DNA from: Erysipelotrichaceae bacterium
GTDB taxonomy: Bacteria; Bacillota_I; Bacilli_A; Erysipelotrichales; Erysipelotrichaceae
Assembly (NCBI GenBank): GCA_017512885.1
Contig: JAFWEP010000003.1
Location: 124,001 to 188,000 of the forward strand
DNA: 64,000 nucleotides
Direction: 5' to 3'
Part shown: piece by piece, positions 1 to 64,000 of the stretch
Numbering within the stretch: the stretch's first letter is position 1
How the letters are laid out: every line of letters starts with the position of its first letter
Translations under genes and position numbers: made by a program
The notes under the pieces: model-generated
Databases searched by the model: none
The model's input: the letters and a program-made list of their open reading frames with translations, nothing else
What the model was told of the DNA's origin: nothing

Positions 1-336
1 GATATAGAGCATCGTCAGATTTTTAGCGGTACCAAAGAGGAATCCGCCAATGGCGGTAGCGGCCATGCCCAGGCTGACAACGATCCGGATACCCAGTACA
101 TCTGCCAGATATCCGGTCGGTATCTGCATCAGCATGTACGGAAAGAAGTAGAGCGAAGTCAGGATGCCCAGCGAGGATCGCGGAACCTGGAATGTCGCGC
201 TAAGCGCTTCCCCGAGGGTTCCGGTCGAATTGCGGAAGAGACGGACGATGAAGTCAGCCAGGGCCAGCAGGAACAGGGATATTGCTGCGATCCTTCTCTC
301 CTGCTTCTTTTCCCCTGCCATATCACCCTTCTTCAT
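1..336 (-). CDS. MFS transporter, N-terminal part (runs off the window)
   Basis: Only the first 112 residues are present; the gene continues beyond base 1. After a charged KKGD..GEKKQERR leader come hydrophobic segments and a stretch reading YMLMQIPTGYLADVLGIR, which fits the loop between helices 2 and 3 of major facilitator transporters. The ATG at 336 has a GGAAGAGG site about 10 nt upstream and overlaps the end of butyrate kinase by 14 nt; an in-frame ATG at 321 is the alternative. As the last visible gene of the acid-forming operon it may carry the operon's substrate or product, but that is inference from position. Confidence 0.75.
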   Translation of the reverse strand, partial: MKKGDMAGEKKQERRIAAISLFLLALADFIVRLFRNSTGTLGEALSATFQVPRSSLGILTSLYFFPYMLMQIPTGYLADVLGIRIVVSLGMAATAIGGFLFGTAKNLTMLYI

Positions 337-1408
337 AGCGATGAGCCTCTTCCTGTCTGTTCATAATGCGCAGCACTCCATGTGCCAGTGCTTCCAGTTC
401 AAAACTGCCGGGAATGATCATTACTGGAGCCAGAAAGGACAGTCTCTCTCGCAGAAGGGAAGTGAACAGGTCGGAGTAAGCCAGACCGCCGGTGAAGATC
501 ACCTGATCGATCCGGCCTTTCACGGTCGTCGCCAGTGCCCCGGCATCCTTGGCCGTCATATAAGCCATCACTTCGATCATCGTTCGGGCTTTTTCATCCC
601 CTTCTTCCGCAGCAGTTGTGATCTTCTGCATATCCGAGGTGCCCAGGTAATCAATCAGACCACCCCTGCCCCGTAAGAGTTTCATCAATTCTTTCTGCGT
701 ATAACAGCCGGAGAAACAGAGTTCCACCAGAGAATCGTTTGGGATCTTACCGGCCCGTTCGGGCGTGATAGACCCTTCCTCCGAACAGATCTTGTCGATC
801 ATCCTGCCCTTCTCATGCATCTCCACGGAGATCCCTCCGCCCAGATGCAGGATCAGCAGGTTCAGGTCCTCATAATGGGAACCGAGATGGGCCGCTGCCC
901 GGCGGCCGACCTCTTTGGTATTGAGAGGATGGGCTCCGGCGATCCGGGGGATGAAAGATACTCCGGAATAGCGTGCCAGATCGCACAGTTCATCGGTACG
1001 GACCGCATCGTAGAAATAAGCTGGGATCCCGTACTGTTTCTTTAACTCACCGGCAATCAGCACCGAGAGGGAAGAAGCCGTCATCGGGAAACCTTCCCTG
1101 GGTACTGAAGCCAGGGCCAGAATCGCATCATCGATCTCATAGCCACCGCCCTGGAAGATCCCGAAGGCACCGCCCCTGGCGGCGATCACATCGACCTGAT
1201 CCGGCCGGGTATTGTTCTTTGCCAGGAATTGCAGGACTGCTTCAGTTCGCATTGGGATCTGTTCCGCGACCGTATCGTACTTATCCAGTCCATGCAGGGT
1301 ATGATCCGCGCTTTCTGAAGTGATCAGTTCTTCATCACGAAACAGGGCCAGCTTGGTAGACGTTGATCCCGTATTGATCACCAGGATCTGAATGGAATCC
1401 GTCTTCAT
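323..1408 (-). CDS. buk: butyrate kinase family acyl kinase
   Basis: A 361-residue ASKHA-fold kinase that converts acyl phosphate and ADP to acid and ATP. The N-terminal phosphate loop NTGSTSTKLALF, the central LHLGGGISVEMHEKGRMID and the late IFTGGLAYS match the butyrate/branched-chain acid kinase family. The ATG at 1408 lies just after a GTG codon and the korC stop, with GGAG about 8 nt upstream. It follows the oxidoreductase subunits, so it probably harvests ATP from the acyl-CoA they make. No phosphotransbutyrylase gene is visible here. The true substrate could be isobutyryl-, isovaleryl- or another acyl phosphate. Confidence 0.9.
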   Translation of the reverse strand: MKTDSIQILVINTGSTSTKLALFRDEELITSESADHTLHGLDKYDTVAEQIPMRTEAVLQFLAKNNTRPDQVDVIAARGGAFGIFQGGGYEIDDAILALASVPREGFPMTASSLSVLIAGELKKQYGIPAYFYDAVRTDELCDLARYSGVSFIPRIAGAHPLNTKEVGRRAAAHLGSHYEDLNLLILHLGGGISVEMHEKGRMIDKICSEEGSITPERAGKIPNDSLVELCFSGCYTQKELMKLLRGRGGLIDYLGTSDMQKITTAAEEGDEKARTMIEVMAYMTAKDAGALATTVKGRIDQVIFTGGLAYSDLFTSLLRERLSFLAPVMIIPGSFELEALAHGVLRIMNRQEEAHRYEEG

Positions 1409-1411
1409 CAC

Positions 1412-1966
1412 TCAGTCTCCGAAATCGTAGTGATAACCGGCATCAAAAGCACGGATATTCATGTCGATCAGTTTTTCCTTGTGTGCTTTCGTGAAGTATT
1501 CCCGGATCACTTCCACACAAAGATCCCTTTCAAACCAGCCGGTCAGCTTCACGGCCGCTCCCATCATCACGAAGTTCGCGGAACGGGAAGACCCGGCAGC
1601 ATCAGCGACATCCAGGCAGGGAAACTTATAGAGTTTCAGTGTTGGGTAGGCGTTTTCGTCATATTCGCCCATATTGGAATTGCAGAGGACGATCGCCCCA
1701 TCCCGGCAGAAGCGGGCATGCGCATCGTAAGCAGCCCCGGTCAGGGCGATCAGCACATCAGGATGTTCCTCACGAGGATCGCAGATCTCTTCCGGCGGGC
1801 TCGCAAATTTGGTGCATGAGCTGGCTGCTCCGCCACGCTGTTCCTTGCCATACTGGGGGACGTTCGTGACATCCTTGCCGGCTTTCAGACAGAGATGGGC
1901 GAAGACAAGGGCTCCGGTCACTACACCCTGTCCGCCAAAGCCGCTGAATACTATCTCATTTGCCAT
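1412..1966 (-). CDS. korC: 2-oxoacid:ferredoxin oxidoreductase, gamma subunit
   Basis: A 184-residue gamma subunit of a four-subunit oxidoreductase that converts a 2-oxoacid and CoA to acyl-CoA, CO2 and reduced ferredoxin. The start ANEIVFSGFGGQGVVTGA is the diagnostic GxGGQGv motif, followed by VPQYGKEQRGG. The ATG at 1966 is chosen because a GAGGAGGAAC site lies just upstream; the longer open frame begins inside korB. Only 11 nt separate it from korB. The family (Kor, Vor or Por) is certain; the 2-oxoacid is not. Confidence 0.9.
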   Translation of the reverse strand: MANEIVFSGFGGQGVVTGALVFAHLCLKAGKDVTNVPQYGKEQRGGAASSCTKFASPPEEICDPREEHPDVLIALTGAAYDAHARFCRDGAIVLCNSNMGEYDENAYPTLKLYKFPCLDVADAAGSSRSANFVMMGAAVKLTGWFERDLCVEVIREYFTKAHKEKLIDMNIRAFDAGYHYDFGD

Positions 1967-1977
1967 GTCGTTCCTCC

Positions 1978-2745
1978 TCAGAAATTCTCGATAAAGCCAC
2001 GCGGTGCGCCCTCCTGGATGATCCCCAGCGGGTAGTAGGAAGCCATTTCCTTTTCGACCCATTCACGAACTTCCAGCGGGGTCATATGGGCATTGGTCGG
2101 GCACATGGACAGGATCTCCACCAGGGAGTAACCTTCCCGGTTCAACTGTCTGGTAAAAGCCTTGCGCAGCAGTTCCTTCGTCTTGCGGATCTCCTGCGGG
2201 TTGAAGACACCACCCCGGGCCAGGAAGGCGTGCGGCAGGGCAGCTTTGACCATCTCCGGATAACGCAGCGGATAGCCGGTGATCTCCGGATCCCGGCCAT
2301 CCGGATCGTTCTCGGTGGGTTCACCGATCAGAGTAGTATGGGACATCTGTCCGCCGGTCATCCCGTAGAGGGAGTTATTGATGACGATATCCACGACATT
2401 TTCGTTACGATAGGCAGCGTTGAAAGTCTCCGAGAAACCGATATTGTAGGCATCACCGTCACCGTGATAACCGATGACCAGGATCCCGTCCCCGACACAG
2501 CGGGCAACACCGGTAGCGGCGGCCATCGTCTTGCCGTGAGAGAAATGCATGCAGCTGAGGTGGGTGATATTGTCGATACCGAGATTGGTGCAGCAGCCAA
2601 CGCCGTGTACGATCTCCGTCTTTTCGTTCAGTCCCATCTCGTCGATCAACTGGCAGATGGTCTTGATCACGATCGAATGGCCGCAGCCGTTGCAGTAGGT
2701 ATTTCTTCCTGTGATCGCGGTAGGAATGGTATAGTTTCTTGCCAT
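1978..2745 (-). CDS. korB: 2-oxoacid:ferredoxin oxidoreductase, beta (TPP-binding) subunit
   Basis: A 255-residue thiamine-pyrophosphate subunit. It shows YCNGCGH near residue 18, further cysteines at VGCCTN for the iron-sulfur cluster, and the TPP/Mg motif GDGDAYNIG followed by NNSLYGMTGGQ. This subunit decarboxylates the 2-oxoacid and passes electrons to the cluster. It lies between the alpha and gamma genes with short gaps, as is standard for the family. The neighbouring butyrate kinase favours a branched-chain or short-chain 2-oxoacid over 2-oxoglutarate, but sequence alone does not settle it. Confidence 0.92.
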   Translation of the reverse strand: MARNYTIPTAITGRNTYCNGCGHSIVIKTICQLIDEMGLNEKTEIVHGVGCCTNLGIDNITHLSCMHFSHGKTMAAATGVARCVGDGILVIGYHGDGDAYNIGFSETFNAAYRNENVVDIVINNSLYGMTGGQMSHTTLIGEPTENDPDGRDPEITGYPLRYPEMVKAALPHAFLARGGVFNPQEIRKTKELLRKAFTRQLNREGYSLVEILSMCPTNAHMTPLEVREWVEKEMASYYPLGIIQEGAPRGFIENF

Positions 2746-2755
2746 GATATCCCCC

Positions 2756-3826
2756 TTACAGTTCCGGAGCGACTTCGCCCCTCAGTAAACGGTAGAAGTA
2801 TTCTTTGACCTCTTCTCCGTTGAAGAACTCGCCCTGGTAGAACGCATACACCGGAATATTGCGGTCACGGTTCATCTTCTTGCCAGCCAGCGCCACATCT
2901 TCCTTCATCTGACCCAGGTCATTGATCTCCATCGAGATCAGACCCTTGACATCCGGATTGATCTGATCGAAAGCCTTCTGTGGGAAGGGCCAGATCGTGA
3001 TCGGACGGATAAAACCGACCTTGTGACCTTCAGCCCGCAGTTCCTGCACTGCCTGTTTGGCAATGCGGCCCGGAATACCGTAAGCGCAGATCACATAGTC
3101 TGCGTCTTCCAGCCCTAAGGCATCGAATCGCTGCTCATTCGCAATGATCGCGTTATAGCGTTCCTGCTGCAGGCGGACATATTCCTTGGGGTCGTTGAGA
3201 TAGTTGCAAAAGGGATCGAATTCATGTTTTTTGCCATTCAGGCACCAGGCAGGTCTTTCCTGCGGTTCTTTATAGGGCGGAAGTTCGATCGCTTCATACA
3301 TATGGCAAAGGCTGCGGCCCATGTGCAGGACGACCCAGACCCGGTATTTATAAGCCAGTTCCCAGGAAACATAAAGCTGGTCGACGCATTCCTGGATTGT
3401 AGCCGGAGCAAAAACGATCGTATGATAGTCACCCTGTCCGCCACCGGTGACATCTCGCTTGTAGTCGGTCTGTCCTTCCCCGTGCAGGGTACCGGTCGCT
3501 CCGCCATAACGCTGTGAGTGCAGCAGTACTGCCGGAATATCGTATTTGGAAGCCCAGGCGATCCCTTCCTGCATCATCGTGGTACCGGGTGCGGAGGAAG
3601 TGGTAAAAGCGTAGGTCCCGCAGGCAGCAGCCCCTTCCAGGATGTAAGGGATGTTGGATTCGTTTTCAGCCTGGATGAACTGGCCGCCTGCCTTCGGCAG
3701 ATGAGTTGCCATGTATTCCATCAGTTCAGTCGTCGGAGTGATCGGGTAGCCGGCAAAGAGTCGACAGCCGGCCCGGATCGCCGTCTCCGCGAAGGCGTAA
3801 TCGCCTTTCCATAATTCTTTTGCCAT
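2756..3826 (-). CDS. korA: 2-oxoacid:ferredoxin oxidoreductase, alpha subunit
   Basis: A 356-residue alpha subunit with the pyrimidine-binding and transketolase C-terminal-like domains. The motif FAGYPITPTTELMEYMA near residue 30 is typical, as is the later GxPGRIAKQAV region before the C-terminal domain. The ATG at 3826 has GGAGG 9-10 nt upstream and begins 1 nt after the ferredoxin stop codon; upstream in-frame codons lie inside the ferredoxin gene. It is the largest subunit of the four-gene set. Confidence 0.92.
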   Translation of the reverse strand: MAKELWKGDYAFAETAIRAGCRLFAGYPITPTTELMEYMATHLPKAGGQFIQAENESNIPYILEGAAACGTYAFTTSSAPGTTMMQEGIAWASKYDIPAVLLHSQRYGGATGTLHGEGQTDYKRDVTGGGQGDYHTIVFAPATIQECVDQLYVSWELAYKYRVWVVLHMGRSLCHMYEAIELPPYKEPQERPAWCLNGKKHEFDPFCNYLNDPKEYVRLQQERYNAIIANEQRFDALGLEDADYVICAYGIPGRIAKQAVQELRAEGHKVGFIRPITIWPFPQKAFDQINPDVKGLISMEINDLGQMKEDVALAGKKMNRDRNIPVYAFYQGEFFNGEEVKEYFYRLLRGEVAPEL

Positions 3827-3827
3827 A

Positions 3828-4043
3828 TTACAGAGCCTCCGGATCATTAATGATCTCGATCACGCTGTCAGGACAGACCACGAAGCAGGTCCCGCAGCCA
3901 ACACATTTTTCTTCATCGATCGTGATGATCTTATAACCAAGCTGGTTGAAACTGTTTTGCTGGGAGATAGCCTTCTTCGGGCAGAAGTGGATGCAGTAGC
4001 CGCAGGCTTTGCAGCGTTCCGTATGCAGTCTGATCTCTCTCAT
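3828..4043 (-). CDS. korD: 2x[4Fe-4S] ferredoxin subunit of the 2-oxoacid oxidoreductase
   Basis: A 71-residue ferredoxin with two complete cluster motifs, CKACGYCIHFCP near residue 13 and CVGCGTCFVVCP near residue 47. It comes first among the four oxidoreductase genes and is spaced 1 nt from korA, so it is probably the delta subunit that receives electrons from the beta subunit and passes them to a soluble ferredoxin. Confidence 0.93.
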   Translation of the reverse strand: MREIRLHTERCKACGYCIHFCPKKAISQQNSFNQLGYKIITIDEEKCVGCGTCFVVCPDSVIEIINDPEAL

Positions 4044-4052
4044 ATCGTCTCC

Positions 4053-4985
4053 TCAGTCATTCAATTCCAGCAGTACTCGCTGGTTCTCTCTTGTCATGCG
4101 GCGGATCTCTTCTTCCGTAAAGCCGGCTTCCAGAAGCTGGGTCAGCATCTGTTTCCAGCATTCGACCAGACCCGGATAATTGCGGCTGCCGCAGTCTGTT
4201 CCCAGGCAGATCCGTTCCGGTCCGTAGAAGCGGATCGTTTCCATCTGTTCCTCTTTGGAGACAGCTCCGTTGACCGTAAGGGTATGGGTCAGTTCGACCA
4301 TGATATTCGGGCTCAGGGAAGCGATCTCATTCATGACCGCCAGTGAACGCTTGTTGTCGGAAGCGTCATAGACGATCTCCGGTGCATTGAAGTGCGTCAG
4401 CAGGATCTTTTTTACGCCGATCCCGATCGCCGCTTTGACGACCTTGTAGCACTCCTCATAGTCCAGATGACCGGTGCTCAGGATCGCATCATAATCGCGG
4501 ACCAGAGCCATACATTCCAGTACTTCCGGTTTGACTTCTCCGCGCACATCCAGGACATGCAGAGGCTTTTCCTTGGGAGGGATCACTTTGACCGGCAGGA
4601 AGGCTCCGGGGTTCTGATTCTTCTGCATACCCGGCAGCGGACGCATCGGTGTACGGTCTGAGATCGTCGGCATATAGACCTGTTTTGCCCCATAACGAAG
4701 GTACATATCCAGCACATAGAGGTTGAAATCCCCCTCTGAATGGTTCAGGACGACACTGCCGAAGGCATCGTAGGGAAGCGAGTTCTCCTTGTGGTGGGCA
4801 TTGGCCAGCCAGGCAGCCTGAACTGTCGGCAAATGATGGTCTTTGAAGCAGACCGCACGCATCCCGGCATCGATCGCTTCATCGGAGAAACTGATGGCAT
4901 CGCCTTTACGGTACATAAAGGATGGATCGCAGTGGACGTGCAGGTCGATAGCACCCTGCAGAAGGTCTTTTACTCGCTCTTCCAT
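4053..4985 (-). CDS. DUF6282-type amidohydrolase-fold protein
   Basis: A 310-residue TIM-barrel metal hydrolase-like protein. IDLHVHCDPS near residue 13 is the HxH metal site of amidohydrolases; further histidines sit at FKDHHLP, STGHLD and LTHFNAPE, and a late GTDCGSRNYPG supplies an Asp. I recognise it as resembling the DUF6282 group, whose substrates are unknown to me. It is the first gene of the operon, 9 nt before the ferredoxin, so it may release the compound that the oxidoreductase and kinase then degrade. That role is inferred from position only. Confidence 0.7.
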   Translation of the reverse strand: MEERVKDLLQGAIDLHVHCDPSFMYRKGDAISFSDEAIDAGMRAVCFKDHHLPTVQAAWLANAHHKENSLPYDAFGSVVLNHSEGDFNLYVLDMYLRYGAKQVYMPTISDRTPMRPLPGMQKNQNPGAFLPVKVIPPKEKPLHVLDVRGEVKPEVLECMALVRDYDAILSTGHLDYEECYKVVKAAIGIGVKKILLTHFNAPEIVYDASDNKRSLAVMNEIASLSPNIMVELTHTLTVNGAVSKEEQMETIRFYGPERICLGTDCGSRNYPGLVECWKQMLTQLLEAGFTEEEIRRMTRENQRVLLELND

Positions 4986-5073
4986 GGTTTTTTCCTTCCT
5001 GTTTCTTTATCTTGGTAAACTTGTCAATTGGTTGATTTCATCTTATAATCTGGAATAAAGTTTGAGAAATACC

Positions 5074-5088
5074 AGTTAATGATTAACT
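5074..5088. promoter_or_regulatory. Palindromic candidate operator between lysR and the oxidoreductase operon
   Basis: AGTTAATGATTAACT is a perfect 15-bp palindrome (6-bp arms around TGA) in the divergent spacer. It lies 38 nt before the LysR start and upstream of a possible minus-strand -10 (CTTATAAT at about 5042-5049 on the plus strand). LysR proteins usually bind interrupted palindromes of this size, so it is a candidate operator for the adjacent regulator. Confidence 0.5.
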
Positions 5089-5125
5089 AATAAGCCGGGT
5101 GAATATGCCCGGAAGGAGACGGAAC

Positions 5126-5983
5126 ATGGATATCAACCAGCTGCGTTATTTCTATACCATCGCAAAGTATCAGAACTTTACCCAGGCAGCTGCCGAACTG
5201 CTGGTCGCCCAGCCGGCTCTGAGCCAGTCGATGAAAAATCTGGAGACGGAGCTGAACGTCCCACTTTTCATCCGCTCCGGCAAACACATCACCCTCAGTC
5301 CGGCTGGTGTGGAACTGCAGCGCCGCCTGCGGACGATCCTGCCTCAGTTCGAGTCCTTGCCGGCTGTCCTGCAGCGTCTGGCCAAAGATAACCGTGACAC
5401 TCTCAACATCAGCGTGACTGTTGCTGCTGCCCACTTCGTACCGGTCATCCTGGAAGAATTCTCTTTGAAACACCCGGAACTGACCCTGCGCCTGCATTCC
5501 TCCAGCCAGACTTTCTGCGATTTTCATATCAGTTCTGATCCGCCGGACAAGGATTTCACCAGCCGAAAGATCGCCGGCGGGCAGGAGATCTTCCTCTTGG
5601 TCAAAAACGATTCCAACCTGGCCGAAAAGGAAGAAGTCTCCCTGCTGGAACTGCAGAAAGAGCGTTTCATCCTGCAGACGGCCAACCACAGTATCCGTGC
5701 CATGATCGATTCCTACTTCGCTCTGGCCGGCTTTACACCGACGATCGCGATCGAGTGTGATTTCCTCTATCTGATCCCCCAGATGGTGGAAGCCGGTTAC
5801 GGACTGGCCCTGCTGCCGCGCGACGCTGTCAGTAATGACCGGGGAGTCAAATTCCTGAAAGTGACCAATCCGGTCTGTGAACGGGATATCTACCTGAGCT
5901 GGCACAGCGAAGCACCTCTGACCGGGCCCATGGCTCAGTTCTATGACTTCTTCTGCCGCCGCTTCCCACTGCTGCCGGATTAG
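5126..5983 (+). CDS. LysR-family transcriptional regulator
   Basis: A 285-residue regulator. The N-terminal winged helix begins MDINQLRYFYTIAKYQNFTQ and includes VAQPALSQSMKNLE, the LysR recognition helix; the rest is the two-lobed effector domain. The ATG at 5126 is preferred because GGAAGGAG lies 7 nt upstream. It is divergent from the acid-forming operon and probably controls it in response to a pathway intermediate. The operator candidate is the palindrome at 5074-5088. Confidence 0.9.
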   Translation: MDINQLRYFYTIAKYQNFTQAAAELLVAQPALSQSMKNLETELNVPLFIRSGKHITLSPAGVELQRRLRTILPQFESLPAVLQRLAKDNRDTLNISVTVAAAHFVPVILEEFSLKHPELTLRLHSSSQTFCDFHISSDPPDKDFTSRKIAGGQEIFLLVKNDSNLAEKEEVSLLELQKERFILQTANHSIRAMIDSYFALAGFTPTIAIECDFLYLIPQMVEAGYGLALLPRDAVSNDRGVKFLKVTNPVCERDIYLSWHSEAPLTGPMAQFYDFFCRRFPLLPD

Positions 5984-6004
5984 CGGCCCCATTCCTGCCT
6001 TATG

Positions 6005-6052
6005 AAAGAAAAGACCCGTTCCCTGGCATTTGTCAGAGAGCGGGTCTTCTTT
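6005..6052. terminator. Bidirectional terminator
   Basis: AAGACCCG (6011-6018) pairs with CGGGTCTT (6041-6048). The stem is flanked by A-rich sequence on the left and CTTT on the right. It sits between the convergent lysR and alpha/beta hydrolase genes and can serve both. Confidence 0.75.
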
Positions 6053-6062
6053 GATCGCTCAT

Positions 6063-6995
6063 TCAGATCGTATTACGCAGACGGATGCTTTCCAGCCAGT
6101 TCAGGAGATCCTGATAGACTGCTTCGCGGTCGGTTTCGTTTAAGATCTCATGACGGTCATCGGGATAGAGCTTCATCTGTACGTTGAGGATCCCGGCCTT
6201 TTTGAAGGCCTCATAGGACTTCTGTACGCCCTTGCCGTAGTCTCCGACCGGATCCTTCTCTCCGGATACGAAGAAGACCGGCAGGTCCTTGCGGATCCCG
6301 GCGATATTCTCTTCCTTCTGTTCATCGCCGATGGCGGAGAACAATGTATAGTAACCGTTCAGGGTGAACTTGAAGGTGCACCAGGGATCCTGCAGATACT
6401 TATCCTTGATGAACTTCTCCTTGGTCAGCCATTCCACCCGGGTCTCTGCCGGCTGGAATTCTTTATTGTAGGAACCGAAGGCGATCTTCTCGACCATCGG
6501 CGAACGATGCCGCCAGCCTTTGAACTTCGCCATCAGGCTGCAGAGGGTCTTACCGCTCTTGAGGACGCCTTCCTCGGTCCAGCCGGTGCCCATGATGATC
6601 GCCCCGTCGAGATCCGGCGAATACCTTTCGATATACTGCCGGGCCAGGAAGGAACCCATGGAATGTCCCAAGAGGAAGTACGGGATCCCGGGATACTTTT
6701 TCCGGGTATCGAGATGCAGCTGCCGGATATCCTTGATCAGCCACTCGTTGCCGTTCTCTCCGAAGTAGCCATGGTCCTCATCCTTCTGCACGGAAGCACC
6801 ATGTCCCAGATGATCCTCTGCCACCACGAGATAACCGTTCTTCGCCAGGAACTGCGCAAAGGCATCATAGCGTCCGAAATACTCCTGCATGCCGTGTACG
6901 ATCTGTAAGACCGCCTTGGGCTGACCTTCCGGTTCCCAGCAGCCGGCATGGATCTGATTCACTTTATCGGCAGATGCATAAAAGAACTCTTTCAT
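6063..6995 (-). CDS. alpha/beta hydrolase, monoacylglycerol lipase / lysophospholipase type
   Basis: A 310-residue serine hydrolase. VLQIVHGMQEYFGRY gives the oxyanion-hole HG region, LLGHSMGSFLA is the nucleophile elbow (GxSxG), GEKDPVGDYGK carries the likely acid, and PDDRHEILNE the catalytic histidine. This order is typical of cytoplasmic monoacylglycerol lipase-like enzymes. There is no signal peptide. Its start overlaps the rpiB stop by 4 nt (ATGA), so the two are translationally coupled. The lipid substrate cannot be told from sequence. Confidence 0.88.
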   Translation of the reverse strand: MKEFFYASADKVNQIHAGCWEPEGQPKAVLQIVHGMQEYFGRYDAFAQFLAKNGYLVVAEDHLGHGASVQKDEDHGYFGENGNEWLIKDIRQLHLDTRKKYPGIPYFLLGHSMGSFLARQYIERYSPDLDGAIIMGTGWTEEGVLKSGKTLCSLMAKFKGWRHRSPMVEKIAFGSYNKEFQPAETRVEWLTKEKFIKDKYLQDPWCTFKFTLNGYYTLFSAIGDEQKEENIAGIRKDLPVFFVSGEKDPVGDYGKGVQKSYEAFKKAGILNVQMKLYPDDRHEILNETDREAVYQDLLNWLESIRLRNTI

Positions 6996-7447
6996 TTCTG
7001 ACTCTCCCTTTCTTCGATATCCATGATCATCCCGACCCGGCGGGCATGCCTTCCCCCTTCAAATTCCGAAGTCAGGAAGGAATCGACGATCATCTTGGCC
7101 AGTTCCGGACCGACCACTCTGGCTCCGAAAGCCAGGACATTGGCATTGTTGTGGCGGCGGGACAAAGCTGCGGAATAAGGTTCGCTGCAGCAGGCACAGC
7201 GGATGCCGTGGACCTTGTTGCAGGAGAGGGAGATGCCGATGCCGGTGCCGCAGATGGCGATGCCAAGATCGACGTCACCGTTCACGACGGCCCTCGAGAC
7301 CGCTTCTCCGGCGATCGGATAGTCGAAGCTTTCATGGGAATCCGTCCCGTAATTGATCACTTCGTAGCCGTACTTTTCTTCAATATAAGCCTTGATCTCT
7401 TCTTTCATCTCCACAGCGCTGTGGTCATTGCCGATACCGATCTTCAT
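6992..7447 (-). CDS. rpiB: ribose-5-phosphate isomerase B (RpiB/LacAB family)
   Basis: A 151-residue isomerase that interconverts ribose 5-phosphate and ribulose 5-phosphate. MKIGIGNDHSAVEMKE, GICGTGIGISLSCNKV (written here as AICGTGIGIS), the catalytic Cys region and RRHNNANVLAFGARV fit RpiB. LacA/LacB subunits of galactose-6-phosphate isomerase are the close alternative, but no tagatose-pathway gene is nearby. A GGAG site lies about 10 nt before the ATG. Confidence 0.88.
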   Translation of the reverse strand: MKIGIGNDHSAVEMKEEIKAYIEEKYGYEVINYGTDSHESFDYPIAGEAVSRAVVNGDVDLGIAICGTGIGISLSCNKVHGIRCACCSEPYSAALSRRHNNANVLAFGARVVGPELAKMIVDSFLTSEFEGGRHARRVGMIMDIEERESQK

Positions 7448-7543
7448 GAGAATGTTGCTCCTTTTTTTCTTTTATTATAAACGGAAACAGACAAGTTCCT
7501 GCTTTTTCTTCTATACTTGTAGTGGAAACAGAGGAGGGATACC

Positions 7544-8047
7544 ATGTTCGATACCGGCAGGGAATACAAGATCTTTGAACTCTTTCAGAAACAGTGGGGC
7601 CTGGTCACGGCAGGACCGATCGAGGACCACAATGCCTGCACCGTCTCCTGGGGCTCGTTAGGCACCCTGTGGAGCCACGGCAGAGAAAGACACATCGTCA
7701 CTGTCTACATCAATCCGGCCCGCTATACCTGCCTCTTCCTGCGCAGGAACGAGGAATTCACGCTCTCCTTCTTCCCGGAAGCTTACCGCAAGGATCTGGC
7801 CTATCTGGGCGATGCCAGCGGCCGGGACGGCGACAAGATCGCCCGCACTTCCCTGCACCGTTACGCGCTGGGAAAGGCCGTCGCCTATGAAGAAGCGGAA
7901 CTGACCTTCCGCTGCCGTAAGATCTATCAGGATCAGTTCGAAAGGACCGGCATGGCCCAGGAGATCGATGAAGGGGTCTACGACGGCTGGGAACCGCACT
8001 GCATGTTTATCGGGGAGATCCTGGAAGTCATCGATCATCGTGATTGA
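7544..8047 (+). CDS. flavin reductase-like FMN-binding protein
   Basis: A 167-residue protein with the FMN-binding split-barrel pattern of the flavin reductase family: NACTVSWGSLGTLWSHGRERHIVTVYI early, then RYTCLFLRRNEEFTLSFF. A TATACT -10 and a GAGGAGGG ribosome site precede the ATG. It lies 48 nt before thioredoxin reductase on the same strand and may share its redox role. The physiological electron acceptor is unknown. Confidence 0.8.
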   Translation: MFDTGREYKIFELFQKQWGLVTAGPIEDHNACTVSWGSLGTLWSHGRERHIVTVYINPARYTCLFLRRNEEFTLSFFPEAYRKDLAYLGDASGRDGDKIARTSLHRYALGKAVAYEEAELTFRCRKIYQDQFERTGMAQEIDEGVYDGWEPHCMFIGEILEVIDHRD

Positions 8048-8095
8048 TTCTCTAATTTAGATTTTATACAATGTAATGGAAGTGAGGTAATGACT

Positions 8096-8992
8096 ATGTA
8101 TGATGTCGTGATCGTTGGGGCCGGTACTGCCGGTCTGACTGCAGCTATCTATGTACAGCGGGCCGGAAAGCACGCTTTGGTGCTGGAAGGCAATGCCTAT
8201 GGCGGACAGATCATCAACACCCAGGATATCGCCAATTTCCCGGCGATCCCCCACATCTCCGGTTTCGAATATGCCACGGCCCTCTATCAGCAGACGCTGG
8301 ATCTGGGAGCTGAGATCCGCTTTGAAGCAGTATTGGCCATCGATAAAACGGAAGAAGGCTATAACGTCCGCACCCGCAGTGCTGACTATCCCTGCAAGTC
8401 CGTCATTCTGGCGACCGGTGTCCAGAGAAGAGAGATGGGCCTGCCCAATGAGAAGGAACTGGTCGGCAAAGGCGTCTCCTACTGTGCGACCTGTGACGGG
8501 GCATTCTTCCGCGGCAAGGACGTCGCTGTCTACGGCGGCGGCAATACCGCTCTCGAAGATGCCGAGTTCCTGACCCGCTTCTGCCGGAAAGTCTATCTGA
8601 TCCACCGCCGGGATGCCTTCCGCGGGGACAGTGCCAATGTCGAAAAACTTCAGAACAAGGAGAACCTCGAGTTCGTGCTGAACTGCACGGTCAAGGAACT
8701 GAAGGCCGAGGGCAAACTGACTTCCGTCATCGTCACCAACAAGATCACCGGCGAAGACCGTGAACTGCCGGTCGACGGACTCTTCGTCGCCATCGGCCAG
8801 ATCCCTTCCAACCAGGCTTTCGCCGATCTGGTGGAACTGGATGAAGCCGGTTATATCGTAGCCGGGGAGGACTGCAAAACGACAGCCGATCATATCTTCG
8901 CTGCCGGAGACTGCCGCACCAAGAAAGTACGTCAGCTGACGACAGCCGCCGGAGACGGCGCCGTCGCCGGCCTGGCCGCATCCGAGAACTAG
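8096..8992 (+). CDS. trxB: thioredoxin reductase
   Basis: A 298-residue flavoprotein that reduces thioredoxin with NADPH. It has the FAD motif VIVGAGTAGLTAA, the redox-active CATCDG near residue 135, the NAD(P) motif VYGGGNTALEDA and the C-terminal FAD motif FAAGDC. The ATG at 8096 lies 8 nt after AGTGAGG; a second ATG at 8090 is too close to that site. The last codons and stop form the left arm of the terminator that follows. Confidence 0.93.
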   Translation: MYDVVIVGAGTAGLTAAIYVQRAGKHALVLEGNAYGGQIINTQDIANFPAIPHISGFEYATALYQQTLDLGAEIRFEAVLAIDKTEEGYNVRTRSADYPCKSVILATGVQRREMGLPNEKELVGKGVSYCATCDGAFFRGKDVAVYGGGNTALEDAEFLTRFCRKVYLIHRRDAFRGDSANVEKLQNKENLEFVLNCTVKELKAEGKLTSVIVTNKITGEDRELPVDGLFVAIGQIPSNQAFADLVELDEAGYIVAGEDCKTTADHIFAAGDCRTKKVRQLTTAAGDGAVAGLAASEN

Positions 8993-9012
8993 AAGCCTGC
9001 GGGCTTCTTTTT
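8991..9012 (+). terminator. Rho-independent terminator after trxB
   Basis: AGAAGCC (8991-8997) pairs with GGCTTCT (9002-9008), followed by TTTTC. The stop codon of trxB (8990-8992) overlaps the left arm. Confidence 0.85.
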
Positions 9013-9014
9013 CA

Positions 9015-9049
9015 TTGACAGATCACAGAAACACGGTATCCTAAGGGAA
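9015..9049 (+). promoter_or_regulatory. Promoter of the VTT gene, predicted leaderless
   Basis: TTGACA (9015-9020) and TATCCT (9037-9042) are separated by 16 bp. The ATG follows the -10 by only 7 nt, so transcription should begin at or next to the start codon. Confidence 0.65.
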
Positions 9050-9784
9050 ATGAACCGCAACCGTGCCAGCAACATCGCCAGTATCATCCTGCTGATCTCG
9101 ATCGGTGTCGTACTGATCTTCCTTTTGGCCGGCCTGTTCTGGCAGCGCTACGGCAACAGTATCCATAATCTGATCCTGGTATTGGAACACGGCAGTGAAC
9201 AGGAGATCGAGAACTACCTGCGGGCCAGAGACTTTTCCAAAGGCCTCTTCCTGGTCTTCCTGATCTCGGTCTTCCAGGTCGTCAGCATCATCATCCCCGG
9301 TATGCCGATCCAGATCGCAGCCGGATCGATCTATGGCTGGTGGGGAGCTTTCTTAGTCTGTTACCTTGGCTTTGTCTTCGCCAATATCGTGATCTTCATC
9401 ATTGCGAGACTGTTGTCAGGAAAGATCGATCTCTTCTCCCGCTTTGAAGCCGGGCGGAAGATGAAGGAACGTCTGGACGGGGACGATCCCCTCTACTGGA
9501 TGGCGATGGCTTATCTCGTACCGGGCGTGCCCAACGGCATCATCCCTCACGTAGCAGCCAATTCCCGCATCACCCTGGCCGATTTCCTCTTAGCCGTCTC
9601 TTCCACAGTCTGGATCCAGATCGCCTTAAACTGTGCAGCCGGCTACTTTCTGGTCCGCGAAGAATACACCTTCATGGTGCTCTCCTTCCTCTTGCAGATC
9701 GGGCTGATCCTCTTAGCCCGTCGCAACAAAGACAAGCTCTTACAGCTCTACAGTCACTTCCGCAAAGAGATCCATGTAGATTAA
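9050..9784 (+). CDS. VTT-domain membrane protein (TVP38/TMEM64, DedA-like)
   Basis: A 244-residue integral membrane protein with an N-terminal helix near residues 10-30, then the VTT core: QVVSIIIPGMPIQIAAGSIYG, a re-entrant-loop type segment, and MAYLVPGVPNGIIPHVAA. Proteins with this fold are linked to lipid scrambling or membrane homeostasis; the substrate here is unknown. No clear ribosome site precedes the ATG, and the promoter position suggests leaderless translation. The stop overlaps the terminator stem. Confidence 0.85.
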   Translation: MNRNRASNIASIILLISIGVVLIFLLAGLFWQRYGNSIHNLILVLEHGSEQEIENYLRARDFSKGLFLVFLISVFQVVSIIIPGMPIQIAAGSIYGWWGAFLVCYLGFVFANIVIFIIARLLSGKIDLFSRFEAGRKMKERLDGDDPLYWMAMAYLVPGVPNGIIPHVAANSRITLADFLLAVSSTVWIQIALNCAAGYFLVREEYTFMVLSFLLQIGLILLARRNKDKLLQLYSHFRKEIHVD

Positions 9785-9808
9785 AGGCCATCAAGCGATG
9801 GCCTTTCG
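9783..9808. terminator. Bidirectional terminator
   Basis: AAAGGCCATC (9783-9792) pairs perfectly with GATGGCCTTT (9797-9806) around a 4-nt loop. It lies between the convergent VTT and M56 genes and overlaps the VTT stop codon. Confidence 0.85.
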
Positions 9809-9822
9809 CATTCTGTTCATCT

Positions 9823-12723
9823 TTACTGTGGGTACTTCTGCAGCAGGTCCATATAGAGACTGTCCAGGTTATCTGCCGAGGACAGCAGATCCCTGCCCAG
9901 TGTCTGCATCTCTCCTCCCTCCGGACCGAGAGTGAGCGTATTGTCCAGAGGACAGGTCTCGATCAGATAGTCCGTACCGCCATCCCGATGCAGGCGTACG
10001 GTCAGCGATCCTCCGCCGATACTGACTCCGTAGATATAGTCTTCGGCTGCTTCCATCCGTCCTAAGCGCTCATAACACTCCCGGATCTCTTCCGGATCGC
10101 TCAGCCGGATCTCAGTCTTCTCACCGTAACTGCTGTAGGTCACGATGATCTCATCGACTTCTTCGCCGCTGTCCAGATACAGCAGGGAGTGTTCCTTCTG
10201 ATAGAAGGCATAGGACGTTTCGATCGAGAGCACATCGGCCACTTCGGCAGTCTTATTGGTGAAGGTCATCTCGTAAGGCCGGTATGTCACCTTGACGCCT
10301 TCCCCGACTTCCAGTCCGTCCAGCTGTTCCTCTTCCGCAAAGAAGATGAGCGGAGTCTCTGCACTGCTGAACAGGTCAAGTTCCCACTTTCCCTCTTTGA
10401 TCGTTGAAGGATGCATGGACGCGATCTGTCCCTGAGCGCTGTAAGTTCGTACCGGATCCGTTACCAGGCCCCAGCCGTCATAGCTCACATAGCCCTCACC
10501 CTGTTTTTCCCGGTACTGCATATGCAGCAGGATCGTTCTGTCGATCCTTTCGATCACCTGCAGGGAAAGGAGACCTTTCTGATCAGCCGTAACGGCGCCC
10601 ATCGACTCCAGCCATTCACTGGAGGTCGTATCGATCAGGAAGATATCCGGGACCGGTTCCGGATCCTGCTGCAGGAACTGTGCAAACAGAGACTCCTCGA
10701 AGGCAATCGTTCCGGGATCGAGGACACCGTTTTCATAGATATTGTTGTTGAGGCGTTCGCCATACAGGTCTTTTACCATCTCCAAGAGCGGATAGTAAGA
10801 GATCTCTTCATTCAGTTCCTCGCACCAGCACCAGCCTGCTTCGTAACCTGTCGCTTCCTTTCCGGATGTGACTTTGCAGGCATCGCTTCGTACCGGCGTC
10901 ATTTCCAATGGGAACCACTGTTTCAGGAGATCCGGATCCGCGATATATGTCTTCGCTTCCTTGGTCCAGGAACTGTCATAATCGATCAGGACCGTCTCCG
11001 GATAAGTCGCCTGTTCATAGTCATAGTGCGTCATCCGGTAGATCGGCGTCTGCTGCGGATCATCCGTAAAGTAGCCCGGCACGGCGTAGCAGGAGATCTC
11101 ACTGCCGATATTCTTTGCCTGTGTAAAGGGTGTCATATCTTCGTGATAATCTACCAGCAGATCGCAGTCATTCTCGCTCAGATGAAACTTCCGCCACTCT
11201 GCTTCCACTTCCTTTTCGCCGACGTGATCACGCAGCAGGACCTCTTCTCCGGTCTGTACGAAGTAATGTCCTTCCGCGTTGAAGATCACTTTAAGTGTTG
11301 CTGAATAGGTCACCGGTATCGAATCCGGCAGCGGCCGGGAAGAAGCTTCATAAGTACCGAGCGTCAGTTCTTCGCCGAAGACGATCGGTCTCTTTCTGCT
11401 GTCGCTGAGAGTCCTGACCGTTTCAATGGAGAAGGAAAAATCGGTAGTATTCAGGTAGTTACTGCTTCCAAAGACGACCGGAGCACAGATCTCTTTTTCT
11501 CCTGCCGTCACTCGCAGGCGCATCCCGCGCATCCGATGGTTGCTCATGATGTTCGGATCGCTGATCACACGGATCTCTTTCCAGTCGGAAGCAGACAGCA
11601 GATCGTAAGAGACTGTCCTTTCATAAGTATCCTCCAGCCACTCATTGCGGTAATACTCTGTCTGGAACGTCACCGTCTGCGGTCTCTCTTTCAGCCGGAA
11701 AGAGTATTGCAGGTCCTTCAGCTCCATGCCCTGGACCTCCGTGTTGTCAGTCATTTTCTTCAGTTCGATAGTATTGCCGGCATTGCGGTCCGTCAGCAGA
11801 CCGATGCCTGCCGCCAAGCAGAGCAGCAGTGCCAGTGCAAGGACGATGACTTTCGGTCTCTTCCAGTTCGCCAGATTGACGATCCGTTTTCCGGTATCCC
11901 CTTCCCCGAAAGCTAACGGCATGCCCGGCGTCAGTTTCCTTCCCGCCGCGAGACGCAGCAGAGAAGCCGAGTAAGCCGGACGGATCTCTTCGCCCAATTC
12001 CGAGATGACTGCTTCGTCACAGCTCATCTCCATGTCTCTTTCAGCCAGGAAGAAAGCCAGCCAGACCAGCGGGTTGAACCAGTGCAGGCAGAGTGCCAGA
12101 TAATATAAGGCCTTGACCCAGGGATCTTTCCGGCGGATATGATAGCGTTCATGGAGCAGGATATAGCCGGTCTCTTCCGGACTCAGGGAAGACGGCAGAT
12201 AGATCTTCGGACGGATGAGACCGAGCACGAAAGGCGTATCGATCTGATCGGCATAGTAGACATTTTCTCCGGCCGGTACGGAGACCAGCAGCCGTTCCTT
12301 CAGCCCGTGATACGACAGCGCACTGTACAGCAGCATCGCTCCGACTCCGCTGAGCCAGAGGTACGGCAGGATCTTTCCTGCGGAAAACTGCGAAGCAGCA
12401 GCCGTTTCTTCTTTGATCGCCGGAACAGCGATCGTCTCTTCGTGGACGACGGTTTCCGGTCTTTCTGAAACGACCGGAGCCTGCGGTCTTTCCGCCGGCA
12501 GCACGATCGTCTGCATCTCCCGGAGATCTTCCTTTTCGAAGAGACCGACCGGTGTCTCCGGCGTGAACGGACACAGGAGACGGAAGAGCACGATCAGCCA
12601 GAGAGCGTAGGAAAACACCTTCGGCAGTTTCTTCAAAGGGAAACGGAGCAGGCAGATCACCGCAATGACCAGCGCCCCGGTCAGGCTCATATTCAGGATC
12701 CCGCCAAACAACTTCTCCAGCAT
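9823..12723 (-). CDS. BlaR1/MecR1-like M56 metalloprotease sensor
   Basis: A 966-residue membrane protein. Helices near residues 8-28, 36-52, 116-136 and about 285-305 form the M56 core. HERYH at residues 191-195 is the HExxH zinc site and a later ERDMEMSCDEAV supplies the third ligand. In BlaR1 this protease inactivates BlaI on signal. The roughly 650 extracellular residues do not show the penicillin-binding sensor pattern of classical BlaR1, so the signal may not be a beta-lactam. The ATG at 12723 follows the blaI stop by 2 nt with AAGGAG just upstream. Confidence 0.85.
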   Translation of the reverse strand: MLEKLFGGILNMSLTGALVIAVICLLRFPLKKLPKVFSYALWLIVLFRLLCPFTPETPVGLFEKEDLREMQTIVLPAERPQAPVVSERPETVVHEETIAVPAIKEETAAASQFSAGKILPYLWLSGVGAMLLYSALSYHGLKERLLVSVPAGENVYYADQIDTPFVLGLIRPKIYLPSSLSPEETGYILLHERYHIRRKDPWVKALYYLALCLHWFNPLVWLAFFLAERDMEMSCDEAVISELGEEIRPAYSASLLRLAAGRKLTPGMPLAFGEGDTGKRIVNLANWKRPKVIVLALALLLCLAAGIGLLTDRNAGNTIELKKMTDNTEVQGMELKDLQYSFRLKERPQTVTFQTEYYRNEWLEDTYERTVSYDLLSASDWKEIRVISDPNIMSNHRMRGMRLRVTAGEKEICAPVVFGSSNYLNTTDFSFSIETVRTLSDSRKRPIVFGEELTLGTYEASSRPLPDSIPVTYSATLKVIFNAEGHYFVQTGEEVLLRDHVGEKEVEAEWRKFHLSENDCDLLVDYHEDMTPFTQAKNIGSEISCYAVPGYFTDDPQQTPIYRMTHYDYEQATYPETVLIDYDSSWTKEAKTYIADPDLLKQWFPLEMTPVRSDACKVTSGKEATGYEAGWCWCEELNEEISYYPLLEMVKDLYGERLNNNIYENGVLDPGTIAFEESLFAQFLQQDPEPVPDIFLIDTTSSEWLESMGAVTADQKGLLSLQVIERIDRTILLHMQYREKQGEGYVSYDGWGLVTDPVRTYSAQGQIASMHPSTIKEGKWELDLFSSAETPLIFFAEEEQLDGLEVGEGVKVTYRPYEMTFTNKTAEVADVLSIETSYAFYQKEHSLLYLDSGEEVDEIIVTYSSYGEKTEIRLSDPEEIRECYERLGRMEAAEDYIYGVSIGGGSLTVRLHRDGGTDYLIETCPLDNTLTLGPEGGEMQTLGRDLLSSADNLDSLYMDLLQKYPQ

Positions 12724-12725
12724 AG

Positions 12726-13094
12726 TCACTCCTTCATCTGCGCAATGATCTTCTCGAGATCTTCGATCTCCTTTTCACTGAGACGCCGGCGCTTGCTGAA
12801 GGCTGTCAGAAAGGCCGGCAAAGAACCCTGAAAGGTATCGTCCACGAACTGTTCACTTTGAATGGTATAGAAGGTATTCTTGTCCATCAGCGAAGTGACG
12901 GTCCCCTTCTCATTCTGAAAGAGCCCGCGCTCGCAGAGACGTTTTAAAACGGTATAAGTCGTCGACTTCTTCCAGGAGAGCTTTTCTTCCGCGAGCTTCG
13001 CCAGCTCGCTCGAAGAGATCGGTTCCTTCTCCCAGATGATGTCGGCAAACTTTTCTTCGATCACACCTAAACGGATATCCGGCATAGTCGTCAC
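12726..13094 (-). CDS. BlaI/MecI/CopY-family repressor
   Basis: A 122-residue winged-helix repressor. The N-terminal half (RLGVIEEKFADIIWEK, then KKSTTYTVLKRLCERGLF) is the BlaI/MecI DNA-binding domain and the C-terminal half (FLTAFSKRRRLSEKEIEDLEKII) the dimerisation and cleavage region. It is cotranscribed with the M56 sensor and preceded by two matching operators, so it very probably represses its own operon. No beta-lactamase or penicillin-binding protein gene is adjacent. Confidence 0.9.
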   Translation of the reverse strand: MTTMPDIRLGVIEEKFADIIWEKEPISSSELAKLAEEKLSWKKSTTYTVLKRLCERGLFQNEKGTVTSLMDKNTFYTIQSEQFVDDTFQGSLPAFLTAFSKRRRLSEKEIEDLEKIIAQMKE

Positions 13095-13101
13095 CTCCGG
13101 T

Positions 13102-13140
13102 CTACATGTTGTAGAACTACTTTCATTCTACAAACTGTAG
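13102..13140. promoter_or_regulatory. Tandem BlaI-type operators
   Basis: Two near-palindromes, CTACATGTTGTAG (13102-13114) and CTACAAACTGTAG (13128-13140), share the TACA-N3-TGTA core of Bla/Mec operators. Their centres are 26 bp apart. They lie 8 and 34 nt before the BlaI start codon, where binding would block transcription. Confidence 0.8.
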
Positions 13141-13189
13141 ACCCTATTGTCAAGTGATCCCGTCCGGTCTCCCTCTTGTATAATGAAGA

Positions 13190-13222
13190 AAAGATCAGGG
13201 TTGTTCCCTGAGCCTTCCCTTT
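13190..13222 (-). terminator. Terminator on the minus strand
   Basis: Read on the minus strand, TCAGGGAACAACCCTGA forms a hairpin of 6 bp and is followed by a T-rich stretch (TCTTTTCTT). It would end transcripts coming from the ABC transporter genes before the blaI promoter. The rest of the gap 13141-13293 shows nothing else I recognise. Confidence 0.55.
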
Positions 13223-13293
13223 CTAACCATCTTTTTCTACACGATCATTAATTCTAAATGATCAGGGAAACGCATGACCATTCAGGATCATCG

Positions 13294-13446
13294 TTATGGT
13301 TTCCTGTATTTCACGGCATAGGTCTCTGTCTTTATGATCTGATACTCCAGTTTCCTGTATAAACGCATCGCCCGTTCGTTAGCCGGCTCGCAATACATAT
13401 ACGGCTTATTCCCGAACTTCAGACATTCATCATCCGGAAAGATCAT
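13294..13446 (-). pseudogene. Remnant of a GNAT acetyltransferase (C-terminal end)
   Basis: A 50-codon frame reads from an ATG at 13446 to TAA, ending in PANERAMRLYRKLEYQIIKT. That is the characteristic last strand and helix region of GNAT N-acetyltransferases (asn-x3-A-x2-LYxKxGF/Y). A stop codon lies immediately upstream in frame and the acetyl-CoA-binding loop is missing, so it is a decayed fragment. It lies downstream of the ABC ATPase in an AT-richer stretch. Confidence 0.6.
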
Positions 13447-13470
13447 TCCGGCATGTTTATATCAGCGTTT

Positions 13471-14130
13471 TTATCGAGTTTCGAGGATCTTCTTCCCGGT
13501 GATCGTGAACAACCTATCCGCTTCGCTGATCACTTCCGGATCATGAGAAACGACGATCATCGTTTTGCCTGTTTCATGTACCAGTGCTTTCAGCAGTTTT
13601 ATGATCTCCCGGCTCGTCTCCAGATCCAGATTTCCGGTAGGTTCATCCGCCAGGATGATATCTTTTTTCGTCAGCAAAGCTCTCGCAATAGCGACACGCT
13701 GCTGCTCGCCTCCGGAAAGAATACTGACCTTACGGGAAAACTGATCTTCCCGGATCCCAAGACGGCGCAGGGTCCTGCTGCATAAATCCGCATCGTATTT
13801 CGTGTCGCTGATCGCCAACGCGCAGCGAATGTTGTCCAGTACGCTCAGGTTACCGAAGAGATTGAAATTCTGAAAAATGAAGGCGATCTTCTTCCGACGG
13901 AATTCATCTCCATCCAATTGGCGTATATCTGTGCGATCAAACAGGATCCGACCTTCATATTCGGTCTCAAAGCCGCCCAGACAATACAATAAAGAAGTTT
14001 TCCCACAACCGGAACGGCCGGACAAAACATTCAATATACCTTCTGAAAAAGAGACATTCACATCTTTCAGCAGAACACGCAGATGATCACCATCCGGATA
14101 AGCATAAGAAAGATTTTTGATCTCAATCAC
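13471..14130 (-). CDS. ABC transporter ATP-binding protein, MacB/LolD type
   Basis: A 219-residue ATPase with Walker A GRSGCGKTS near residue 38, Q-loop IFQNFNLF, signature LSGGEQQR, Walker B IILADEPTGNLD and H-loop VSHD. The short length and LADEPTGNLD wording place it in the MacB/LolD/BceA group that works with FtsX-like permeases. The start is GTG at 14130, with AAAGGGG 9 nt upstream, and overlaps the permease stop by 8 nt. It energises the two permeases upstream; the exported or sensed substrate is probably a peptide or small protein. Confidence 0.9.
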   Translation of the reverse strand: MIEIKNLSYAYPDGDHLRVLLKDVNVSFSEGILNVLSGRSGCGKTSLLYCLGGFETEYEGRILFDRTDIRQLDGDEFRRKKIAFIFQNFNLFGNLSVLDNIRCALAISDTKYDADLCSRTLRRLGIREDQFSRKVSILSGGEQQRVAIARALLTKKDIILADEPTGNLDLETSREIIKLLKALVHETGKTMIVVSHDPEVISEADRLFTITGKKILETR

Positions 14131-15514
14131 GAACCCGTACCCCTTTCGTCAGTTTCTTCCTCTGCAGGAACACCGCTGTTCCGATGACCAGCAGATCAAA
14201 CAAGAAGATCATTCCCTGAAGCGGCCAATCAATATTTCCATGGAAATCAGGCAAGACTGTCTGAACGAATTCACCGTTTAGTGAATATGCATAAAACTCC
14301 TGCAAATACCTTTGCGAGGTGGCTGTTAGATAACGATCTATACCATACGTAATGAGGTACTCCGAAAAGACCCCCAAAAGCATCGTCAGCAGTACACAAC
14401 CGCTAAGGATCAGCATTACTGTCCGGTGCAGCTTCTTCAGAGATATACCTTGGATATAGAACAGCCGAAGGTCTTTTTGGATCCTCAGAAGATAATAGCG
14501 CACATACGAAATAAGAAAAGGCAGATACAGCAATGTCAACAGTACACAGAAAAAGGACGAGATCTTTTTGATCAACAGGATCTGTTTCAGTTGCTGCGCT
14601 ATATCAGTGCGGGACACTCTGACGCCGGTATCATAGATCCCTCCCGTCTTCCAGGAGTAATCATTGATATCCTGTACTGCATCTTCGATCTTTTTCTGAA
14701 AGTTCAAATAGCTTTCATGATCTTTCAAAGAAAAAACGATATTATCTATGTTCATACCGCCGTAATACTTCCCATCAAAGATCCCTCCGTTTAAATAGGA
14801 GTGCTCCTGATACAGTTTTTCCATAGTGCGGTTTTTCAGCAGGAACCCGTGCGAGTTCAGAAAAGTATCCTCCGCTCCATAACTATCGTCATAACGATCA
14901 AACGTATGGTAATAGCCGGAGACTTTCAAAGTGATGAGTTCCTCTCCTGAATCCTGTGCGGTCAGGTCGAGCGTTGAGCCGATTGGGAAAAGATCATGGT
15001 AAACATGTGGAACAATGATCTCGTCTTCCTGCAGTTCCTGAGTCAGACCGTCAAGCAAAAGTCCCTGTCGGTCGGTGAAAGAAAGATCCTCGATGCCGAA
15101 AGTTGTACCCCAGACTGTGCTCTCACCGCAGATAAAAAACATAGGTTGAGAAAGATTATACGAAAAGTAAACAACATCCTCATCATTTCCAAGTTCCTTT
15201 ACTTTCTGAAGAAAGTGATCAACACAGAGAAGATATTCATCGGTGTATGGCCGGTTTCCATCCGGGTCAAAAGCAACGTCATTTCCTAAACGGCTCACTC
15301 TGGTCAATGATCCGAAAAGATGATCATTATTCAGCGTGTAAGCACTCCTGATCGTACTGTAAAGCTCATTTTCGCTTCTGGCAGCATCCCTCAATACGAA
15401 GACCTGAGCGATCACGATATTCGCAAGCAAAAACATCAGCATCAAAGGAACCGGTGTTCTGTGCCTGAGAAAGTATCGAATGGGTGCGATATGCTGCTTC
15501 TCAATCTGTTTCAT
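14123..15514 (-). CDS. FtsX/MacB-like permease A
   Basis: A 463-residue membrane protein. One helix lies near residues 23-43, a roughly 250-residue external domain follows, and three helices cluster near residues 318-343, 365-390 and 430-450. This one-plus-three layout is that of MacB/FtsX permeases. I find no clear family name for the external domain. The start at 15514 lies inside the last codons of permease B and has GGAG 8 nt upstream. Codon use and base composition are more AT-rich than in the flanking operons. Confidence 0.75.
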   Translation of the reverse strand: MKQIEKQHIAPIRYFLRHRTPVPLMLMFLLANIVIAQVFVLRDAARSENELYSTIRSAYTLNNDHLFGSLTRVSRLGNDVAFDPDGNRPYTDEYLLCVDHFLQKVKELGNDEDVVYFSYNLSQPMFFICGESTVWGTTFGIEDLSFTDRQGLLLDGLTQELQEDEIIVPHVYHDLFPIGSTLDLTAQDSGEELITLKVSGYYHTFDRYDDSYGAEDTFLNSHGFLLKNRTMEKLYQEHSYLNGGIFDGKYYGGMNIDNIVFSLKDHESYLNFQKKIEDAVQDINDYSWKTGGIYDTGVRVSRTDIAQQLKQILLIKKISSFFCVLLTLLYLPFLISYVRYYLLRIQKDLRLFYIQGISLKKLHRTVMLILSGCVLLTMLLGVFSEYLITYGIDRYLTATSQRYLQEFYAYSLNGEFVQTVLPDFHGNIDWPLQGMIFLFDLLVIGTAVFLQRKKLTKGVRVRD

Positions 15515-17021
15515 TCAATATGCTCCGATAATCGTTTTGAACAGTTCTGCAGCGAAGAAAAATATAGAAGGACAGCAGACACACTGCTGCGGCAATGATC
15601 AATACCGGCAGATAGATCCAAGCCTGACCATACAAGCGCATATCTTCTGCCCGAAAAGCCAGATCTGCCGGATGAGCATAAGGGAAAGAATGAGCGAAAT
15701 CACTGCTCTGCATATCCAGAAACACCTGTTTTGCGAAAGTGTTTGTCATTATAAAAGCAGGAATAACGGAAAGAAGGATCGAGATCATCATGACCGCTCC
15801 TTCCAGGCAGGTCAGCAGCCGACAGACTTTTTCCTTTTTCAGTCCCAGTGATGAGTATTGAAAGACCATGCGCATACTGTCCCAAGCTGCGTTGAACAGT
15901 ATCAGCAAGACCGAGGAAAATGCCACAAGACCGCTCAGGACCGACAGAAGACGGATATTCTCTGAAAAGGAAAATACTGCAGCGATATACTCTGCATAGT
16001 CTTTAGTAGTCGCTGAATAAAACACTTTTCCTTCCTGATAAGCAATGGAGCTTTCGATAAAAGATACCAGCTCATTTAATTCCTGCAAGGATGAGCAATG
16101 AAAGATCGTCGAATAATAATGCAAGGTTTGTCTGGAAGAAGAATAGTAAGGATTATGCAGTTCCCGTTCTTCGATCGATCTCTGCAAATCGAAAACAAAT
16201 TGCTGGGGCACATAGATCGGCATGCCGTTACCGGCCTTTACGGCCGCATCATACTCAACAAAAGAATCAAATCCGCCTACTCTGTTGACTGTCCGGTATT
16301 CACCGACGATCTCCAGATCATAACTATCAATGGACTGGCAGTGATAGGGATCGGTAATATCCATCAGATGCACGATCAGATGGTCGCCCGGTTGCGGATC
16401 CAGGATATGATCACGGTCAGACAGCCGGTATGTTTCAGGGATCACACATACAGGATCGTTTCTTTCGATCTCCTGCGTTGTTATACTTCTTCCTTTAGTG
16501 ATCACGATCTGAAACAAAACGTCCAGATGGTCTTCTCGTTCACACCCTCGGAACTGACTCCAGATCCCGGGCTGTGCTTCTTCCTGAAAGTGCCGGATTT
16601 CCGCATCATAATTTGCTGCAGAGTTAATGTTGCCCGATGGAGCGAAAAGAGTCAGTCTTCCCTCTTCGATGTCACCCACAAAAACCGGCATCGTTGCATC
16701 TGTATTCACATAAGAGTTCGCATATATATACGGAAACTGTTCTTCCAGTTCCTGGCTGAACCGAAACAGTTCGGACGCATCGTCATTATGAAGCGGCGAT
16801 GCCCCGTTATCCTTGAGTATCGCACGCCGGGCACCGGATGTTTCTTCCGAAGTTAATGCAAGATAATAATCGATACTGCCGATCACCTGTTCCTGATAAA
16901 GCGTGGCTGCCTGTGCAGCAAGCAACGAAGAAAGGACTATGACAGAAAGGACAATATAAACTATTGCCCTTCTTAATATGGAATTACGATTCTGTCGATA
17001 TAGAAGATACGACAGTTTCAT
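15501..17021 (-). CDS. FtsX/MacB-like permease B
   Basis: A 506-residue partner of permease A with the same plan: an N-terminal helix near residues 17-40, a long external domain (about 45-340), then helices near 345-370, 400-425 and 465-490. Its stop overlaps the start of permease A by 14 nt, so the pair is coupled and probably forms a heterodimer. There is no good ribosome site before its ATG, only 13 nt after the secreted-protein stop; expression may depend on coupling to that gene. Confidence 0.7.
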   Translation of the reverse strand: MKLSYLLYRQNRNSILRRAIVYIVLSVIVLSSLLAAQAATLYQEQVIGSIDYYLALTSEETSGARRAILKDNGASPLHNDDASELFRFSQELEEQFPYIYANSYVNTDATMPVFVGDIEEGRLTLFAPSGNINSAANYDAEIRHFQEEAQPGIWSQFRGCEREDHLDVLFQIVITKGRSITTQEIERNDPVCVIPETYRLSDRDHILDPQPGDHLIVHLMDITDPYHCQSIDSYDLEIVGEYRTVNRVGGFDSFVEYDAAVKAGNGMPIYVPQQFVFDLQRSIEERELHNPYYSSSRQTLHYYSTIFHCSSLQELNELVSFIESSIAYQEGKVFYSATTKDYAEYIAAVFSFSENIRLLSVLSGLVAFSSVLLILFNAAWDSMRMVFQYSSLGLKKEKVCRLLTCLEGAVMMISILLSVIPAFIMTNTFAKQVFLDMQSSDFAHSFPYAHPADLAFRAEDMRLYGQAWIYLPVLIIAAAVCLLSFYIFLRCRTVQNDYRSILNETD

Positions 17022-17034
17022 TATTGTCTATATG

Positions 17035-17409
17035 CTACCAAACGGTAATGCTACTGGAAGTCGTATATCCGCCATAATAAACGGTAAAATATACGATTAC
17101 GGAATTGCCGCTTACCGCATAGGAAACATCATAGACAGATCCAGGACTTGCAGATACATTCAGAGAATACGACGTTATTGGTCCACTGGTCGTTGTGCGG
17201 TAAATGACGCCATTGACGTATACTGTCACGTAATAAGTAGCTGCCGGCGTCGAGATCGATACCTGTTTGCTTGTATTTACATCATGAGCTACAACTTCAT
17301 CGATGTCGATTGGGGTTTCCGGTTTTGTGGTTTCTTCGGCAAATGCATTCATAGGAGAAATTGCTGCAAGCATAAACACAGCCAGTATAACAGATAAGAC
17401 TTTTTTCAT
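17035..17409 (-). CDS. small secreted protein, first gene of the transporter operon
   Basis: A 124-residue protein with a signal peptide (KKVLSVILAVFMLAAISPMNAFA, cleavage likely after NAFA near residue 25). The mature part of about 100 residues is rich in Tyr, Val, Ser and Thr (YYVTVYVNG, YFTVYYGGY), consistent with a small beta-sheet protein and without cysteine. GGAGG lies 4 nt before the ATG. It begins the operon of two permeases and an ATPase, an arrangement reminiscent of lactococcin 972-type bacteriocin loci, but I see no direct similarity to that peptide family. Confidence 0.7.
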   Translation of the reverse strand: MKKVLSVILAVFMLAAISPMNAFAEETTKPETPIDIDEVVAHDVNTSKQVSISTPAATYYVTVYVNGVIYRTTTSGPITSYSLNVSASPGSVYDVSYAVSGNSVIVYFTVYYGGYTTSSSITVW

Positions 17410-17539
17410 TTGACCTCCTACTTATCGGTTTTTTGATCCATTCTGAAAACACGATTTAAATGATCCATTGGTATATCCCCCGTTCTTTTTTCGTCTTCAT
17501 TATTAAGGATAAATAGACGGAATATTGTGCTGAAGGAAT

Positions 17540-17575
17540 CACAATTGTGCCTATTGAAAAAGGCACAATTGTGCC
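17540..17575. promoter_or_regulatory. Paired palindromic operators in the divergent spacer
   Basis: CACAATTGTG occurs twice, at 17540-17549 and, extended to GGCACAATTGTGCC, at 17562-17575. Their centres are 24 bp apart, so they lie on nearly the same face of the helix. They sit between the two divergent secreted-protein genes in a strongly AT-rich spacer (17410-17636) that holds no gene. The nearby XRE regulator is the obvious candidate to bind them. Confidence 0.65.
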
Positions 17576-17636
17576 GGTCCTATCTCAAGCGGATGTTTTT
17601 CTTTTTGCAATAATTAAAAAAAGGAGGAATTCTATA

Positions 17637-18101
17637 GTGAAGCAGATCAAACTATTATTCATTCTTACTTGCCTGTGCGGATGTCTCTTGAACAACGTGT
17701 ATGCAGAAGACACCTTGCTATCTCAAAAGGAAAAAACGCCTTCGTATGTTTTCGACTTGTCTTTAGATCGAGATCAAACTGCACAGTTTTCGTCCGATGA
17801 TGGTCTACTGACAACAATCAGCATCGTTAGTTCACGATCGGTTTCCGGCGAAAAGACGGTTTCTGTTACAAACTCACAGATCTCATTGTCTTACAAAGTA
17901 TATATATCCGGTAATTCTATTACCAATGCCTACGACAAATCGTATTATTCAACTTACTGGAACATAACTTCAGATGTTCTGACTCTAGACTCCAGCTCGC
18001 AAGCAACTTATACAGTTCAATGTAAAAGACTGCTGATATCTACAACAAAACATCTCCGCGCAACTTTGAATGATGGGAGTCTTACTGTTTCTTATTATTG
18101 A
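17637..18101 (+). CDS. secreted protein, possibly DUF5626-like
   Basis: A 154-residue exported protein. The start is GTG at 17637, because AAGGAGG lies 9 nt upstream and a signal sequence (KQIKLLFILTCLCGCLLNNVYAED) begins there; cleavage is likely after VYA. The cysteines in the signal do not make a clear lipobox. The mature part is Ser/Thr/Tyr-rich and contains ISLSYKVYISGNSITNAYD, which recalls DUF5626 proteins of Gram-positive bacteria; I am not certain of that match. It is divergent from the other secreted-protein gene across shared palindromes. Confidence 0.65.
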   Translation: MKQIKLLFILTCLCGCLLNNVYAEDTLLSQKEKTPSYVFDLSLDRDQTAQFSSDDGLLTTISIVSSRSVSGEKTVSVTNSQISLSYKVYISGNSITNAYDKSYYSTYWNITSDVLTLDSSSQATYTVQCKRLLISTTKHLRATLNDGSLTVSYY

Positions 18102-18105
18102 TCGA

Positions 18106-18552
18106 TCAGGTAACAGTTACCAGCGAAGGGATAAGATCGATTCCGAAAACAAAGAGTATCTGATTTAAACAAAACAGAAATGTAATAATGTCGAGAATCA
18201 CAATGAGGATCGACATTTTCTTTTTCACGCTATATATGGTCAGCACAAGTGGAACGATCGTAAGCCAAGGTGAAAGAAGAACTGCGGCCAGATTTCCTAT
18301 AATGACTTTCAATTCCGCAGAGATTCCAGCGCTCTTCTTGGACGTCTTTATTTCTGAATTATCCTCTGCGAAATACTCCGCAGAGACATCGAAGTACTTT
18401 TCAAGAATGACTAGCTGTTCTTCACTGGGGAGTTTCTTACCGGTCTCCCATTTGGAAATGACCGTACGGTCAAATCCGATATCCCTCCCGAGTTGTTCCT
18501 GGTTGATCCCCTTCCGATGTCTCAGCTCTTTGATCTTCTCTCCAACACTCAT
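18106..18552 (-). CDS. XRE-family regulator with C-terminal membrane helices
   Basis: A 148-residue protein. The first 60 residues are a Cro/CI helix-turn-helix (KIKELRHRKGINQEQLGRDI, then ISKWETGKKLPS). The rest carries two or three hydrophobic helices near residues 83-105 and 112-140, so the regulator is probably anchored in the membrane and may sense the envelope or the nearby secreted peptides. It converges on the secreted-protein gene with a 4-nt gap. An in-frame GTG at 18558 is an alternative start; neither start has a strong ribosome site. Confidence 0.8.
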   Translation of the reverse strand: MSVGEKIKELRHRKGINQEQLGRDIGFDRTVISKWETGKKLPSEEQLVILEKYFDVSAEYFAEDNSEIKTSKKSAGISAELKVIIGNLAAVLLSPWLTIVPLVLTIYSVKKKMSILIVILDIITFLFCLNQILFVFGIDLIPSLVTVT

Positions 18553-18704
18553 AATCACAGTTTTCTATCTGCCTTCTGTTCTCTAATCCTAATACTACAT
18601 TCTATTTTGCAATCATCGCAAATTTTTTGTCATGAAAGGGTCCTCAATCATTAGACGAAAACATATCGTTCGATTTAAGATATTAAGAAAAGAGATATCC
18701 AGTC

Positions 18705-19151
18705 ATGAAGATCCTGTTCCTCTGTCACGGCAACATCTGCCGCAGCCCGATGGCTGAATTCATCCTCAAAGATCTCTGTCGGAAAGAAGCCCTTTCCTGG
18801 GAGATCGCTTCCGCGGCTCTTACTTCCGAAGAGATCGGCAATCCGGTCTACCCGCCGGCCAGAAGAAAACTGGCGGAATACGGTCTCTCCTGCGCAGGCA
18901 AGACCGCCCGCCGCGTCACGAAGGCCGACTATGAATACTACGATCTCTTGATCGGCATGGACCGCGAGAACGAATGGCTGATGCAGCGTCTCTTCGCTCC
19001 GGATAAGGAACGCAAGCTGCATATGCTGAAGGAGTATGCCGAGATCGGCCGGGAAGTCGATGATCCCTGGTATACCGGTGATTTCGAAACGACCTACCGC
19101 AAGATCCTGAAAGGCTGTGAGGGCCTCCTGGAGAGATACCGTGAAGAGTGA
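18705..19151 (+). CDS. low-molecular-weight protein tyrosine phosphatase
   Basis: A 148-residue phosphatase. The P-loop CHGNICRSP at residues 7-15 is the CX4-5RS active site and DDPWY near residue 122 carries the catalytic aspartate. These enzymes remove phosphate from tyrosine on proteins of capsule or stress pathways, or act on phospho-arginine. The gene lies 150 nt after the XRE gene in a spacer with no other feature I recognise and begins a cluster whose next start overlaps its stop. Confidence 0.9.
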   Translation: MKILFLCHGNICRSPMAEFILKDLCRKEALSWEIASAALTSEEIGNPVYPPARRKLAEYGLSCAGKTARRVTKADYEYYDLLIGMDRENEWLMQRLFAPDKERKLHMLKEYAEIGREVDDPWYTGDFETTYRKILKGCEGLLERYREE

Positions 19152-19647
19152 ATACAGCCATGTCTCCCATGGTTTTCCTCCTTATATCGAAGAAGACTCC
19201 CGGGTACTGATCCTGGGCTCTTTTCCTTCGATCGCTTCCCGCGAAGCAGCTTTCTTCTACGGTCATCCCCGCAACCGTTTCTGGCCCCTGCTGGCGGAAC
19301 TGTTAAAAGAGAAGATACCGCAGAGCATCGAAGAGAAGAAGCACTTGCTGAAGAAGCATCATATCGCCCTTTACGACAGTATCGAGGAGTGCGATGTCCG
19401 GGCATCTTCCGATGCTTCCCTGCGGAACATCACCCCTGCTGATATCCCTTCCCTATTAAAGAAAGCGCCGATCAGCGTCATCTTCTGCAACGGCGCTGCT
19501 TCCTATAACTACCTTCTGAAGTACCATCCTGATCTCCCGGCAGCGGTCCGGAAACTGCCTTCCACCTCCCCGGCCAATGCTGCTGTCTCTTTTGTGAAAC
19601 TGCAGCAGGAATGGGCGGAACTTGCGGAAATCGCCGATCAACGCTAA
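19141..19647 (+). CDS. DNA-deoxyinosine glycosylase (HDG, uracil-DNA glycosylase superfamily)
   Basis: A 168-residue base-excision enzyme. HGFPPYIEEDSRVLILGSFPS followed by SREAAFFYGHPRNRFW is the diagnostic block of hypoxanthine-DNA glycosylases, which remove deaminated adenine; the late PSTSPANAA carries the second catalytic motif. GTG at 19141 is chosen over GTG 19117 because GGAG lies 8 nt upstream of it and the conserved part begins soon after. It overlaps the phosphatase by 11 nt. Its last codons contain the promoter of the next gene. Confidence 0.82.
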   Translation: MKSEYSHVSHGFPPYIEEDSRVLILGSFPSIASREAAFFYGHPRNRFWPLLAELLKEKIPQSIEEKKHLLKKHHIALYDSIEECDVRASSDASLRNITPADIPSLLKKAPISVIFCNGAASYNYLLKYHPDLPAAVRKLPSTSPANAAVSFVKLQQEWAELAEIADQR

Positions 19648-19656
19648 AATGGGCGT
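19622..19656 (+). promoter_or_regulatory. Promoter inside the glycosylase gene, predicted leaderless
   Basis: TTGCGG (19622-19627) and TAAAAT (19645-19650) are spaced 17 bp. The -10 overlaps the glycosylase stop codon and lies 6 nt before the ATG of the lipoprotein gene, which lacks a ribosome site. Confidence 0.6.
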
Positions 19657-20304
19657 ATGCCGAAAAAAATATGTCGGATCTTTCTTGTCTGTCTGCTGGT
19701 CCTGTTGAGTTGCGGTTTTGCCGACAGCAGTGACTGGGATGACTTTGACCTGGAAGCTCTCTTTGATTACGAAAAGGAATTCGAAAGTACCGATGTCGGA
19801 GTCTGTTCCTACTCTTCGACCAAGACTTACGAAGACTACAATATGATCACTTCGCCCAGTTCCCGGCAGTACTGGTATATCCGTCAGTACATGTCTCTGG
19901 ATAAGAGCGGACTCTTAGTCGATAAGGACGGTTTCTTCGGAGTCGCCTTAGGTTCCTACTACGGAGTGATCGGTGACAGGTACTACATCACCCTGGATAC
20001 CGGTGTCGTACTGCCGGTCGTCAAGATCGATGAAAAGGCTGATGAAGATACGGTCAACGGCTGTTACCATGCGAGTGACGGATCCGTCGTGGAATTCGTC
20101 ATCGATGTCGAAACGGCCAGGAACTACTTCGGAAGGCAGACCTTCTCCCTCTACGGAGACTTCAATGTGCTCAGTTACTTCAACGGTTCGATCGAGAAAG
20201 TTGAAAAGGTCGGTACCGAACTGAATGAACACCGGGTCACCTATGAAGAAAAAGAAGAGACGGCCTTCGATAACGAGGATGTCTTCTCCTACAGCGGGTA
20301 TTGA
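19657..20304 (+). CDS. putative lipoprotein with a conserved Firmicutes domain
   Basis: A 215-residue exported protein. The leader KKICRIFLVCLLVLLSCGFAD has a lipobox-like LLSC, so Cys19 is probably lipidated. The centre contains FFGVALGSYYGVIGDRYYITLDTGVVLPVVKID with KADEDTVNGCYH and GSVVEFVIDV, a conserved block seen in many Gram-positive exported proteins and recalling the Asp-rich 3D fold of MltA-like enzymes. I assign no reaction. It is followed by a strong terminator that overlaps the stop. Confidence 0.7.
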   Translation: MPKKICRIFLVCLLVLLSCGFADSSDWDDFDLEALFDYEKEFESTDVGVCSYSSTKTYEDYNMITSPSSRQYWYIRQYMSLDKSGLLVDKDGFFGVALGSYYGVIGDRYYITLDTGVVLPVVKIDEKADEDTVNGCYHASDGSVVEFVIDVETARNYFGRQTFSLYGDFNVLSYFNGSIEKVEKVGTELNEHRVTYEEKEETAFDNEDVFSYSGY

Positions 20305-20333
20305 GATCTATTTGTGAATAGATCTCTTTTTTT
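20303..20333 (+). terminator. Rho-independent terminator
   Basis: GAGATCTATT (20303-20312) pairs perfectly with AATAGATCTC (20317-20326), followed by seven T. The lipoprotein stop overlaps the first bases of the stem. Confidence 0.92.
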
Positions 20334-20375
20334 ATCAATTAAAAGAGTGTATGATAAGGCAAAGAGGTATAGTTT

Positions 20376-21818
20376 ATGAAGAATCCAAGGAATTATTCTC
20401 TGCTGACGGATGCCTATGAATTTATGATGGCAGATGCTTATCTGGAAAGCGGCAAGAAAGATCTGACCGCTGTCTTTGATGTCTTCTTCCGTAAGATCCC
20501 CAATCAGGGAGGCTATGCGGTGATGGCCGGTCTCGATAAGGTCATCGCTTATCTGAAAGAACTGCATTTTACGGAAGAAGATCTGGAATACCTGCGTTCC
20601 TTAGGCTTAAGCGAAGCCTACCGGAACTATCTGAAGGACTTCCGTTTCTCCGGCAACGTCTATGCCGTACCGGACGGAACTCCGGTCTTCCCCAATGAAC
20701 CATTATTAACTGTGGAAGCTCCGATCCTGGAAGCACAGATCGTCGAAACGGCGATCCTCTCCATGATCAACGGTCCCATGGAACATGCCACTGCTGCCCG
20801 TCGGATCCTCGATGCCACGCCGGACAATGTCAAAGTCATGGAGTTCGGCGCCCGCCGGGCGGACGGTCCGGAAGCCGCCATCGATACTTCCCTCTATGCC
20901 CTGATGGCCGGCTGCCACGGTACTTCCAATATCCAGGCTGCCAGTATGGTCGGAGTAAAAGCTTTAGGCACCATGGCTCACAGTTTCGTCGAGACCTTCC
21001 CCAGCGAATACGAAGCCTTCCTGGCTTTCGCCAAGCGTTATCCTGATAACTGCTTATTGCTGGTGGATACCTTCGATACTGTACGTTCCGGCGTGCCCAA
21101 TGCGATCAAAGTCTTTCAATACATGAAAGATCATGAAATGCCTCTGGATCATATCGGTATCCGTATCGATTCCGGCGACCTGGCCTACCTTTCCAAGGCG
21201 GCTAGAAAGATGCTGGATGAGGCCGGTTTCCCGATGGCCACGATCTGTCTGTCCAACTCCTTAAGCGCTGATGTCATCCTCTCCCTGCGTCTGCAGGATG
21301 CGGCCTTCAACTCCTTAGGCGTCGGCGACAACATCTCCAAGCCGGAAGGACGGATGGGCTGCGTCTATAAGGAAGTAGCGATCATCGAAGACGGCAGGGT
21401 CATCCCCAAGATCAAGCTCAGCAACGACACCATCAAGATCGTCAATCCCGGTTTTAAATCCTTATACCGGGCCTATGATAAAGACAGCGGCTATGCCCTG
21501 GCCGATATCCTCTGTGAAAGAGGAGAAGAACTGCCGAAGGAGAAGATGCTGATAACGTCTCTGTCCGAGTTCCACAAGGCAACGACGATCCGTAACTATA
21601 CCCTGGTACCTCTGCAGCAGGAGATCTTCCGCAACGGAGAATGCGTCTATGAAGAGCCCTCTCTGGCAGAGAAGAAAGAACACTGCCTTAAAGAGATCGA
21701 TAAGCTCTATCCGGAAGTGCGAAGGATCTTCAATCCTCATGAATACTACGTCGACGGCAGTGAAGCCTACATTGCTTTAAAGAAGAAAATGATCGAGGAG
21801 GCCCGCAAAAATGTTTGA
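20376..21818 (+). CDS. pncB: nicotinate phosphoribosyltransferase
   Basis: A 480-residue enzyme that makes nicotinate mononucleotide from nicotinate and PRPP, the first step of NAD salvage. It begins LLTDAYEFMMADAYLESG, has the conserved EFGARRADGPEAA and GCHGTSN, and HIGIRIDSGDLAYLSK in the barrel. A TATGAT -10 and AGAGGT ribosome site precede the ATG. It is the first gene of a three-gene NAD operon and overlaps nadE by 8 nt. Confidence 0.94.
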   Translation: MKNPRNYSLLTDAYEFMMADAYLESGKKDLTAVFDVFFRKIPNQGGYAVMAGLDKVIAYLKELHFTEEDLEYLRSLGLSEAYRNYLKDFRFSGNVYAVPDGTPVFPNEPLLTVEAPILEAQIVETAILSMINGPMEHATAARRILDATPDNVKVMEFGARRADGPEAAIDTSLYALMAGCHGTSNIQAASMVGVKALGTMAHSFVETFPSEYEAFLAFAKRYPDNCLLLVDTFDTVRSGVPNAIKVFQYMKDHEMPLDHIGIRIDSGDLAYLSKAARKMLDEAGFPMATICLSNSLSADVILSLRLQDAAFNSLGVGDNISKPEGRMGCVYKEVAIIEDGRVIPKIKLSNDTIKIVNPGFKSLYRAYDKDSGYALADILCERGEELPKEKMLITSLSEFHKATTIRNYTLVPLQQEIFRNGECVYEEPSLAEKKEHCLKEIDKLYPEVRRIFNPHEYYVDGSEAYIALKKKMIEEARKNV

Positions 21819-22563
21819 TGCGAAAAAAGAAGTCGAAGGGATCGTACAGTTCATCCGTGATTACTACGAAAAAGGACATCTCAAGGGAGCCGTCTTAGGC
21901 ATCAGCGGAGGCAAGGACTCCGGTGTCGTCGCTGCCCTCTTCTGCAAGGCCCTGGGTCCGGAGAACGTCGTCGGCATCACCATGCCCTGCCACACCACCG
22001 AAGAGTGCGCCAGAGACGCGCAGCTCGTTGCCGAAAAGTACGGCTTCGAACTCATCAACATCGATCTCTCTGAAGCCTTCGATGCCTTCCATCGGCAGAT
22101 CGAAGGACTGAACGCCCGGGAAGAAGATCTCAGGAACAGCGACATCAACTTCAAGCCCCGGCTCAGGATGGCCACCAACTACTATGTAGCTGCCTGGTAT
22201 TCCGCTCTGAAGGGCGGCACCTACCTCGTTGCCGGTACCAGCAATCTCTGTGAACTCTATGTCGGCTACTTCACCAAGGGCGGCGATTCCACCTACGATA
22301 TCGGTGTCCTCAATGAATACACCGTAGAGGAGGTCATTAAGATCGGCGAATACCTGGAAGTCCCGGAGAAGGTCCTCTACAAGACTCCCAACGACGACCT
22401 CTCCAGTCTGACCGATGAAGACAAGCTGGGCGTGAAATACAGCGAGATCGCTGCCTACATCCACGGGGAAGAAGTCTCTCCAGAAGCCAGGGAGAAGATC
22501 GAACGCCTGCACGCCTCAGCTGCCCACAAGTTCCATATCCCCACCTACCACCGATGCGCATAG
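21811..22563 (+). CDS. nadE: NH3-dependent NAD+ synthetase
   Basis: A 250-residue synthetase that amidates nicotinate adenine dinucleotide. The ATP-pyrophosphatase loop LGISGGKDSGVVAAL is near residue 30, followed by GTSNLCELYVGYFTKGGDS and the LTDEDKLGVKYSEI region that binds the substrate. The length is that of the ammonia-using form without a glutaminase domain. It is coupled to pncB and overlaps nadD by 10 nt. AGGAGG precedes the ATG. Confidence 0.94.
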   Translation: MFDAKKEVEGIVQFIRDYYEKGHLKGAVLGISGGKDSGVVAALFCKALGPENVVGITMPCHTTEECARDAQLVAEKYGFELINIDLSEAFDAFHRQIEGLNAREEDLRNSDINFKPRLRMATNYYVAAWYSALKGGTYLVAGTSNLCELYVGYFTKGGDSTYDIGVLNEYTVEEVIKIGEYLEVPEKVLYKTPNDDLSSLTDEDKLGVKYSEIAAYIHGEEVSPEAREKIERLHASAAHKFHIPTYHRCA

Positions 22564-23111
22564 GTGTCTATCCCGGGAGCTTCGATCCCGTCCATAAGGG
22601 GCATATCGCGATCGTCCGGCATCTGCTGAAGAAGAAGTATGTCGATCAGGTGCTGATCGTTCCTACCGGCAACTACTGGTACAAACAGGATCTGCCTCCG
22701 GTAGAGGAACGTATCCGGTTACTGGAGATCTTCGCCAACGAGAAGATCCGTATCGAAAAGGAGCTCAACGAGCTCCCCTATACCTATCAGCTGATGCAGG
22801 CCCTGCAGCAGCGTCATCCTGAGGAGGAACTGTCCCTGATCATGGGTGCGGACACGCTGGTCCGTTTCGATCAGTGGAAAGAATATCAGGATCTCCTGCA
22901 GTATGAATTCCTGGTCATCCCCCGCGAAGGGACCGATCCTCTGCCCTATCTGCAGGCACTGCCGCAGGAAAAATATCAGATCATTGAGGGACTTCCCCTC
23001 ATCAAAGCTTCTTCCACCTACATCCGTGAACATCTCGATGATTATGAAGCCATTAAAGAGATGATCGATATCCGGGTCTGGCGGAAGTATCGCAAACTAC
23101 GGAAGAAATAG
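22554..23111 (+). CDS. nadD: nicotinate-nucleotide adenylyltransferase
   Basis: A 185-residue nucleotidyltransferase that joins AMP to nicotinate mononucleotide. GVYPGSFDPVHKGHIAI is the (H/T)xGH adenylyltransferase loop, LIMGADTLVRFDQWK the conserved substrate segment and IKASSTYIRE the C-terminal ISSTxIR-like motif. Context with pncB and nadE fixes NadD over the related phosphopantetheine enzyme. Together the three genes take nicotinate to NAD. Confidence 0.9.
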   Translation: MRIGVYPGSFDPVHKGHIAIVRHLLKKKYVDQVLIVPTGNYWYKQDLPPVEERIRLLEIFANEKIRIEKELNELPYTYQLMQALQQRHPEEELSLIMGADTLVRFDQWKEYQDLLQYEFLVIPREGTDPLPYLQALPQEKYQIIEGLPLIKASSTYIREHLDDYEAIKEMIDIRVWRKYRKLRKK

Positions 23112-23141
23112 AAAAGCCCGCAGCACTCGCTGCGGGCTTCT
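23112..23141. terminator. Bidirectional terminator
   Basis: AAGCCCGCAGC (23114-23124) pairs with GCTGCGGGCTT (23129-23139) around a 4-nt loop between the convergent nadD and hsp20 genes. Confidence 0.85.
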
Positions 23142-23146
23142 GCTTC

Positions 23147-23563
23147 TTAATCGATGAGGATCGTTTCCTTGTTTTCGATCTTCCGGTCTTCCTTGTCCGG
23201 TACCGTTACCGACAGGATGCCGTTCTTGAAGGTCGCTTTGATCTCATTGCCTTCAACGCCCTTGCCGACATAGAAGCTGCGGCTGCAGGAACCGCTGTAG
23301 CGTTCCTGACGGATCAGGTTGCCCTTGTTATCCTTCTCTTCCTGGCTCTCGTTATGAGAAGCGGAGATGGTCAGATAGCCTTCTTTCAGTTCGACTTTGA
23401 CGTCTTCTTTATTGTAGCCCGGGAGTTCGATATCCAGGACATAGTTGCCGTCTTTGGCATGTACATCGGTCTTCATCAGACTGTTCTCACGCAGGAACGG
23501 TCTCTCAAAAGCGTTGCTGAAGAAATCATCGAATAAGTTATAACGTTCAGGATAGTATTTCAT
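23147..23563 (-). CDS. hsp20: small heat shock protein, Hsp20/alpha-crystallin family
   Basis: A 138-residue ATP-independent chaperone. The alpha-crystallin domain runs from about residue 30 to 130, with VLDIELPGYNKEDVKVELKEGYLTI and the late ATFKNGILSVTVPD. The ATG at 23563 has AAAGGAG about 11 nt upstream; a longer frame has no such site. A CIRCE operator 59 nt upstream shows control by HrcA. Confidence 0.93.
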   Translation of the reverse strand: MKYYPERYNLFDDFFSNAFERPFLRENSLMKTDVHAKDGNYVLDIELPGYNKEDVKVELKEGYLTISASHNESQEEKDNKGNLIRQERYSGSCSRSFYVGKGVEGNEIKATFKNGILSVTVPDKEDRKIENKETILID

Positions 23564-23621
23564 ATATCTTTTCTCCTTTCGAGGTCTTTTCCTTACCTGC
23601 ATCTTCAGTATAGTCCATATT

Positions 23622-23648
23622 TTAGCACTGTCAAGTGTTGAGTGCTAA
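23622..23648. promoter_or_regulatory. CIRCE operator (HrcA site)
   Basis: TTAGCACTG-N9-GAGTGCTAA differs from the CIRCE consensus TTAGCACTC-N9-GAGTGCTAA at one base. It lies upstream of hsp20. A third half-site, GAGTGCTAA at 23653-23661, follows at once in the same orientation as the right arm. Confidence 0.92.
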
Positions 23649-23682
23649 AAACGAGTGCTAACTGCACAGGTACCTGTGAAGA

Positions 23683-24411
23683 TCACTTCTTCTTAAAGTA
23701 CCGGCGCCAGTCGCTGTTCAGCAGAGACTTGCGGGAGCTGCCCAGATAGCGGCCGTTCTTATCGTAATAGTTGGTATACAGATCGTTGATGACCGACTTC
23801 CGGGAAACACCCAGAAGATGACCTTTTTCGTCATAGTAATTCGTATAGCGGTCACTGAGATAATTCTTCCGGGAATATCCGATGATACGATGGTCGTTGT
23901 CGTAATGATTCGTGAAGCGGCCGATCAGCCGGTTCTGCCGGCTGTGTCCCAAGGTTTTCGTATCACCGTCCTTTGCCAGCGTATACTCGCTCAGCAGATA
24001 GGAAGGTCGGGAATACAGCAGATCATTATCCGAAAACATTTCAAAACCGGCCGGATCGTTCTCCTGCGGCAGTTCTTGCAGATCCTCATTTTCGATCATT
24101 ATTTCCGGATCGAGATCCTCTTCCGCCAGGAACTCCCACTCTTCCTCTTCGTATCCTTCTTCAGAGTGGTCTTTTCCCAGCAGTTCCCTGATCGAAGTAC
24201 GGATCTCCTCCAGCAGTTCTTCGTCCTGCATCACCAGATCCACGGCATAGTCGCTGTCTTCCAGAAGGCTTTGGAAGGTATCCTCACAGTCTTCGATGAC
24301 CGCATCGACCAGGTTCTCATCCTCATCGGGATCGACTCCATAGCGTCTCAAGATCCTGCGGACTAATCCGTCCAGCAGATCATATTCATCGATCTCATCG
24401 TATTCCATCAT
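23683..24411 (-). CDS. acidic protein with a 23-residue tandem repeat
   Basis: A 242-residue protein, not recognised. Residues 1-130 are strongly acidic with no membrane helix. The last 90 residues (DNA 23686-23955) hold three complete copies and one partial copy of a 23-residue unit of the form xxGxSRKxxxxDxYTNYYDxxGx. The unit has the GxS..YTNYYD rhythm of short beta-hairpin repeats and carries its positive charge there. The starts at 24411 and 24408 are both served by GGGGAGGTG. It has no signal peptide, so it is probably cytoplasmic; a scaffolding or binding role is only a guess. Confidence 0.75.
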   Translation of the reverse strand: MMEYDEIDEYDLLDGLVRRILRRYGVDPDEDENLVDAVIEDCEDTFQSLLEDSDYAVDLVMQDEELLEEIRTSIRELLGKDHSEEGYEEEEWEFLAEEDLDPEIMIENEDLQELPQENDPAGFEMFSDNDLLYSRPSYLLSEYTLAKDGDTKTLGHSRQNRLIGRFTNHYDNDHRIIGYSRKNYLSDRYTNYYDEKGHLLGVSRKSVINDLYTNYYDKNGRYLGSSRKSLLNSDWRRYFKKK

Positions 24412-24448
24412 CTTCACCTCCCCTTCTTTATAGCACATTCCCGAACAC

Positions 24449-24477
24449 AAAAAAGGTGCCAGGCCCTGCCTGACACC
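24449..24477 (-). terminator. Terminator after the membrane hydrolase gene
   Basis: On the minus strand GGTGTCAGGC pairs with GCCTGGCACC (plus positions 24477-24468 and 24464-24455), followed by six T. Confidence 0.85.
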
Positions 24478-24486
24478 CCTGTTTCC

Positions 24487-26478
24487 TTAAAGGATCGAAC
24501 TGCCTCCGGTCACGATCCAGCAGGCCAGAATGGCTGCGATCGCTGCTCCGGTATAGACCGAACCGGTCCGGCGGTAGCAGATCGTGCCCACCAGACTGTA
24601 GAAGAGCACCTGCGGCAGGAAGAGGATCAGGATCGACATGAACGGTCCGCCGAAGGTGGAACCGAACAGCAGATCTGCACCCGGTCCGATACCCGCAAAG
24701 AACGGGATGTATTCGAGCAGGGTGATGAGCACGACGCCTCCGGCTGTGACGAAGAAGGTCTTCAGCCAGTCGAGCAGGAAGGAGACGGGGCCCTTGTTGT
24801 AGGAAGCCTTGATCCGCAGAGTACCGAGAGCCTTGCTGTGGCTGAGCGTGAAGAACAGCAGGAAGAAGAGGATATAGACCAGGAACTGGATGGCCCGGTC
24901 GCTATTGAACGGACGGAAGAACGGCCAGACGAAACGCAGATCGAGGTCGAAGAGCTTTACGTAGAGCCAGTTGAAGAGATAGACATAAGTGCAGAGGATG
25001 AGAGCCAGCAGGAGGGATCTTCCGAAGAGACCGAAGTCGATCTGATTGCGGCGTCCGGGTGAAGAAAGACCCTGCGCATACCAGTCATAGCGGCGGTGTT
25101 CCTTTCTGGCTTTTCTCTTTGCCAGAAGGATCATGACGATCATGATGATGATCAATAGACCGTACCAGGACAGGAAGCCGGTACCGATCGTCATCCGGAA
25201 GATGTTCTCCGGGACCGGCAGCAGGGCGTGGCCGAGCTGGGTCATGAACGGGAAGGAGGCCCCTGCCAAGAGCATCGTTACCACCGCACTGCCTAACCAT
25301 TTTCTACCCTTGGTCATCGTGTACTTCTCCGGCAGCGCCTGCGGCAGAGAGGCAAAGAGCGGTGTGTTCAGCAACAGTTCCATCAGCGGGAACATGCCCA
25401 TCAGTACGCTTAACATCGCTGCCAGTACCAGCAGTTCCTTATAGTTGAAGATCAGCTCGTTATGGACGATATCCTGCGGCAGACCGATCGTCTCCGCGAA
25501 CCAGTCCAAAGCCGTTGCCAGACCGCCCTGATGATGAGTGGTCAATCGGTGATTGGTATTGAGCAGCTGCATCCGCCGGGCGCTGCCGTCAGCGAAGCTG
25601 CCGAAGGTCGTATTCCAGGCGGCATGATCGGCGTCTGTTCCCAGGAATTCCGTACGCAGATCGCTCTTCAGCAGTTCATCATTGACCATCAGCTGATAGT
25701 CGCGGAAATAGCTGAATTCATCATATTTGGCCTGTAAGAGAAGGACGTTGTTGAAGGTGATCGAGGGATCATAGGCGCTCTTGCGGAAGAGCTCGCCGCA
25801 CTGCAGCACAATGGCTTGCGGGGCGATCGGCGTTCCGCTGTAAGCGGCTGCCACGCTCCAGCTCGACCAGGTGCCCATGGAGTGACCGGATACTGCCAGC
25901 CTGCTGCTGTCGACATAAGGCAGATCCGCCAGTACCTGATAGGCAAGAACACCGCCGCAGGAGGAATCCTTAATGGTATTCCCTTCGCTGTCCTTCGTGT
26001 ATTTATCCAAGAAGAAGGAGAGGTTGCTGAAGTTCATCAGCAGTCGGTAGCGCCTGGTCCCGCCGATCGTCTTGTAGGTGCCGTCCGCTTCGGAATCATT
26101 GCCGAAGTTGGTGCCGACCTTGATGTTGACATAACCTCTTTCAAAGAGTCCGATATCCGTAGCTCCGTGGCCGTATTCATCGAGGGCCATGACCACAACA
26201 CCCCGGCGGGAAAGTTCGATCGCATAGGCATCACAGGTCTCATGGTCATTCTGATAGCCATGTAAGAGCAATACAGCCGGAGCCGGCGTCCCCTCTGTTG
26301 CCGTCTTCGGTCTATAAAGCTTGTAGTGCAGGGTGCCGAGATCGGTCTCGATCGTCTCTTCGCTGACCTCGACAGCGCCGTTGCTGCGCTGGATGCGGTC
26401 TGCCCCGAACATGCATCCGGCAGAGATAAGTAAAAGAACGATCAGAAGCCAGAGCGCATTCTTCCCCTTCTTTTTCAT
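24487..26478 (-). CDS. membrane-anchored alpha/beta hydrolase
   Basis: A 663-residue protein of two parts. An N-terminal helix (residues 9-27) is followed by an external hydrolase domain to about residue 345: VLLLHGYQNDHETCD, then LAVSGHSMGTWSSWS (nucleophile elbow GHSMG), and candidate acid and histidine at QAKYDEFS and NTNHRLTTHHQGG. The second half has about eight hydrophobic helices between residues 350 and 660. The hydrolase domain is predicted outside the cell. Substrate unknown; the fold is shared with dienelactone hydrolase and cutinase-like enzymes. AAGGGAG lies upstream of the ATG. Confidence 0.8.
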   Translation of the reverse strand: MKKKGKNALWLLIVLLLISAGCMFGADRIQRSNGAVEVSEETIETDLGTLHYKLYRPKTATEGTPAPAVLLLHGYQNDHETCDAYAIELSRRGVVVMALDEYGHGATDIGLFERGYVNIKVGTNFGNDSEADGTYKTIGGTRRYRLLMNFSNLSFFLDKYTKDSEGNTIKDSSCGGVLAYQVLADLPYVDSSRLAVSGHSMGTWSSWSVAAAYSGTPIAPQAIVLQCGELFRKSAYDPSITFNNVLLLQAKYDEFSYFRDYQLMVNDELLKSDLRTEFLGTDADHAAWNTTFGSFADGSARRMQLLNTNHRLTTHHQGGLATALDWFAETIGLPQDIVHNELIFNYKELLVLAAMLSVLMGMFPLMELLLNTPLFASLPQALPEKYTMTKGRKWLGSAVVTMLLAGASFPFMTQLGHALLPVPENIFRMTIGTGFLSWYGLLIIIMIVMILLAKRKARKEHRRYDWYAQGLSSPGRRNQIDFGLFGRSLLLALILCTYVYLFNWLYVKLFDLDLRFVWPFFRPFNSDRAIQFLVYILFFLLFFTLSHSKALGTLRIKASYNKGPVSFLLDWLKTFFVTAGGVVLITLLEYIPFFAGIGPGADLLFGSTFGGPFMSILILFLPQVLFYSLVGTICYRRTGSVYTGAAIAAILACWIVTGGSSIL

Positions 26479-26566
26479 ATGGATTTTTCTCCCTTCGATA
26501 GTAAACTATCCTATACTTTCACTTTAGAACAGACAGATAGCTATTTCAAGGTAACATCAAACTTTG

Positions 26567-26581
26567 TGTTATGATATCACT
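26567..26581 (+). promoter_or_regulatory. Extended -10 promoter of the ECF gene, predicted leaderless
   Basis: TGTTATGAT (26567-26575) is an extended -10 element (TGn-TATGAT). The ATG begins 6 nt later with no ribosome site between, and no convincing -35 is visible. Confidence 0.55.
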
Positions 26582-27169
26582 ATGAACAAACAGATACGCC
26601 GCATGGCTTACACGGTCTTATTCGTAGCAGTAAACTACGCTGCCTTCACTTTCGGTAAGATCAATATCCCCCTGGCTGCCGGACAGATGACGGCGATCCA
26701 CGTCGCCAATGCCGTCGTCGTCCTTTCGGCCTGGCTCTTAGGACCTTACTACGGAGGTCTGGCCGGAGCGATCGGTCTTTCTCTGGCTGATTTCCTCGAT
26801 CCGGTCTATATCACCTCTGCTCCCAAGACTTTCTTCTTAAAGTTCATGATCGGCTTCATCGCCGGCAAGACAGCTGAAAAACTGAAACTGGCTGAAGTGA
26901 ACGATCCTGCTGAGATCCGTAAAAAAGCAGCGTTCTCCGCTGCCGCTGCGCTCTTCTTCAATGTGGCTGCCGATCCGATCATCGGCTACTTCTATAAGCG
27001 TTATCTGCTGGGACTGGAAGTCTCTGCCGCAGCCATCGTACAGACCTGGGTCGCCGGCGTCTCCGCCGTCAACGCCGTCGTCTGTCTCATCCTGGCGGTG
27101 ATCCTGTATGGCATGTTGTACAAACAGCTGCGCAGGATCAGCAATACCATCAAAGATGACCCGGCCTAA
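26582..27169 (+). CDS. ECF transporter S component
   Basis: A 195-residue integral membrane protein with about six helices. It resembles the ECF S-component family that includes riboflavin and related vitamin binders (PF07155-like): VAVNYAAFTFGKINIPL early, then LLGPYYGGLAGAIGLSLADF and a conserved late NVAADPIIGYFYKRYL. The ligand cannot be told. The energising EcfA/EcfT genes are not in the window, as is normal for group II systems with a shared module. Its C-terminus DPA and stop lie inside a palindromic terminator. Confidence 0.78.
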   Translation: MNKQIRRMAYTVLFVAVNYAAFTFGKINIPLAAGQMTAIHVANAVVVLSAWLLGPYYGGLAGAIGLSLADFLDPVYITSAPKTFFLKFMIGFIAGKTAEKLKLAEVNDPAEIRKKAAFSAAAALFFNVAADPIIGYFYKRYLLGLEVSAAAIVQTWVAGVSAVNAVVCLILAVILYGMLYKQLRRISNTIKDDPA

Positions 27170-27180
27170 GCCGGGTCTTT
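27158..27180. repeat. Palindromic terminator, copy 1 of a 23-bp direct repeat
   Basis: GACCCGGCCTAAGCCGGGTC followed by TTT. The palindrome holds the last codons (DPA) and stop of the ECF gene and acts as its terminator. The identical 23 bp recurs at 27675-27697. Confidence 0.9.
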
Positions 27181-27325
27181 CAACACTCCTTCAAACGTTG
27201 AGTTCGGGGAGCAACTCCTTCTGACGATGGGGAGCTCAAACCCCCTGGAATATGGCGCAGTGAAAAAGAGGAACTTCCTTTCTGTCATAATGAGGACGTA
27301 TATAAACAGTTTCAGGAGATAATAA

Positions 27326-27661
27326 ATGAGCGAAAACAAATACATTACCAGCATACTGATCAAGGACGAACACGTAAGTGTAGATCTCTTGAAGATCATC
27401 AGAATGTATCGAAAAGATGCTTATTCCTCAATTAAAAAAGACATACAGGACGGGAAGTATGTTTTGAGCTGCAGTACGATCGACTTGGAGCAGTATACCG
27501 CGCTGCTGGATTGCTATAAGGAGCTGAAGAAAGCGGGTGCTCATATCGAACTGTATGAAAACGGAAGGATGATCGATGACGATCTTGCAAAAAACTGGTT
27601 AAACTCAATGCGCGACACAAGAGATTATCTTGATACAGAGCCTTTCGAGGAAGAAGAATAG
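27326..27661 (+). CDS. small hypothetical protein between duplicated terminators
   Basis: A 111-residue protein, not recognised. It is helical and charged, with DLLKIIRMYRKDAYSSIKKDI and LDCYKELKKAGAHIELYENGR, and a very acidic tail (EPFEEEE). It has no signal peptide or membrane helix. AGGAG lies 8 nt before the ATG and CATAAT suggests a -10 further up. Its base composition is more AT-rich than that of its neighbours, and it sits between two identical 23-bp palindromes, which suggests later insertion. A middle part recalls ribosomal L7/L12-like C-terminal folds, but not strongly enough to name. Confidence 0.7.
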   Translation: MSENKYITSILIKDEHVSVDLLKIIRMYRKDAYSSIKKDIQDGKYVLSCSTIDLEQYTALLDCYKELKKAGAHIELYENGRMIDDDLAKNWLNSMRDTRDYLDTEPFEEEE

Positions 27662-27674
27662 AATCACACTGAAC

Positions 27675-27697
27675 GACCCGGCCTAAGCCGGGTCTTT
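27675..27697. repeat. Palindromic terminator, copy 2 of a 23-bp direct repeat
   Basis: Identical to 27158-27180. Here the reverse strand of the palindrome encodes the last residues DPA and the stop of the metallophosphatase, while the plus strand serves as terminator of the small gene. Confidence 0.9.
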
Positions 27698-28408
27698 TCT
27701 TCTGGGGACGTAGACAGCTTCGCCGGTCTCCAGACAGTAGGCACAGAGATTGCCGCCGAAGATACAGCCGCAGTCGATATAGATCTGCTGATCCTGTTCA
27801 AAGATCAGAGGCATTTTATCTTTGCGCAGAGACTTGGTCGGAGTATGACCGATGATCACGAAGGTATCCGGATCGGCAAAGTAAGGTCCTTCCCTTCGCA
27901 CCCGGTGGAAGATCAGATCTTCAGGACCGTAATCATCCAGATCTTTCAAAGGGTCGAAGTGATCGATCCCGGCATGGACCAGGATGAAGCGTTTGCCGTT
28001 GACGGAAAGATCGGCATAGAGCTGCCCTTCCTGCAGATAGTCCAGGATATCTTCTTTTTCTTCTAAGGGCAGGGAACTGTACTGATCGACAGTGATCGCT
28101 CCGCCGTCACTGATCCAGTGTACATAGGAAGTCAGATCCTCTTCCTTCAGCCAGCTCTCGGCATTCTCTTCGGTGATCTCAACCGTCAGTTTCTGCAGGA
28201 CTTCAAGAGCCATATACTCATGATTCCCGGTCAGGGGATAAACATTCGGCCTTAACATCAGATCCTGCAGTAAAGCGATCGGTTCCGGTCCCCGGTCGAC
28301 ACTGTCTCCCAGGATATAGAGATCATCGCTGTCCTTCAGACCGATCCGGTCGATCAGTTCCAGAAACTCTTTATAACATCCGTGAATATCGGAGATCACA
28401 TAATGCAT
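27683..28408 (-). CDS. serine/threonine phosphatase-like metallophosphoesterase
   Basis: A 241-residue enzyme of the PPP/ApaH type with the full metal-site series: SDIHGCYKEF at the N-terminus, LGDSVDRGPEP, LTGNHEYMAL, a mid histidine at LVHAGID and IIGHTPT. It could dephosphorylate proteins or cleave dinucleoside tetraphosphates (PrpE/ApaH relatives). The ATG at 28408 has GGGAG 8 nt upstream and follows the ABC transporter stop by 1 nt. The C-terminus DPA comes from the shared palindrome. Confidence 0.88.
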   Translation of the reverse strand: MHYVISDIHGCYKEFLELIDRIGLKDSDDLYILGDSVDRGPEPIALLQDLMLRPNVYPLTGNHEYMALEVLQKLTVEITEENAESWLKEEDLTSYVHWISDGGAITVDQYSSLPLEEKEDILDYLQEGQLYADLSVNGKRFILVHAGIDHFDPLKDLDDYGPEDLIFHRVRREGPYFADPDTFVIIGHTPTKSLRKDKMPLIFEQDQQIYIDCGCIFGGNLCAYCLETGEAVYVPRRKDPA

Positions 28409-28409
28409 C

Positions 28410-30158
28410 TTAATTCTCCCATTGGGCATTGAACAGGGAAGCGTAGAACCCTCCGCTCTCCAGCAGGGATTCGTGCGTTCCTCTTTCCATGATCTGCCCG
28501 TGCTGCATGACCAGGATCTGGTCAGCATTCTTGATCGTGGATAATCGATGGGCGATAACGAAAGTGGTCTTTCCCTTGCACAGTTCCAGCATCGCTTCCT
28601 GGATCTGCTGTTCGGTATGGGAATCGACATTGGAAGTCGCTTCATCCAATATCAGCATCTTCGCTTCCGACAGCATTGCCCGGGCAATGGTCAGTAACTG
28701 CTTCTGACCCTTGGAGATATTGACGCCGGAATCGGTCAGGACCGTATCGTAGCCCTTCTGCAGAGACATGATGAATTCATGGATATGGGCTGCCTTGCAG
28801 ACCCGTTCGACATCTTCACGGGTGGCATTCTCCGTTCCGTAGGCAACGTTCTCGTAGATCGTTCCTTCAAAGAGCCAGGTATCCTGTAAGACCATCGAGA
28901 ACTGCCGGCGCAGGTCTTCCCGCTTCAATTGCAGGATATCATGTTTATCGACCCGGATGACGCCGGAATCAGGATCATAGAAACGCATCAGCAGGTTGAT
29001 GAGGGTGGTCTTGCCGGCGCCGGTCGGTCCGACGATCGCCGTCATCATGCCCGGCTTGGCTTCGATATCGAGACCGTGCAGGATCTCTTTTCCTTCTTCG
29101 TAGGAGAAGTGCACCTTTTCGAAATCAACGTAGCCTTCTGCCTTCTCCATGGACAGGGCATCCTCGACATCCGCTTTCTCGCTCGGTTCATCGAGCAGGG
29201 CGAAGACCCTGCGGGCTGCCGACATCGCCGACTGGAATTCCGCCATCAGGTTGGCGGTCTCGCTGATCGGGCCGGAGAACTTGCGGGAATAGAGGGTAAA
29301 GGAAGAGATGTTGCCGATACTGATCGCTCCTCTTAAGTACAGGAAGGCACCGAGACCGGAGATCATGGCCAGGGAGATATTGTTGACGAAACCAACGGTA
29401 GGACCGACGATCGTTCCCTGATAATCCGCTTCATAGTAGGAATCGACCGCTTCCTGATTGCGTTCATCGAAACGGCCGATGATCGTCTCTTCCTGCCCGT
29501 AGGCCTTGATGGTCTTGTGTCCCGACAGCATCTCCTCCACGAAACCGTTCAGTTTGCCGAGGTCCCGTGAACGTTTGGAGAAGAGCGGACGTACCTTCAG
29601 TGCCCGATGGCGGGAGATGAAGATGATCAGCGGGATGGTGATCAGAAAGATCAGACAGAGGACCGGAGAGATCCGCAGCATCATCGTAAAGGAACCGACG
29701 ACGGTGATGATACTGGTGAGGATGGTGATCAGGTCGGAAGACAAGGAGGTATTGATGGTATCGATATCGTAGGAGATCCGGGAGACGATATCACCTACCT
29801 GGTTGCGGTCAAAGTAGGAGACCGGCATGCTTAAGAGATGGCCAAAGACCTGCTGACGCATGGTCATGGTGATCCGCGAAGAGATCATGACCAGAACGAC
29901 CGAAGCCAGATAGCTGCAGACCACATTGACTGCGATCAGGGTCAGGAGGATCTCACAGGAGCGGTAGACTGCCGGGAAGTTGACTCCGCCGGCCGATTCG
30001 ATCGCATCGACAGCCTGTCCGGAGATCGAGGGTACATACAGGTTGGCCAGGTTGCCGGCCAGCGTCAGTGCCAGTGCACACAGCAGCAGCAGTCTGTTCT
30101 GCCAAAGATAACCGAAGAGGCGCTTCATGATGACGCCGGTATCTTTTCGTTTAGTCAA
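28410..30158 (-). CDS. heterodimeric ABC exporter, subunit B
   Basis: A 582-residue half-transporter with six helices (about residues 20-310) and an ATPase domain from about 340. Walker A is VGPTGAGKTT, Walker B MLILDEATSNVD with the catalytic Glu, and the H-loop is IAHRLS. The signature reads SKGQ instead of SGGQ. TTG at 30158 is preferred as start: GGGAGGTG lies 6 nt before it and it overlaps the upstream stop, whereas the ATG at 30128 has no ribosome site. It pairs with the next gene as a multidrug or lipid exporter. Confidence 0.88.
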   Translation of the reverse strand: MTKRKDTGVIMKRLFGYLWQNRLLLLCALALTLAGNLANLYVPSISGQAVDAIESAGGVNFPAVYRSCEILLTLIAVNVVCSYLASVVLVMISSRITMTMRQQVFGHLLSMPVSYFDRNQVGDIVSRISYDIDTINTSLSSDLITILTSIITVVGSFTMMLRISPVLCLIFLITIPLIIFISRHRALKVRPLFSKRSRDLGKLNGFVEEMLSGHKTIKAYGQEETIIGRFDERNQEAVDSYYEADYQGTIVGPTVGFVNNISLAMISGLGAFLYLRGAISIGNISSFTLYSRKFSGPISETANLMAEFQSAMSAARRVFALLDEPSEKADVEDALSMEKAEGYVDFEKVHFSYEEGKEILHGLDIEAKPGMMTAIVGPTGAGKTTLINLLMRFYDPDSGVIRVDKHDILQLKREDLRRQFSMVLQDTWLFEGTIYENVAYGTENATREDVERVCKAAHIHEFIMSLQKGYDTVLTDSGVNISKGQKQLLTIARAMLSEAKMLILDEATSNVDSHTEQQIQEAMLELCKGKTTFVIAHRLSTIKNADQILVMQHGQIMERGTHESLLESGGFYASLFNAQWEN

Positions 30159-31872
30159 AGAGCGCACCTCCCATCTGTGAATCGCAGATCGAGGCATAGA
30201 GCTCCGAGGTCTTCTGCAGTTCTTCATCCGTGCCGGCCGCCGAGATCTCGCCGTCTTCCAGAAGGATGATCTGGTTGCAGCCTCTGACTGAAGAGACCCG
30301 CTGCGCGATGATCAGCATGGTGGTATCGGGATACTTCTCAGCCAGCGCCTTGCGCAGCCGCGCATCGGTCGCATAATCCAGTGCCGAAGAAGAATCATCC
30401 AGCAGCAGCACTTCCGGACGGGAGGCAAAAGCCCGGCTCAGCAGCAGGCGCTGACGCTGTCCGCCGGAGACATTGGTGCCGTTGCTGGTGAGGCTGTAGG
30501 AGGTGCGTCCTTCCAGTCCGTCCACGAATTCGGAAGCCTGCGCATTCTGCAGGGCTTCATCCATGTCTTCATCGCTGACTTCACGGCCGAAGCGGATATT
30601 CTCGGCAATGGTCTCCGAGAACAGGAAATCGTTCTGCATGACGATGCCGAAACGGGAACGCAGCTCCTGTGGGGATAAGGAACGGATATCCTTCCCGTAG
30701 AGATAGATCGCACCGCTGTCGAGGTCATAGAAGTGTAAGAGTAAGGACAGTACCGTCGTCTTGCCGGCGCCGGTCGCCCCCAGGATGCCTAGAGTTTCTC
30801 CCGGCTTTAAACGGAAGGAGATATGTTTCAGGTTGTTGCGGACTTTAAGATACGAGAAGCTGACATCCCGGAACTCGATCGCATACTGCGGGTCCCCTTC
30901 CGGATAGTCTCCCCGCTGCCATTCCTTCTCGGTCGGACTCTGCAGGATCTCTTCGATACGGCTGGCGCTGGCGAGTCCCCGGGAAGTCATGATAAACATG
31001 CGGCTGATGGCCATCAGCGAACGGGAGATGATCGTAAAGTAAGACATGAAGGCGATGATCACGCCCGGCCGGCTGAGACCGAGGGATACCCGATGAGCTC
31101 CCAGCAGCAGGACACCGGTCCAGCCCAGATAGAGGAAAAGGTTCATGCCCGGAGAGACGATGGCCATCACCCGATGGGCATGGATCTCGGAGGCACGGAT
31201 CTCTTTATTGACGTTTTCAAAGCGTTCTTTCTCGTGAGAAGTCTTGCTTAAGGCCTTAATGACCCGGATGCCCTGGGCATTCTCACGGACGACCGACACC
31301 ATGCGGTCGCTCTTGCGCTGTACGGAAGTATATAACGGGACGCCTTTAACAGCCCGGATATAGACCAGGATGCAGATGAAAGGCAATGTCGCCAGTAAGA
31401 CCAGCGACAGTACCGGGTCCATGAAGATGGTGATCGCAAAGCCGCCTAAAACGATGATCGGTGCACGGATGCCCATCCGCTGAGCCATGCCCAGGAAACG
31501 GTGGACATTGTAGGTGTCGCTGGTCAGCCGGGATTCCAGAGAGGGAATGGTGAAGGCATCGGTATCGCTGCAGCTGAGATACAGCGACTGATCGAAGAGA
31601 TCGTGACGGATGCCTCTCGTCGCATCGCGGGCCACCCCGGAAGCCAGCCGGTTGGCAGTGATATTGAAAGCCCAGCAGCCCAGGGCGCAGAGCACCATCA
31701 TCAGGCTCCAGAACAGGATCAGCGAGACTTCCTTGGTCGGCACCACATCGTCCAGGATCAGTTCCAGGATGTACGGCAAAAGCAGTTCCAGCAGGGAACC
31801 GACTGCCTTAATAAAAAGACCCAGGAACAGTGTCTTCTTTATCGGACTCAGGTAGCGCCAGATCATTTTCAT
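30151..31872 (-). CDS. heterodimeric ABC exporter, subunit A (degenerate ATP site)
   Basis: A 573-residue half-transporter with the same layout. Walker A is LGATGAGKTT and the signature SGGQRQR is intact, but Walker B ends VLLLDDSSSALD with Asp in place of the catalytic Glu, and the switch histidine is Gln (LIIAQRVSS). Together with the SKGQ signature of subunit B this builds one non-catalytic site, as known for TM287/288- and BmrCD-type exporters. It comes first in the operon. TAAAAT lies 7 nt before the ATG, so its message may be leaderless. Confidence 0.9.
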   Translation of the reverse strand: MKMIWRYLSPIKKTLFLGLFIKAVGSLLELLLPYILELILDDVVPTKEVSLILFWSLMMVLCALGCWAFNITANRLASGVARDATRGIRHDLFDQSLYLSCSDTDAFTIPSLESRLTSDTYNVHRFLGMAQRMGIRAPIIVLGGFAITIFMDPVLSLVLLATLPFICILVYIRAVKGVPLYTSVQRKSDRMVSVVRENAQGIRVIKALSKTSHEKERFENVNKEIRASEIHAHRVMAIVSPGMNLFLYLGWTGVLLLGAHRVSLGLSRPGVIIAFMSYFTIISRSLMAISRMFIMTSRGLASASRIEEILQSPTEKEWQRGDYPEGDPQYAIEFRDVSFSYLKVRNNLKHISFRLKPGETLGILGATGAGKTTVLSLLLHFYDLDSGAIYLYGKDIRSLSPQELRSRFGIVMQNDFLFSETIAENIRFGREVSDEDMDEALQNAQASEFVDGLEGRTSYSLTSNGTNVSGGQRQRLLLSRAFASRPEVLLLDDSSSALDYATDARLRKALAEKYPDTTMLIIAQRVSSVRGCNQIILLEDGEISAAGTDEELQKTSELYASICDSQMGGALFD

Positions 31873-31928
31873 GGTATTTATTTTACACTATTTACCTTAT
31901 GTTCTATTGAAAAAACAATGAAAAGAAA

Positions 31929-31953
31929 AGGTGACCTCCTGTGGAGGTCACCT
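31929..31953 (-). terminator. Terminator after the beta-helix protein gene
   Basis: AGGTGACCTCC (31929-31939) pairs perfectly with GGAGGTCACCT (31943-31953); on the minus strand it is followed by TTTTCTTTT. Confidence 0.9.
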
Positions 31954-31961
31954 GAACGTCA

Positions 31962-33611
31962 TTATTTCTTTTTCCGCAGCCAGAGGACAGCTGCGATCGC
32001 TGCAACTGCTGCTCCGCCGAGCACAGCCGGCAGAGCACTGCTGCTTTTTTCGGCTGCTTCTTCTGCCGCCGCTTCGCTCGCTTCGGGAATTTCCGTTTCT
32101 GCCGGAGCTTCGCTTTCCGCAGCTTCCGTTTCTTCAGTTTCTCTTTCGAGCGGGAAGTCCGTCTGATAGTCTTCCCAGTTCACGGCTGCGACAGCGCCGC
32201 TGACATCGGCTTCTTCGCTGTAGGAAGCGACAGTGACCGTATAGGCGCTCTCGCCTTCGACATAGACCGTACCGTCCGTACTGACGATCGAGACAGTTTT
32301 GCCTTCTTCGTCAACGATCCGGCCGGCATTGTTCAGTGCGGTAACGACGCTGTCTGCGGTAACGATCCAGGAAGATCCGGCATCGATCGTCACGTTGGCA
32401 TAACCGTTTCCGCCGTCTCCGGCATAGCTCTCGTCATCGAGGATTGCACCCTTCAGGACAGAACCCTCCAGAATGTAGAGATCCAGGGTGGAGATGCTGT
32501 CGTAGATGACGTCGCCGTTCATTTCCTGATTCACCGCAGTGAAGACGGTCTGTGCGCCGTTGCTGCCGGTGGAGCCCCAGCCCCGCTGGTTGGCGTTGCC
32601 GCTTACCCGCAGGAAGTATTCGCTGTCTTCGGCTGCTGTGATCTCGACATCTTCCAGATAGAAGGTCGATTCGGTATTGGTGGAGTAGAAGAGACCGCCG
32701 TTGGTAGAAGTCAGGCTTCCGCCGATCATGTAGAAGGAAGAGTTGCCGACTTCCGAGTCACCGGACATCGACTGGTAAAGGATGACGCTCCAGGAAGAAT
32801 CATTCTGAGAGTCATCCGGCATTGCGGAAGTCAGATCGCAGTCGAACAGACGCAGCGTATTCAGTCCCTCGATGCAGATGCCTTCGGAACCGTTGGCTGT
32901 CAGTTCCGCATCATGGATCGTGATATCCGCGGTAACGTAGACGGCCGGGGAACCGGAACCGTTGGCGGTATAAGTACCGCCGTCCACGACCATCGTGCCG
33001 CCGCCCCGGTCAGAGCGGATCGCGGCGGAAGAGCCGCCTTGCGTCTCGACATTGAGATCATAGGCATAAAGCGCGCCGCCGCCGGCCGCATGGATGCCGC
33101 CGGCGGTATTGCCGCTCGTACGGATCACGGTATCGGCGATATAAGTCACCCCGTCGCTGTAGGAGAAGGCTCCGGCTGCCCCGTTGCCTTCGGTGGTGAT
33201 ACTGCCGCCGGAGATCACCGTCGTACCGCCGGTCGTTAATACGGCAGCGCCTACGCCGTAGAAGCTCGCATCGTCACCGCCCTGCGAATCGGAGGAGCGG
33301 GTGATTGTGGGATCGATCAGGGTCAGTGTTCCTTCGCTCACATGGATGACGTTCTCATCGGTGCCGGTCGAGTCGTAGACGCCGTTCTCTTCAGTGGTAT
33401 CTTCCGTGACCTCATAGACCGCATCCCACTCACTGACCGCCGAGGAGCCGCCTCCCGGCATGCCTCCTCCGGCGCCATCCGGCGGTGCACCGCCCGGTGC
33501 TCCGTCCGGCGGCGTGCCGCCCGGACCTTCCGCATATACGGCGGAGATGCCGCTGACCAGTAAGGTCATACTGACAAGCGCTGTCAGGATCTTTTTCTTC
33601 ATCTTCTTCAT
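31962..33611 (-). CDS. surface beta-helix protein with C-terminal membrane anchor
   Basis: A 549-residue exported protein. The signal peptide ends near AVYA (residue 27) and is followed by a Gly/Pro/Asp-rich low-complexity stretch (residues 28-57). From about 65 to 440 it is rich in Gly, Thr, Ser and Asp with turns such as VISGGSITTEG and GGTYTANGSG, typical of right-handed parallel beta-helices. A Glu/Ala-rich spacer precedes a final helix (about 525-545) and RKKK, so it is held in the membrane rather than sorted to the wall. A role in adhesion or polysaccharide contact is likely but not shown. Confidence 0.8.
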   Translation of the reverse strand: MKKMKKKILTALVSMTLLVSGISAVYAEGPGGTPPDGAPGGAPPDGAGGGMPGGGSSAVSEWDAVYEVTEDTTEENGVYDSTGTDENVIHVSEGTLTLIDPTITRSSDSQGGDDASFYGVGAAVLTTGGTTVISGGSITTEGNGAAGAFSYSDGVTYIADTVIRTSGNTAGGIHAAGGGALYAYDLNVETQGGSSAAIRSDRGGGTMVVDGGTYTANGSGSPAVYVTADITIHDAELTANGSEGICIEGLNTLRLFDCDLTSAMPDDSQNDSSWSVILYQSMSGDSEVGNSSFYMIGGSLTSTNGGLFYSTNTESTFYLEDVEITAAEDSEYFLRVSGNANQRGWGSTGSNGAQTVFTAVNQEMNGDVIYDSISTLDLYILEGSVLKGAILDDESYAGDGGNGYANVTIDAGSSWIVTADSVVTALNNAGRIVDEEGKTVSIVSTDGTVYVEGESAYTVTVASYSEEADVSGAVAAVNWEDYQTDFPLERETEETEAAESEAPAETEIPEASEAAAEEAAEKSSSALPAVLGGAAVAAIAAVLWLRKKK

Positions 33612-33667
33612 CGCAGATATATCCTCCTTGCGACTTTATCCTATAAAACGAACCTTAAATGAACTTT

Positions 33668-33692
33668 AAAGGCGCGAAGTTTTCGCGCCTTG
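33668..33692 (-). terminator. Terminator of the purine operon
   Basis: AAGGCGCGAA (33669-33678) pairs with TTCGCGCCTT (33682-33691). On the minus strand it follows fhs and ends in TTTAAAG. Confidence 0.75.
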
Positions 33693-33696
33693 TTTC

Positions 33697-35367
33697 TTAG
33701 AACAGTCCGGTGATGACGCCGTTCTCGTCGACGTCGATCTTTTCGGCTGCCGGTACCTTCGGCAGGCCCGGCATCGTCATGATGTCACCGGTCAGAGCGA
33801 CCAGGAATCCGGCACCGGCCGAGACCTTCAGGTTGCGGACCGTGATCCGGAAGTTCTTCGGAGCGCCCAGCAGTTTGGGATCATCCGAGAAGGAGTACTG
33901 GGTCTTGGCAACACAGATCGGCAGGTTGCCGTAGCCCAGTTCGGTCAGCTGCTGAGCCTGCTTCTTAGCGGCCGGCAGCAGATCCGCACCGTCCGCATGG
34001 TAGATGTTGACGGCGATATCGTTCAGCTTCTTCTCGATGCTGTCGTTGACATCGTAGGAGAAAGTGAAGTCGTTCTCTTCTTCGCAGAGACGCAGGACTT
34101 CATTGGCCAGCGCCTTGCCGCCTTCGCCGCCCTTGGCCCAGACTTCGGACAGAGCGACATTGATGCCCAGTTCCTTGCACTTGTCTTCAACCAGCTTCAG
34201 TTCCGCCGGAGTATCGGAAGTGAAGGCGTTGATCGCTACGACGCAGGGCAGCTTGTAGACGTTCTTGATGTTGGAGAGATGCTGCAGCAGGTTCGGCAGG
34301 CCCTTTTCCAGAGCAGTCAGATCTTCCTTGCCCAGTTCATCCTTCTTCGCACCGCCGTGCAGCTTCAGCGCACGTACCGTTGCGACCAGGACGACAGCGC
34401 TCGGATGCAGGCCGGCCAGACGGCACTTGATGTCGAGGAACTTCTCGGCACCGAGGTCAGCGCCGAAGCCTGCTTCGGTAACGACATAGTCGCCCAGTTT
34501 CAGCGCCATGCGGGTCGCCATGACCGAGTTGCAGCCGTGAGCGATATTGGCGAACGGTCCGCCGTGGACGAAGGCCGGAGTGCCTTCCAGGGTCTGGACC
34601 AGGTTCGGTTTCAAGGCATCTTTCAGCAGAGCCGTCATCGCACCTTCCGCCTTCAGATCGTGAGCCGTGACCGGCTTGTTGTCATAGGTGTAGGCAACGA
34701 CGATGCGGGCCAGTCTGGCCTTCAGATCGGTGATGCTTTCAGCCAGGCAGAAGACCGCCATGATCTCGGAAGCAACGGTGATATCGAAACCGTCTTCACG
34801 CGGGGTTCCGTTGGGACGTCCACCCAGACCGTCGACGATGAAGCGCAGCTGACGGTCGTTCATATCGACCGCACGCTTCCAGACGATGCGGCGGGGATCG
34901 ATGTTCAGGGAGTTGCCCTGCTGGATATGGTTGTCCAGCATGGCTGCCAGAAGGTTGTTGGCAGCGCCGATGGCGTGGAAGTCACCGGTGAAATGCAGGT
35001 TGATGTCTTCCATCGGAACGACCTGCGCATAGCCGCCGCCGGCAGCACCGCCCTTGACACCGAAGACCGGTCCCAGGGAAGGTTCACGCAGAGCGACGAC
35101 GACATTCTTGCCCAGTGCCTGCAGACCGTCGGCGAGACCGACGGTGGTCGTGGTCTTGCCTTCACCGGCCGGAGTCGGGTTGATGGCTGTGACCAGGATC
35201 AGCTTGCCGTCCTTACAGTCACTTTCACGCAGCAGGTTGTAGTCGATCTTGGCTTTGTAGTTGCCGTAGAGTTCCAGATACTTCTCGTCGATGCCGGCTT
35301 TCGCGGCGATCTTGGTGATAGGCTGTTTCTCGCAAGCCTGAGCGATCTCGATGTCTGTCAGAGCCAT
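33697..35367 (-). CDS. fhs: formate--tetrahydrofolate ligase
   Basis: A 556-residue enzyme that makes 10-formyl-THF from formate, THF and [26 protein letters not shown] is its P-loop, with [25 protein letters not shown] following. As the last gene of the operon, 15 nt after purL, it supplies the formyl donor used by PurN and by the AICAR transformylase. AAGGAAA precedes the ATG. Confidence 0.95.
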
Positions 35368-35382
35368 GTTTCTTTTTCCTTT

Positions 35383-38300
35383 CTACTCTCCGCGGAAGTA
35401 TCTCACTGCCGAACGGAAGAGTCCCATTTCGTAATTACCCGGAACATTGCGGTAGAGATCCTTGCCGATCCGTTCCACATGTCCCATCTTGCCGAATACG
35501 CGTCCATCCGGGGAAGTGATGCCTTCGACCGCATAGACCGAGCCATTGGGGTTGTATTCACAGGACAGGGAGGCATGGCCTTCGCTGTCCGCGTACTGTG
35601 TAGCGATCTGACCGTTCTTCGCCAGTTCCTTTACCAGTTCTTCACTGGCCAGGAAGCGTCCTTCACCGTGCGAGATCGCGACCTGATAGACATCGCCCGG
35701 CTTCGTTTCTGCCAGCCAGGGCGAGCGGTCGGAGACGACACGCGTCGCAACGATCTTCGACTGATGACGGCCGATGACGTTATAGGTCAGGGTCGGGGCT
35801 GCTTCGTCCTGTTCCAGGATGCGTCCGTAAGGAACGAGTCCCAGTTTGATCAGCGCCTGGAAACCGTTGCAGATGCCTAAGATCAGACCTTTGCGGACCT
35901 GCAGCAGTTCTTCCGTCGCTTCCTTGACCGCCGGATTGCGGAAGAAGGCTGTGATGAACTTGGCCGAACCGTCCGGTTCGTCACCGCCGGAGAATCCGCC
36001 GGGGATGACCACGATCTGCGCTGTCTTCAGTTTTTCCGCAAACTCGGCAACGCTGTCGGCGACGTCTTTCGCTGTCAGGTTGCGGATGACGACGATCTCT
36101 GCGTCAGCGCCTGCTTCCAGCAGCGCCCGCTGCGTATCGATCTCGGAGTTGGTGCCCGGGAAGGCCGGGATCAGCGCTTTCGGCCGTTCGCAGCGGTATT
36201 CCGCAGGACAGAGGACTTTTTCTTCCGCATGGAAGGAGAAGTCCTCGCAGGCTCCGGAGGTCTCTGCCGTATAGGGATAGACCTTTGCCAGTACGGCATC
36301 GTTGAGCTCTTCGAGCTTCTTCAGCGAGACCGTTTCGTTCGGGAAGTTCAGGATCGGCTTCTCCAGGGTCTCGGCGATCTTTCTGGTGCCGGCGCATTCT
36401 TCAGAGAGTTCAGCGAGGAGCGCACCCGGCATCCGGCAGTAGAGGTCCGCATCTTCATCGGTGACCTTGACGCCAAGCCCATTGCCCTGCGCCATCCGGA
36501 AGAGACCTTCGGCGATGCCGTTCTCGACAGCCCAGGCCGCGAGGACCTTGCCGTCGTGCCGGAGAGCGCGGAACTGCTGCCAGGCATCCTTCATCTCTTC
36601 CGGCGTATTGCCGTCAAAGAGGACGACCGGGTGGGAAGCGCCCTTGAATTCCGCCGTGATCAGTTCTTCGGCTTTGACCGGAGCGATCGCGAAGGAGATC
36701 AGGGTCGGCGGTACATCCTTGTCCAGGAAGGAACCGGACATACTGTCCTTGCCGCCGATCGCTGCCGTCTCCAGTTCGATCTGGGCATCCAGAGCACCTA
36801 AGAGCGCGGAGAAGGGCTTGCCCCAGCGCTGCGGATCTTCATGCAACTTCTCAAAGAATTCCTGCAGTGTTAAGTAAGCTTTCTGATAGTCAGCCCCGCC
36901 GGCGATCAGTTTCGCCACCGAGGTATAGACAGCGTTGTAAGCACCCAGGTAGGGATCGACACTCATCTGGTCGGGATCGCAGCCCCAGGCCATCAAGGAA
37001 CCCTGTGAGGTATGCTGGTCAGGACGGACCGGGAAGAGCGCAGCCATCGCCTGAGCAGGCGTACGCTGTCTCTTTCCGCCGTAAGGCATCAGCAGGGAAC
37101 CGGCTCCGACGGTACCGTCGAAACGTTCGCGCAGGCCTCGCTGGTCAGCGCACTTTAAGGAAGATGCCATCTCCTGCAGAGAGGAGAACGGCAGTTTATT
37201 GATCGCGGAACGGTCCTTGGCCGTCACTTCTACAGAAGTGTGCTTGGGAGCGCCGTTGGTGTTGAGGAAGTCGCGGGAGATGTTGAGGATCGTCTTGCCG
37301 CGCCAGTTCATCAGGATCCGCTTCTCTTCTGTCACGACAGCGACCCGGTAAGCTTCAAGGTTCTCTCTGGCCGCTGCGGCGATGAACTTCTCTTCATCTT
37401 CGGCAGCGACGACGACGGCCATCCTTTCCTGCGATTCGGAGATCGCCAGTTCGGTACCGTCGAGACCTTCGTACTTCTTGCGGACCTTGTCGAGATCGAT
37501 GATGAGACCGTCCGCCAGTTCGCCGATCGCTACGGAGACGCCGCCGGCGCCGAAGTCATTGCAGCGCTTGATCATACGGGTGACTTCCCCGTTGCGGAAC
37601 AGACGCTGGATCTTTCTTTCTTCCGGGGCATTGCCCTTCTGAACTTCGGAAGCCATGGTCTGTAAGGATTTCAGGTCATGAGACTTGGAGGAACCGGTGG
37701 CTCCGCCGATGCCGTCCCGTCCGGTCCGGCCGCCCAGCAGGATGATCACATCCCCGGGCTGCGGACGCATGCGTACGACATGGTCTGCCGGAGCAGCGCC
37801 GACGACCGCACCGCATTCCAGTCTCTTGGCTACGTAGCCTTCGTGGTAGACTTCAGCGACATGGCCGGTCGCCAGACCGATCTGGTTGCCGTAGGAGGAG
37901 TAGCCGGCTGCTGCCGTCTGCGCGATCTTGCGCTGCGGCAGTTTGCCCGGCAGGGTATCTTTCAGAGTCGCCCGCGGATCACCGCCGCCGGTGAAACGCA
38001 TGGCCTGATGGACGTAGACTCTTCCGGAGAGCGGGTCACGGATGCAGCCGCCGATACAGGTCGCCGCACCGCCGAAAGGCTCGATCTCCGTGGGATGGTT
38101 GTGCGTCTCGTTCTTGAACATCAAGAGCCAGTCTTCGTTCTTGCCGTCGACTTCGGCCGGGACCCGGATCGAGCAGGCATTGATCTCTTCGGATTCATCG
38201 ATCTCCGGTGTCAGACCTCTCTTCTTCAGGGCCTTGGCACCGATCGTGGCCAGATCCATCAGTGTCTCAGGACGGGTCGCTGCTCTTTCACCGTAGACTT

Positions 38301-39066
38301 CTTCGCGCAGCGTCTCATAACGTCCGTAAGCCGTACCGACCATCCGGTCACTGATCTCGACATCCTCGATCTCGGTCGAGAAGGTCGTATGCCGGCAGTG
38401 GTCGGACCAGTAGGTATCGACGACCCGGATCTCAGTCAGGGTCGGATCTCTCTCTTCTTCCTCCCGGAAATACTTCTGCAGGAGCTTCAGATCATCCAGA
38501 TCCATGGCCAGACCCAGATCCTTCAGGGTCTCTTTCAGTTCTTCTTCGTTCCGTTCCCGGAAACCTTCCAGCACGGCCACATCGGCCGGTACCGGGTATT
38601 CCCGTTTCAGGGTCTCCGGCTTTTCGAGAGAGGCTTCTCTCGTTTCCACCGGGTTGATGACATAGTGTTTGACTGCAGCGATATCTTCTTCGCTCAGCTG
38701 ACCGTAGAGGCAGTAGACCTTTGCGGAAGCGACCAGCGGACGCTCGCCCTGCGCCAGCATCTGCAGACACTGGGCAGCGGAATCAGCACGCTGATCGAAC
38801 TGACCGGGCAGCGCTTCGACCGCAAAGACGACATCGGCACTCTGCGTATCCGTTTCAAAAGTGATGATATCGATGGGCGGTTCGGAAAAGATCGTCCGGC
38901 AGGCCTGCTCGAACAGTTCTTCCGGAATATCTTCTACATCGTAACGGTTCAGGATCCTCACCTTTTCCAGGCTTTTGATCCCCAGAAAGTCCACGCAGTC
39001 ACTGCGCAGCGAAGCGGCTTCCGGTGCCAGTCCTTCCTTCTTTTCGACAAATACCCGATAGACCAT
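35383..39066 (-). CDS. purL: phosphoribosylformylglycinamidine synthase, single-chain
   Basis: A 1227-residue enzyme that turns FGAR, glutamine and ATP into FGAM. It is the long form with the synthetase and glutaminase parts fused: the middle shows ETHNHPTEIEPFGGAATCIGG and GGRTGRDGIGGATGSS, and the last 250 residues are a class I glutaminase with GGFSGGDEPDGSAK, ILGICNGFQAL (nucleophile Cys) and ISHGEGRF. No separate purS or purQ is needed. It follows purD by 2 nt. Confidence 0.95.
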   Translation of the reverse strand: MVYRVFVEKKEGLAPEAASLRSDCVDFLGIKSLEKVRILNRYDVEDIPEELFEQACRTIFSEPPIDIITFETDTQSADVVFAVEALPGQFDQRADSAAQCLQMLAQGERPLVASAKVYCLYGQLSEEDIAAVKHYVINPVETREASLEKPETLKREYPVPADVAVLEGFRERNEEELKETLKDLGLAMDLDDLKLLQKYFREEEERDPTLTEIRVVDTYWSDHCRHTTFSTEIEDVEISDRMVGTAYGRYETLREEVYGERAATRPETLMDLATIGAKALKKRGLTPEIDESEEINACSIRVPAEVDGKNEDWLLMFKNETHNHPTEIEPFGGAATCIGGCIRDPLSGRVYVHQAMRFTGGGDPRATLKDTLPGKLPQRKIAQTAAAGYSSYGNQIGLATGHVAEVYHEGYVAKRLECGAVVGAAPADHVVRMRPQPGDVIILLGGRTGRDGIGGATGSSKSHDLKSLQTMASEVQKGNAPEERKIQRLFRNGEVTRMIKRCNDFGAGGVSVAIGELADGLIIDLDKVRKKYEGLDGTELAISESQERMAVVVAAEDEEKFIAAAARENLEAYRVAVVTEEKRILMNWRGKTILNISRDFLNTNGAPKHTSVEVTAKDRSAINKLPFSSLQEMASSLKCADQRGLRERFDGTVGAGSLLMPYGGKRQRTPAQAMAALFPVRPDQHTSQGSLMAWGCDPDQMSVDPYLGAYNAVYTSVAKLIAGGADYQKAYLTLQEFFEKLHEDPQRWGKPFSALLGALDAQIELETAAIGGKDSMSGSFLDKDVPPTLISFAIAPVKAEELITAEFKGASHPVVLFDGNTPEEMKDAWQQFRALRHDGKVLAAWAVENGIAEGLFRMAQGNGLGVKVTDEDADLYCRMPGALLAELSEECAGTRKIAETLEKPILNFPNETVSLKKLEELNDAVLAKVYPYTAETSGACEDFSFHAEEKVLCPAEYRCERPKALIPAFPGTNSEIDTQRALLEAGADAEIVVIRNLTAKDVADSVAEFAEKLKTAQIVVIPGGFSGGDEPDGSAKFITAFFRNPAVKEATEELLQVRKGLILGICNGFQALIKLGLVPYGRILEQDEAAPTLTYNVIGRHQSKIVATRVVSDRSPWLAETKPGDVYQVAISHGEGRFLASEELVKELAKNGQIATQYADSEGHASLSCEYNPNGSVYAVEGITSPDGRVFGKMGHVERIGKDLYRNVPGNYEMGLFRSAVRYFRGE

Positions 39067-39068
39067 AC

Positions 39069-40334
39069 TTACACCTCTGCCTCCAAAGCCCGTTTGCCGA
39101 TATCGTGACGGTAGAAGGCTCCTTCAAAGGAGACGCCTTCCACCAGCCGGTAAGCTTCCTGGACCGCTTCCGGCAGCGTATCTTTCACTGCCGTAACACC
39201 CAGGACGCGTCCGCCGCTGGTGAGCAGCTGACCGTTCTCATCTTTCTTCGCACCGGCCACATAGGTATGGGCTTTCGTTTCTTCGCTCATCGTGATCGGC
39301 AGTCCCTTCGGATAGGAACGGGGATAACCGCCGGAAGCGACGACGACGCAGCAGGCTGCCTTGTCGGAGAACTTCACTTCCGTATCCTTCAGGGTGCCGT
39401 CCGTTGTCGCTTTCATGATCGTATAGAGGTCGCTCTCCAGCAAGGGCAGGACGACCTGTGTTTCGGGATCGCCGAAACGGGAGTTGTATTCGATGACCTT
39501 CGGACCGTCCGCAGTCAACATCAGTGAGAAATACAGACAGCCCTTAAAGGGACAGCCCTCTTCCTTCATGGCCCGGATGGTGGGCAGGAAGATCGTCTTC
39601 ATCGATTCTTCAGCGATCGCTTCCGTGTAGTAAGGATTGGGAGCGATGGTGCCCATGCCTCCGGTATTCAGTCCCTGATCACCGTCCAGGGCCCGCTTGT
39701 GGTCCATGGAGGAGACCATCGGGATCAGCGTCTCCCCGTCCGTAAAGGACAGGATCGAGACTTCCGGACCTTCCAGATACTCTTCGATGATGATGCGGTC
39801 TCCGGCCTTGCCGAAGGCATGTCCGCTCATCATCTCATGGACGGCTTCTTTCGCTTCCTCTTCCGAGAAAGCAATGATGACGCCCTTGCCCAGAGCCAGA
39901 CCGTCGGCCTTGACGACCAGGGGTGCGCCCTTCTCTTCGACGAAGGCGATGGCTTTCTCTTCGTCGTCAAAGACTTCGTAAGCCGCCGTCGGGATCTGAT
40001 ACTTCTTCATCAGATCCTTGGCAAAGGCCTTGGAAGCTTCGATGCGGGCTGCTGCCTGATTTGGTCCGAAACAGGGAAAACCTTCCTTTTCAAAGGCATC
40101 GACAGCGCCTAAGGCGAGCGGATCATCCGGCGTGACGATCACATAGTCGACCGCATGTTCCTTCGCAAAGGCGATCTGCGCCGGGATATCGACGGCACTG
40201 ATCGGGAAGCATTCCGCTTCTTCGAAACCGCCGTTGCCCGGCAGGGCATAGATCTTTTCAATGGTCGGGTTCTCGCGCAGTTTGCGCAGGATGGCGTGTT
40301 CGCGGCCTCCTCCGCCGATCAGCAGGATATTCAT
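39069..40334 (-). CDS. purD: phosphoribosylamine--glycine ligase
   Basis: A 421-residue ATP-grasp ligase that joins glycine to phosphoribosylamine. MNILLIGGGGREHAILRKL, PLVVKADGLALGKGVIIAF, MGTIAPNPYYT and FNSRFGDPETQ (here YNSRFGDPETQVVLP) are the family blocks. It lies between the AICAR transformylase and purL genes in the operon, with GGAGTA before the ATG. Confidence 0.95.
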   Translation of the reverse strand: MNILLIGGGGREHAILRKLRENPTIEKIYALPGNGGFEEAECFPISAVDIPAQIAFAKEHAVDYVIVTPDDPLALGAVDAFEKEGFPCFGPNQAAARIEASKAFAKDLMKKYQIPTAAYEVFDDEEKAIAFVEEKGAPLVVKADGLALGKGVIIAFSEEEAKEAVHEMMSGHAFGKAGDRIIIEEYLEGPEVSILSFTDGETLIPMVSSMDHKRALDGDQGLNTGGMGTIAPNPYYTEAIAEESMKTIFLPTIRAMKEEGCPFKGCLYFSLMLTADGPKVIEYNSRFGDPETQVVLPLLESDLYTIMKATTDGTLKDTEVKFSDKAACCVVVASGGYPRSYPKGLPITMSEETKAHTYVAGAKKDENGQLLTSGGRVLGVTAVKDTLPEAVQEAYRLVEGVSFEGAFYRHDIGKRALEAEV

Positions 40335-40343
40335 AAATACTCC

Positions 40344-41522
40344 TTAATGGTGGAACAGACGCATGCCGGTGAAGGCCATGACGATGCCGTACTTGTCAGC
40401 CGTCTCGATGACGTTGTCATCGCGGATCGAACCGCCCGGTTCGGCGATATACTGCGCGCCGGACTTGTGGGCTCTTTCGACGTTGTCGCCGAAGGGGAAG
40501 AAGGCATCGGAACCGACCGTCAGACCGCTCTGGGTCGCGATCCAGGCTTTCTTCTCTTCGTGGCTGAAGATCTCCGGCTGACGGGTGAAGACCTTCTGCC
40601 AGTTGCCGTCGGCAGTGACGTCTTCGTATTCGTCGGAGATGTAGACATCGATGGCGTTGTCTCTTTCGGCACGCTTGATGTCATCCCGGAAAGGCAGCTC
40701 CAGGACCTTCGGGTTCTGACGCAGCCACCAGTTGTCGGCCTTGTTGCCGGCGAGACGGGTGCAGTGCACACGGCTCTGCTGACCGGCGCCGACGCCGATG
40801 GCCTGACCGTTCTTGACGTAGCAGACCGAGTTGGACTGGGTATATTTCAGGGTGATGAGGGAGATGATCATATCGATCGCTGCTTCCTCGGGAAGTTCCT
40901 TATTGGCGGTAACGATATTCTTCAGCAGGTCATGATCGATCTTGAAGTTGTTGTGGCCCTGCTCAAAGGTGATGCCGAAGACATCCTTGCATTCCTTCTC
41001 GGCCGGTTCGTAATCCGGATCGATCTGTACGACGTTGTAGCCGCCCTTCTTTTTCGTAGAAAGGATCTGCAGTGCTTCTTCGGTATAGCCGGGGGCGATG
41101 ATGCCGTCGGAGACTTCCGACTTCAGATACCTGGCGGTAGCCGCATCACAGACATCGGACAGTGCAGCCCAGTCACCGTAGGAAGAGAGACGGTCCGCCC
41201 CTCTGGCCCGGATATAGGCACAGGCGATGGGGCTCAGTTCTTCATCTTCCCTGACGAAGTAGATCTTTCTCTCGACTTCGCTGAGGGGCTTGCCGACAGC
41301 AGCGCCGGCCGGAGAGACGTGTTTGAAGGAGGCAGCCGAAGGCATGCCGGTGGCTTCCTTCAGTTCCTTGACCAGCTGCCAGGAGTTGAAGGCATCCAGG
41401 AAGTTGATGAAGCCGGGACGTCCGGAAAGGACCTTCAGGGGCAGGTCGGAACCGTCCTTCATGAAGATGCGGGCCGGTTTCTGGTTGGGGTTGCAGCCGT
41501 ATTTCAGTTCCAGTTCGTTCAT
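40344..41522 (-). CDS. stand-alone AICAR transformylase (PurH C-terminal domain only)
   Basis: A 392-residue enzyme that formylates AICAR with 10-formyl-THF. SFKHVSPAGAAVG near residue 65 and TVGSDAFFPFGDNVE near residue 345 match the transformylase half of PurH. The IMP cyclohydrolase (MGS-like) half of PurH is absent, and the neighbouring purO supplies it. The ATG at 41522 is preceded by GGAGAAATAAA and lies 1 nt after purO; upstream in-frame codons fall inside purO. Confidence 0.92.
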   Translation of the reverse strand: MNELELKYGCNPNQKPARIFMKDGSDLPLKVLSGRPGFINFLDAFNSWQLVKELKEATGMPSAASFKHVSPAGAAVGKPLSEVERKIYFVREDEELSPIACAYIRARGADRLSSYGDWAALSDVCDAATARYLKSEVSDGIIAPGYTEEALQILSTKKKGGYNVVQIDPDYEPAEKECKDVFGITFEQGHNNFKIDHDLLKNIVTANKELPEEAAIDMIISLITLKYTQSNSVCYVKNGQAIGVGAGQQSRVHCTRLAGNKADNWWLRQNPKVLELPFRDDIKRAERDNAIDVYISDEYEDVTADGNWQKVFTRQPEIFSHEEKKAWIATQSGLTVGSDAFFPFGDNVERAHKSGAQYIAEPGGSIRDDNVIETADKYGIVMAFTGMRLFHH

Positions 41523-41523
41523 T

Positions 41524-42246
41524 TTATTTCTCCTCCGGGTGCTTATTGATGATGCAGGTCTCGATCTCTCCGCTCTCCAGATCACGGAAGGCGACATAGA
41601 GAGAGACCTTGTTGTCGCGGTTCAGGGCATGCCAGACAGCCTGCGTGAAGTCTTCGATCTCTCCTTCGAAGGTGACCTTTTCCGGTTCGCCGGCGAAGGA
41701 AGGGATCGGATTGCCGTCGGTCTCGTAGGTATGCAGGAAATGCCCGCATCCCGGAGTAACAGGATATTCAAAGGTCTGACGCAGGCAGGCGCTGCCTTCC
41801 TCGTCATAGGCCTTGAGGATGTTCATCTTGTAGCTTCCGTCTTTGGCCAGGACAGCAGAGATACGGGGCGTCCAGTTCGGTCCGTCCGGTTCGAAGCAGC
41901 GGGTGCGCAGAGCTTCTTCGAAGCTCTTGCCGTCAGCCCGGAAGTCCCGGATGGTATCGGTCTGATCGCCGTTGGTAACGATCAGTTCCCCGTTGTAAAG
42001 GCGTACCGGATGGTAGATGATCAGGCTCGGATCGACCATCTTGGAAGGATCGAAAGCTTCCGTGCGGATGCCGTCCGGTTCTTCACTGAAGATGCGGTTG
42101 CGGCTGTTGACGGAGCGGCCCATGATGAAGTAAGCGACGACGGCTTTTTTGCCGTCAGCCGAAGTGCCTACCATGATGCCTCTGCCGGGATACGGGTTGC
42201 TGGACAGTGTTTCCAGGAAATCTGCGCTCTTCTGATACTTATTCAT
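41524..42246 (-). CDS. purO: IMP cyclohydrolase, PurO type
   Basis: A 240-residue enzyme that closes FAICAR to IMP. NPYPGRGIMVGTSADGKKAVVAYFIMGRSVNSRNR and the later PNWTPRISAVL are the pattern of the PurO family, first known from archaea and found in a number of Firmicutes. It sits directly before the stand-alone transformylase, so the pair replaces bifunctional PurH. It overlaps purN by 8 nt. Confidence 0.88.
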   Translation of the reverse strand: MNKYQKSADFLETLSSNPYPGRGIMVGTSADGKKAVVAYFIMGRSVNSRNRIFSEEPDGIRTEAFDPSKMVDPSLIIYHPVRLYNGELIVTNGDQTDTIRDFRADGKSFEEALRTRCFEPDGPNWTPRISAVLAKDGSYKMNILKAYDEEGSACLRQTFEYPVTPGCGHFLHTYETDGNPIPSFAGEPEKVTFEGEIEDFTQAVWHALNRDNKVSLYVAFRDLESGEIETCIINKHPEEK

Positions 42247-42853
42247 CTTTTCCCTCCGCTATTTCTTTCGCAACGGATTCCGCCGCCTGCGGCAGCAGGA
42301 TCCACTCTGCTTCTTCCATGATCCGGCGCTGCAGGGTCTCGGGGGTATCGCCCTCTTTGACCTCGACCGCCTTCTGATAGATGATCTCCCCGCCGTCGGG
42401 AATCTCGTTGACGAAGTGTACGGTCGCTCCGCTGACCTTGACCCCCTTGGCCAGAGCCGCTTCATGGACCTTGAGACCGTACATGCCCTTCCCGCAGAAG
42501 GAAGGGATCAGTGCCGGATGGACATTGATGATCCTTCTTGGCCACTCTCTGGTGAAGTCGGCCGAGAGGATCGAGAGGAATCCGGCCAGGATGATCAGTT
42601 CCACGTCGTGTTCTTTGCATAAGGAACGGATCTTTTCTTCGAAGGCTTCCTGCGAGCCCAGTTCTTTCTTATACGCCACACCGGTCGCTTTGCCGGCTTT
42701 CTTCGCTCTTTCTAAAGCATAGGCATTGGGATTGGAAGCGATGACCAGTACGATCTCGCCATGCGGGATCTTCCCGGCTGCTTCCTGATCGAGCAGAGCC
42801 TGCAGATTGGTGCCTCCGCCGGAGACGAGGACAGCGATCTTCGTCTTTACCAC
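42239..42853 (-). CDS. purN: phosphoribosylglycinamide formyltransferase
   Basis: A 204-residue enzyme that formylates GAR with 10-formyl-THF. IAVLVSGGGTNLQALLD, then LAGFLSILSADF and INVHPALIPSFCGKGMYGL, with VSGATVHFVNEIPDGGEII, are the family signatures including the catalytic Asn-His-Asp set. It overlaps purM by 7 nt and purO by 8 nt. Confidence 0.95.
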   Translation of the reverse strand: MVKTKIAVLVSGGGTNLQALLDQEAAGKIPHGEIVLVIASNPNAYALERAKKAGKATGVAYKKELGSQEAFEEKIRSLCKEHDVELIILAGFLSILSADFTREWPRRIINVHPALIPSFCGKGMYGLKVHEAALAKGVKVSGATVHFVNEIPDGGEIIYQKAVEVKEGDTPETLQRRIMEEAEWILLPQAAESVAKEIAEGKDE

Positions 42854-43884
42854 AGGACCACCTTCTCTTCGCTCTTCACGATCTCGCCCAGACGGTAGGC
42901 CTCGACGCCCTGCTCCTGCAGGACGGCCAATGCCCTGTCTGCTGTAGAGGCAGATACCACCAGCACCATGCCGACACCCATGTTAAAGGTGTTGTACATG
43001 TCTCTTTCCGGGATATCGCCCTTCTTCTGCAGCAGGGAGAAGATCGGCAGGACCCGGATGTCTTCCTTGCGGATCTGAGCTCCCAGACCGTCCGGAATGC
43101 AGCGGGGCAGGTTCTCATAGAAACCGCCGCCGGTGATATGGGAGACACCGTGGACCTCTGCTTCCGCAAAGGCGGCCAGCACCGGCTTGACGTAGATCTT
43201 CGTCGGGGTCAGCAGGCATTCTCCTAAGGACATGCCCAGTTCTTCGTAATACCCGTTGAGGTCGCAGTGTTCGACATCGAACACCTTGCGTACCAGCGAG
43301 AAACCGTTGGAATGCAGTCCGGAAGAAGGCAGGGCCAGCAGGACGTCCCCTTCCTGCATGGAGGCAGGATCGAGGATCTTCTTCCTGTCGACGATGCCGA
43401 CCGAGAAACCGGCCAGGTCATAGTCATCGGCCTGCATGGTGCCGGGATGTTCCGCCGTCTCTCCGCCGATCAGAGCACAGCCGGCCTGTACGCAGCCTTC
43501 CGCTACGCCTTTGACCAGTTCTGCGACCTTCTCCGGGATATTCTTCCCGATCGCGATGTAATCCAGGAAAAAGAGAGGCTTCGCTCCGCAGCAGACGATG
43601 TCATTGACGCACATCGCTACGCAGTCGATGCCGACGCTGTCGTGTCTGTCCAGCAATTGCGCAATGCGCTGCTTAGTGCCGACGCCGTCCGTGCCGGAGA
43701 CCAGGACCGGTTCTTCCATGCCGGTCAGTTCCGGGGCAAAGAGACCGCCGAAACCGCCGATATCCGAAAGGACACCGGGGATCCGGGTACGGGCGACATG
43801 CTGCTTCATCAGCTGTACGCCCCGGTAGCCGGCTTCGATATCGACACCGGCTGCCGCATATGCGGCGGAGTGAGAGTCTTTCAT
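42847..43884 (-). CDS. purM: phosphoribosylformylglycinamidine cyclo-ligase
   Basis: A 345-residue enzyme that closes FGAM to AIR with ATP. AAAGVDIEAGYRGVQLMK, PVLVSGTDGVGTK, CVNDIVCCGAKPLFFLDY and HITGGGFYENLPRC are typical PurM blocks. It follows purF by 3 nt. Confidence 0.95.
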   Translation of the reverse strand: MKDSHSAAYAAAGVDIEAGYRGVQLMKQHVARTRIPGVLSDIGGFGGLFAPELTGMEEPVLVSGTDGVGTKQRIAQLLDRHDSVGIDCVAMCVNDIVCCGAKPLFFLDYIAIGKNIPEKVAELVKGVAEGCVQAGCALIGGETAEHPGTMQADDYDLAGFSVGIVDRKKILDPASMQEGDVLLALPSSGLHSNGFSLVRKVFDVEHCDLNGYYEELGMSLGECLLTPTKIYVKPVLAAFAEAEVHGVSHITGGGFYENLPRCIPDGLGAQIRKEDIRVLPIFSLLQKKGDIPERDMYNTFNMGVGMVLVVSASTADRALAVLQEQGVEAYRLGEIVKSEEKVVLW

Positions 43885-43887
43885 AAC

Positions 43888-45306
43888 TTATTCCTTTCCG
43901 TTCCAGCAGTAGGTACAGATGTATTCCGGATCGAGCCCGATCGCTTTCAGTACCCCTTCGAGGCTTTGGTAACGCAGTGAATCGAAGCCGAACTTCTCAG
44001 CAATGGTCTTTAAGAGCTTCTGCCCTCTTTCAGTATGCGCATCGGCATATTCTTCAAGATGCTGCTGCCCTTCATCACCTTCCAGTTCCTGGACGACCCT
44101 TCTGGCCAGAAGATCCATGTCCGAATTGCCGCGGGAGAAATTCAGATATTTGCAGGCATACATGATCGGCGGACAGGCCGAACGCATGTGCACCTCTTTC
44201 GCTCCGGATTCATAGAGGAAGTCGACTGTCCCCTGCAGCTGCGTGCCGCGGACGATCGAGTCATCGACGAATAAGAGCTTCTTGCCTTCGATCAGTTCCG
44301 GTACCGGGATCTGCTTCATCTTGGCGACCTGATTGCGGACCGACTGATTGCTGGGCATGAAGGAACGCGGCCAGGTCGGCGTATATTTGACGAAAGGCCG
44401 GGCAAAGTATTTGTGTGATTGATTGGCATAACCGATCGCATGCGGCAGACCGGAATCCGGTACTCCTGCTACATAATCGACATCCGGGATCCTGTCCCCT
44501 TCTTCCTCTGCCATGATCTGTCCGTTGCGGTAGCGCATCACTTCCACATTGACTCCTTCATAGTTGGAGTTGGGATAGCCGTAATACGTCCACAGGAAAC
44601 CGCAGATCTTCATATTCTTCGTCCGCGGCGAGAGGATCTCATAGCCGTCCGCATCGATCTTCACGATCTCCTGCGGTCCCAGTTCATAGGCATCCTGATA
44701 GCCCAGCTTGTGATAGGCAAACGACTCAAAGGACACACAGTGTCCGATCTCGTTCTTCCCCAGCAGGACCGGGGTCCTGCCGTATTTATCACGGGCAGCG
44801 ATGATCTCGCCCTTATCGGTCAGGATCAGGATCGTCATCGAGCCCATGATCAGATCCTGGGCATGACGGATCCCATCCACAAAGTTATCTTTCTGATTGA
44901 TCAGCGCTGCCGTCAGTTCGGTCGCATTGACCTTGCCGCTGGAAAGAGCCATGAACTGATGGCCGTGATCGGAGAAATAGGCCTTGATCAGGTTCTCGGT
45001 GTTATTGATGACACCAACGACGGCGATCGCAAAGAAACCTAAGTGCGAACGCACCAGCAAAGGCTGCGGATCAGAATCACTGATGCAGCCGATGCCGGCA
45101 AAACCATGGAAATCCGGAAGATCCGGTTCAAATTTGGATCGGAAGGGGGAATTGGCGATATCATGGATGACGCGCTGAAAAGAGGAACCCGCATCATAGA
45201 TCGCCATTCCGGCATTTTTGGTCCCTAAATGTGTATGGTAATCGGTGCCAAAAAACGTATCGAGCACCACATCGCGGTGCGATACGGCTCCGAAGAAACC
45301 GCCCAT
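43888..45306 (-). CDS. purF: amidophosphoribosyltransferase-like protein lacking the N-terminal cysteine
   Basis: A 472-residue PurF homologue. The phosphoribosyltransferase PRPP loop [13 protein letters not shown] and a final YICTYCW cysteine pair, recalling iron-sulfur PurF, are present. The glutaminase domain is recognisable ([20 protein letters not shown] follows), but the protein begins [12 protein letters not shown] where active PurF has MCG with Cys as nucleophile. No cysteine occurs in the first 50 residues. The start is firm because the ATG overlaps the purC stop. It may use free ammonia, or another PurF may exist elsewhere. Confidence 0.85.
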
Positions 45307-45989
45307 TACTTAAAGAACAGCTCCGAGAGCGTCATCGGGTCGATGTATTCGCCGTTCTTGTTGTAGACGCGCATGTTGCCGGAAGCGATCTCGTCGATCA
45401 GCATGACATCGCCGTTGGCATCATAGCCGTATTCGAACTTGATATCGTAGAGGACCAGATCTCTCCTGGCCATCTCGTCAGCGACGATCTGGGTGATCTT
45501 CTGGGTCAGTTCCTTGGTGGTGTCATACTGCTTTTCGGTCATGACGCCCAGTACGACGAGACCGTCCTTGGTAACGAGCGGATCGCCCTTGGCATCGTTC
45601 TTGAAGGTCATTTCGACATAAGCCGGCAGATCTGCGCCTTCTTCAACATATTCACTGTAACGGCGGAAGAAGGAACCGACAGCCTTATTACGGCAGATGA
45701 CCTCGAGGCCCTTGCCGAAGACTTTGGCCGGCTTGACTTCCATCGTGACATTGTCCATATCGGCGGAGACAAAGTGTGTGGGGATACCGGCAGCATTGAT
45801 CTTTTCGAAGAAGTAGACAGACATCCGCAGGTTGACAGCACCTACGCCGTCGATCGTCAGACCGACTTCGTTCATACCGGGGTCAAAGACTCCGTCCTTA
45901 CCAGTGCAGTCATCCTTGAATTTCAGAAGGTAGTTGCCGTTTTCGAGTTCGTAGACGTTCTTCGTCTTGCCGGTGTAGATCAGATTCAT
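45306..45989 (-). CDS. purC: SAICAR synthetase
   Basis: A 227-residue ligase joining CAIR and aspartate. [24 protein letters not shown] opens the family fold, DKDTRRF-like [10 protein letters not shown] and [10 protein letters not shown] follow. The ATG at 45989 is chosen because GAGGAGGAG lies 7 nt upstream; the longer frame starts inside purE. It overlaps purF by 1 nt. Confidence 0.94.
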
Positions 45990-46009
45990 ACTTTTCTCCT
46001 CCTCTTCGG

Positions 46010-46504
46010 TCATCTGTGGTACTTCTGGTTCAGTTCAGCATCCGCTGCCAGGACTTTCGCTTTTCCTTCATCGCGGTCCTTCTGCAGCTTTGCAGCGAGA
46101 GTATCGTCGTTCACCGCCATGATCTGGATCGCCAGCAGCGCCGCATTCTTAGCACCGTCGATCGCGACCGTCGCCACCGGGATCCCCGGAGGCATCATGA
46201 CCGTTGAAAAAAGCGCGTCACTTCCGTCAGACCCGGAAGAGCGGCAGGGAATACCGATGACCGGAAGAGTCGTATTCGCTGCCAATGCTCCAGCCAGATG
46301 AGCAGCCATGCCGGCCGCTGCGATCAAAACAGAAAATCCGCTCTCCCGTGCTGTCGCGGCAAAATCTCTTGCCTCAACTGGACACCGGTGAGCGGACAAA
46401 ACGCGCACTTCAAATGGGACTTCATAGTCTTCCAGCACCTTGATCGCTTTCTCAACGATCGGCAGGTCGGATGCACTGCCCATGACGATACCTACTCTCT
46501 TCAT
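46010..46504 (-). CDS. purE: 5-(carboxyamino)imidazole ribonucleotide mutase, class I-like
   Basis: A 164-residue enzyme acting at the AIR/CAIR step. [16 protein letters not shown] and VLSAHRCP are the active-site motifs, [22 protein letters not shown] the substrate loop. It is the first gene of the operon, behind a ZTP riboswitch. purK, purB and purA are not in the window. GGGAGGAAGG precedes the ATG. Confidence 0.93.
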
Positions 46505-46529
46505 AGCCTTCCTCCCGCAACAAAAACCG

Positions 46530-46616
46530 ATCTACGGTCTGCCCAGGCGGTCGGCTCGTCTCATACGGTTCCATGTGGTCTATTCCACTTTTCCGCCAGT
46601 AGCCGTATGTATCGAC
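46530..46616 (-). ncRNA. ZTP (pfl) riboswitch with expression platform
   Basis: Read on the minus strand, the leader has CATACGGCTACTGGCGG, a GTGG-AATAGA-CCAC hairpin, GGAACCGTATG and, after a short linker, GCCGACCGCCTGGGCA. That order and the invariant CCGCCTGGGC end are those of ZTP riboswitches, which bind ZMP/ZTP (AICAR phosphates) when 10-formyl-THF is short. A hairpin GACCG..CGGT followed by TTTTTG just after the aptamer is the likely terminator that ligand binding prevents. It precedes purE. Confidence 0.9.
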
Positions 46617-46622
46617 CCACAT

Positions 46623-46651
46623 ATTCTAACATCCGACCATACCCCCGTCAA
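46623..46651 (-). promoter_or_regulatory. Promoter of the purine operon
   Basis: On the minus strand, TTGACG (plus 46646-46651) and TAGAAT (46623-46628) are 17 bp apart. The expected transcription start near 46616 coincides with the 5' edge of the riboswitch. Confidence 0.75.
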
Positions 46652-46704
46652 TGCAGGAAACAGTCGTTTTTCTATTCACATATTTTATAGGAAAAACTAC
46701 CTCT

Positions 46705-47301
46705 TTACTCTGTTTCAGAAGACACAGCCGGAACGCTTTTCCCAGCCTCCAGGATCTTCTTTTTCGTCTCTTCCCGGACCACTTCCCGCAGCTCTTTCAG
46801 ATACTGCGAAAAGGCGACCTTATCATCGGCATAGGTCATGTTCAGGGCATATTCGTTCTCCGACCAGGTCGCGATATCCGACTCGTTGTGCTGGATCAGG
46901 GCTTCCAGGGAATCCAGAGCCTTGTAGATCCTGGCTTCCAGGGTCTTCCTCTCCTCCATCTCCCGATAGAGATCCTTCATCTCTTCTTTATAGGGAGAGG
47001 GGAGCGTATCCACCCAGGCTTCCAGCAGACCGTCTTCGACCTTACGGTCATCATCCGTCTTTAAGAAGGTCGGGATATCGCCGGTGAAGGCTTCGCCCAG
47101 ATCGTGGATCAGACACATCCGGATGACTTTGTCGATATCGGCTTCCGGGAATTCGTCCTTCACCCAGTAAGCCATCAAAGAGACCCGCCAGGAATGTTCG
47201 CCGACGCTCTCGTGTCTTCCCTGACTGGTATAGCAGTGTCTGGTCGCATCCTTCAGTCTCTCGGCCACATGCAGGGCCTTCAGGAACTCTTCCGCTCTCA
47301 T
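46705..47301 (-). CDS. HD-domain hydrolase, YfbR-like
   Basis: A 198-residue HD phosphohydrolase. ESVGEHSWRVSLMAYW supplies the first His, IHDLGEAFTGDIP the HD pair and a later ALDSLEAL the final Asp. This fits 5'-deoxynucleotidases such as YfbR. The ATG at 47301 overlaps the nucleoside hydrolase stop (ATGA) and has GAAGGA upstream, so it is the last gene of a nucleoside operon, where it could remove phosphate from nucleotides before base release. Confidence 0.8.
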   Translation of the reverse strand: MRAEEFLKALHVAERLKDATRHCYTSQGRHESVGEHSWRVSLMAYWVKDEFPEADIDKVIRMCLIHDLGEAFTGDIPTFLKTDDDRKVEDGLLEAWVDTLPSPYKEEMKDLYREMEERKTLEARIYKALDSLEALIQHNESDIATWSENEYALNMTYADDKVAFSQYLKELREVVREETKKKILEAGKSVPAVSSETE

Positions 47302-48245
47302 CCGAGATCCTTCAGGCACTGAAACATCAGCGCAAAGTAGCGTTCCTGATCACAGCTCTCGATCACGAAGCAGTTGGTGTCCGCACTTCTGTCTTCCCGC
47401 AGATCGGAGACCGTCATCGCCCGGGTGTATTCCCCGTCGAGATCCATCTCCACATGGGCATAGCTTCCGCCGTAGATCGTAGGATCGATCAGCCAGGCCA
47501 CCGCATGGGAGTCACAGATGTTGTAGTAGGAGAGGCCTAAGGAACGGAACATCTTCCGGTAGAATTCCAACAGTTCCGCAGCGAACTCTCCGGCTCTGCC
47601 CAAAGGCCGCATATGTTCGATCTCAGAGTCCTTGACCTGTCCGAGACTGGTGGAGTTGATGCTGTGCATGATGATCGGGATACCGGTCTTGAAGACGATA
47701 TCGGCGGCTTCCGGATCCTGGAAGATATTGAATTCAGCTGCCGGCGAAGCTCCGTTGGGATGGGCATAGGTCAGACCGCCCATGATCGAGATCTGTTCGA
47801 TCTTCCCCAGCAGTTCCGGATAGCTGAGGATGAAGGCAGCGATGTTGGTGAGAGGTCCGACCGGGACCAGGGTCACCTTCTCTTCGCTCTCCTTTAAGAC
47901 TCTGGCGATGAAATCGACCGCATCCTCCTTCTGCAGCGGCGTCTTTACTTCCGGGTAGGAAGGACCTTCCAGTCCCGACTCCCCGTGATATTTCTTGGCC
48001 AGATCATAGATCAGCGGTTTGGAGAGCGGTTTGCCGATGCCTTTGGCGACCGGCACTTCCGTCCGTCCCACCTTCTCCAGGATGCGCAGACAGTTGCGGG
48101 TCGTGTTCTCGATGACCGAATTGCCGGCCACACTGGTCAGTCCCAGCAGTTCGATCTTCGGGGAAGCGAGCGCCATCATGATCGCAAAGGCATCATCATG
48201 ACCGGGATCGGTATCCAGGATGATCGGGATCTTCTTCTCTGCCAT
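47298..48245 (-). CDS. nucleoside hydrolase
   Basis: A 315-residue N-ribohydrolase that splits nucleosides into base and ribose. IILDTDPGHDDAFAIMMA holds the calcium-binding Asp cluster; VPVGPLTNIAAF, EFNIFQDPEAA and a late CDSHAVAWLIDP complete the active site. The ATG at 48245 has GGAGG 7 nt upstream and overlaps the previous stop; an ATG at 48248 is equally in frame. Substrate choice (pyrimidine, purine) is not predictable here. Confidence 0.92.
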   Translation of the reverse strand: MAEKKIPIILDTDPGHDDAFAIMMALASPKIELLGLTSVAGNSVIENTTRNCLRILEKVGRTEVPVAKGIGKPLSKPLIYDLAKKYHGESGLEGPSYPEVKTPLQKEDAVDFIARVLKESEEKVTLVPVGPLTNIAAFILSYPELLGKIEQISIMGGLTYAHPNGASPAAEFNIFQDPEAADIVFKTGIPIIMHSINSTSLGQVKDSEIEHMRPLGRAGEFAAELLEFYRKMFRSLGLSYYNICDSHAVAWLIDPTIYGGSYAHVEMDLDGEYTRAMTVSDLREDRSADTNCFVIESCDQERYFALMFQCLKDLG

Positions 48246-48904
48246 CATACTTCCTCCTTCAGACGGACGACCAGATCGGTCTTCGCCTCTTTGCCGAGCT
48301 GTCCGTACATGTCGCACACGCTCATGCCCAGCGTCTTCGGCGAACGTCTTTCGACATCCGCAAAGACCTTCTTCGTTTCGTAGAAGTCTTCCGTGACAGC
48401 TCTCGCCGCCAGCACTTCCCGGTCTTCTCTCCTCCCGACGCTGTCCAGTCCGAAGAGGGTGACCGGGATCTTCGAAGTCAATACGATATGGGCAGCTTCC
48501 GGATCTTCATAAAAGCTCTTCTCCGCAAAAGGCGTCACATCGCCGCTCTTCGCACTGCCGCCCAGAACGATGATCCTCTCCGGCTTCCATTCCGGAAAGC
48601 GGATCAGGGTGATAGCCAGGGATGTCAGGGAACCGAGTGCCACGATGAGCGCTCCTTCCCCTTCCCGCTTCAGCATGTCCCAGGCTTTCTCTTCCGTATA
48701 TAAGGGATAGTCTCCGACTTTGCGCGGAGAAAGCAGCGGCAGATCGCTGCCGGCTGCCACCGGGGCATATCGTTTCAATCTTTCGATCTTTTCCGGATCG
48801 GCGCAGGAGATGCCAAGCAGCTCGATCTCCTTGTGCTGCTTCAGATAAGCAGCTGCTTCTTCACCGTCGGCGTGTCTGCCGACATGCAGGATCACTTTCT
48901 TCAT
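48245..48904 (-). CDS. degenerate nucleoside hydrolase paralogue
   Basis: A 219-residue protein with the nucleoside hydrolase core: VALGSLTSLAITLIRFPEW, RIIVLGGSAKSGDVTPFAE and YEDPEAAHIVLTSKIPVTLF align with the active enzyme encoded next to it. The N-terminal DxDPGxDD cluster is replaced by HVGRHADGEEAA, EFN is EKS, and the last 80 residues are missing, so calcium and ribose binding are probably lost. It may be a regulatory or partner subunit. It begins right after the oxidoreductase stop with GGGGAGGAA upstream. Confidence 0.75.
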   Translation of the reverse strand: MKKVILHVGRHADGEEAAAYLKQHKEIELLGISCADPEKIERLKRYAPVAAGSDLPLLSPRKVGDYPLYTEEKAWDMLKREGEGALIVALGSLTSLAITLIRFPEWKPERIIVLGGSAKSGDVTPFAEKSFYEDPEAAHIVLTSKIPVTLFGLDSVGRREDREVLAARAVTEDFYETKKVFADVERRSPKTLGMSVCDMYGQLGKEAKTDLVVRLKEEV

Positions 48905-49993
48905 TCATTCCTCCCCGTCCAGACGGACGACACAGTCACTTAAGGGGAAAGAGGTACAGAGCCGGATCTTCCCTTCAAAACGTTCTTTTTCACTGCGGAA
49001 CTCACTGGCGGAGGGACAGTAGACCTCCCCTTCCTCCAGCAGAGCCGAGCACCAGCCGCAGACCCCGCTGCGGCAGTGAGTCTGGAAGGGCAGAGCTGCC
49101 CTCTCCAGCGTCGCGGAGAGCGGCTCATGAGCCAGCGCGGAGATCGTATAGACATCCTGCAGCCCCAGCACCTTTACGGTATAGCGCTCACCGATCGCTT
49201 CCGGCGGATAACCGGGCAAGAGTTCCGGGTCCTTGGTGACCGCGCTCATCTCCATGCGGATCCTGGCAGCCGGCAGGCCGAGCTGCGGCAGATCTTCCTT
49301 CAGGAAGTCATACATCGGACCGGGACCGCAGGCCCAGACTTCGTAATCTCCCCTGGCGTATTTCTTTACTAAACGGGCATCCGGGAAGCCGGATTCCGCC
49401 TCTTTGTCTTTCTCTTCGCTGTATACGGAGATGACCTTCACCCGTTCGCTCGCTTCCTGCAGGGCAGCGATCTCCTCCTGTAACATCTCCGCTTCCCGGG
49501 AGGTATTGCCGTAGAGGATCGTCAGGTCAAGATCCAGCTCTCCGTCCGCGATGGCAGCAGCCATCGAGAGGAAGGGCGTGATCCCGCTGCCTCCGGCTAA
49601 AGCGATGATCTCTTTCTGTCCGTCCGGAACGAAGTTCCCCAGCGGAGCAGCCACCCGGACCGTCGTTCCTTCCTTGAGCTGTCCGAACCAGTGCCCGGCA
49701 AAAGCTCCCGGGAAATCCTCTACGGCAATGCCGTAGAAGCCCTCTTCGGCCAGTTTCGGTGAGGTATAGATGGAATAGGGACGGGCCACCAGGCTCGTAC
49801 CGATCCGGCTCTGCAGAGACAGGTACTGTCCTGCCTTGAAGGCATTGGCAGCTTTGCCGTCCTTCCGTTTCAGCAGGATCTTACGTACGCTCTTATCGGC
49901 AGTCACTTTGAAGACTTCCATCTCCTGGACCGGTGAAAAACGCCCTGCGGAAAAGATCTCCGGGCGTTTCTTCTCATTCTGATCTGTGCTCAT
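48905..49993 (-). CDS. flavodoxin reductase-type oxidoreductase with C-terminal [2Fe-2S] ferredoxin domain
   Basis: A 362-residue electron-transfer protein. Residues 20-120 form the FAD domain (RPYSIYTSP), 125-255 the NAD(P) domain (LAGGSGITPFLSMA, then WACGPGPMYDFL), and 280-362 a plant-type ferredoxin with CRSGVCGWC and a later LCTS cysteine. It resembles HCP reductase and ring-oxygenase reductases. It heads the nucleoside operon; a base-reducing or base-oxidising step would explain that, but no oxygenase or reductase partner is present. GGAG precedes the ATG. Confidence 0.85.
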   Translation of the reverse strand: MSTDQNEKKRPEIFSAGRFSPVQEMEVFKVTADKSVRKILLKRKDGKAANAFKAGQYLSLQSRIGTSLVARPYSIYTSPKLAEEGFYGIAVEDFPGAFAGHWFGQLKEGTTVRVAAPLGNFVPDGQKEIIALAGGSGITPFLSMAAAIADGELDLDLTILYGNTSREAEMLQEEIAALQEASERVKVISVYSEEKDKEAESGFPDARLVKKYARGDYEVWACGPGPMYDFLKEDLPQLGLPAARIRMEMSAVTKDPELLPGYPPEAIGERYTVKVLGLQDVYTISALAHEPLSATLERAALPFQTHCRSGVCGWCSALLEEGEVYCPSASEFRSEKERFEGKIRLCTSFPLSDCVVRLDGEE

Positions 49994-50059
49994 AGGATCT
50001 TCTCCTTCTCTATTTCTATTATAAGTTCTCTTTTTACTATCTCATACAATTTTCAATTT

Positions 50060-50095
50060 ACAGGTAGGGCTTTTGGTGTATCATAAAAGTGTTTT
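50060..50095 (+). promoter_or_regulatory. Promoter of the CofE-like gene
   Basis: TTTACA at 50057-50062 and TATCAT at about 50080-50085 are spaced near 17 bp, ahead of a GAGGAGG ribosome site. Confidence 0.5.
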
Positions 50096-50118
50096 TTCGT
50101 TGAGGAGGATTTCCACCC

Positions 50119-51309
50119 ATGGAAAGAAGAGTTGGCACCATCTCCCGCGGCATTCGCTGCCCGATCATCCGCAAGGGCGACGATCTGCCTGCCATTGTCG
50201 CAGACAGTGTCTTGGAAGCTGCTTACAGCGAAGGATTCTCTCTGCGCGACCGTGACATCGTCTGCATCACCGAATCCGTAGTCGCCCGTGCACAGGGCAA
50301 CTATGCCTCGACTGCTCAGATCGCCAAGGATGTGCGTACCAAGTTCGGCGGCGGTACGATCGGCGTGATCTTCCCGATCCTGTCCCGCAACCGTTTCTCG
50401 CTCTGCCTGAAGGGCATTGCCGGCGGAGCCGACAAGGTCGTCCTGATGCTGAGCTATCCTTCCGACGAAGTCGGCAACGCGCTCCTGAGCTATGACCAGC
50501 TCGATGAAGCCGGCATCGATCCCTACACCGATGTGCTCTCGGTCGTCAAATACCGTCAGCTCTTCGGCGAGAACCGTCATCCCTTTACCGGTGTTGACTA
50601 TGTTGCCTACTATGAAGAACTGATCCGGGAAGCCGGAGCCGAAGCAGAGATCATCTTTGCCAACAAGCCCCAGGCCATCCTGAACTACACCAAGAAAGTC
50701 CTGACCTGCGACATCCATACCCGCGTCCGCACGAAGCGTCTCTTAAGAGAAGCCGGTGCCGAGATCGTTCTGGGCATGGATCAGATCCTGACCGAATCCG
50801 TTGACGGTTCCGGTTACAGTGAATACGGCCTCCTCGGCAGCAACAAGGCCACCGAAGAATCCGTCAAGCTCTTCCCGCGTGACGGGCAGGCCTTCGTGGA
50901 AGCGACTGCGCAGATCTTAAAAGAACGTACCGACAAGAACATCGAAGTCATGATCTACGGCGATGGTGCCTTCAAGGATCCCCAGGGCAAGATCTGGGAA
51001 CTGGCCGATCCGGTCGTCTCCCCGGCTTATACCGAAGGTCTGAAAGGCACGCCGAACGAACTGAAGCTGAAGTATCTGGCGGACAACGACTATAAGGATC
51101 TCTCCGGCAGCGAACTGAAGGAAGCGATCTCCCAGCGCATCCGGGCCAAGAGCGGTTCTCTGGTCGGACAGATGGCTTCGGAAGGAACGACTCCGCGTCA
51201 GCTGACCGATCTGATCGGTTCGCTCTGCGACCTGACTTCCGGTTCCGGTGACAAGGGTACGCCGGTCGTCCTGATCCAGGGATATTTCGACAATTACACC
51301 AACGACTAA
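50119..51309 (+). CDS. CofE-like protein (F420-0:gamma-glutamyl ligase superfamily)
   Basis: A 396-residue protein that begins with the CofE pattern (RCPIIRKGDDLPAIVADSVLEAA, DRDIVCITESVVARAQGN). CofE adds glutamate to coenzyme F420-0; this homologue is longer than the 250-residue classical enzyme and is common in Firmicutes without F420. No other F420 gene lies nearby. An amide ligase on some other acid, or a folate- or peptide-related role, is possible. A GAGGAGG site precedes the ATG, and the gene stands alone with its own terminator. Confidence 0.8.
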   Translation: MERRVGTISRGIRCPIIRKGDDLPAIVADSVLEAAYSEGFSLRDRDIVCITESVVARAQGNYASTAQIAKDVRTKFGGGTIGVIFPILSRNRFSLCLKGIAGGADKVVLMLSYPSDEVGNALLSYDQLDEAGIDPYTDVLSVVKYRQLFGENRHPFTGVDYVAYYEELIREAGAEAEIIFANKPQAILNYTKKVLTCDIHTRVRTKRLLREAGAEIVLGMDQILTESVDGSGYSEYGLLGSNKATEESVKLFPRDGQAFVEATAQILKERTDKNIEVMIYGDGAFKDPQGKIWELADPVVSPAYTEGLKGTPNELKLKYLADNDYKDLSGSELKEAISQRIRAKSGSLVGQMASEGTTPRQLTDLIGSLCDLTSGSGDKGTPVVLIQGYFDNYTND

Positions 51310-51338
51310 GAAGGAGCCTGCACTGCAGGCTTCTTTTC
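51310..51338 (+). terminator. Terminator after the CofE-like gene
   Basis: GAGCCTGCA pairs with TGCAGGCTTC, followed by TTTT. Confidence 0.8.
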
Positions 51339-51363
51339 ATTCCAAAACTTCTGTAAAGTTTTA

Positions 51364-51393
51364 TTGACAAAAGTATATTTCTCAGACTAGTAT
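51364..51393 (+). promoter_or_regulatory. Promoter of the T-box operon
   Basis: TTGACA (51364-51369) and TAGTAT (51388-51393) with an 18-bp spacer, placing the transcript start near 51400. Confidence 0.7.
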
Positions 51394-51399
51394 CGAGAC

Positions 51400-51655
51400 A
51401 GATATACAGCGTTGAAGGGAAAGAGTAACCCTGTGAAAGCTGAGAGAGAGTCCCTGGGTGGTGAAAAGGGATGAGCGGAAACAGAGTGAACACATCCCGG
51501 AGCAATCCACCGAAGTCACAGTAGGCTGGATCGGATGCACCCGTTATCGTGCCAGGGTATGTTGGTACCCGGAGAGGTCCTGATCGTGAGGTCAGGGCGA
51601 AATAAGGTGGAACCGTGGGATAGACTCCCGCCCTTATGGGCGGGAGTTTTCTGTT
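51400..51655 (+). ncRNA. T-box riboswitch, specifier read as CAC (His)
   Basis: The 389-base gap before the transporter holds a T-box leader. AGTAACC (5' side of the specifier loop), the GAGAGAG region, the T-box AATAAGGTGGAACCGTG (51601-51617) and a strong terminator (ACTCCCGCCC/GGGCGGGAGT, 51624-51647, then TTTT) are all present. The 3' side of the specifier loop reads GAA-CAC-A before TCCCGGAG; by analogy with the usual GAA-NNN-A pattern the codon is CAC, histidine. ACA (Thr) one base later is the alternative. Uncharged tRNA would prevent termination. Confidence 0.88.
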
Positions 51656-51698
51656 TTTCACCGAAAAGACGACTGTATGTTGGAAAGGAAGGAAACTT

Positions 51699-52526
51699 AT
51701 GAAAAAGCTGTTTCTCGTATTCTTACTGCTGTGTCTTTCGGCCTGCGGATCCTCCGATGCCCCCAAAGACAAACTCGCCCTCATCAAGGAAAAAGGCGTC
51801 ATCACAGTAGCGACCGAACCGTATTTCGCTCCCAATGAATTCATCGATTCCACCCGTCCGGAAGGTGAACAGATCATCGGTTCCGATATCGAATTCGCCA
51901 GGTACATTGCCGAAAAGCTGGGCGTCGAACTGCAGATCGTGCCGCTGGAATTCGATGCCGTGCTCTCCAGCACTGCCGAAGGCAAGTACGACCTGGCCAT
52001 TTCCGCCTTAGCCTATACCCCGGCCCGGGCGGAAGCAATGGAGCTCTCCAAGGGTTACTACTTCTCCACGGACAATGCCGGATACGGTCTCGTCATCCGC
52101 GAGGAAGACAGGGATCTCATCAAGACCGTTGAAGACATCGCCGACAAGACGATCATCGCCCAGAGCGGTTCCCTGCAGGAAGCCCTGGTCAATGACCAGA
52201 TCCCGGCCTATGCCGAATTCAAGCGGGTCTCCGCAACTCCCAATGCCTACCTCGCCGTCAGCGAAGGCAAGGCCGATGTCGCCTGTGCAGCCGTCGCCAA
52301 TATCGAGCTCTACATCAGCGCCAATCCCGACTGCGGACTCTACGTCATCCCCGATTTCCGTTTCACCATGGATGAAAAGTATGACGGTACGCGGGTCGGC
52401 ACCCAGAAGGGTCAGACCGCCCTGATCGAATTCGTCAACCAGTGCATCGATGAACTGCGGAGCACGGGTCAGATCGACAAGTGGGTCGAAGAATACCGTG
52501 AAGTCGCCAAGTCCTTAGGAGTCTGA
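51699..52526 (+). CDS. amino acid ABC transporter, substrate-binding lipoprotein
   Basis: A 275-residue periplasmic-binding-type protein. The leader KKLFLVFLLLCLSACGSS has a lipobox LSAC, so it is anchored outside the cell by Cys16. The body (VITVATEPYFAPNEFID, GSDIEFARYIAEKLGVEL, YDLAISALAYTPARAEAMELS) is the polar amino acid binding family 3. The ATG at 51699 has AAGGAAGG upstream. The T-box predicts histidine or a histidine-containing substrate. Confidence 0.92.
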   Translation: MKKLFLVFLLLCLSACGSSDAPKDKLALIKEKGVITVATEPYFAPNEFIDSTRPEGEQIIGSDIEFARYIAEKLGVELQIVPLEFDAVLSSTAEGKYDLAISALAYTPARAEAMELSKGYYFSTDNAGYGLVIREEDRDLIKTVEDIADKTIIAQSGSLQEALVNDQIPAYAEFKRVSATPNAYLAVSEGKADVACAAVANIELYISANPDCGLYVIPDFRFTMDEKYDGTRVGTQKGQTALIEFVNQCIDELRSTGQIDKWVEEYREVAKSLGV

Positions 52527-52527
52527 C

Positions 52528-53190
52528 ATGCTCGACAGTATCTTCCGCATCCTGAGCCGTTACGGAGTCGTCTATCTCCGGGGGATCGGCGGTACGATCT
52601 CGCTTTCGCTGATCACCGTCTCTCTGGCCACCCTCGTCGGTACCCTGCTGGCGATCATAAAATTATCCGGAAACCGTCTCCTGAACAGCGCTGTCGACCT
52701 CTGGCTGGCGATCATCCGCGGGACGCCGGTCCTCTTGCAGATCTATTTCTTCTGGCTCTGGCTGCCCAGGTTGCTGCCGATCGAGCTCTCTGACCGCAAC
52801 TGCATCATCTGTGCCTTAGTTGCCAATGCCTCGGCCTATGTCTGCGAGATCATCCGCTCCGGCATCCAGGCCGTAGACAGTGGACAGAAGGAAGCAGCCC
52901 TCTCCTTAGGCATGTCTTCCTACCACTGCATGACCCGCATCATCCTGCCTCAGGCCCTGCGCAACATCCTGCCGGCCTTAGGCGGAGAGTTCATTTCCAT
53001 GATCAAGCAGACTTCCCTGGCTTCGATCTTCTTCATCGGCGAACTGACCACGGCCTACCATACCGTACAGTCCGCCACCTATCTGGCGATCCCCTCTCTG
53101 GTCATCGCCGGCATCCTCTACTTCGTGCTGACCGGCATCCTGACCCGGGTCATGACCAGAGTCGAACTGCGCCTCAACAACGCGTATTAA
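52528..53190 (+). CDS. amino acid ABC transporter, permease
   Basis: A 220-residue His/Glu/Gln-type permease with about five helices. The ATPase-contact EAAxxxG loop reads KEAALSLGMSSYHCMTRIILPQALR. It begins 1 nt after the binding-protein stop. No ATP-binding subunit gene follows; the next gene is an M20 amidohydrolase. Confidence 0.92.
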   Translation: MLDSIFRILSRYGVVYLRGIGGTISLSLITVSLATLVGTLLAIIKLSGNRLLNSAVDLWLAIIRGTPVLLQIYFFWLWLPRLLPIELSDRNCIICALVANASAYVCEIIRSGIQAVDSGQKEAALSLGMSSYHCMTRIILPQALRNILPALGGEFISMIKQTSLASIFFIGELTTAYHTVQSATYLAIPSLVIAGILYFVLTGILTRVMTRVELRLNNAY

Positions 53191-53198
53191 GGAGCCTC

Positions 53199-54632
53199 AT
53201 GGAACAGAAAGAATTCATTCAGAAGGTCATTGCGCAGAAGAAAGACATCCTGCTCGCTGCCAGTGATCAGATCTATGACTTTGCCGAACTGGCCTTTGAA
53301 GAAGTGCGCTCTGCCGCTCTGCTGGAAGAGATCCTGCAGCAGGAAGGCTTTACGGTAGAGACCGGACTGGCCGATATCCCCACCGCTTTCTCCGGGACAT
53401 GGGGCACAGGTTCTCCGGTCATCGGTTTTCTGGGCGAATACGATGCCCTCGACGGTCTCTCGCAGAAAGCCGGCTGCTGGGTACATACGCCCGTAAAGGA
53501 AGGCGCACCGGGACATGGCTGCGGACACTGCCTTCTGGGCAGCGCAGCCTTAGGCGCTGCGATCGCCGTCAAAGAATACCTGCAGCAGAATAACGAAAAA
53601 GGCACCGTCATCTGCTTCGGCTGTCCGGCTGAAGAAGGCGCCGGCTCCAAGCAGTTCATGGCCAGAGACGGCATCTTCGATGTCTGTGACTATGTCTTCA
53701 CCTGGCATCCCGCTATGACCAATGACGTCAGCGCCAACTCCACCACCGCCATCATGGGTGCCAACTTCTCCTTCCGTGGCAAGGCTGCCCATGCGGGCGG
53801 TTCGCCCTGGCTCGGCCGCAGTGCATTGGATGCGGCGGAACTGATGAACGTCGGCTGCAACTACCTCCACGAACACATGAAGGACGGTCAGCGTGTCCAC
53901 TACGCCTACGGCGATGCCGGCGGAACGGCGCCCAATGTCGTGCCGGCCTATGCCCGGGTCAAATACGAGGTGCGGGCCCGTACCGTCAAAGAGTGTCAGG
54001 AGCTTTTTGAAAGAGTTACGAAGGTCGCCGAAGGTGCAGCCCTGATGACCGAGACCCAGATGGAATGCCAGATCACGATGGCCTTCTCCGACTTTACCAA
54101 CAACCCCGTCCTGGCCAAGGTCGCTTCCGATACGCTCACAGAACTGGGAGCTCCGGAATGGAGCGAGGAAGACTATGCCCTGGCCAGAGCCTTCTTGAAC
54201 TCCTATGAACCGCTGCAGCTCTCCGGCATCAAGGAGAGTCTGAAGGAACGTTTCGGCAGTGAAAAGCTCGAGACGATCCTGCAAATGCCCCTGCATGACA
54301 GCGTCATCCCCTACGATCCCGCCAAAGGCATCCCGGTCGGCGGCTCGAGCGATGTCGGAGACGTCAGCTATGCCGTGCCGACCTGTGAGATCCATGTTGC
54401 CACGCAGTGCCTGGGCAACATCGGCCATACCTGGCAGAATGCAGGACAGTCTGCTTCACCTCTCGGACGCAAGGGTCTCCTGCGGGCGGCAGAAGCGATG
54501 GCGCTCTCTGCCCTGCGCATGCGCGATCCGCAGCTGATCACCGAAGCGAAGAAAGCTACGCTGGCGCGTAACGGCGGAAAGTATGTATGTCCCCTGCCGG
54601 CAGACGTCAAGCCGCCGATCGGCACTTATTGA
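53199..54632 (+). CDS. M20 family amidohydrolase/peptidase, AbgB-like
   Basis: A 477-residue zinc hydrolase. GHGCGHCLLGSAALG and CPAEEGAGSKQFM are the metal and catalytic glutamate motifs, TWHPAM and a late GSSDVGDVSYAVPT continue the family pattern; the dimerisation domain lies around residues 185-310. Its size is that of the p-aminobenzoyl-glutamate hydrolase B group. It is 8 nt after the permease, so it probably hydrolyses the imported amide. Its 3' end overlaps the reverse transcriptase gene by 7 nt, tail to tail. Confidence 0.88.
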   Translation: MEQKEFIQKVIAQKKDILLAASDQIYDFAELAFEEVRSAALLEEILQQEGFTVETGLADIPTAFSGTWGTGSPVIGFLGEYDALDGLSQKAGCWVHTPVKEGAPGHGCGHCLLGSAALGAAIAVKEYLQQNNEKGTVICFGCPAEEGAGSKQFMARDGIFDVCDYVFTWHPAMTNDVSANSTTAIMGANFSFRGKAAHAGGSPWLGRSALDAAELMNVGCNYLHEHMKDGQRVHYAYGDAGGTAPNVVPAYARVKYEVRARTVKECQELFERVTKVAEGAALMTETQMECQITMAFSDFTNNPVLAKVASDTLTELGAPEWSEEDYALARAFLNSYEPLQLSGIKESLKERFGSEKLETILQMPLHDSVIPYDPAKGIPVGGSSDVGDVSYAVPTCEIHVATQCLGNIGHTWQNAGQSASPLGRKGLLRAAEAMALSALRMRDPQLITEAKKATLARNGGKYVCPLPADVKPPIGTY

Positions 54633-55831
54633 GCAGCCAGACGGCGGTTCTCCTCCTTCCAACGGTAGAATTCCGCGACCAGCGGAGTATAGCCCAGCTT
54701 CTTCAGTTCTGCGTAACGGATGCGGTAATTCGCTTTAGTGTGTCTGCCGCTCTGCAGATAGCGCAGATATTCCTGCAGACAGCGGTCGATCTGCGAAAGA
54801 CCCTCCGTCTCCGTCAGGAGTGGAAAATAGAAACGGCTCCAGGTGAACTCCCCGGTCCCGCTGAGATCGTAGAACTTGTTGTCGAAATAACGGATCAGAG
54901 AGCGTGCCCGCTTTTCCCAGGGCACGTTTTCTTTTTCGTCCTGCCGATAGATCCTTCTGGCTTTGCGGCGGATCTTCGCCTGCATCTTCCGGACCGTGAC
55001 CGCAGAAAGACCGACTCTTCCGGCCTGACAGGAAAGACCGAGGTAGCTGATGGGCTCGCCCGGTGCAAAGAAGCAGGTCTTTTCTTCATTGAGCTGCAGC
55101 TTCCTTTCCTGCAGACGTTCTTTGAGCAGGAGCAGTCCTTCTTCTCTTTCTTCTACGCTGTCGAAAAGCAGCAGCAGATCATCGGCATAACGAAAATACG
55201 GAATGCCTCTTTCCCGGAAGCAGGCATCCAGGTCCTTCAGATAGATATTGGCCAGGAAGTTGGCGACCGGCACGCCTGGCAGCGCTCCCCGTTTCTCCAT
55301 GATCTCTTCCCCTCTATAGATGCAGCGCCCCTGCTGCAGGATCTCCCGCAGGAACTGCAGCAGTTCCGGATCGTCATCGAGTACTTCCGCAAGATCCTGA
55401 CACAGCAGTTCCGGATCGATCGAAGCGAAGTAATCGTGGATATCGGCCTTGAGGACATACTTCTTCTCCAGGTCTCCGACCTGCAGCAGTCTTCCGACCG
55501 CTGTCTTCACCTGATAGTTCTTTCGGAAGGAGTAGCAGTCTTCGCTGATCTTTCCGTCATAGGCATAGAGCAGCCAGGCCAATACCTTCAGCACCCGGTT
55601 CTCCGCTTCCGGAAAGGTATAGACCGTGCGCTTCCTGCGGGAGCCCTGTTTGGAGAGGATCTTCTTTTCCGGCAACGGAAAAGAAGACAGAGCGACCCTC
55701 TGCCAGCCTTCTTCCGCAATAAAAGCTTCGAGATCCCTGATCTCCCGCGGAGACAGCTGTCCCCGTTCTTTCTTTTCCTGCAGGTATTCCTGCCAGGTCT
55801 CTTTATCCTGCAGCCTTTTCAGCAGTTCCAT
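54626..55831 (-). CDS. free-standing reverse transcriptase (group II-like, unassigned class)
   Basis: A 401-residue RNA-directed DNA polymerase. SFRKN near residue 101 matches the group II YGFR block, VLKADIHDYFASI carries Asp130, RGALPGVPVANFLANIYL spans 181-198, and FRYADDLLLLF holds the YADD catalytic pair at 215-218. NEEKTCFF and ISYLGLS follow in the palm and thumb. A C-terminal extension contains TKANYRIRYAELKKLGY. No maturase endonuclease, retron NAxxH motif or diversity-generating partner is seen. The ATG has no Shine-Dalgarno site and directly follows a U run; TTG at 55834 is the alternative. Confidence 0.9.
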   Translation of the reverse strand: MELLKRLQDKETWQEYLQEKKERGQLSPREIRDLEAFIAEEGWQRVALSSFPLPEKKILSKQGSRRKRTVYTFPEAENRVLKVLAWLLYAYDGKISEDCYSFRKNYQVKTAVGRLLQVGDLEKKYVLKADIHDYFASIDPELLCQDLAEVLDDDPELLQFLREILQQGRCIYRGEEIMEKRGALPGVPVANFLANIYLKDLDACFRERGIPYFRYADDLLLLFDSVEEREEGLLLLKERLQERKLQLNEEKTCFFAPGEPISYLGLSCQAGRVGLSAVTVRKMQAKIRRKARRIYRQDEKENVPWEKRARSLIRYFDNKFYDLSGTGEFTWSRFYFPLLTETEGLSQIDRCLQEYLRYLQSGRHTKANYRIRYAELKKLGYTPLVAEFYRWKEENRRLAAQ

Positions 55832-55832
55832 C

Positions 55833-55965
55833 AAAAAAAGAAAGAGAAAGAGCTTTGAAGTAAGCTGTGCTTACGATACCGGAGCGTACCTGTTCCAACG
55901 GTCTGCAACGTTCTGTACGGAACAGGCTGGGACCTTCACAGACACAGAAGTGCTTTTCTCTTTCT
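55833..55965 (-). ncRNA. Structured RNA element directly upstream of the reverse transcriptase
   Basis: AGAAAGAGAAA (55839-55849) pairs with TTTCTCTTTCT (55955-55965), and after one bulged base AGC pairs with GCT, giving a 14-bp closing stem. Inside are three hairpins: CCTGTTCC/GGAACAGG (55889-55896 with 55919-55926), GTAAGC/GCTTAC (55860-55865 with 55869-55874) and a small CTTC/GAAG (55934-55950). On the minus strand it ends in seven U, then GATG of the RT. It looks like a compact RNA that ends or stalls transcription, or serves the RT as template or cofactor. Confidence 0.6.
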
Positions 55966-55974
55966 GTCGAAAAA

Positions 55975-56523
55975 CTACAGATACTTCCGTAATCTTTCTG
56001 TAATGTAGGGTACGGTATTGGGATAATGGACGACGAAGTTCAGGAAGGGGATGCCCTTCTTCTCAGCGACTTCTCTGGCCCAGCGGTATTCGCGGTGAGC
56101 GGTCGTGGTCTTCCCGATCAGCATCATCACCAGTTTCGGAACTTCTCCTTCAGAAACGACCAGTGAATAGTTCATGAACTTCCCTTCGCCGCCCAGTTCG
56201 CTCGGAGAAACATCCTCCCTTACCGTATACTGCGGGAACTCCTTTGCCAGGACTTCCAGGATCTTCTCTTTGCAGTCCCGTCCGTCTTCCTCGAAGTATT
56301 CCTGCTTCGCCTCTTCCCGGGCAGTATCCGCACCGGTCTTCAGACTCTGCTTCAGTCCTTCGAGATCAACGTCCTTCAGCTGTTCCTTCAGCTCTCCGGC
56401 AGCGTTTTCCAGATTCCCCTTCAGTTCGTTCAGAAAAGAAGCAGCCTTCTCTTTATTCTCTTCGGTGGCTACTTCCTTGAGGGCTTTAGCACCCTCAGAG
56501 ATCAGCTTATCAAAGATTCCCAT
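55975..56523 (-). CDS. hypothetical protein with coiled N-terminus
   Basis: A 182-residue cytoplasmic protein, not recognised. Residues 1-75 are Ala/Glu/Lys-rich and likely coiled (KEVATEENKEKAASFLNELK). Residues 80-182 form a compact mixed domain, with GEGKFMNYSLVVSEGEVPKLVMMLIGK and FLNFVVHYPNTVPYI, which distantly recalls restriction-endonuclease-like folds; I assign no activity. It lies just upstream of the RNA element and RT on the same strand and could be cotranscribed with them. GAGGAC precedes the ATG. Confidence 0.7.
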   Translation of the reverse strand: MGIFDKLISEGAKALKEVATEENKEKAASFLNELKGNLENAAGELKEQLKDVDLEGLKQSLKTGADTAREEAKQEYFEEDGRDCKEKILEVLAKEFPQYTVREDVSPSELGGEGKFMNYSLVVSEGEVPKLVMMLIGKTTTAHREYRWAREVAEKKGIPFLNFVVHYPNTVPYITERLRKYL

Positions 56524-56572
56524 ATTATTGTCCTCTGTTTCTTTTCTTCAGCATACCATATTCCCGATTTTT

Positions 56573-57319
56573 TTACAGTTTAATGTTTCGTACAAAATAC
56601 CAGTGTTCATCATCCGAGATCTCCGGCACATAGCGGTAACCCAGCCGGTCATAGGCTTTGAACTCTTCCGGATCAGTTGTGCGGTGTTCCGCCAGCCAGC
56701 GTACGCTGTCGCCCCGGGCGATCTTGGCATAGACGCCTTTGGTGCTCAGTTTCCCTTCTTCCTCTTCCGCAAAGAGGATGCGGATGCAGCGGTCTTCCTT
56801 CTTCAGATAAGGGGATACTGCTTTGGAATACTCCTCGGAAGCGAGATCCAGGAAGATGCCGTCGCCGTCCCGGACCTCTTCATAGATCTTCTCTCCCCAC
56901 CAGGCATAGAGATCCTTCCCTTCCGGAGCTCCTTTAGTCTGCATCTCCAGGCGGTAGGGAATGATGCCGTCAAAGGGCTTCAAAGCACCATAGAATCCGG
57001 AGAGGATACGCAGATGCTGCCGGAGGTAGTCGAACTCTTCCTCATCGAAGAGCGACGGTTCCATCGTCGTATACTGGATCCCGTCATAAGCCAGCAGCGC
57101 CGGACTCATTCCCTGCTGCAGATCCCTCTGCAGATACTTCTCCGCATTCAAAGCGATCTTTTCACTGCAGGCCCAGAGCTTCTTCCTTTCTTCGTGAGAA
57201 AGAGAAAGCAGCCAATGCCGCAGTTCCTGCGCTTCCGAAAGAAAGACCGGCAGACTGCGGTAAACGAAGTCGTCGGTCGCTTCCTTCATCTTCTTGGCCG
57301 GAGCGATCAGTATCCTCAT
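56573..57319 (-). CDS. yaaA: peroxide stress protein YaaA
   Basis: A 248-residue DUF328 protein. MRILIAPAKKMKEATDD, the mid-region LAYDGIQYTTMEPSLFDEEE and LRILSGFYGALKPFDGIIPYRLEM are the family blocks. In Escherichia coli YaaA lowers free iron and DNA damage under peroxide. It overlaps bcp by 4 nt, a fitting partner. Confidence 0.92.
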   Translation of the reverse strand: MRILIAPAKKMKEATDDFVYRSLPVFLSEAQELRHWLLSLSHEERKKLWACSEKIALNAEKYLQRDLQQGMSPALLAYDGIQYTTMEPSLFDEEEFDYLRQHLRILSGFYGALKPFDGIIPYRLEMQTKGAPEGKDLYAWWGEKIYEEVRDGDGIFLDLASEEYSKAVSPYLKKEDRCIRILFAEEEEGKLSTKGVYAKIARGDSVRWLAEHRTTDPEEFKAYDRLGYRYVPEISDDEHWYFVRNIKL

Positions 57320-57771
57320 AAGTCGAGGAGACGCTTCGAAGCGTCCTCTTTCGCTTTGACCTTCTCGAAGTTCTTCTGAATGATCCCTTCCTCATCGATC
57401 AGGAAGGTCGAACGGACGATGCCCATATAGGTCCTTCCGTAGTTCTTCTTCTCCTGCCAGGCTCCGTAGGCTTCGATCACCTTGGCCTCCGGATCGGAGA
57501 GCAGGGTAAAGGGCAGACCGTAGTTCTCGGCGAACTTCTTATGGGAAGCGACGGAGTCCTTGCTGACGCCGAGGACGACCGCGCCTTTCTCCTGAAACTG
57601 CGGCAGCAGATCACGGTAGCTGCAGGCCTGAGCGGTGCAGCCGCTGGTATTGTCCTTGGGATAGAAGTAGAGGATCACTTTCTTTCCGCGGTAGTCGCTT
57701 AAGGAATGCAGGACACCGTCCTGATCGGGCAGGGTGAATTCCGGAGCTTTGCTTCCGACTTCCTTCAACAT
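57316..57771 (-). CDS. bcp: peroxiredoxin, Bcp/PrxQ type
   Basis: A 151-residue thiol peroxidase. APEFTLPDQDG opens the fold and FYPKDNTSGCTAQACSYRD holds the peroxidatic Cys (first) and the resolving Cys five residues on. The remaining SKDS and GRTYMGIVRSTFLID segments are typical. It is adjacent to the DUF gene upstream and overlaps yaaA. Confidence 0.94.
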   Translation of the reverse strand: MLKEVGSKAPEFTLPDQDGVLHSLSDYRGKKVILYFYPKDNTSGCTAQACSYRDLLPQFQEKGAVVLGVSKDSVASHKKFAENYGLPFTLLSDPEAKVIEAYGAWQEKKNYGRTYMGIVRSTFLIDEEGIIQKNFEKVKAKEDASKRLLDL

Positions 57772-58203
57772 TTATTCTTCCTCCAGATAATAACAGGGAT
57801 TATCGCTTTCCCCTAAATAAGCTAATTCATCGAATTCCGGACCGTAACCGAGATCACGGTAAGGAAGTCCCAGGAAGTAACCTTCCTCTTCTTCCTTCTC
57901 TCCGCATTCCATCAGGATCAGGGAGACCTTCTCTTCTTCCTCATCGGCTTCCCCGGTATAGACCAGGGCATAGACTTTCGCCTCCGGCGAGATCTCTTTC
58001 AGCGCCTGCGGGACAAGGCTCCAGGCTTCTTCCGGATCACCGGAAAGGTCCTTCAGACAGAGCTCCCCTTCCTTGACCGTTGCCGCAAAGAGGACCTCCT
58101 TCCCGTCTGCCAGCTTGCACTGGGCTTCTAAGAAGGCATCATCGATCAGCTTCGCCAGTTCTTCTGAAAAGTCAAAGGATACCGTTTCTTCTGTTTCTGT
58201 CAT
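57772..58203 (-). CDS. acidic hypothetical protein in the redox operon
   Basis: A 143-residue protein rich in Glu and Asp, not recognised. It has no signal peptide, membrane helix or cysteine motif. Segments such as KEVLFAATVKEGELCLKDL and AKVYALVYTGEADEEEEK suggest alternating strands. It overlaps the nitroreductase by 4 nt and directly abuts bcp, so it belongs to the operon. Confidence 0.75.
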   Translation of the reverse strand: MTETEETVSFDFSEELAKLIDDAFLEAQCKLADGKEVLFAATVKEGELCLKDLSGDPEEAWSLVPQALKEISPEAKVYALVYTGEADEEEEKVSLILMECGEKEEEEGYFLGLPYRDLGYGPEFDELAYLGESDNPCYYLEEE

Positions 58204-58937
58204 TCTTCCTCCTTGCGGAAAGGCTTCAGCAGTTCCTCGACCGAACGGGTCATCTCCACGCTGAAGTCGGAATTGTATTTGCGCTTGCAGAAGGCCTGCA
58301 GCCAGCTCTCGCGCATTCCTTCCGGAGCTTTCGGAGCGAACATCTCTTCCAGTTCCTGCTCTTCCAGACGATGATATTTATCGGTGAAGACCATATACTT
58401 CGGATCGAAACGCTGCGGTTTCTTGCGTTCTTTCTGCTGCTCGGTCGGATAGCCGAAGACGATCAGGGCCGCCGGGAAGACTTTCTCCGGTAGACCGAGG
58501 ATCTCCCGCTGGATCTCACAGTTCTCCATGATGTCGCCGATGTAGCAGGAACCGATGCCTAAGGACCAGGCCGCGGTGACCGCATTCTGAGCGGCGATCA
58601 GGGTATCGTCGATCGCTAAGAGGATATCGCCTAATCCCAGATCCCGGGGCTCGCAGCCGGCATTGCGGAAGGCATCGTGCCATTTCAGATAATCCGCGCA
58701 GTAGACTAAGACCAGTTTCCCTTCGGCGATGAAGGGCTGATGGTCGCAGCTGTCGGCCAGTCTCTTCTTCAATTCCGGATCTTCGACCCGGATCACCGAA
58801 TACATCTGCATATTGCCGACGGTGGGGGCGTCGAAAGAAGCCTGCAGGATCTGCTGCACGGCTTCTTCGGGAATGGGTTCGTCCGTAAAGACGCGAACGG
58901 ACTTTCTCTCGGCCAGCTGCTTCAATACTTCGTTCAT
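58200..58937 (-). CDS. nitroreductase family FMN oxidoreductase
   Basis: A 245-residue flavoenzyme. ERKSVRVFTDEPIPEEAVQQIL and FDAPTVGNMQMYS begin the NfsA/FRP-like fold, and AWSLGIGSCYIGDI with LVIFGYPTE-like AALIVFGYPTEQQ follow. The C-terminal 50 residues resemble the NfsA/YcnD extension. It overlaps the kinase by 4 nt. The electron acceptor is unknown; a role in quinone or nitro-compound reduction is usual for the family. Confidence 0.88.
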   Translation of the reverse strand: MNEVLKQLAERKSVRVFTDEPIPEEAVQQILQASFDAPTVGNMQMYSVIRVEDPELKKRLADSCDHQPFIAEGKLVLVYCADYLKWHDAFRNAGCEPRDLGLGDILLAIDDTLIAAQNAVTAAWSLGIGSCYIGDIMENCEIQREILGLPEKVFPAALIVFGYPTEQQKERKKPQRFDPKYMVFTDKYHRLEEQELEEMFAPKAPEGMRESWLQAFCKRKYNSDFSVEMTRSVEELLKPFRKEEE

Positions 58938-59809
58938 AGTTCCTCCAATACCGGTCCGTGCACTTCACAGACCTTTGCGCCGATCCTGGCGGCTTCTCGT
59001 AAAGCTTCTTTTTTCTCTTTCCCGGCACAGATCAGAGCCAGATAGGTACCGATATGCGAATCTCCGGCTCCGGTCGAATCCACGACATTGACCGGGAAGG
59101 CTTCCTGTTCGATGAATCCTTTTCCGTCATAGAGCAGACAGCTGTTGGCGCCGTCGGTAAGGATGACGGTGTTCTGTGTTCTTGCGAACAGTCTTTCTGC
59201 ACAGTTACGGATATCGCCTCCGCAGTGCAGATAGTCTCTTGCCTCCCGCAGGTTGAGATGCAGCAAGGGATGCAGATCGAGCAGTCGTTCCTGCCGGCAA
59301 TGATCGACGGAAGCGATCTGCGTGCCCGGGGCATAACAGAACGGCAGTTCCGGGTGGGCAGCCAGGAAATCGACGATATAGTCGCCGCTGTTCTCCTGGA
59401 CCTCGAAACCGGTGCAGTAAGCCATGCCGTATCCCGCTGCATCCAGGGAAGCAAACCACTCCGCTTTAAAGCGGTATTCCGCCCCATGCAAGGCCATAAA
59501 GGTCCTTCTTCCTTCCTTATCGACGATGCAGTAGCAGCAGCCGTTCTCCTCTTCGCTCTCAAAGAGGATCGGGATCTGCCGCTTCTGCAGTTCCTTTCGG
59601 ACAAAGTCTCCGTAGATCCCCTTCCCGACCGGAGCAGCCAGAGTATAAGGCACCTTGAACAGTTCAAACATATGCGAGACATTGCAGGCGCAGCCACCCA
59701 GCTGCATGGATTGTGAATAGGGATTCACGTCTTCTTCCAGAGCCGGCAAGTGGTCGACTCTGATGGTGATATCGGCAACGGCCGAACCGATGATCAGGGC
59801 TTTCTTCAT
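58934..59809 (-). CDS. PfkB-family sugar or nucleoside kinase
   Basis: A 291-residue kinase. The N-terminal LGGCACNVSHMFELF and the catalytic VVDSTGAGDSHIGTYLA near residue 240 mark the ribokinase fold, with Asp of GAGDS as base. The substrate is not clear; ribokinase, fructokinase and nucleoside kinases are all possible. It is the first gene of a five-gene operon (kinase, nitroreductase, acidic protein, Bcp, YaaA) with overlapping starts. AGGAT lies 8 nt before the ATG. Confidence 0.85.
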   Translation of the reverse strand: MKKALIIGSAVADITIRVDHLPALEEDVNPYSQSMQLGGCACNVSHMFELFKVPYTLAAPVGKGIYGDFVRKELQKRQIPILFESEEENGCCYCIVDKEGRRTFMALHGAEYRFKAEWFASLDAAGYGMAYCTGFEVQENSGDYIVDFLAAHPELPFCYAPGTQIASVDHCRQERLLDLHPLLHLNLREARDYLHCGGDIRNCAERLFARTQNTVILTDGANSCLLYDGKGFIEQEAFPVNVVDSTGAGDSHIGTYLALICAGKEKKEALREAARIGAKVCEVHGPVLEEL

Positions 59810-59823
59810 GATTCTATCCTAAC

Positions 59824-59853
59824 AGAAAAAAGGATCCTTCGGGTGAGGATCCT
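59824..59853 (-). terminator. Terminator after the flavin reductase-like gene
   Basis: AGGATCC and GGATCCT arms form a hairpin; on the minus strand it is followed by TTTTTTC. It separates the flavin reductase gene from the PfkB operon. Confidence 0.75.
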
Positions 59854-59863
59854 GTGTACCGAT

Positions 59864-59885
59864 ATATCTGTACTTTAACAGATAT
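59864..59885. promoter_or_regulatory. Interrupted palindrome, candidate operator
   Basis: ATATCTG-N8-CAGATAT, perfect 7-bp arms, in the spacer upstream of the PfkB operon and downstream of the flavin reductase gene. Function unknown. Confidence 0.35.
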
Positions 59886-59943
59886 CGGATACGATCTTTC
59901 ATTTTGGAATAAATTTCTGAAAAATGCCGCAGAGTGACCTTTT

Positions 59944-60891
59944 TCACTTTTTTCTATCACTTTTCTTCTCTTTGGAACGCTTGTCGTTGATGATCTGCAT
60001 CTCCTGCACATCGATCTTCTTCACACCGTTCTCTTCCGCCCACTTCACGCAGCCTTTCAGGACTGTCGGCAGGAAGATGCGCGGCACCTTCACCAGCATT
60101 CCCAAAGCTTCATCGGTGAATTCCACATCGGTCTGCAGTCTCTTGGCGGCATAGCGTACGGAAGCGACCGTAGTCTGCCGCTGCGGAAGCAGTTCCGGGA
60201 TCAGCCGGCGGTGCTTGTGGTACCAGAAGTTCTTCGAGTCCCGGTAACCGTAATCGACCGGCAGATGCGGGAAATCGGCAGACTTTACTCCGTTGATGAT
60301 CGCTTTCTGGTACTTCTCCTTCATCAGAATCTTCTCGATCTTTAAGACGAAGTGTGCACCGTAGGGAGTGGTGATCCCGTTGAAATCATGATACTTCTCC
60401 AGTTCGTAGTGATCCTGTCCCTCTGCTAAAGGCGGATCATCCTGGGCATTGTCCAGCGTATCCACCCAGGTGCATTCCACCGCCTGCAGAGCTTCCGTAA
60501 TGACCTGCGGATAGACACCTTCCGGATCCTCCTCCTTGCGTAAGCCATCCTCCAGATGGAAACGGAAGTCCTTCATCTTCTCTTCCGGCGTATCGCCCGG
60601 CCAGCCCAGCCGCACCGTCTCCTTAAAGGTCTTCCGGTCATCGCCCAGGAAATTCAGGACGCATTTCTTGTGTTTGATCAGGTTCTGGGCAGTATTGGAA
60701 GAATTGCGGCATTCCAGCAGGAAGGCATAGTAATCCTTTCCGGCTACGTAGAACGGTGCCAGTAAGGAATAAGGACCGCAGGTCGTCTTCCCCTCATCCG
60801 TCAGGGTGCTGACCAGTACCACCGGCATCGGGAAGAACAGGGAACTCTGGTAGAAATTATCTACCGGACGCAGATTCTGAAAACTTGACAT
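59944..60891 (-). CDS. flavin reductase-like protein with C-terminal PCP_red-like domain
   Basis: A 315-residue protein. Residues 1-215 form an FMN-binding split barrel (FFPMPVVLVSTLTDEGKTTCGPYSLLAPF, then ECRNSSNTAQNL). The last 60 residues (FTDEALGMLVKVPRIFLPTV, EENGVKKIDVQ) resemble the small helical PCP_red domain found at the end of light-independent protochlorophyllide reductase and in unrelated proteins. No photosynthesis gene is present. GAGAGAGG precedes the ATG. Confidence 0.75.
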   Translation of the reverse strand: MSSFQNLRPVDNFYQSSLFFPMPVVLVSTLTDEGKTTCGPYSLLAPFYVAGKDYYAFLLECRNSSNTAQNLIKHKKCVLNFLGDDRKTFKETVRLGWPGDTPEEKMKDFRFHLEDGLRKEEDPEGVYPQVITEALQAVECTWVDTLDNAQDDPPLAEGQDHYELEKYHDFNGITTPYGAHFVLKIEKILMKEKYQKAIINGVKSADFPHLPVDYGYRDSKNFWYHKHRRLIPELLPQRQTTVASVRYAAKRLQTDVEFTDEALGMLVKVPRIFLPTVLKGCVKWAEENGVKKIDVQEMQIINDKRSKEKKSDRKK

Positions 60892-60961
60892 ATAGCCTCT
60901 CTCTGTTCGTTAGAACTTTCACTAACTATCTTAGAACGAAGGGAAGGGACTGTCAAAGTAT

Positions 60962-60987
60962 GAAAAAGATCCGGGAATACCGGATCA
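60962..60987 (-). terminator. Terminator overlapping a stop codon
   Basis: GATCCGG (60968-60974) pairs with CCGGATC (60980-60986), followed on the minus strand by TTTTTC. The stop codon of the gene at 60985-61968 lies in the stem. Confidence 0.85.
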
Positions 60988-61968
60988 GTGTTCTTCGGGG
61001 AAAGTCCCTTCGTTACGCAGATATTTCCAGATCTCTTCATACTCTTCGGACAGGGAAACATTCTGCCGGTAGGCCCGGGCAATGATCTCCAGCCACTGTT
61101 CCTTCAGGTCGAGCCGGCGCAGTTCCCTTAACAGGATCTTCGTCCTCTCTCCCGGGGAACGGGAAGAGTTCTCCTGATAGTAGTCGATGCCTACTTCGTA
61201 TTCGCAGAGCCTCAGCTCCAGCAACAGCACCAGGAAGGCATAGGCCTCTCTGGCCTCGGCAGCGGTCTTCTGGTCTCTCCTTTTGCGGCTCTCTTCGACT
61301 AAGGCCATCGCCTCTTCGACCGCGCTCTCCTTACTGTCGGGAGTCTTCAGGAGACCGCAGAGCACCCGCAGATAATCGTCATGATGGGCAAAAGGCGAAC
61401 CGAGATCAGGCTCTACCGCCAAAGTCAGTAAACGGTGCAGGGTGATCCTTCCGGTAGAGACCTGCAAGAGCCTCCGGGCGACCTGTTCGAAGAACTCGAT
61501 CTGTTTCATCCCGCAGGAGTAGAAGGGTTCCTGCGAAGGAAAGAGCCAGCGATGCGTGCCGACCGCCATCACTTCATAGATGCCGCAGAGACAGTTGGCT
61601 GCCTTTCGGCCTTCATCACCTTCTGCTTTGATACGGTTCAGCCTCCGTACCAGATCCTTCAGATAAGTGCGCCAGCGATAACGCTGGGCACGGGTAACGT
61701 AGCGGTTGGCCGAGAAGTAATAGCCGGCTTTGACATCCATGATGAATTCCGCTGCTTCCTTTAAGAGGGCATCGGTATCTTCCGGGGTCATCCCCTTCTG
61801 AAAGGCTTTGCCGGCAGCCGAAAGCTCGGGAAGATGTTCCAGCAGTTCCTCATAGCCCTTCTCTTCCCGCACTTTCTTAGGAGTCAGACGGTAGAGTTCT
61901 CCGGCCAGATATTCCAGTTCTTCCTTGGAGAAGGACTTCAGTTTCTTCTTCAGTTCGTCTTTCTTCAC
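60985..61968 (-). CDS. helical hypothetical protein
   Basis: A 327-residue helical protein with no signal peptide or membrane segment, not recognised. It is rich in Leu, Glu, Lys and Arg (TAEAREAYAFLVLLLELRLCEYEVG). The pattern of paired helices recalls SWIM-associated or TPR-like helical repeats but no motif is decisive. The start is GTG at 61968, because TATACT lies 6 nt upstream and no ATG fits; the message may be leaderless. Confidence 0.7.
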   Translation of the reverse strand: MKKDELKKKLKSFSKEELEYLAGELYRLTPKKVREEKGYEELLEHLPELSAAGKAFQKGMTPEDTDALLKEAAEFIMDVKAGYYFSANRYVTRAQRYRWRTYLKDLVRRLNRIKAEGDEGRKAANCLCGIYEVMAVGTHRWLFPSQEPFYSCGMKQIEFFEQVARRLLQVSTGRITLHRLLTLAVEPDLGSPFAHHDDYLRVLCGLLKTPDSKESAVEEAMALVEESRKRRDQKTAAEAREAYAFLVLLLELRLCEYEVGIDYYQENSSRSPGERTKILLRELRRLDLKEQWLEIIARAYRQNVSLSEEYEEIWKYLRNEGTFPEEH

Positions 61969-61984
61969 CCTTCCAGTATACCAT
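61969..61984 (-). promoter_or_regulatory. Extended -10 promoter, predicted leaderless (GTG start)
   Basis: On the minus strand TGGTATACT (plus 61975-61983) is an extended -10; GTG begins 6 nt later. Confidence 0.5.
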
Positions 61985-62012
61985 GTCCCCCAAAGGAAAA
62001 AGGGCTTGCGCC

Positions 62013-63017
62013 CTAGCCGATCCGGATGTCTCCGGAAACGGTCTTTACTTTCAGAGAGTAAGGTACGGAGGGGTCGGAGACGGCCCGGCAGCGGACGGTC
62101 CCGGACAGGGTGGACGTCTTGATGCGTAACGGACTGCCGGAAAGCAGCCGGACCGCCACATCACCGGAAACGGCCGAGACCTCCCCTTCCTGCAGCAGGC
62201 CGGCCAGACTGAGCTCGACATCACCGGAAGCCGAAGAGGCATTCAGATGCCCGAGATCGCCTTCCTGGATCAGATCCACATCCCCGGAGGCACTCTGTAA
62301 GACCAGCGATGCCGCATCCCGGAAGTTGTGGCAGTCCAGATCGCCGGAGGCATTGCGCAAAGCGACCGTATTGGCTTTGCCGCTGAAAGTGATATCGCCG
62401 GAAGCCGCAGAGACATTGAGATCCTCCGTTTCGACATCCTGAACCTGAACGTCGCCGGAAGCAGTACGCACCACGATCTCGCTGCATTCCGAGGGGACCG
62501 TGACCGTGACTTTCTCGCCGTGGCGCAGTTCCTGCCTGATCAGCAGGGCGCTGCTGCTTTCCCGGATACTGAAGGCATTGGCAGCCCCTTCCAGGGATAC
62601 ACCGAACTCTCCGCTGCCTCTGCACAGAAGGATATCGGCATCCTTGGTCTCGATCTGCAGAGAATCCTTCGTGGGATAGCTCGTTTCGATGGTCTGGCTC
62701 GGGGTACGGGCAGCCGCGATCACCCGGCCGAAGATCCCGTTCAGGTCAACATCGTACTTCAGTCCCTTCTCACTGCTGTACTGCAGATCGATATGCGAAT
62801 CTTTCTTCTTTGCCCCGTATTCCTTTAACAGTTCTTCAAGATTGCCCAGTACGACCAGCACCCGGCCGGAAGCCTTGGCTTCGCTGTCCCCTTCATTCAC
62901 ATAATCCTGATAGCGTTCCAGGGCATCAGCCTGCAGCTGTTCCTTCAGCTGCGAGAGTTCCGCTGTCATCTCATAGCGGTCAAACACTTCATTCAGGTAG
63001 TTTACGATGTCGTTCAT
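62013..63017 (-). CDS. DUF4097-type beta-solenoid protein with N-terminal helical domain
   Basis: A 334-residue protein. Residues 1-75 are a helical domain as found before many small membrane or PadR-linked proteins (NDIVNYLNEVFDRYEMTAELSQ). From about 120 to 330 it shows repeated ASGDVxL/xSASGDIxF units, the pattern of DUF4097 bactofilin-like solenoids (SSSALLIRQEL, VRTASGDVQVQDVE, NASGDLDC, SASGDVDL). It has no signal peptide. ATG at 63017 overlaps the padR stop (ATGA), so padR controls it. Confidence 0.85.
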   Translation of the reverse strand: MNDIVNYLNEVFDRYEMTAELSQLKEQLQADALERYQDYVNEGDSEAKASGRVLVVLGNLEELLKEYGAKKKDSHIDLQYSSEKGLKYDVDLNGIFGRVIAAARTPSQTIETSYPTKDSLQIETKDADILLCRGSGEFGVSLEGAANAFSIRESSSALLIRQELRHGEKVTVTVPSECSEIVVRTASGDVQVQDVETEDLNVSAASGDITFSGKANTVALRNASGDLDCHNFRDAASLVLQSASGDVDLIQEGDLGHLNASSASGDVELSLAGLLQEGEVSAVSGDVAVRLLSGSPLRIKTSTLSGTVRCRAVSDPSVPYSLKVKTVSGDIRIG

Positions 63018-63340
63018 TTCAGTAACCTCTCTATCATGTCCCGGGACTTCTCCCATTCCTGCAGATCTTCTTCATAGGCAGCTCTGCCGGCTGCGGTGAT
63101 GCTGTAGTAGCGTCTTCTGGCGCCGCTGTTCTCGTTCCCCCAGTAGGAAGAGATCAGCTGACTCTTCTCCAGCCGGCGGAAGGCAGTATAAAGCGTAGCT
63201 TCATTGAGTTCATACAGACCATCCGTTACTTCCCGGATCCGTTTATTGATCTCATACCCGTAGGAATCCTTCTCCCGAAGGAAACGCAGGATGATGGTAT
63301 CCGTATGTCCCCGCAGCATATCCGATGCGATCCCTGCCAT
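63014..63340 (-). CDS. PadR-family transcriptional regulator
   Basis: A 108-residue winged-helix regulator. DTIILRFLREKDSYGYEINKRI, ELNEATLYTAFRRLEKSQLI and RRRYYSITAAGRAAY are the PadR pattern. It is first in a two-gene operon with a DUF4097 protein, the commonest context for that family. It probably represses its own operon. Confidence 0.93.
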   Translation of the reverse strand: MAGIASDMLRGHTDTIILRFLREKDSYGYEINKRIREVTDGLYELNEATLYTAFRRLEKSQLISSYWGNENSGARRRYYSITAAGRAAYEEDLQEWEKSRDMIERLLK

Positions 63341-63463
63341 AGGTACCTCTCTTTCTGTGCCCAGAATATCTTAAGATACCTCATCTGTCAAGGTATTATA
63401 TGTAACATAGGAACACTTCTTTTCCGGCTGTGTTAAGATAGAATAACGAAGGAGGTACTGCCG

Positions 63464-63745
63464 ATGTATCTTTCGACCGGTGATGCCCAGGGATCTTATC
63501 AGGTCCTGGACTGCATCTTTGCGTTCGATACCTGTAAAGAAGGATTACTGCGGGGCTCTGCACCCGGGAAAGCCTTTGAAGGGGTCAAGAACCAGTTACA
63601 GAATAAAGCGAAACAGTTAGGGGCCGATGCGGTCATCAACTGTCATTTTGAATACCACAGCGGTTTAAGCGAAGGACTCAATCCCAAGAAGATCGTCGAA
63701 GTCTTTGCCTACGGCACCGCTGTCATCTTAGGAGAAAAGAAATGA
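63464..63745 (+). CDS. small YbjQ-like protein
   Basis: A 93-residue protein resembling the YbjQ/heavy-metal-binding domain family: GSYQVLDCIFAFDTC at the start, then NQLQNKAKQLGADAVINCHFEYHSG. The central KAKxLGADAV helix is typical. A well-placed AAGGAGG precedes the ATG. It overlaps the next gene by 4 nt. No metal binding is shown. Confidence 0.65.
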   Translation: MYLSTGDAQGSYQVLDCIFAFDTCKEGLLRGSAPGKAFEGVKNQLQNKAKQLGADAVINCHFEYHSGLSEGLNPKKIVEVFAYGTAVILGEKK

Positions 63746-64000
63746 AGGATTTAGCCGAATTAGCCCGCAAGGAACGGGAAAAGGAACAGGGCCGGCAGAA
63801 ACGGAAGAAGGTCACGACCCTGATCGTGATCATTGCGGTGATCGCCCTGATCGCTGCCGCAGCGATCGTCGCCTTCACGGTGATGCAGAGAAGAGATTAC
63901 GAGCCTCCGACTCCGGAACCCGGAGTACAGACAATCACCTTGTCAGATGAGGTCACGGATCTGGAAACACCCCTCACCTTCCGCCTGATGCCGGGCAACT
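63742..64000 (+). CDS. membrane-anchored protein, N-terminal part (runs off the window)
   Basis: The first 86 residues are visible. A charged stretch (AELARKEREKEQGRQKRKK) precedes one hydrophobic helix (TLIVIIAVIALIAAAAIVAF, residues 28-47), then a Pro/Glu-rich external start (PPTPEPGVQ). This is a type II single-pass topology with most of the protein outside. The start overlaps the previous stop (ATGA). Function not recognised. Confidence 0.7.
   Translation, partial: MKDLAELARKEREKEQGRQKRKKVTTLIVIIAVIALIAAAAIVAFTVMQRRDYEPPTPEPGVQTITLSDEVTDLETPLTFRLMPGN

Follow-up and report, generated by a model that had tools for sequence, protein, structure and literature searches.

Within the 64,000 nucleotide stretch of Erysipelotrichaceae DNA analysed here (the window) is an AT-rich island made up of two mobile modules that are found apart from each other in relatives. 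One comprises a small putatively secreted protein (S1), two permeases and an ATPase, and the other a DUF5626 protein, also predicted to be secreted, and a membrane-linked XRE regulator. Twin palindromes and an acetyltransferase remnant complete the island (Table 1), a locus built from protein families without an earlier joint description. Our preferred, tentative reading, to which we give somewhat less than an even chance, is that it is a bacteriocin-like locus with self-protection by a type VII ABC complex and control by a membrane repressor.

Table 1. Features of the island, with feature, position in the window, strand and details in that order.
GNAT acetyltransferase remnant, C-terminal ~50 aa, island edge	13294..13446	-	FR47 E 0.002, under family cut-off
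ABC ATPase, MacB/LolD/FtsE type	13471..14130	-	PF00005 3.7e-32; best NCBIfam TIGR03608, 181.7 bits (cut-off 254.85)
Permease B, 463 aa	14123..15514	-	Overlaps ATPase and permease A genes; TM1, ~280 aa external domain, TM2-4
Permease A, 506 aa	15501..17021	-	Topology as permease B, four TM segments
S1, 124 aa, predicted Sec-secreted protein	17035..17409	-	Acidic stretch resembling TPExPIDxxE, ahead of a six-stranded beta domain; 13 nt gap to permease A
Twin palindromes CACAATTGTG (second copy GGCACAATTGTGCC)	17540-17549, 17564-17573	.	Start-to-start 24 nt; between divergent S1 and DUF5626 genes
DUF5626, predicted Sec-secreted beta protein (Zea/Lmo2686 family)	17637..18101	+	GTG start, AGGAGG site; PF18540 1.7e-14
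XRE regulator, C-terminal membrane segments	18106..18552	-	HTH_3 1.5e-13; convergent with DUF5626, 4 nt between stops

The island (13294-18552) has 43.6% GC and the 230 kb contig 54.2% (z -5.8), every other 5.3 kb stretch in a whole-contig scan having at least 47.3%, and GC3 is 0.38-0.52 for its six main genes versus 0.62-0.72 for the flanking genes. The original prediction of an island unlike its surroundings, with a decayed gene at its edge and holding a MacB-like ATPase, two permeases, two secreted proteins, an XRE protein and palindromes, is borne out. Three congeners retain the right-hand window genes (those for a phosphatase, a glycosylase and a 215 aa protein), with the site beside the phosphatase gene being occupied by a Tn916-type integrase and RepA_N in L122, a HIRAN protein and phosphoesterase in L123, and a pyridoxamine oxidase-like gene in L124. 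The DUF5626 gene is absent from all three congeners searched, direct protein search of them with permease A gave no match, and there the more sensitive permease profile retrieved only more distant FtsX-type permeases. These observations fit acquisition at a variable site, and most likely the island was acquired horizontally, in a gut bacterium. Conserved synteny with normal base composition in all relatives, which the original prediction had named as contrary evidence, was not encountered: the congeners have other genes at the site and lack DUF5626. The accompanying notion of ‘one unit’ stands in the sense of a single acquired unit and fails in the sense of one conserved block, the modules being separate in relatives.

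What might have carried the island? Direct repeats of more than 9 bases were not found at its edges, plasmid searches with permease A and DUF5626 gave no match, and neither did phage searches with permease A and S1. A part in anti-phage defence was considered and rejected, the PADLOC matches being to generic ATPase and HTH entries together with one marginal DUF5626 match (E 0.008). Several of the comparison loci considered throughout are contig ends or come from draft assemblies, and gene calls in relatives are from open reading frames only.

Judged by their topology and by the signatures of homologues, the permeases and ATPase are type VII (MacB/FtsX) ABC parts, in keeping with the MacB-like transporter first proposed. 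The two permeases are paralogous (hhalign E 9e-38) and the permease profile matches MacB and the MacB-like permease 5xu1. FtsX or MacB_PCD signatures above cut-off are found not in the window permeases themselves, only in homologues: MacB_PCD in that of permease B in L024, and FtsX in that of permease A in L025. Shared with MacB, LolCDE, FtsEX and YbbAP-TesA are a large external permease domain and an adjacent extracytoplasmic protein, and with LolCDE and FtsEX an ATPase separate from the permease; the window differs from these systems in having two different permeases, and S1 has no detected relationship to their known partners. Peptide export by the ABC components, as initially envisaged, is not upheld: the signal peptides of both secreted proteins are of the ordinary Sec kind, and the permeases are of type VII, whose parts are known to work from the outer face.

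The S1, permease A, permease B and ATPase genes form a compact operon, the short gap after S1 being followed by overlaps of 14 and 8 nt. This order, common to the window, L024, L025 and L106, recurs in other Erysipelotrichaceae. S1 accompanies permease A in L106 and is absent in L107 where permease A is 97% identical; ABC genes without S1 are also present in L092-L095. These last, of genus g56 (L092:2136-8360, L093, L094 and L095), are the closest S1-free ABC relatives and adjoin mevalonate-pathway-like genes and a small five-TM protein, neighbours that hint at a role in the envelope or with a lipid carrier. A different arrangement is seen in L110 (4333-7294), with two near-identical ATPase genes, each behind a permease, in tandem downstream of a small secreted protein.

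The structure of S1, predicted with high confidence (pLDDT ~95 over residues 40-123), has six beta strands, and the conserved ‘TPExPIDxxE’ segment follows the signal peptide. Among eight motif-bearing members mean pairwise identity is 47% in the segment after the signal peptide versus 25% in the beta domain. PDB comparisons of the fold gave no confident match to a solved structure, the best being 4k15 and weak (Z 6.2, rmsd 4.5 over 77 residues); lactococcin 972 was not among the fold matches listed, which excludes nothing. As 4k15, which is also the best structure for DUF5626, is weak for S1, a common origin of the two, though conceivable, is not claimed. Homology between them gained no support, hhalign giving E values of 0.11 and 0.06 without signal peptides and aligning only the signal peptide when these were included.

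S1 is present with XRE and ABC genes, some split or extra, in L026, L166, L167 and L172, and a single genome (G228) has three different S1-ABC loci (L026, L166 and L172). It is also present with a membrane XRE alone (L169, L170, L171 and L174) or directly before a BlaI-BlaR1 pair (L168), none of these loci having a transporter or an evident immunity gene. Following the island in the window (9823-13094, minus strand), and with native base composition, are genes for a repressor of BlaI/MecI type and a BlaR1-type M56 sensor that, at 968 aa, is unusually long; to these the L168 pair has 37% and 31% identity. The occurrence of such a pair in both places may be coincidence.

Sequence and modelled fold both place the window DUF5626 protein in the Zea/Lmo2686 family. 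It matches PF18540 with 54.6 bits, above the gathering cut-off of 26.7, a profile of twelve members matches PDB 4k15 (Lmo2686) with E 7.9e-15, and its model superimposes on 4k15 with Z 13.3 and rmsd 1.7 over 94 residues, the next entry being at Z 5.1. One of the two secreted proteins, DUF5626, is thus a clear member of a known family. Pfam has no assigned function for PF18540, and a literature search found no paper naming DUF5626. Zea, which is Lmo2686, is a secreted hexameric RNA-binding Listeria protein with a pI of 8.4 (PMC6907008), its gene being within an operon induced by wall-acting antibiotics (PMC6686043). Fold, sequence profile and Sec signal are common to Zea and the window protein. 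However, window-type proteins are mostly acidic (pI 5.7 for the mature window protein; relatives mostly 4.5-6.2, one 7.0 and one 8.5), so RNA binding should not be assumed for them, and they are paired with a membrane XRE gene, none having been reported for the Listeria operon. Of 272 genomes from the bacterial family 12 have DUF5626, and among 392 spread over the phylum it was found in none other than the window's own. A contig scan, for which the query was close relatives only, the full alignment being too diverse, found it in three Erysipelotrichaceae or Solobacterium assemblies.

DUF5626 is next to an XRE gene in 11 of the 12 readable loci, the window included, and wherever complete the XRE has membrane segments; the two genes are convergent with close stops in eight loci and divergent in three. 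The two make a likely sensing module, and the ‘sensing’ part of the original prediction is supported. Alignment and charge pattern reveal that the XRE proteins have in common a hydrophobic C-terminal part, a basic loop and a short tail, with a hydropathy scan giving just two membrane segments for that of the window. Going by the basic loop, the tail appears to be outside, on the same side as DUF5626.

The twin palindromes are likely operators of the XRE protein. CACAATTGTG has exactly two copies in the window (0.01 expected), and two in the whole 230 kb contig. CACA-N2/3-TGTG is 77 and 101 nt upstream of the DUF5626 start in the window, 79 nt upstream in L037 and 72 nt in L042, the chance of the two extra sites being ~3e-6 by a simple, post hoc rate estimate. 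Other loci have other palindromes upstream of DUF5626: GCAAC-N5-GTTGC at 70-78 nt in L036, L038 and L039, TTGACCGGTCAA at 63 nt in L040, and twin TTATTCATGAATAA at 111 and 131 nt in L033. Where the XRE was aligned, palindrome class tracks the recognition-helix class of the adjoining XRE, two aligned XRE proteins of the L036/L038/L039 group differing in recognition helix from the CACA class.

Unassigned secreted proteins of 200-290 aa are also encoded near DUF5626-XRE pairs (L037:9312-9974, L034:1512-2393, L036:1180-1788 and L033:7716-8366), some with small multi-TM genes close by, and might belong to this cassette as additional cargo. In L035 (9470-9910) a secreted gene divergent from DUF5626 has an apparent frameshift break after the signal peptide.

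The layout recalls lactococcin 972-type loci, as had been pointed out, without implying membership: the organisation is similar and every family model tested was missed. The scb (Lcn972-like) loci combine genes for a membrane protein and an ATPase with that for a beta peptide secreted by Sec, the functions of B and C being unproven, and in some pneumococci scbA has been lost and the B and C genes kept (PMC11796350). Like scbABC/ScbR, the window has a gene for a small, probably Sec-secreted beta protein, then membrane protein and ATPase genes with an HTH regulator alongside, and the absence of S1 in L107 resembles scbA loss with retained B and C. The window differs in having two four-TM permeases where those loci have a single bact_immun_7tm protein, and in adding the membrane-linked XRE and DUF5626 proteins. 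Lactococcin 972 membership was rejected, peptide, permeases and ATPase all missing the family models. Searches of NCBIfam and Pfam with S1, at E up to 10, gave no match to the lactococcin 972 family (TIGR01653 in NCBIfam, and its Pfam counterpart). Permeases A and B had no match to bact_immun_7tm (TIGR01654/DUF1430) in NCBIfam or Pfam. The ATPase is under the TIGR03608 cut-off (Table 1), and its likeness to that model is not diagnostic since related ATPases without S1 or a secreted partner give the same score. Among known bacteriocin or immunity models, none was matched above cut-off by any island component.

Divergent from a DUF5626-XRE pair in L040 (4-2247, minus strand) are genes for a bact_immun_7tm-like protein of 639 aa and a secreted one of 104 aa, in a layout as in the window. 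The former matches TIGR01654 with 2.1e-15, under its cut-off, and both window permease profiles gave hhalign probabilities below 2% against it; the latter is lactococcin 972-like by eye, with no Pfam or NCBIfam model match.

On the bacteriocin-like reading S1, exported by Sec, would be a small beta-sandwich antagonist that kills from outside, and permeases A and B with the ATPase would form a type VII mechanotransmission ABC complex giving the producer immunity by acting on S1, or on the S1 target, from the outer side of the membrane. The XRE, itself embedded in the membrane, would bind the twin palindromes and control both DUF5626 and the S1-ABC operon, with secreted DUF5626 perhaps being the extracellular partner that sets XRE activity, possibly through contact with the external C-terminal XRE tail. 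ToxR-ToxS and VtrA-VtrC, each a membrane-anchored DNA-binding protein with an extracytoplasmic beta-rich partner, provide a working analogy only: the XRE protein is not a winged helix, has several TM segments and a short tail, and the fold scores are weak (Z 3.4-4.0).

Bacteriocin-like function is favoured by the S1-ABC operon, by the absence of S1 beside a 97% identical permease (L107), by the three S1-ABC loci in G228 and by DUF5626-XRE being beside a bact_immun_7tm-like gene (L040); that S1 proteins diverge in the beta domain and yet retain the segment following the signal peptide also speaks for it. Against it are the S1-free ABC relatives in g56, the lack of a match to known models and S1 being without a confident fold match. 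It is further weakened, and signalling favoured, by the loci where S1 is with regulators only (L168, L169, L170, L171 and L174). The main rival, which we consider somewhat unlikely, is secreted-ligand signalling or envelope-stress sensing without killing, with S1 and DUF5626 as ligands or sensors read by membrane-linked regulators and the ABC complex resetting or relaying the signal. Consistent with it, besides those transporter-free S1-XRE pairs and the S1-BlaI-BlaR1 arrangement, is induction by wall-acting antibiotics of the operon with Listeria zea, a DUF5626 family member (PMC6686043). A membrane-linked regulator is also nearby in 8 of 9 loci with motif-bearing S1 and in 0 of 3 with motif-less secreted proteins (Fisher 0.018), the tally being our own on a small sample of related loci. 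However, signalling leaves unexplained the S1 loss in L107, the diverse S1 set in G228 and the bact_immun_7tm neighbour in L040.

It is improbable that S1 is instead a working extracytoplasmic partner of the type VII ABC complex, serving in envelope remodelling or removal of a lipid-like compound. The permease topology of TM1, external domain and TM2-4, the FtsX and MacB_PCD matches in homologues and the adjacency of the S1 gene are all in accord with this, and there are precedents for such partners in EnvC for FtsEX, LolA for LolCDE and TesA for YbbAP. Yet S1 is found without ABC genes in L168 and L169, ABC genes are found without S1 in L092-L095 and L107, and S1 sequence is poorly conserved. 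Very improbable is antimicrobial-peptide resistance of the BceAB- or MacAB-like detoxification kind with the secreted proteins as accessory binders. While MacB/FtsX-type permeases with a LolD/MacB-type ATPase accord with it, the island has two four-TM permeases and not a single ten-TM BceB-type one, its ATPase is not fused to a permease as in MacB, and it has no MacA adaptor, histidine kinase or response regulator.

A broader proposition, rather doubtful at present, is that the membrane-embedded XRE repressors, which would control Erysipelotrichaceae bacteriocin-like loci, have S1 and DUF5626 proteins as extracellular co-regulators, with contact via an XRE tail or domain exposed outside. Irrespective of this, the locus adds S1, a so far unnamed family of small secreted proteins that has a clear signature and recurs with a type VII ABC operon, and the DUF5626 family, Listeria Zea included, is now tied to a transcription factor linked to the membrane. 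Should the control step be real, the direct switch of a membrane repressor would be a secreted protein. Were the co-regulator reading true, there would be a family of switches consisting of a secreted beta protein and a membrane repressor, and the Zea fold would gain a role in gene control besides RNA binding.

What the first reader, a model, noticed from the sequence alone, without database searches (positions are those of the whole stretch)
54626..55965. Reverse transcriptase with a closed structured RNA element ending at its start codon
The RT (YADD) has no group II endonuclease, retron NAxxH motif or diversity-generating partner. Directly upstream on the same strand is a 127-nt element closed by a 14-bp stem (one bulge), with three internal hairpins, a 7-U run, then the RT start. 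Closing inverted repeats just before an RT gene recall retron a1/a2 repeats, but the RT looks group II-like. It may be a new RT-ncRNA pair, an RT cofactor or template, or an attenuator.
Basis: partly seen in the sequence, partly recalled or inferred. Interest (0 to 1): 0.85.

Follow-up and report, generated by a model that had tools for sequence, protein, structure and literature searches.

The report
Reverse transcriptase with pseudoknotted RNA cofactor
A gut-bacterial reverse transcriptase of an uncharacterised family (UG26) is encoded right after a conserved, pseudoknotted small RNA (RT-5) and a conserved partner protein; the three travel together across bacterial phyla and most likely form an RNA-guided DNA-making complex related to known anti-phage enzymes, although nothing about its activity has been tested.

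Summary
On the minus strand, 55839-55965 is a 127-nt element abutting the RT start, and it is the catalogued but uncharacterised Rfam family RT-5 (66.9 bits). The RT is PADLOC group UG26 (2.7e-139).

Across 78 homologous RNAs from Bacillota, Bacteroidota and Actinomycetota the closing stem is paired in 97% of cells, with compensatory changes at all 11 pairs. A pseudoknot absent from the Rfam model is paired in 99%. The closing stem is 98% purine-to-pyrimidine oriented.

The RNA precedes the RT in 70 of 71 distant loci. A third gene (55975-56523) precedes the RNA in 70 of 80. It has a Vsr-like endonuclease fold whose usual catalytic residues are not conserved.

It is therefore an RT-ncRNA pair, not the terminator of the upstream gene; a mere attenuator is unlikely, since in one genome trkA-trkH separate RNA from RT. 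The RT's nearest relatives are ncRNA-templated antiphage RTs (DRT10, DRT9, DRT2, DRT3a). The conserved 10-nt loop UUCAAAGCNN sits where DRT3/9/10 keep their template, so I propose it is the template. The DRT10 repeat signature was tested and not found. No activity, cDNA or defence data exist, and sampled neighbours are not defence genes.

The parts
54626..55831 (-). Reverse transcriptase, group UG26 (401 aa from ATG at 55831-55829; TTG 55834 is an alternative start)
   Evidence: PADLOC RT_UG26 2.7e-139 over profile 1-397/398; AlphaFold pLDDT 94.5; mostly 47-55% identity to family homologues, 39-40% to the two most divergent
55839..55965 (-). RT-5 ncRNA, full element P1 to P1 (127 nt)
   Evidence: Rfam RF03026 at 55846-55947; extended model R1, 126 bits, 55839-55965
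55955..55965 (-). P1 closing stem, 5' purine arm (RNA nt 1-11)
   Evidence: pairs with 55839-55849; 97.3% of cells paired, all 11 pairs with double changes in 78 sequences
55944..55953 (-). P2 short hairpin
   Evidence: 97.4% paired, all 3 pairs with double changes
55938..55943 (-). Pseudoknot strand 1 (GUCUGU, RNA nt 23-28)
   Evidence: 99.3% paired with 55901-55906; 43 double-change cells vs 7.3 in shuffles
55880..55935 (-). P3/P3b long hairpin, loop carries pseudoknot strand 2
   Evidence: covariation, (P3 lower 78.5%, P3 upper 95.2%, P3b 94.1% paired)
55901..55906 (-). Pseudoknot strand 2 (GCAGAC, RNA nt 60-65)
55860..55874 (-). P4 hairpin (GUAAGC ACA GCUUAC)
   Evidence: 96.3% paired, all 6 pairs with double changes
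55850..55859 (-). J4/1 loop UUCAAAGCUC, proposed template
   Evidence: UUCAAA in 65 of 78 homologues; position analogous to the DRT3/9/10 template loop; the role is inferred
55839..55849 (-). P1 closing stem, 3' pyrimidine arm (RNA nt 117-127)
   Evidence: 98.3% of P1 pairs are 5' purine / 3' pyrimidine, other helices 45-68%
55833..55839 (-). U7 run after P1, probable RNA 3' end
   Evidence: direct reading; a U-run of 5 or more follows the RNA in 52 of 77 loci
55975..56523 (-). Partner protein (182 aa): helical N-terminus plus Vsr-like endonuclease-fold domain (residues ~80-182)
   Evidence: RTasCOG2852 4.3e-8; directly upstream of the RNA in 70 of 80 loci; VIA-align Z 9.7 to I-Bth0305I, 8.4 to Vsr
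55972..55995 (-). Hairpin over the partner's last codons and stop codon, conserved in Erysipelotrichaceae only
   Evidence: core set 89.5% paired, 12 double changes vs 3.6 in shuffles; not clearly above chance in distant loci

Best explanation
The locus encodes a three-part ribonucleoprotein system: partner protein, RT-5 ncRNA, UG26 reverse transcriptase. The RNA is transcribed between the two genes, ends at the U-run after P1, folds into a closed and pseudoknotted scaffold, and binds the RT in trans. Like other Class 2 UG/DRT enzymes, the RT most likely copies a short loop between the last hairpin (P4) and the 3' arm of the closing stem, here the conserved UUCAAAGCNN, into DNA. That DNA, or the RNP, controls the partner, a Vsr-fold protein whose usual catalytic residues are not conserved and which has an amphipathic helical N-terminus. 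The most likely purpose is anti-phage. Shown here: the RNA, its structure including the pseudoknot, its linkage to RT and partner, and the folds as confident predictions. Inferred: trans binding, template use, control of the partner, defence.
For: RNA structure: 78 homologues, 93.8% of cells paired against 69.5% in shuffles, 757 double-change cells against 221. The pseudoknot was not in the model used to align, yet is paired in 99.3% of cells. Linkage: RNA upstream of the RT in 70 of 71 distant loci and beside every RT found in the window's own family; partner upstream in 70 of 80. In the window's genus the module sits at different chromosomal places with no shared neighbours, so it behaves as a unit. 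A discrete trans-acting RNA is favoured by three things: trkA-trkH lie between RNA and RT in L158; terminator-like hairpins lie between RNA and RT in several loci (for example L074, L104); U-runs follow P1 in 52 of 77. Kinship: after UG26, the best PADLOC UG profiles are UG17 (=DRT10) and UG27, with Drt9, Drt3a and Drt2 further down; PDB sequence and fold matches include DRT9 and DRT2. Template position: DRT10 needs its template directly downstream of a stem-loop; the DRT9 template is U123-126 of a ~150-nt RNA; the DRT3 template ACACAC is conserved and analogously placed. J4/1 is nt 107-116 of 127 and conserved.
Against: No RNA, cDNA, binding or phage data exist for this family in anything I could read. 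The microhomology (A-B-A') that drives tandem-repeat synthesis in DRT10 is not enriched in J4/1 (3.26 against 3.35 in shuffles, p 0.96), so the template role and product type are uncertain. Ten proteins sampled from the neighbourhood of other loci are ordinary genes, not defence genes. There were no UG26 matches in plasmid or phage records. The RT tree largely follows phylum, unusual for mobile defence. Ten loci lack the partner.
Confidence: 0.6

Rival explanations
1. RNA as scaffold only: RT-5 is a structural cofactor that activates or oligomerises the RT, and the RT makes untemplated or differently templated DNA (for example from cellular RNA, or as a repair polymerase).
For: No repeat microhomology in the putative template loop; J4/1 is conserved as a binding site would be; best fold matches are group II RTs and the repair-type G2L4 RT; family is chromosomal, mostly vertical, next to ordinary genes.
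Against: Characterised Class 2 UG enzymes all copy their cis ncRNA, and UG26 scores nearest to these.
Confidence: 0.25
2. Cis-regulatory leader: the element is an attenuator or translational switch for the RT gene.
For: It abuts the start codon (median gap 20 nt, 52 of 77 within 30 nt) and is followed by a U-run; the window RT has no obvious Shine-Dalgarno sequence.
Against: RNA stays with the partner when trkA-trkH separate it from the RT by 3 kb; it is specific to one RT family over three phyla; the pseudoknot and J4/1 are conserved while spacing to the start codon varies from 0 to over 100 nt.
Confidence: 0.08
3. Retron-like msr/msd: the closing stem acts as a1/a2 and the interior is reverse transcribed from a branching guanosine.
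For: Closing inverted repeats just upstream of an RT gene.
Against: RT is UG26, not a retron RT; no NAxxH in the window RT (2 of 76 homologues); the interior is a conserved pseudoknotted fold, not an msd-like hairpin; only RT-5 scores meaningfully in Rfam.
Confidence: 0.03
4. The element is only the terminator of the gene at 55975-56523.
For: P1 followed by U7, starting about 10 nt after that gene's stop codon.
Against: Covarying P2, P3, P4 and pseudoknot; kept in partnerless loci next to the RT.
Confidence: 0.02

Closest known systems
RT-5 RNA, Rfam RF03026
   Same: The element scores above the family's gathering threshold.
   Different: The Rfam model has 104 positions and leaves out or unpaired what is here the closing stem P1, hairpin P2 and the pseudoknot; function not assigned.
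UG26 reverse transcriptases (PADLOC RT_UG26)
   Same: Full-length match 2.7e-139.
   Different: Nothing in type; no experimental study in the papers held. This RT is the only YADD among 76 (the rest YSDD).
DRT10 (UG17), Tang et al. 2025, PMC12632851
   Same: Three parts: a cis ncRNA of similar length (137 nt), a small partner protein and an RT; central closing stem with stem-loops; loop after the last stem-loop in the template position; UG17 is the nearest other UG profile.
   Different: Partner is SLATT there, a Vsr-fold protein here; DRT10 template is poorly conserved with A-B-A' repeats, here the loop is conserved without them; ncRNA lies upstream of SLATT there, between partner and RT here.
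DRT9 (UG28), PMC12483538
   Same: ncRNA immediately upstream of the RT; conserved template near the 3' end; fold match Z 23.2.
   Different: Template is poly-U there, UUCAAAGC proposed here; DRT9 is described as a two-component system (RT and ncRNA; PMC12489045 abstract).
DRT2, PMC12039810
   Same: RT with a neighbouring pseudoknotted ncRNA.
   Different: DRT2 RNA is 280 nt with a 120-nt variable template encoding a repeat gene; here no conserved never-ending ORF was found.

Membership tests
Rfam RT-5 (RF03026) | Score above gathering threshold | tested here: met
   66.9 vs 45.7 bits
UG26 RT (PADLOC) | Full-length match to the group profile, well above other groups | tested here: met
   2.7e-139; next UG group UG17 7.7e-30
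Class 2 UG / DRT systems | RT groups with Class 2 (UG2, UG3, UG17, UG28) | tested here: inconclusive
   Profile scores point to UG17/UG27 and Drt9/Drt3a; no tree with the other groups was built
Class 2 UG / DRT systems | Conserved ncRNA encoded in cis | tested here: met
   70 of 71 distant loci
Class 2 UG / DRT systems | ncRNA-templated tandem-repeat cDNA | not testable with these tools
   needs sequencing of DNA products
Class 2 UG / DRT systems | Anti-phage activity | not testable with these tools
   no phage assay; sampled neighbours not defence genes
DRT10 | SLATT partner | tested here: not met
   Partner is RTasCOG2852-like with Vsr-like fold
DRT10 | A-B-A' microhomology in template loop | tested here: not met
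   observed match length not above shuffles
DRT9 | Universally conserved poly-U template | tested here: not met
   loop is UUCAAA in 65/78
Retron | NAxxH motif in RT | tested here: not met
   absent from the window RT; 2 of 76 homologues
Group II intron | Intron RNA (domains V/VI) around the RT | tested here: not met
   No group II family in the Rfam scan of 54400-56700 at E<=1; NCBIfam group_II_RT_mat 111 bits, cut-off 300
DGR | Template/variable repeat pair | not tested
   no search made

The most novel reading that the evidence does not exclude
A new DRT type whose RNA carries a short, conserved, non-repeating template (UUCAAAGC) or uses the pyrimidine arm of its closing stem as template, making a fixed short or purine-rich DNA that regulates a catalytically dead Vsr-fold partner: a DNA-ligand switch outside the tandem-repeat scheme of the known Class 2 systems.
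Probability: 0.2. Interest if true: 0.8.

Novelty: new variant of a known kind. Interest (0 to 1): 0.62.

Why it matters
UG26 relatives appear at 505 or more places in the GTDB-based genome collection, and the sampled loci are mostly rumen and gut bacteria; no experimental study of the group was found in the papers searched. Joining three separately catalogued pieces (RT-5, UG26, RTasCOG2852) into one module, with a complete RNA structure and a named template candidate, makes the function directly testable. It also offers a comparison for how DRT and telomerase-like enzymes choose and reset templates, because here the expected repeat microhomology is missing.

Tried and rejected
First genome-contig scan with the single RT found nothing; the alignment query found 505 relatives. 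Viral contigs gave no UG26; the three scanned by PADLOC carry UG27, and no RT-5 was found on them by Rfam, nor by R1 on L160 and L163. DRT10-like A-B-A' in J4/1 plus P1 arm: no enrichment. DRT2-like never-ending ORF in concatemers: only 14-28 of 78, not conserved. Pairing of the loop CUUUG with J4/1 CAAAG looked attractive in close relatives but fails by eye in Bacteroidales rows of A4. Stop-codon hairpin as part of the RNA: only in the core clade. UG17 loci for a structural comparison: none in 392 genomes, and none in the control genomes either, so the search says nothing about absence. Partner in Pfam: nothing above cut-off for the window protein. No sigma-70-like promoter by simple scan. 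The papers defining RT-5 and the UG groups are not held, so how far they already describe P1, the pseudoknot or the partner could not be checked. AlphaFold coordinates are not readable here, so the distance from invariant Y373 to the active site, a test of protein priming, was not measured.

Full report
What is there. On the minus strand the window carries, in order, a 182-aa ORF (56523-55975), a 127-nt element (55965-55839), a U7 run and a 401-aa reverse transcriptase (55831-54626). The element matches Rfam RT-5 (66.9 bits). The RT matches PADLOC UG26 over its full length (2.7e-139). The upstream ORF matches PADLOC RTasCOG2852 weakly (4.3e-8), as do 19 of 24 members of its close alignment. 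The genome has one RT-5 copy.

Conservation and linkage. UG26 was found in 14 of 146 genomes of the window's family, and RT-5 in 33 of 295 genomes of its order. Every UG26 RT there has the RNA directly upstream; the two most divergent score just under the Rfam threshold. One RNA (L076) has no RT nearby. A profile scan of GTDB species genomes gave 505 relatives, of which 80 were kept, in Bacillota, Bacteroidota and Actinomycetota. A covariance model built from 23 close sequences finds the RNA in 70 of 71 distant loci. An HMM of the partner finds it upstream of the RNA in 70 of 80. Order is nearly always partner, RNA, RT. In a Ruminococcus clade without partner the RNA-RT pair sits, in several genomes, between metG and a sigma-factor gene (gene names from reading the translations).

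RNA structure. On 23 close sequences 95.4% of cells pair, with 78 double-change cells against 20 in shuffles. On 78 sequences closing stem P1 is 97.3% paired and all 11 pairs show changes on both sides. That alignment was fitted to the model's structure, so P1-P4 counts lean towards it. The pseudoknot was not in the model and is still 99.3% paired with 43 double changes against 7.3 expected, which makes it the cleanest evidence. P1 is strikingly asymmetric: 98.3% of its pairs have the purine on the 5' side, against 45-68% in the other helices. This asks for more than base pairing and is unexplained; template use, a triple helix or protein binding are possible. The loop between P4 and P1 is usually 10 nt and reads UUCAAA in 65 of 78.

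Discrete RNA rather than leader. U-runs of five or more follow the RNA in 52 of 77 loci. Some loci have a separate terminator-like hairpin before the RT (L074, L104). In one Prevotellaceae contig trkA and trkH (named from their translations) lie between RNA and RT while the RNA keeps its full structure beside the partner.

The proteins. The RT model (pLDDT 94.5) is closest to GsI-IIC group II RT (Z 29.5, 365 aligned, 3.5 A), then G2L4 RT (26.2), DRT9 (23.2) and DRT2 (21.6). By sequence profile the nearest UG groups are UG17 (DRT10) and UG27; UG27 in turn scores UG26 second. Y373 near the C-terminus is invariant in 76 RTs and is a candidate priming residue by analogy with DRT9 and DRT10; this is inference. 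The partner's C-terminal domain has a Vsr/restriction-like fold (Z 9.7, 88 aligned, 2.4 A to I-Bth0305I; 8.4 to Vsr), moderate values that fit PADLOC's COG2852 label. Position 118, where I would place the usual metal-binding Asp by the fold, is P, N or D (30, 16 and 10 of 64) and no (D/E)xK is kept, while N169 and R177 are invariant. So it is probably a non-catalytic nucleic-acid-binding relative.

Mechanism. Characterised Class 2 UG RTs use a cis ncRNA as template: DRT10 tandem repeats, DRT9 poly-dA from poly-U, DRT3a poly-dTdG from ACACAC, DRT2 a rolling repeat gene. In DRT3, 9 and 10 the template sits in an analogous loop, in DRT10 immediately after a stem-loop. The UG26 loop J4/1 is the counterpart. 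I therefore propose RNA-templated short DNA synthesis from UUCAAAGCNN. The repeat-resetting microhomology of DRT10 was tested with a permutation control and is absent, so the product may not be a tandem repeat, or the loop may be a binding site and the RNA a scaffold.

Function. Anti-phage defence is the default by kinship. Context does not help: ten sampled neighbouring proteins were ordinary (GH125, Arg-tRNA synthetase, serine dehydratase, a transporter and others), there were no matches in plasmid or phage records, and the tree largely follows phylum (4 changes against 26 shuffled). Yet within the window's own genus the module is at different places.

Novelty. The RNA and RT are catalogued families; no paper found treats UG26 experimentally. 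What this analysis adds, subject to the two defining papers not being readable here, is the full RNA structure with pseudoknot and oriented closing stem, the three-part module, the degenerate nuclease-fold partner, and a specific template prediction.

Noticed in passing
window 55972-55995 (-): Hairpin formed by the partner's last codons and stop codon; in Erysipelotrichaceae the stop codon's third base covaries with its pairing partner.
   Followed up: yes
L158:4810-8001: trkA and trkH genes lie between the RT-5 RNA and the UG26 RT in a Prevotellaceae contig.
   Followed up: yes
L076:9828-9968 (-): RT-5-like RNA without any UG26 RT nearby, next to IS200/IS605-type transposase and TnpB-like genes; perhaps an orphan after RT loss.
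   Followed up: partly
L160, L163, L164: UG27 RTs, apparently the sister group of UG26, on IMG/VR viral contigs; no RT-5 RNA found on them.
   Followed up: partly
L100, L102, L113, L117, L155: Ruminococcus clade with a partnerless UG26, several fixed between metG and a sigma-factor gene; looks like a domesticated, vertically kept copy.
   Followed up: partly
RNA helix P1 in 78 loci (A4): 98.3% of closing-stem pairs are 5' purine / 3' pyrimidine, with no explanation.
   Followed up: partly
window 51403-51638 (+): T-box leader (124.6 bits) upstream of genes that look like an amino-acid ABC transporter and an M20 peptidase.
   Followed up: no
window 46534-46613 (-): ZMP/ZTP riboswitch (55.2 bits).
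   Followed up: no
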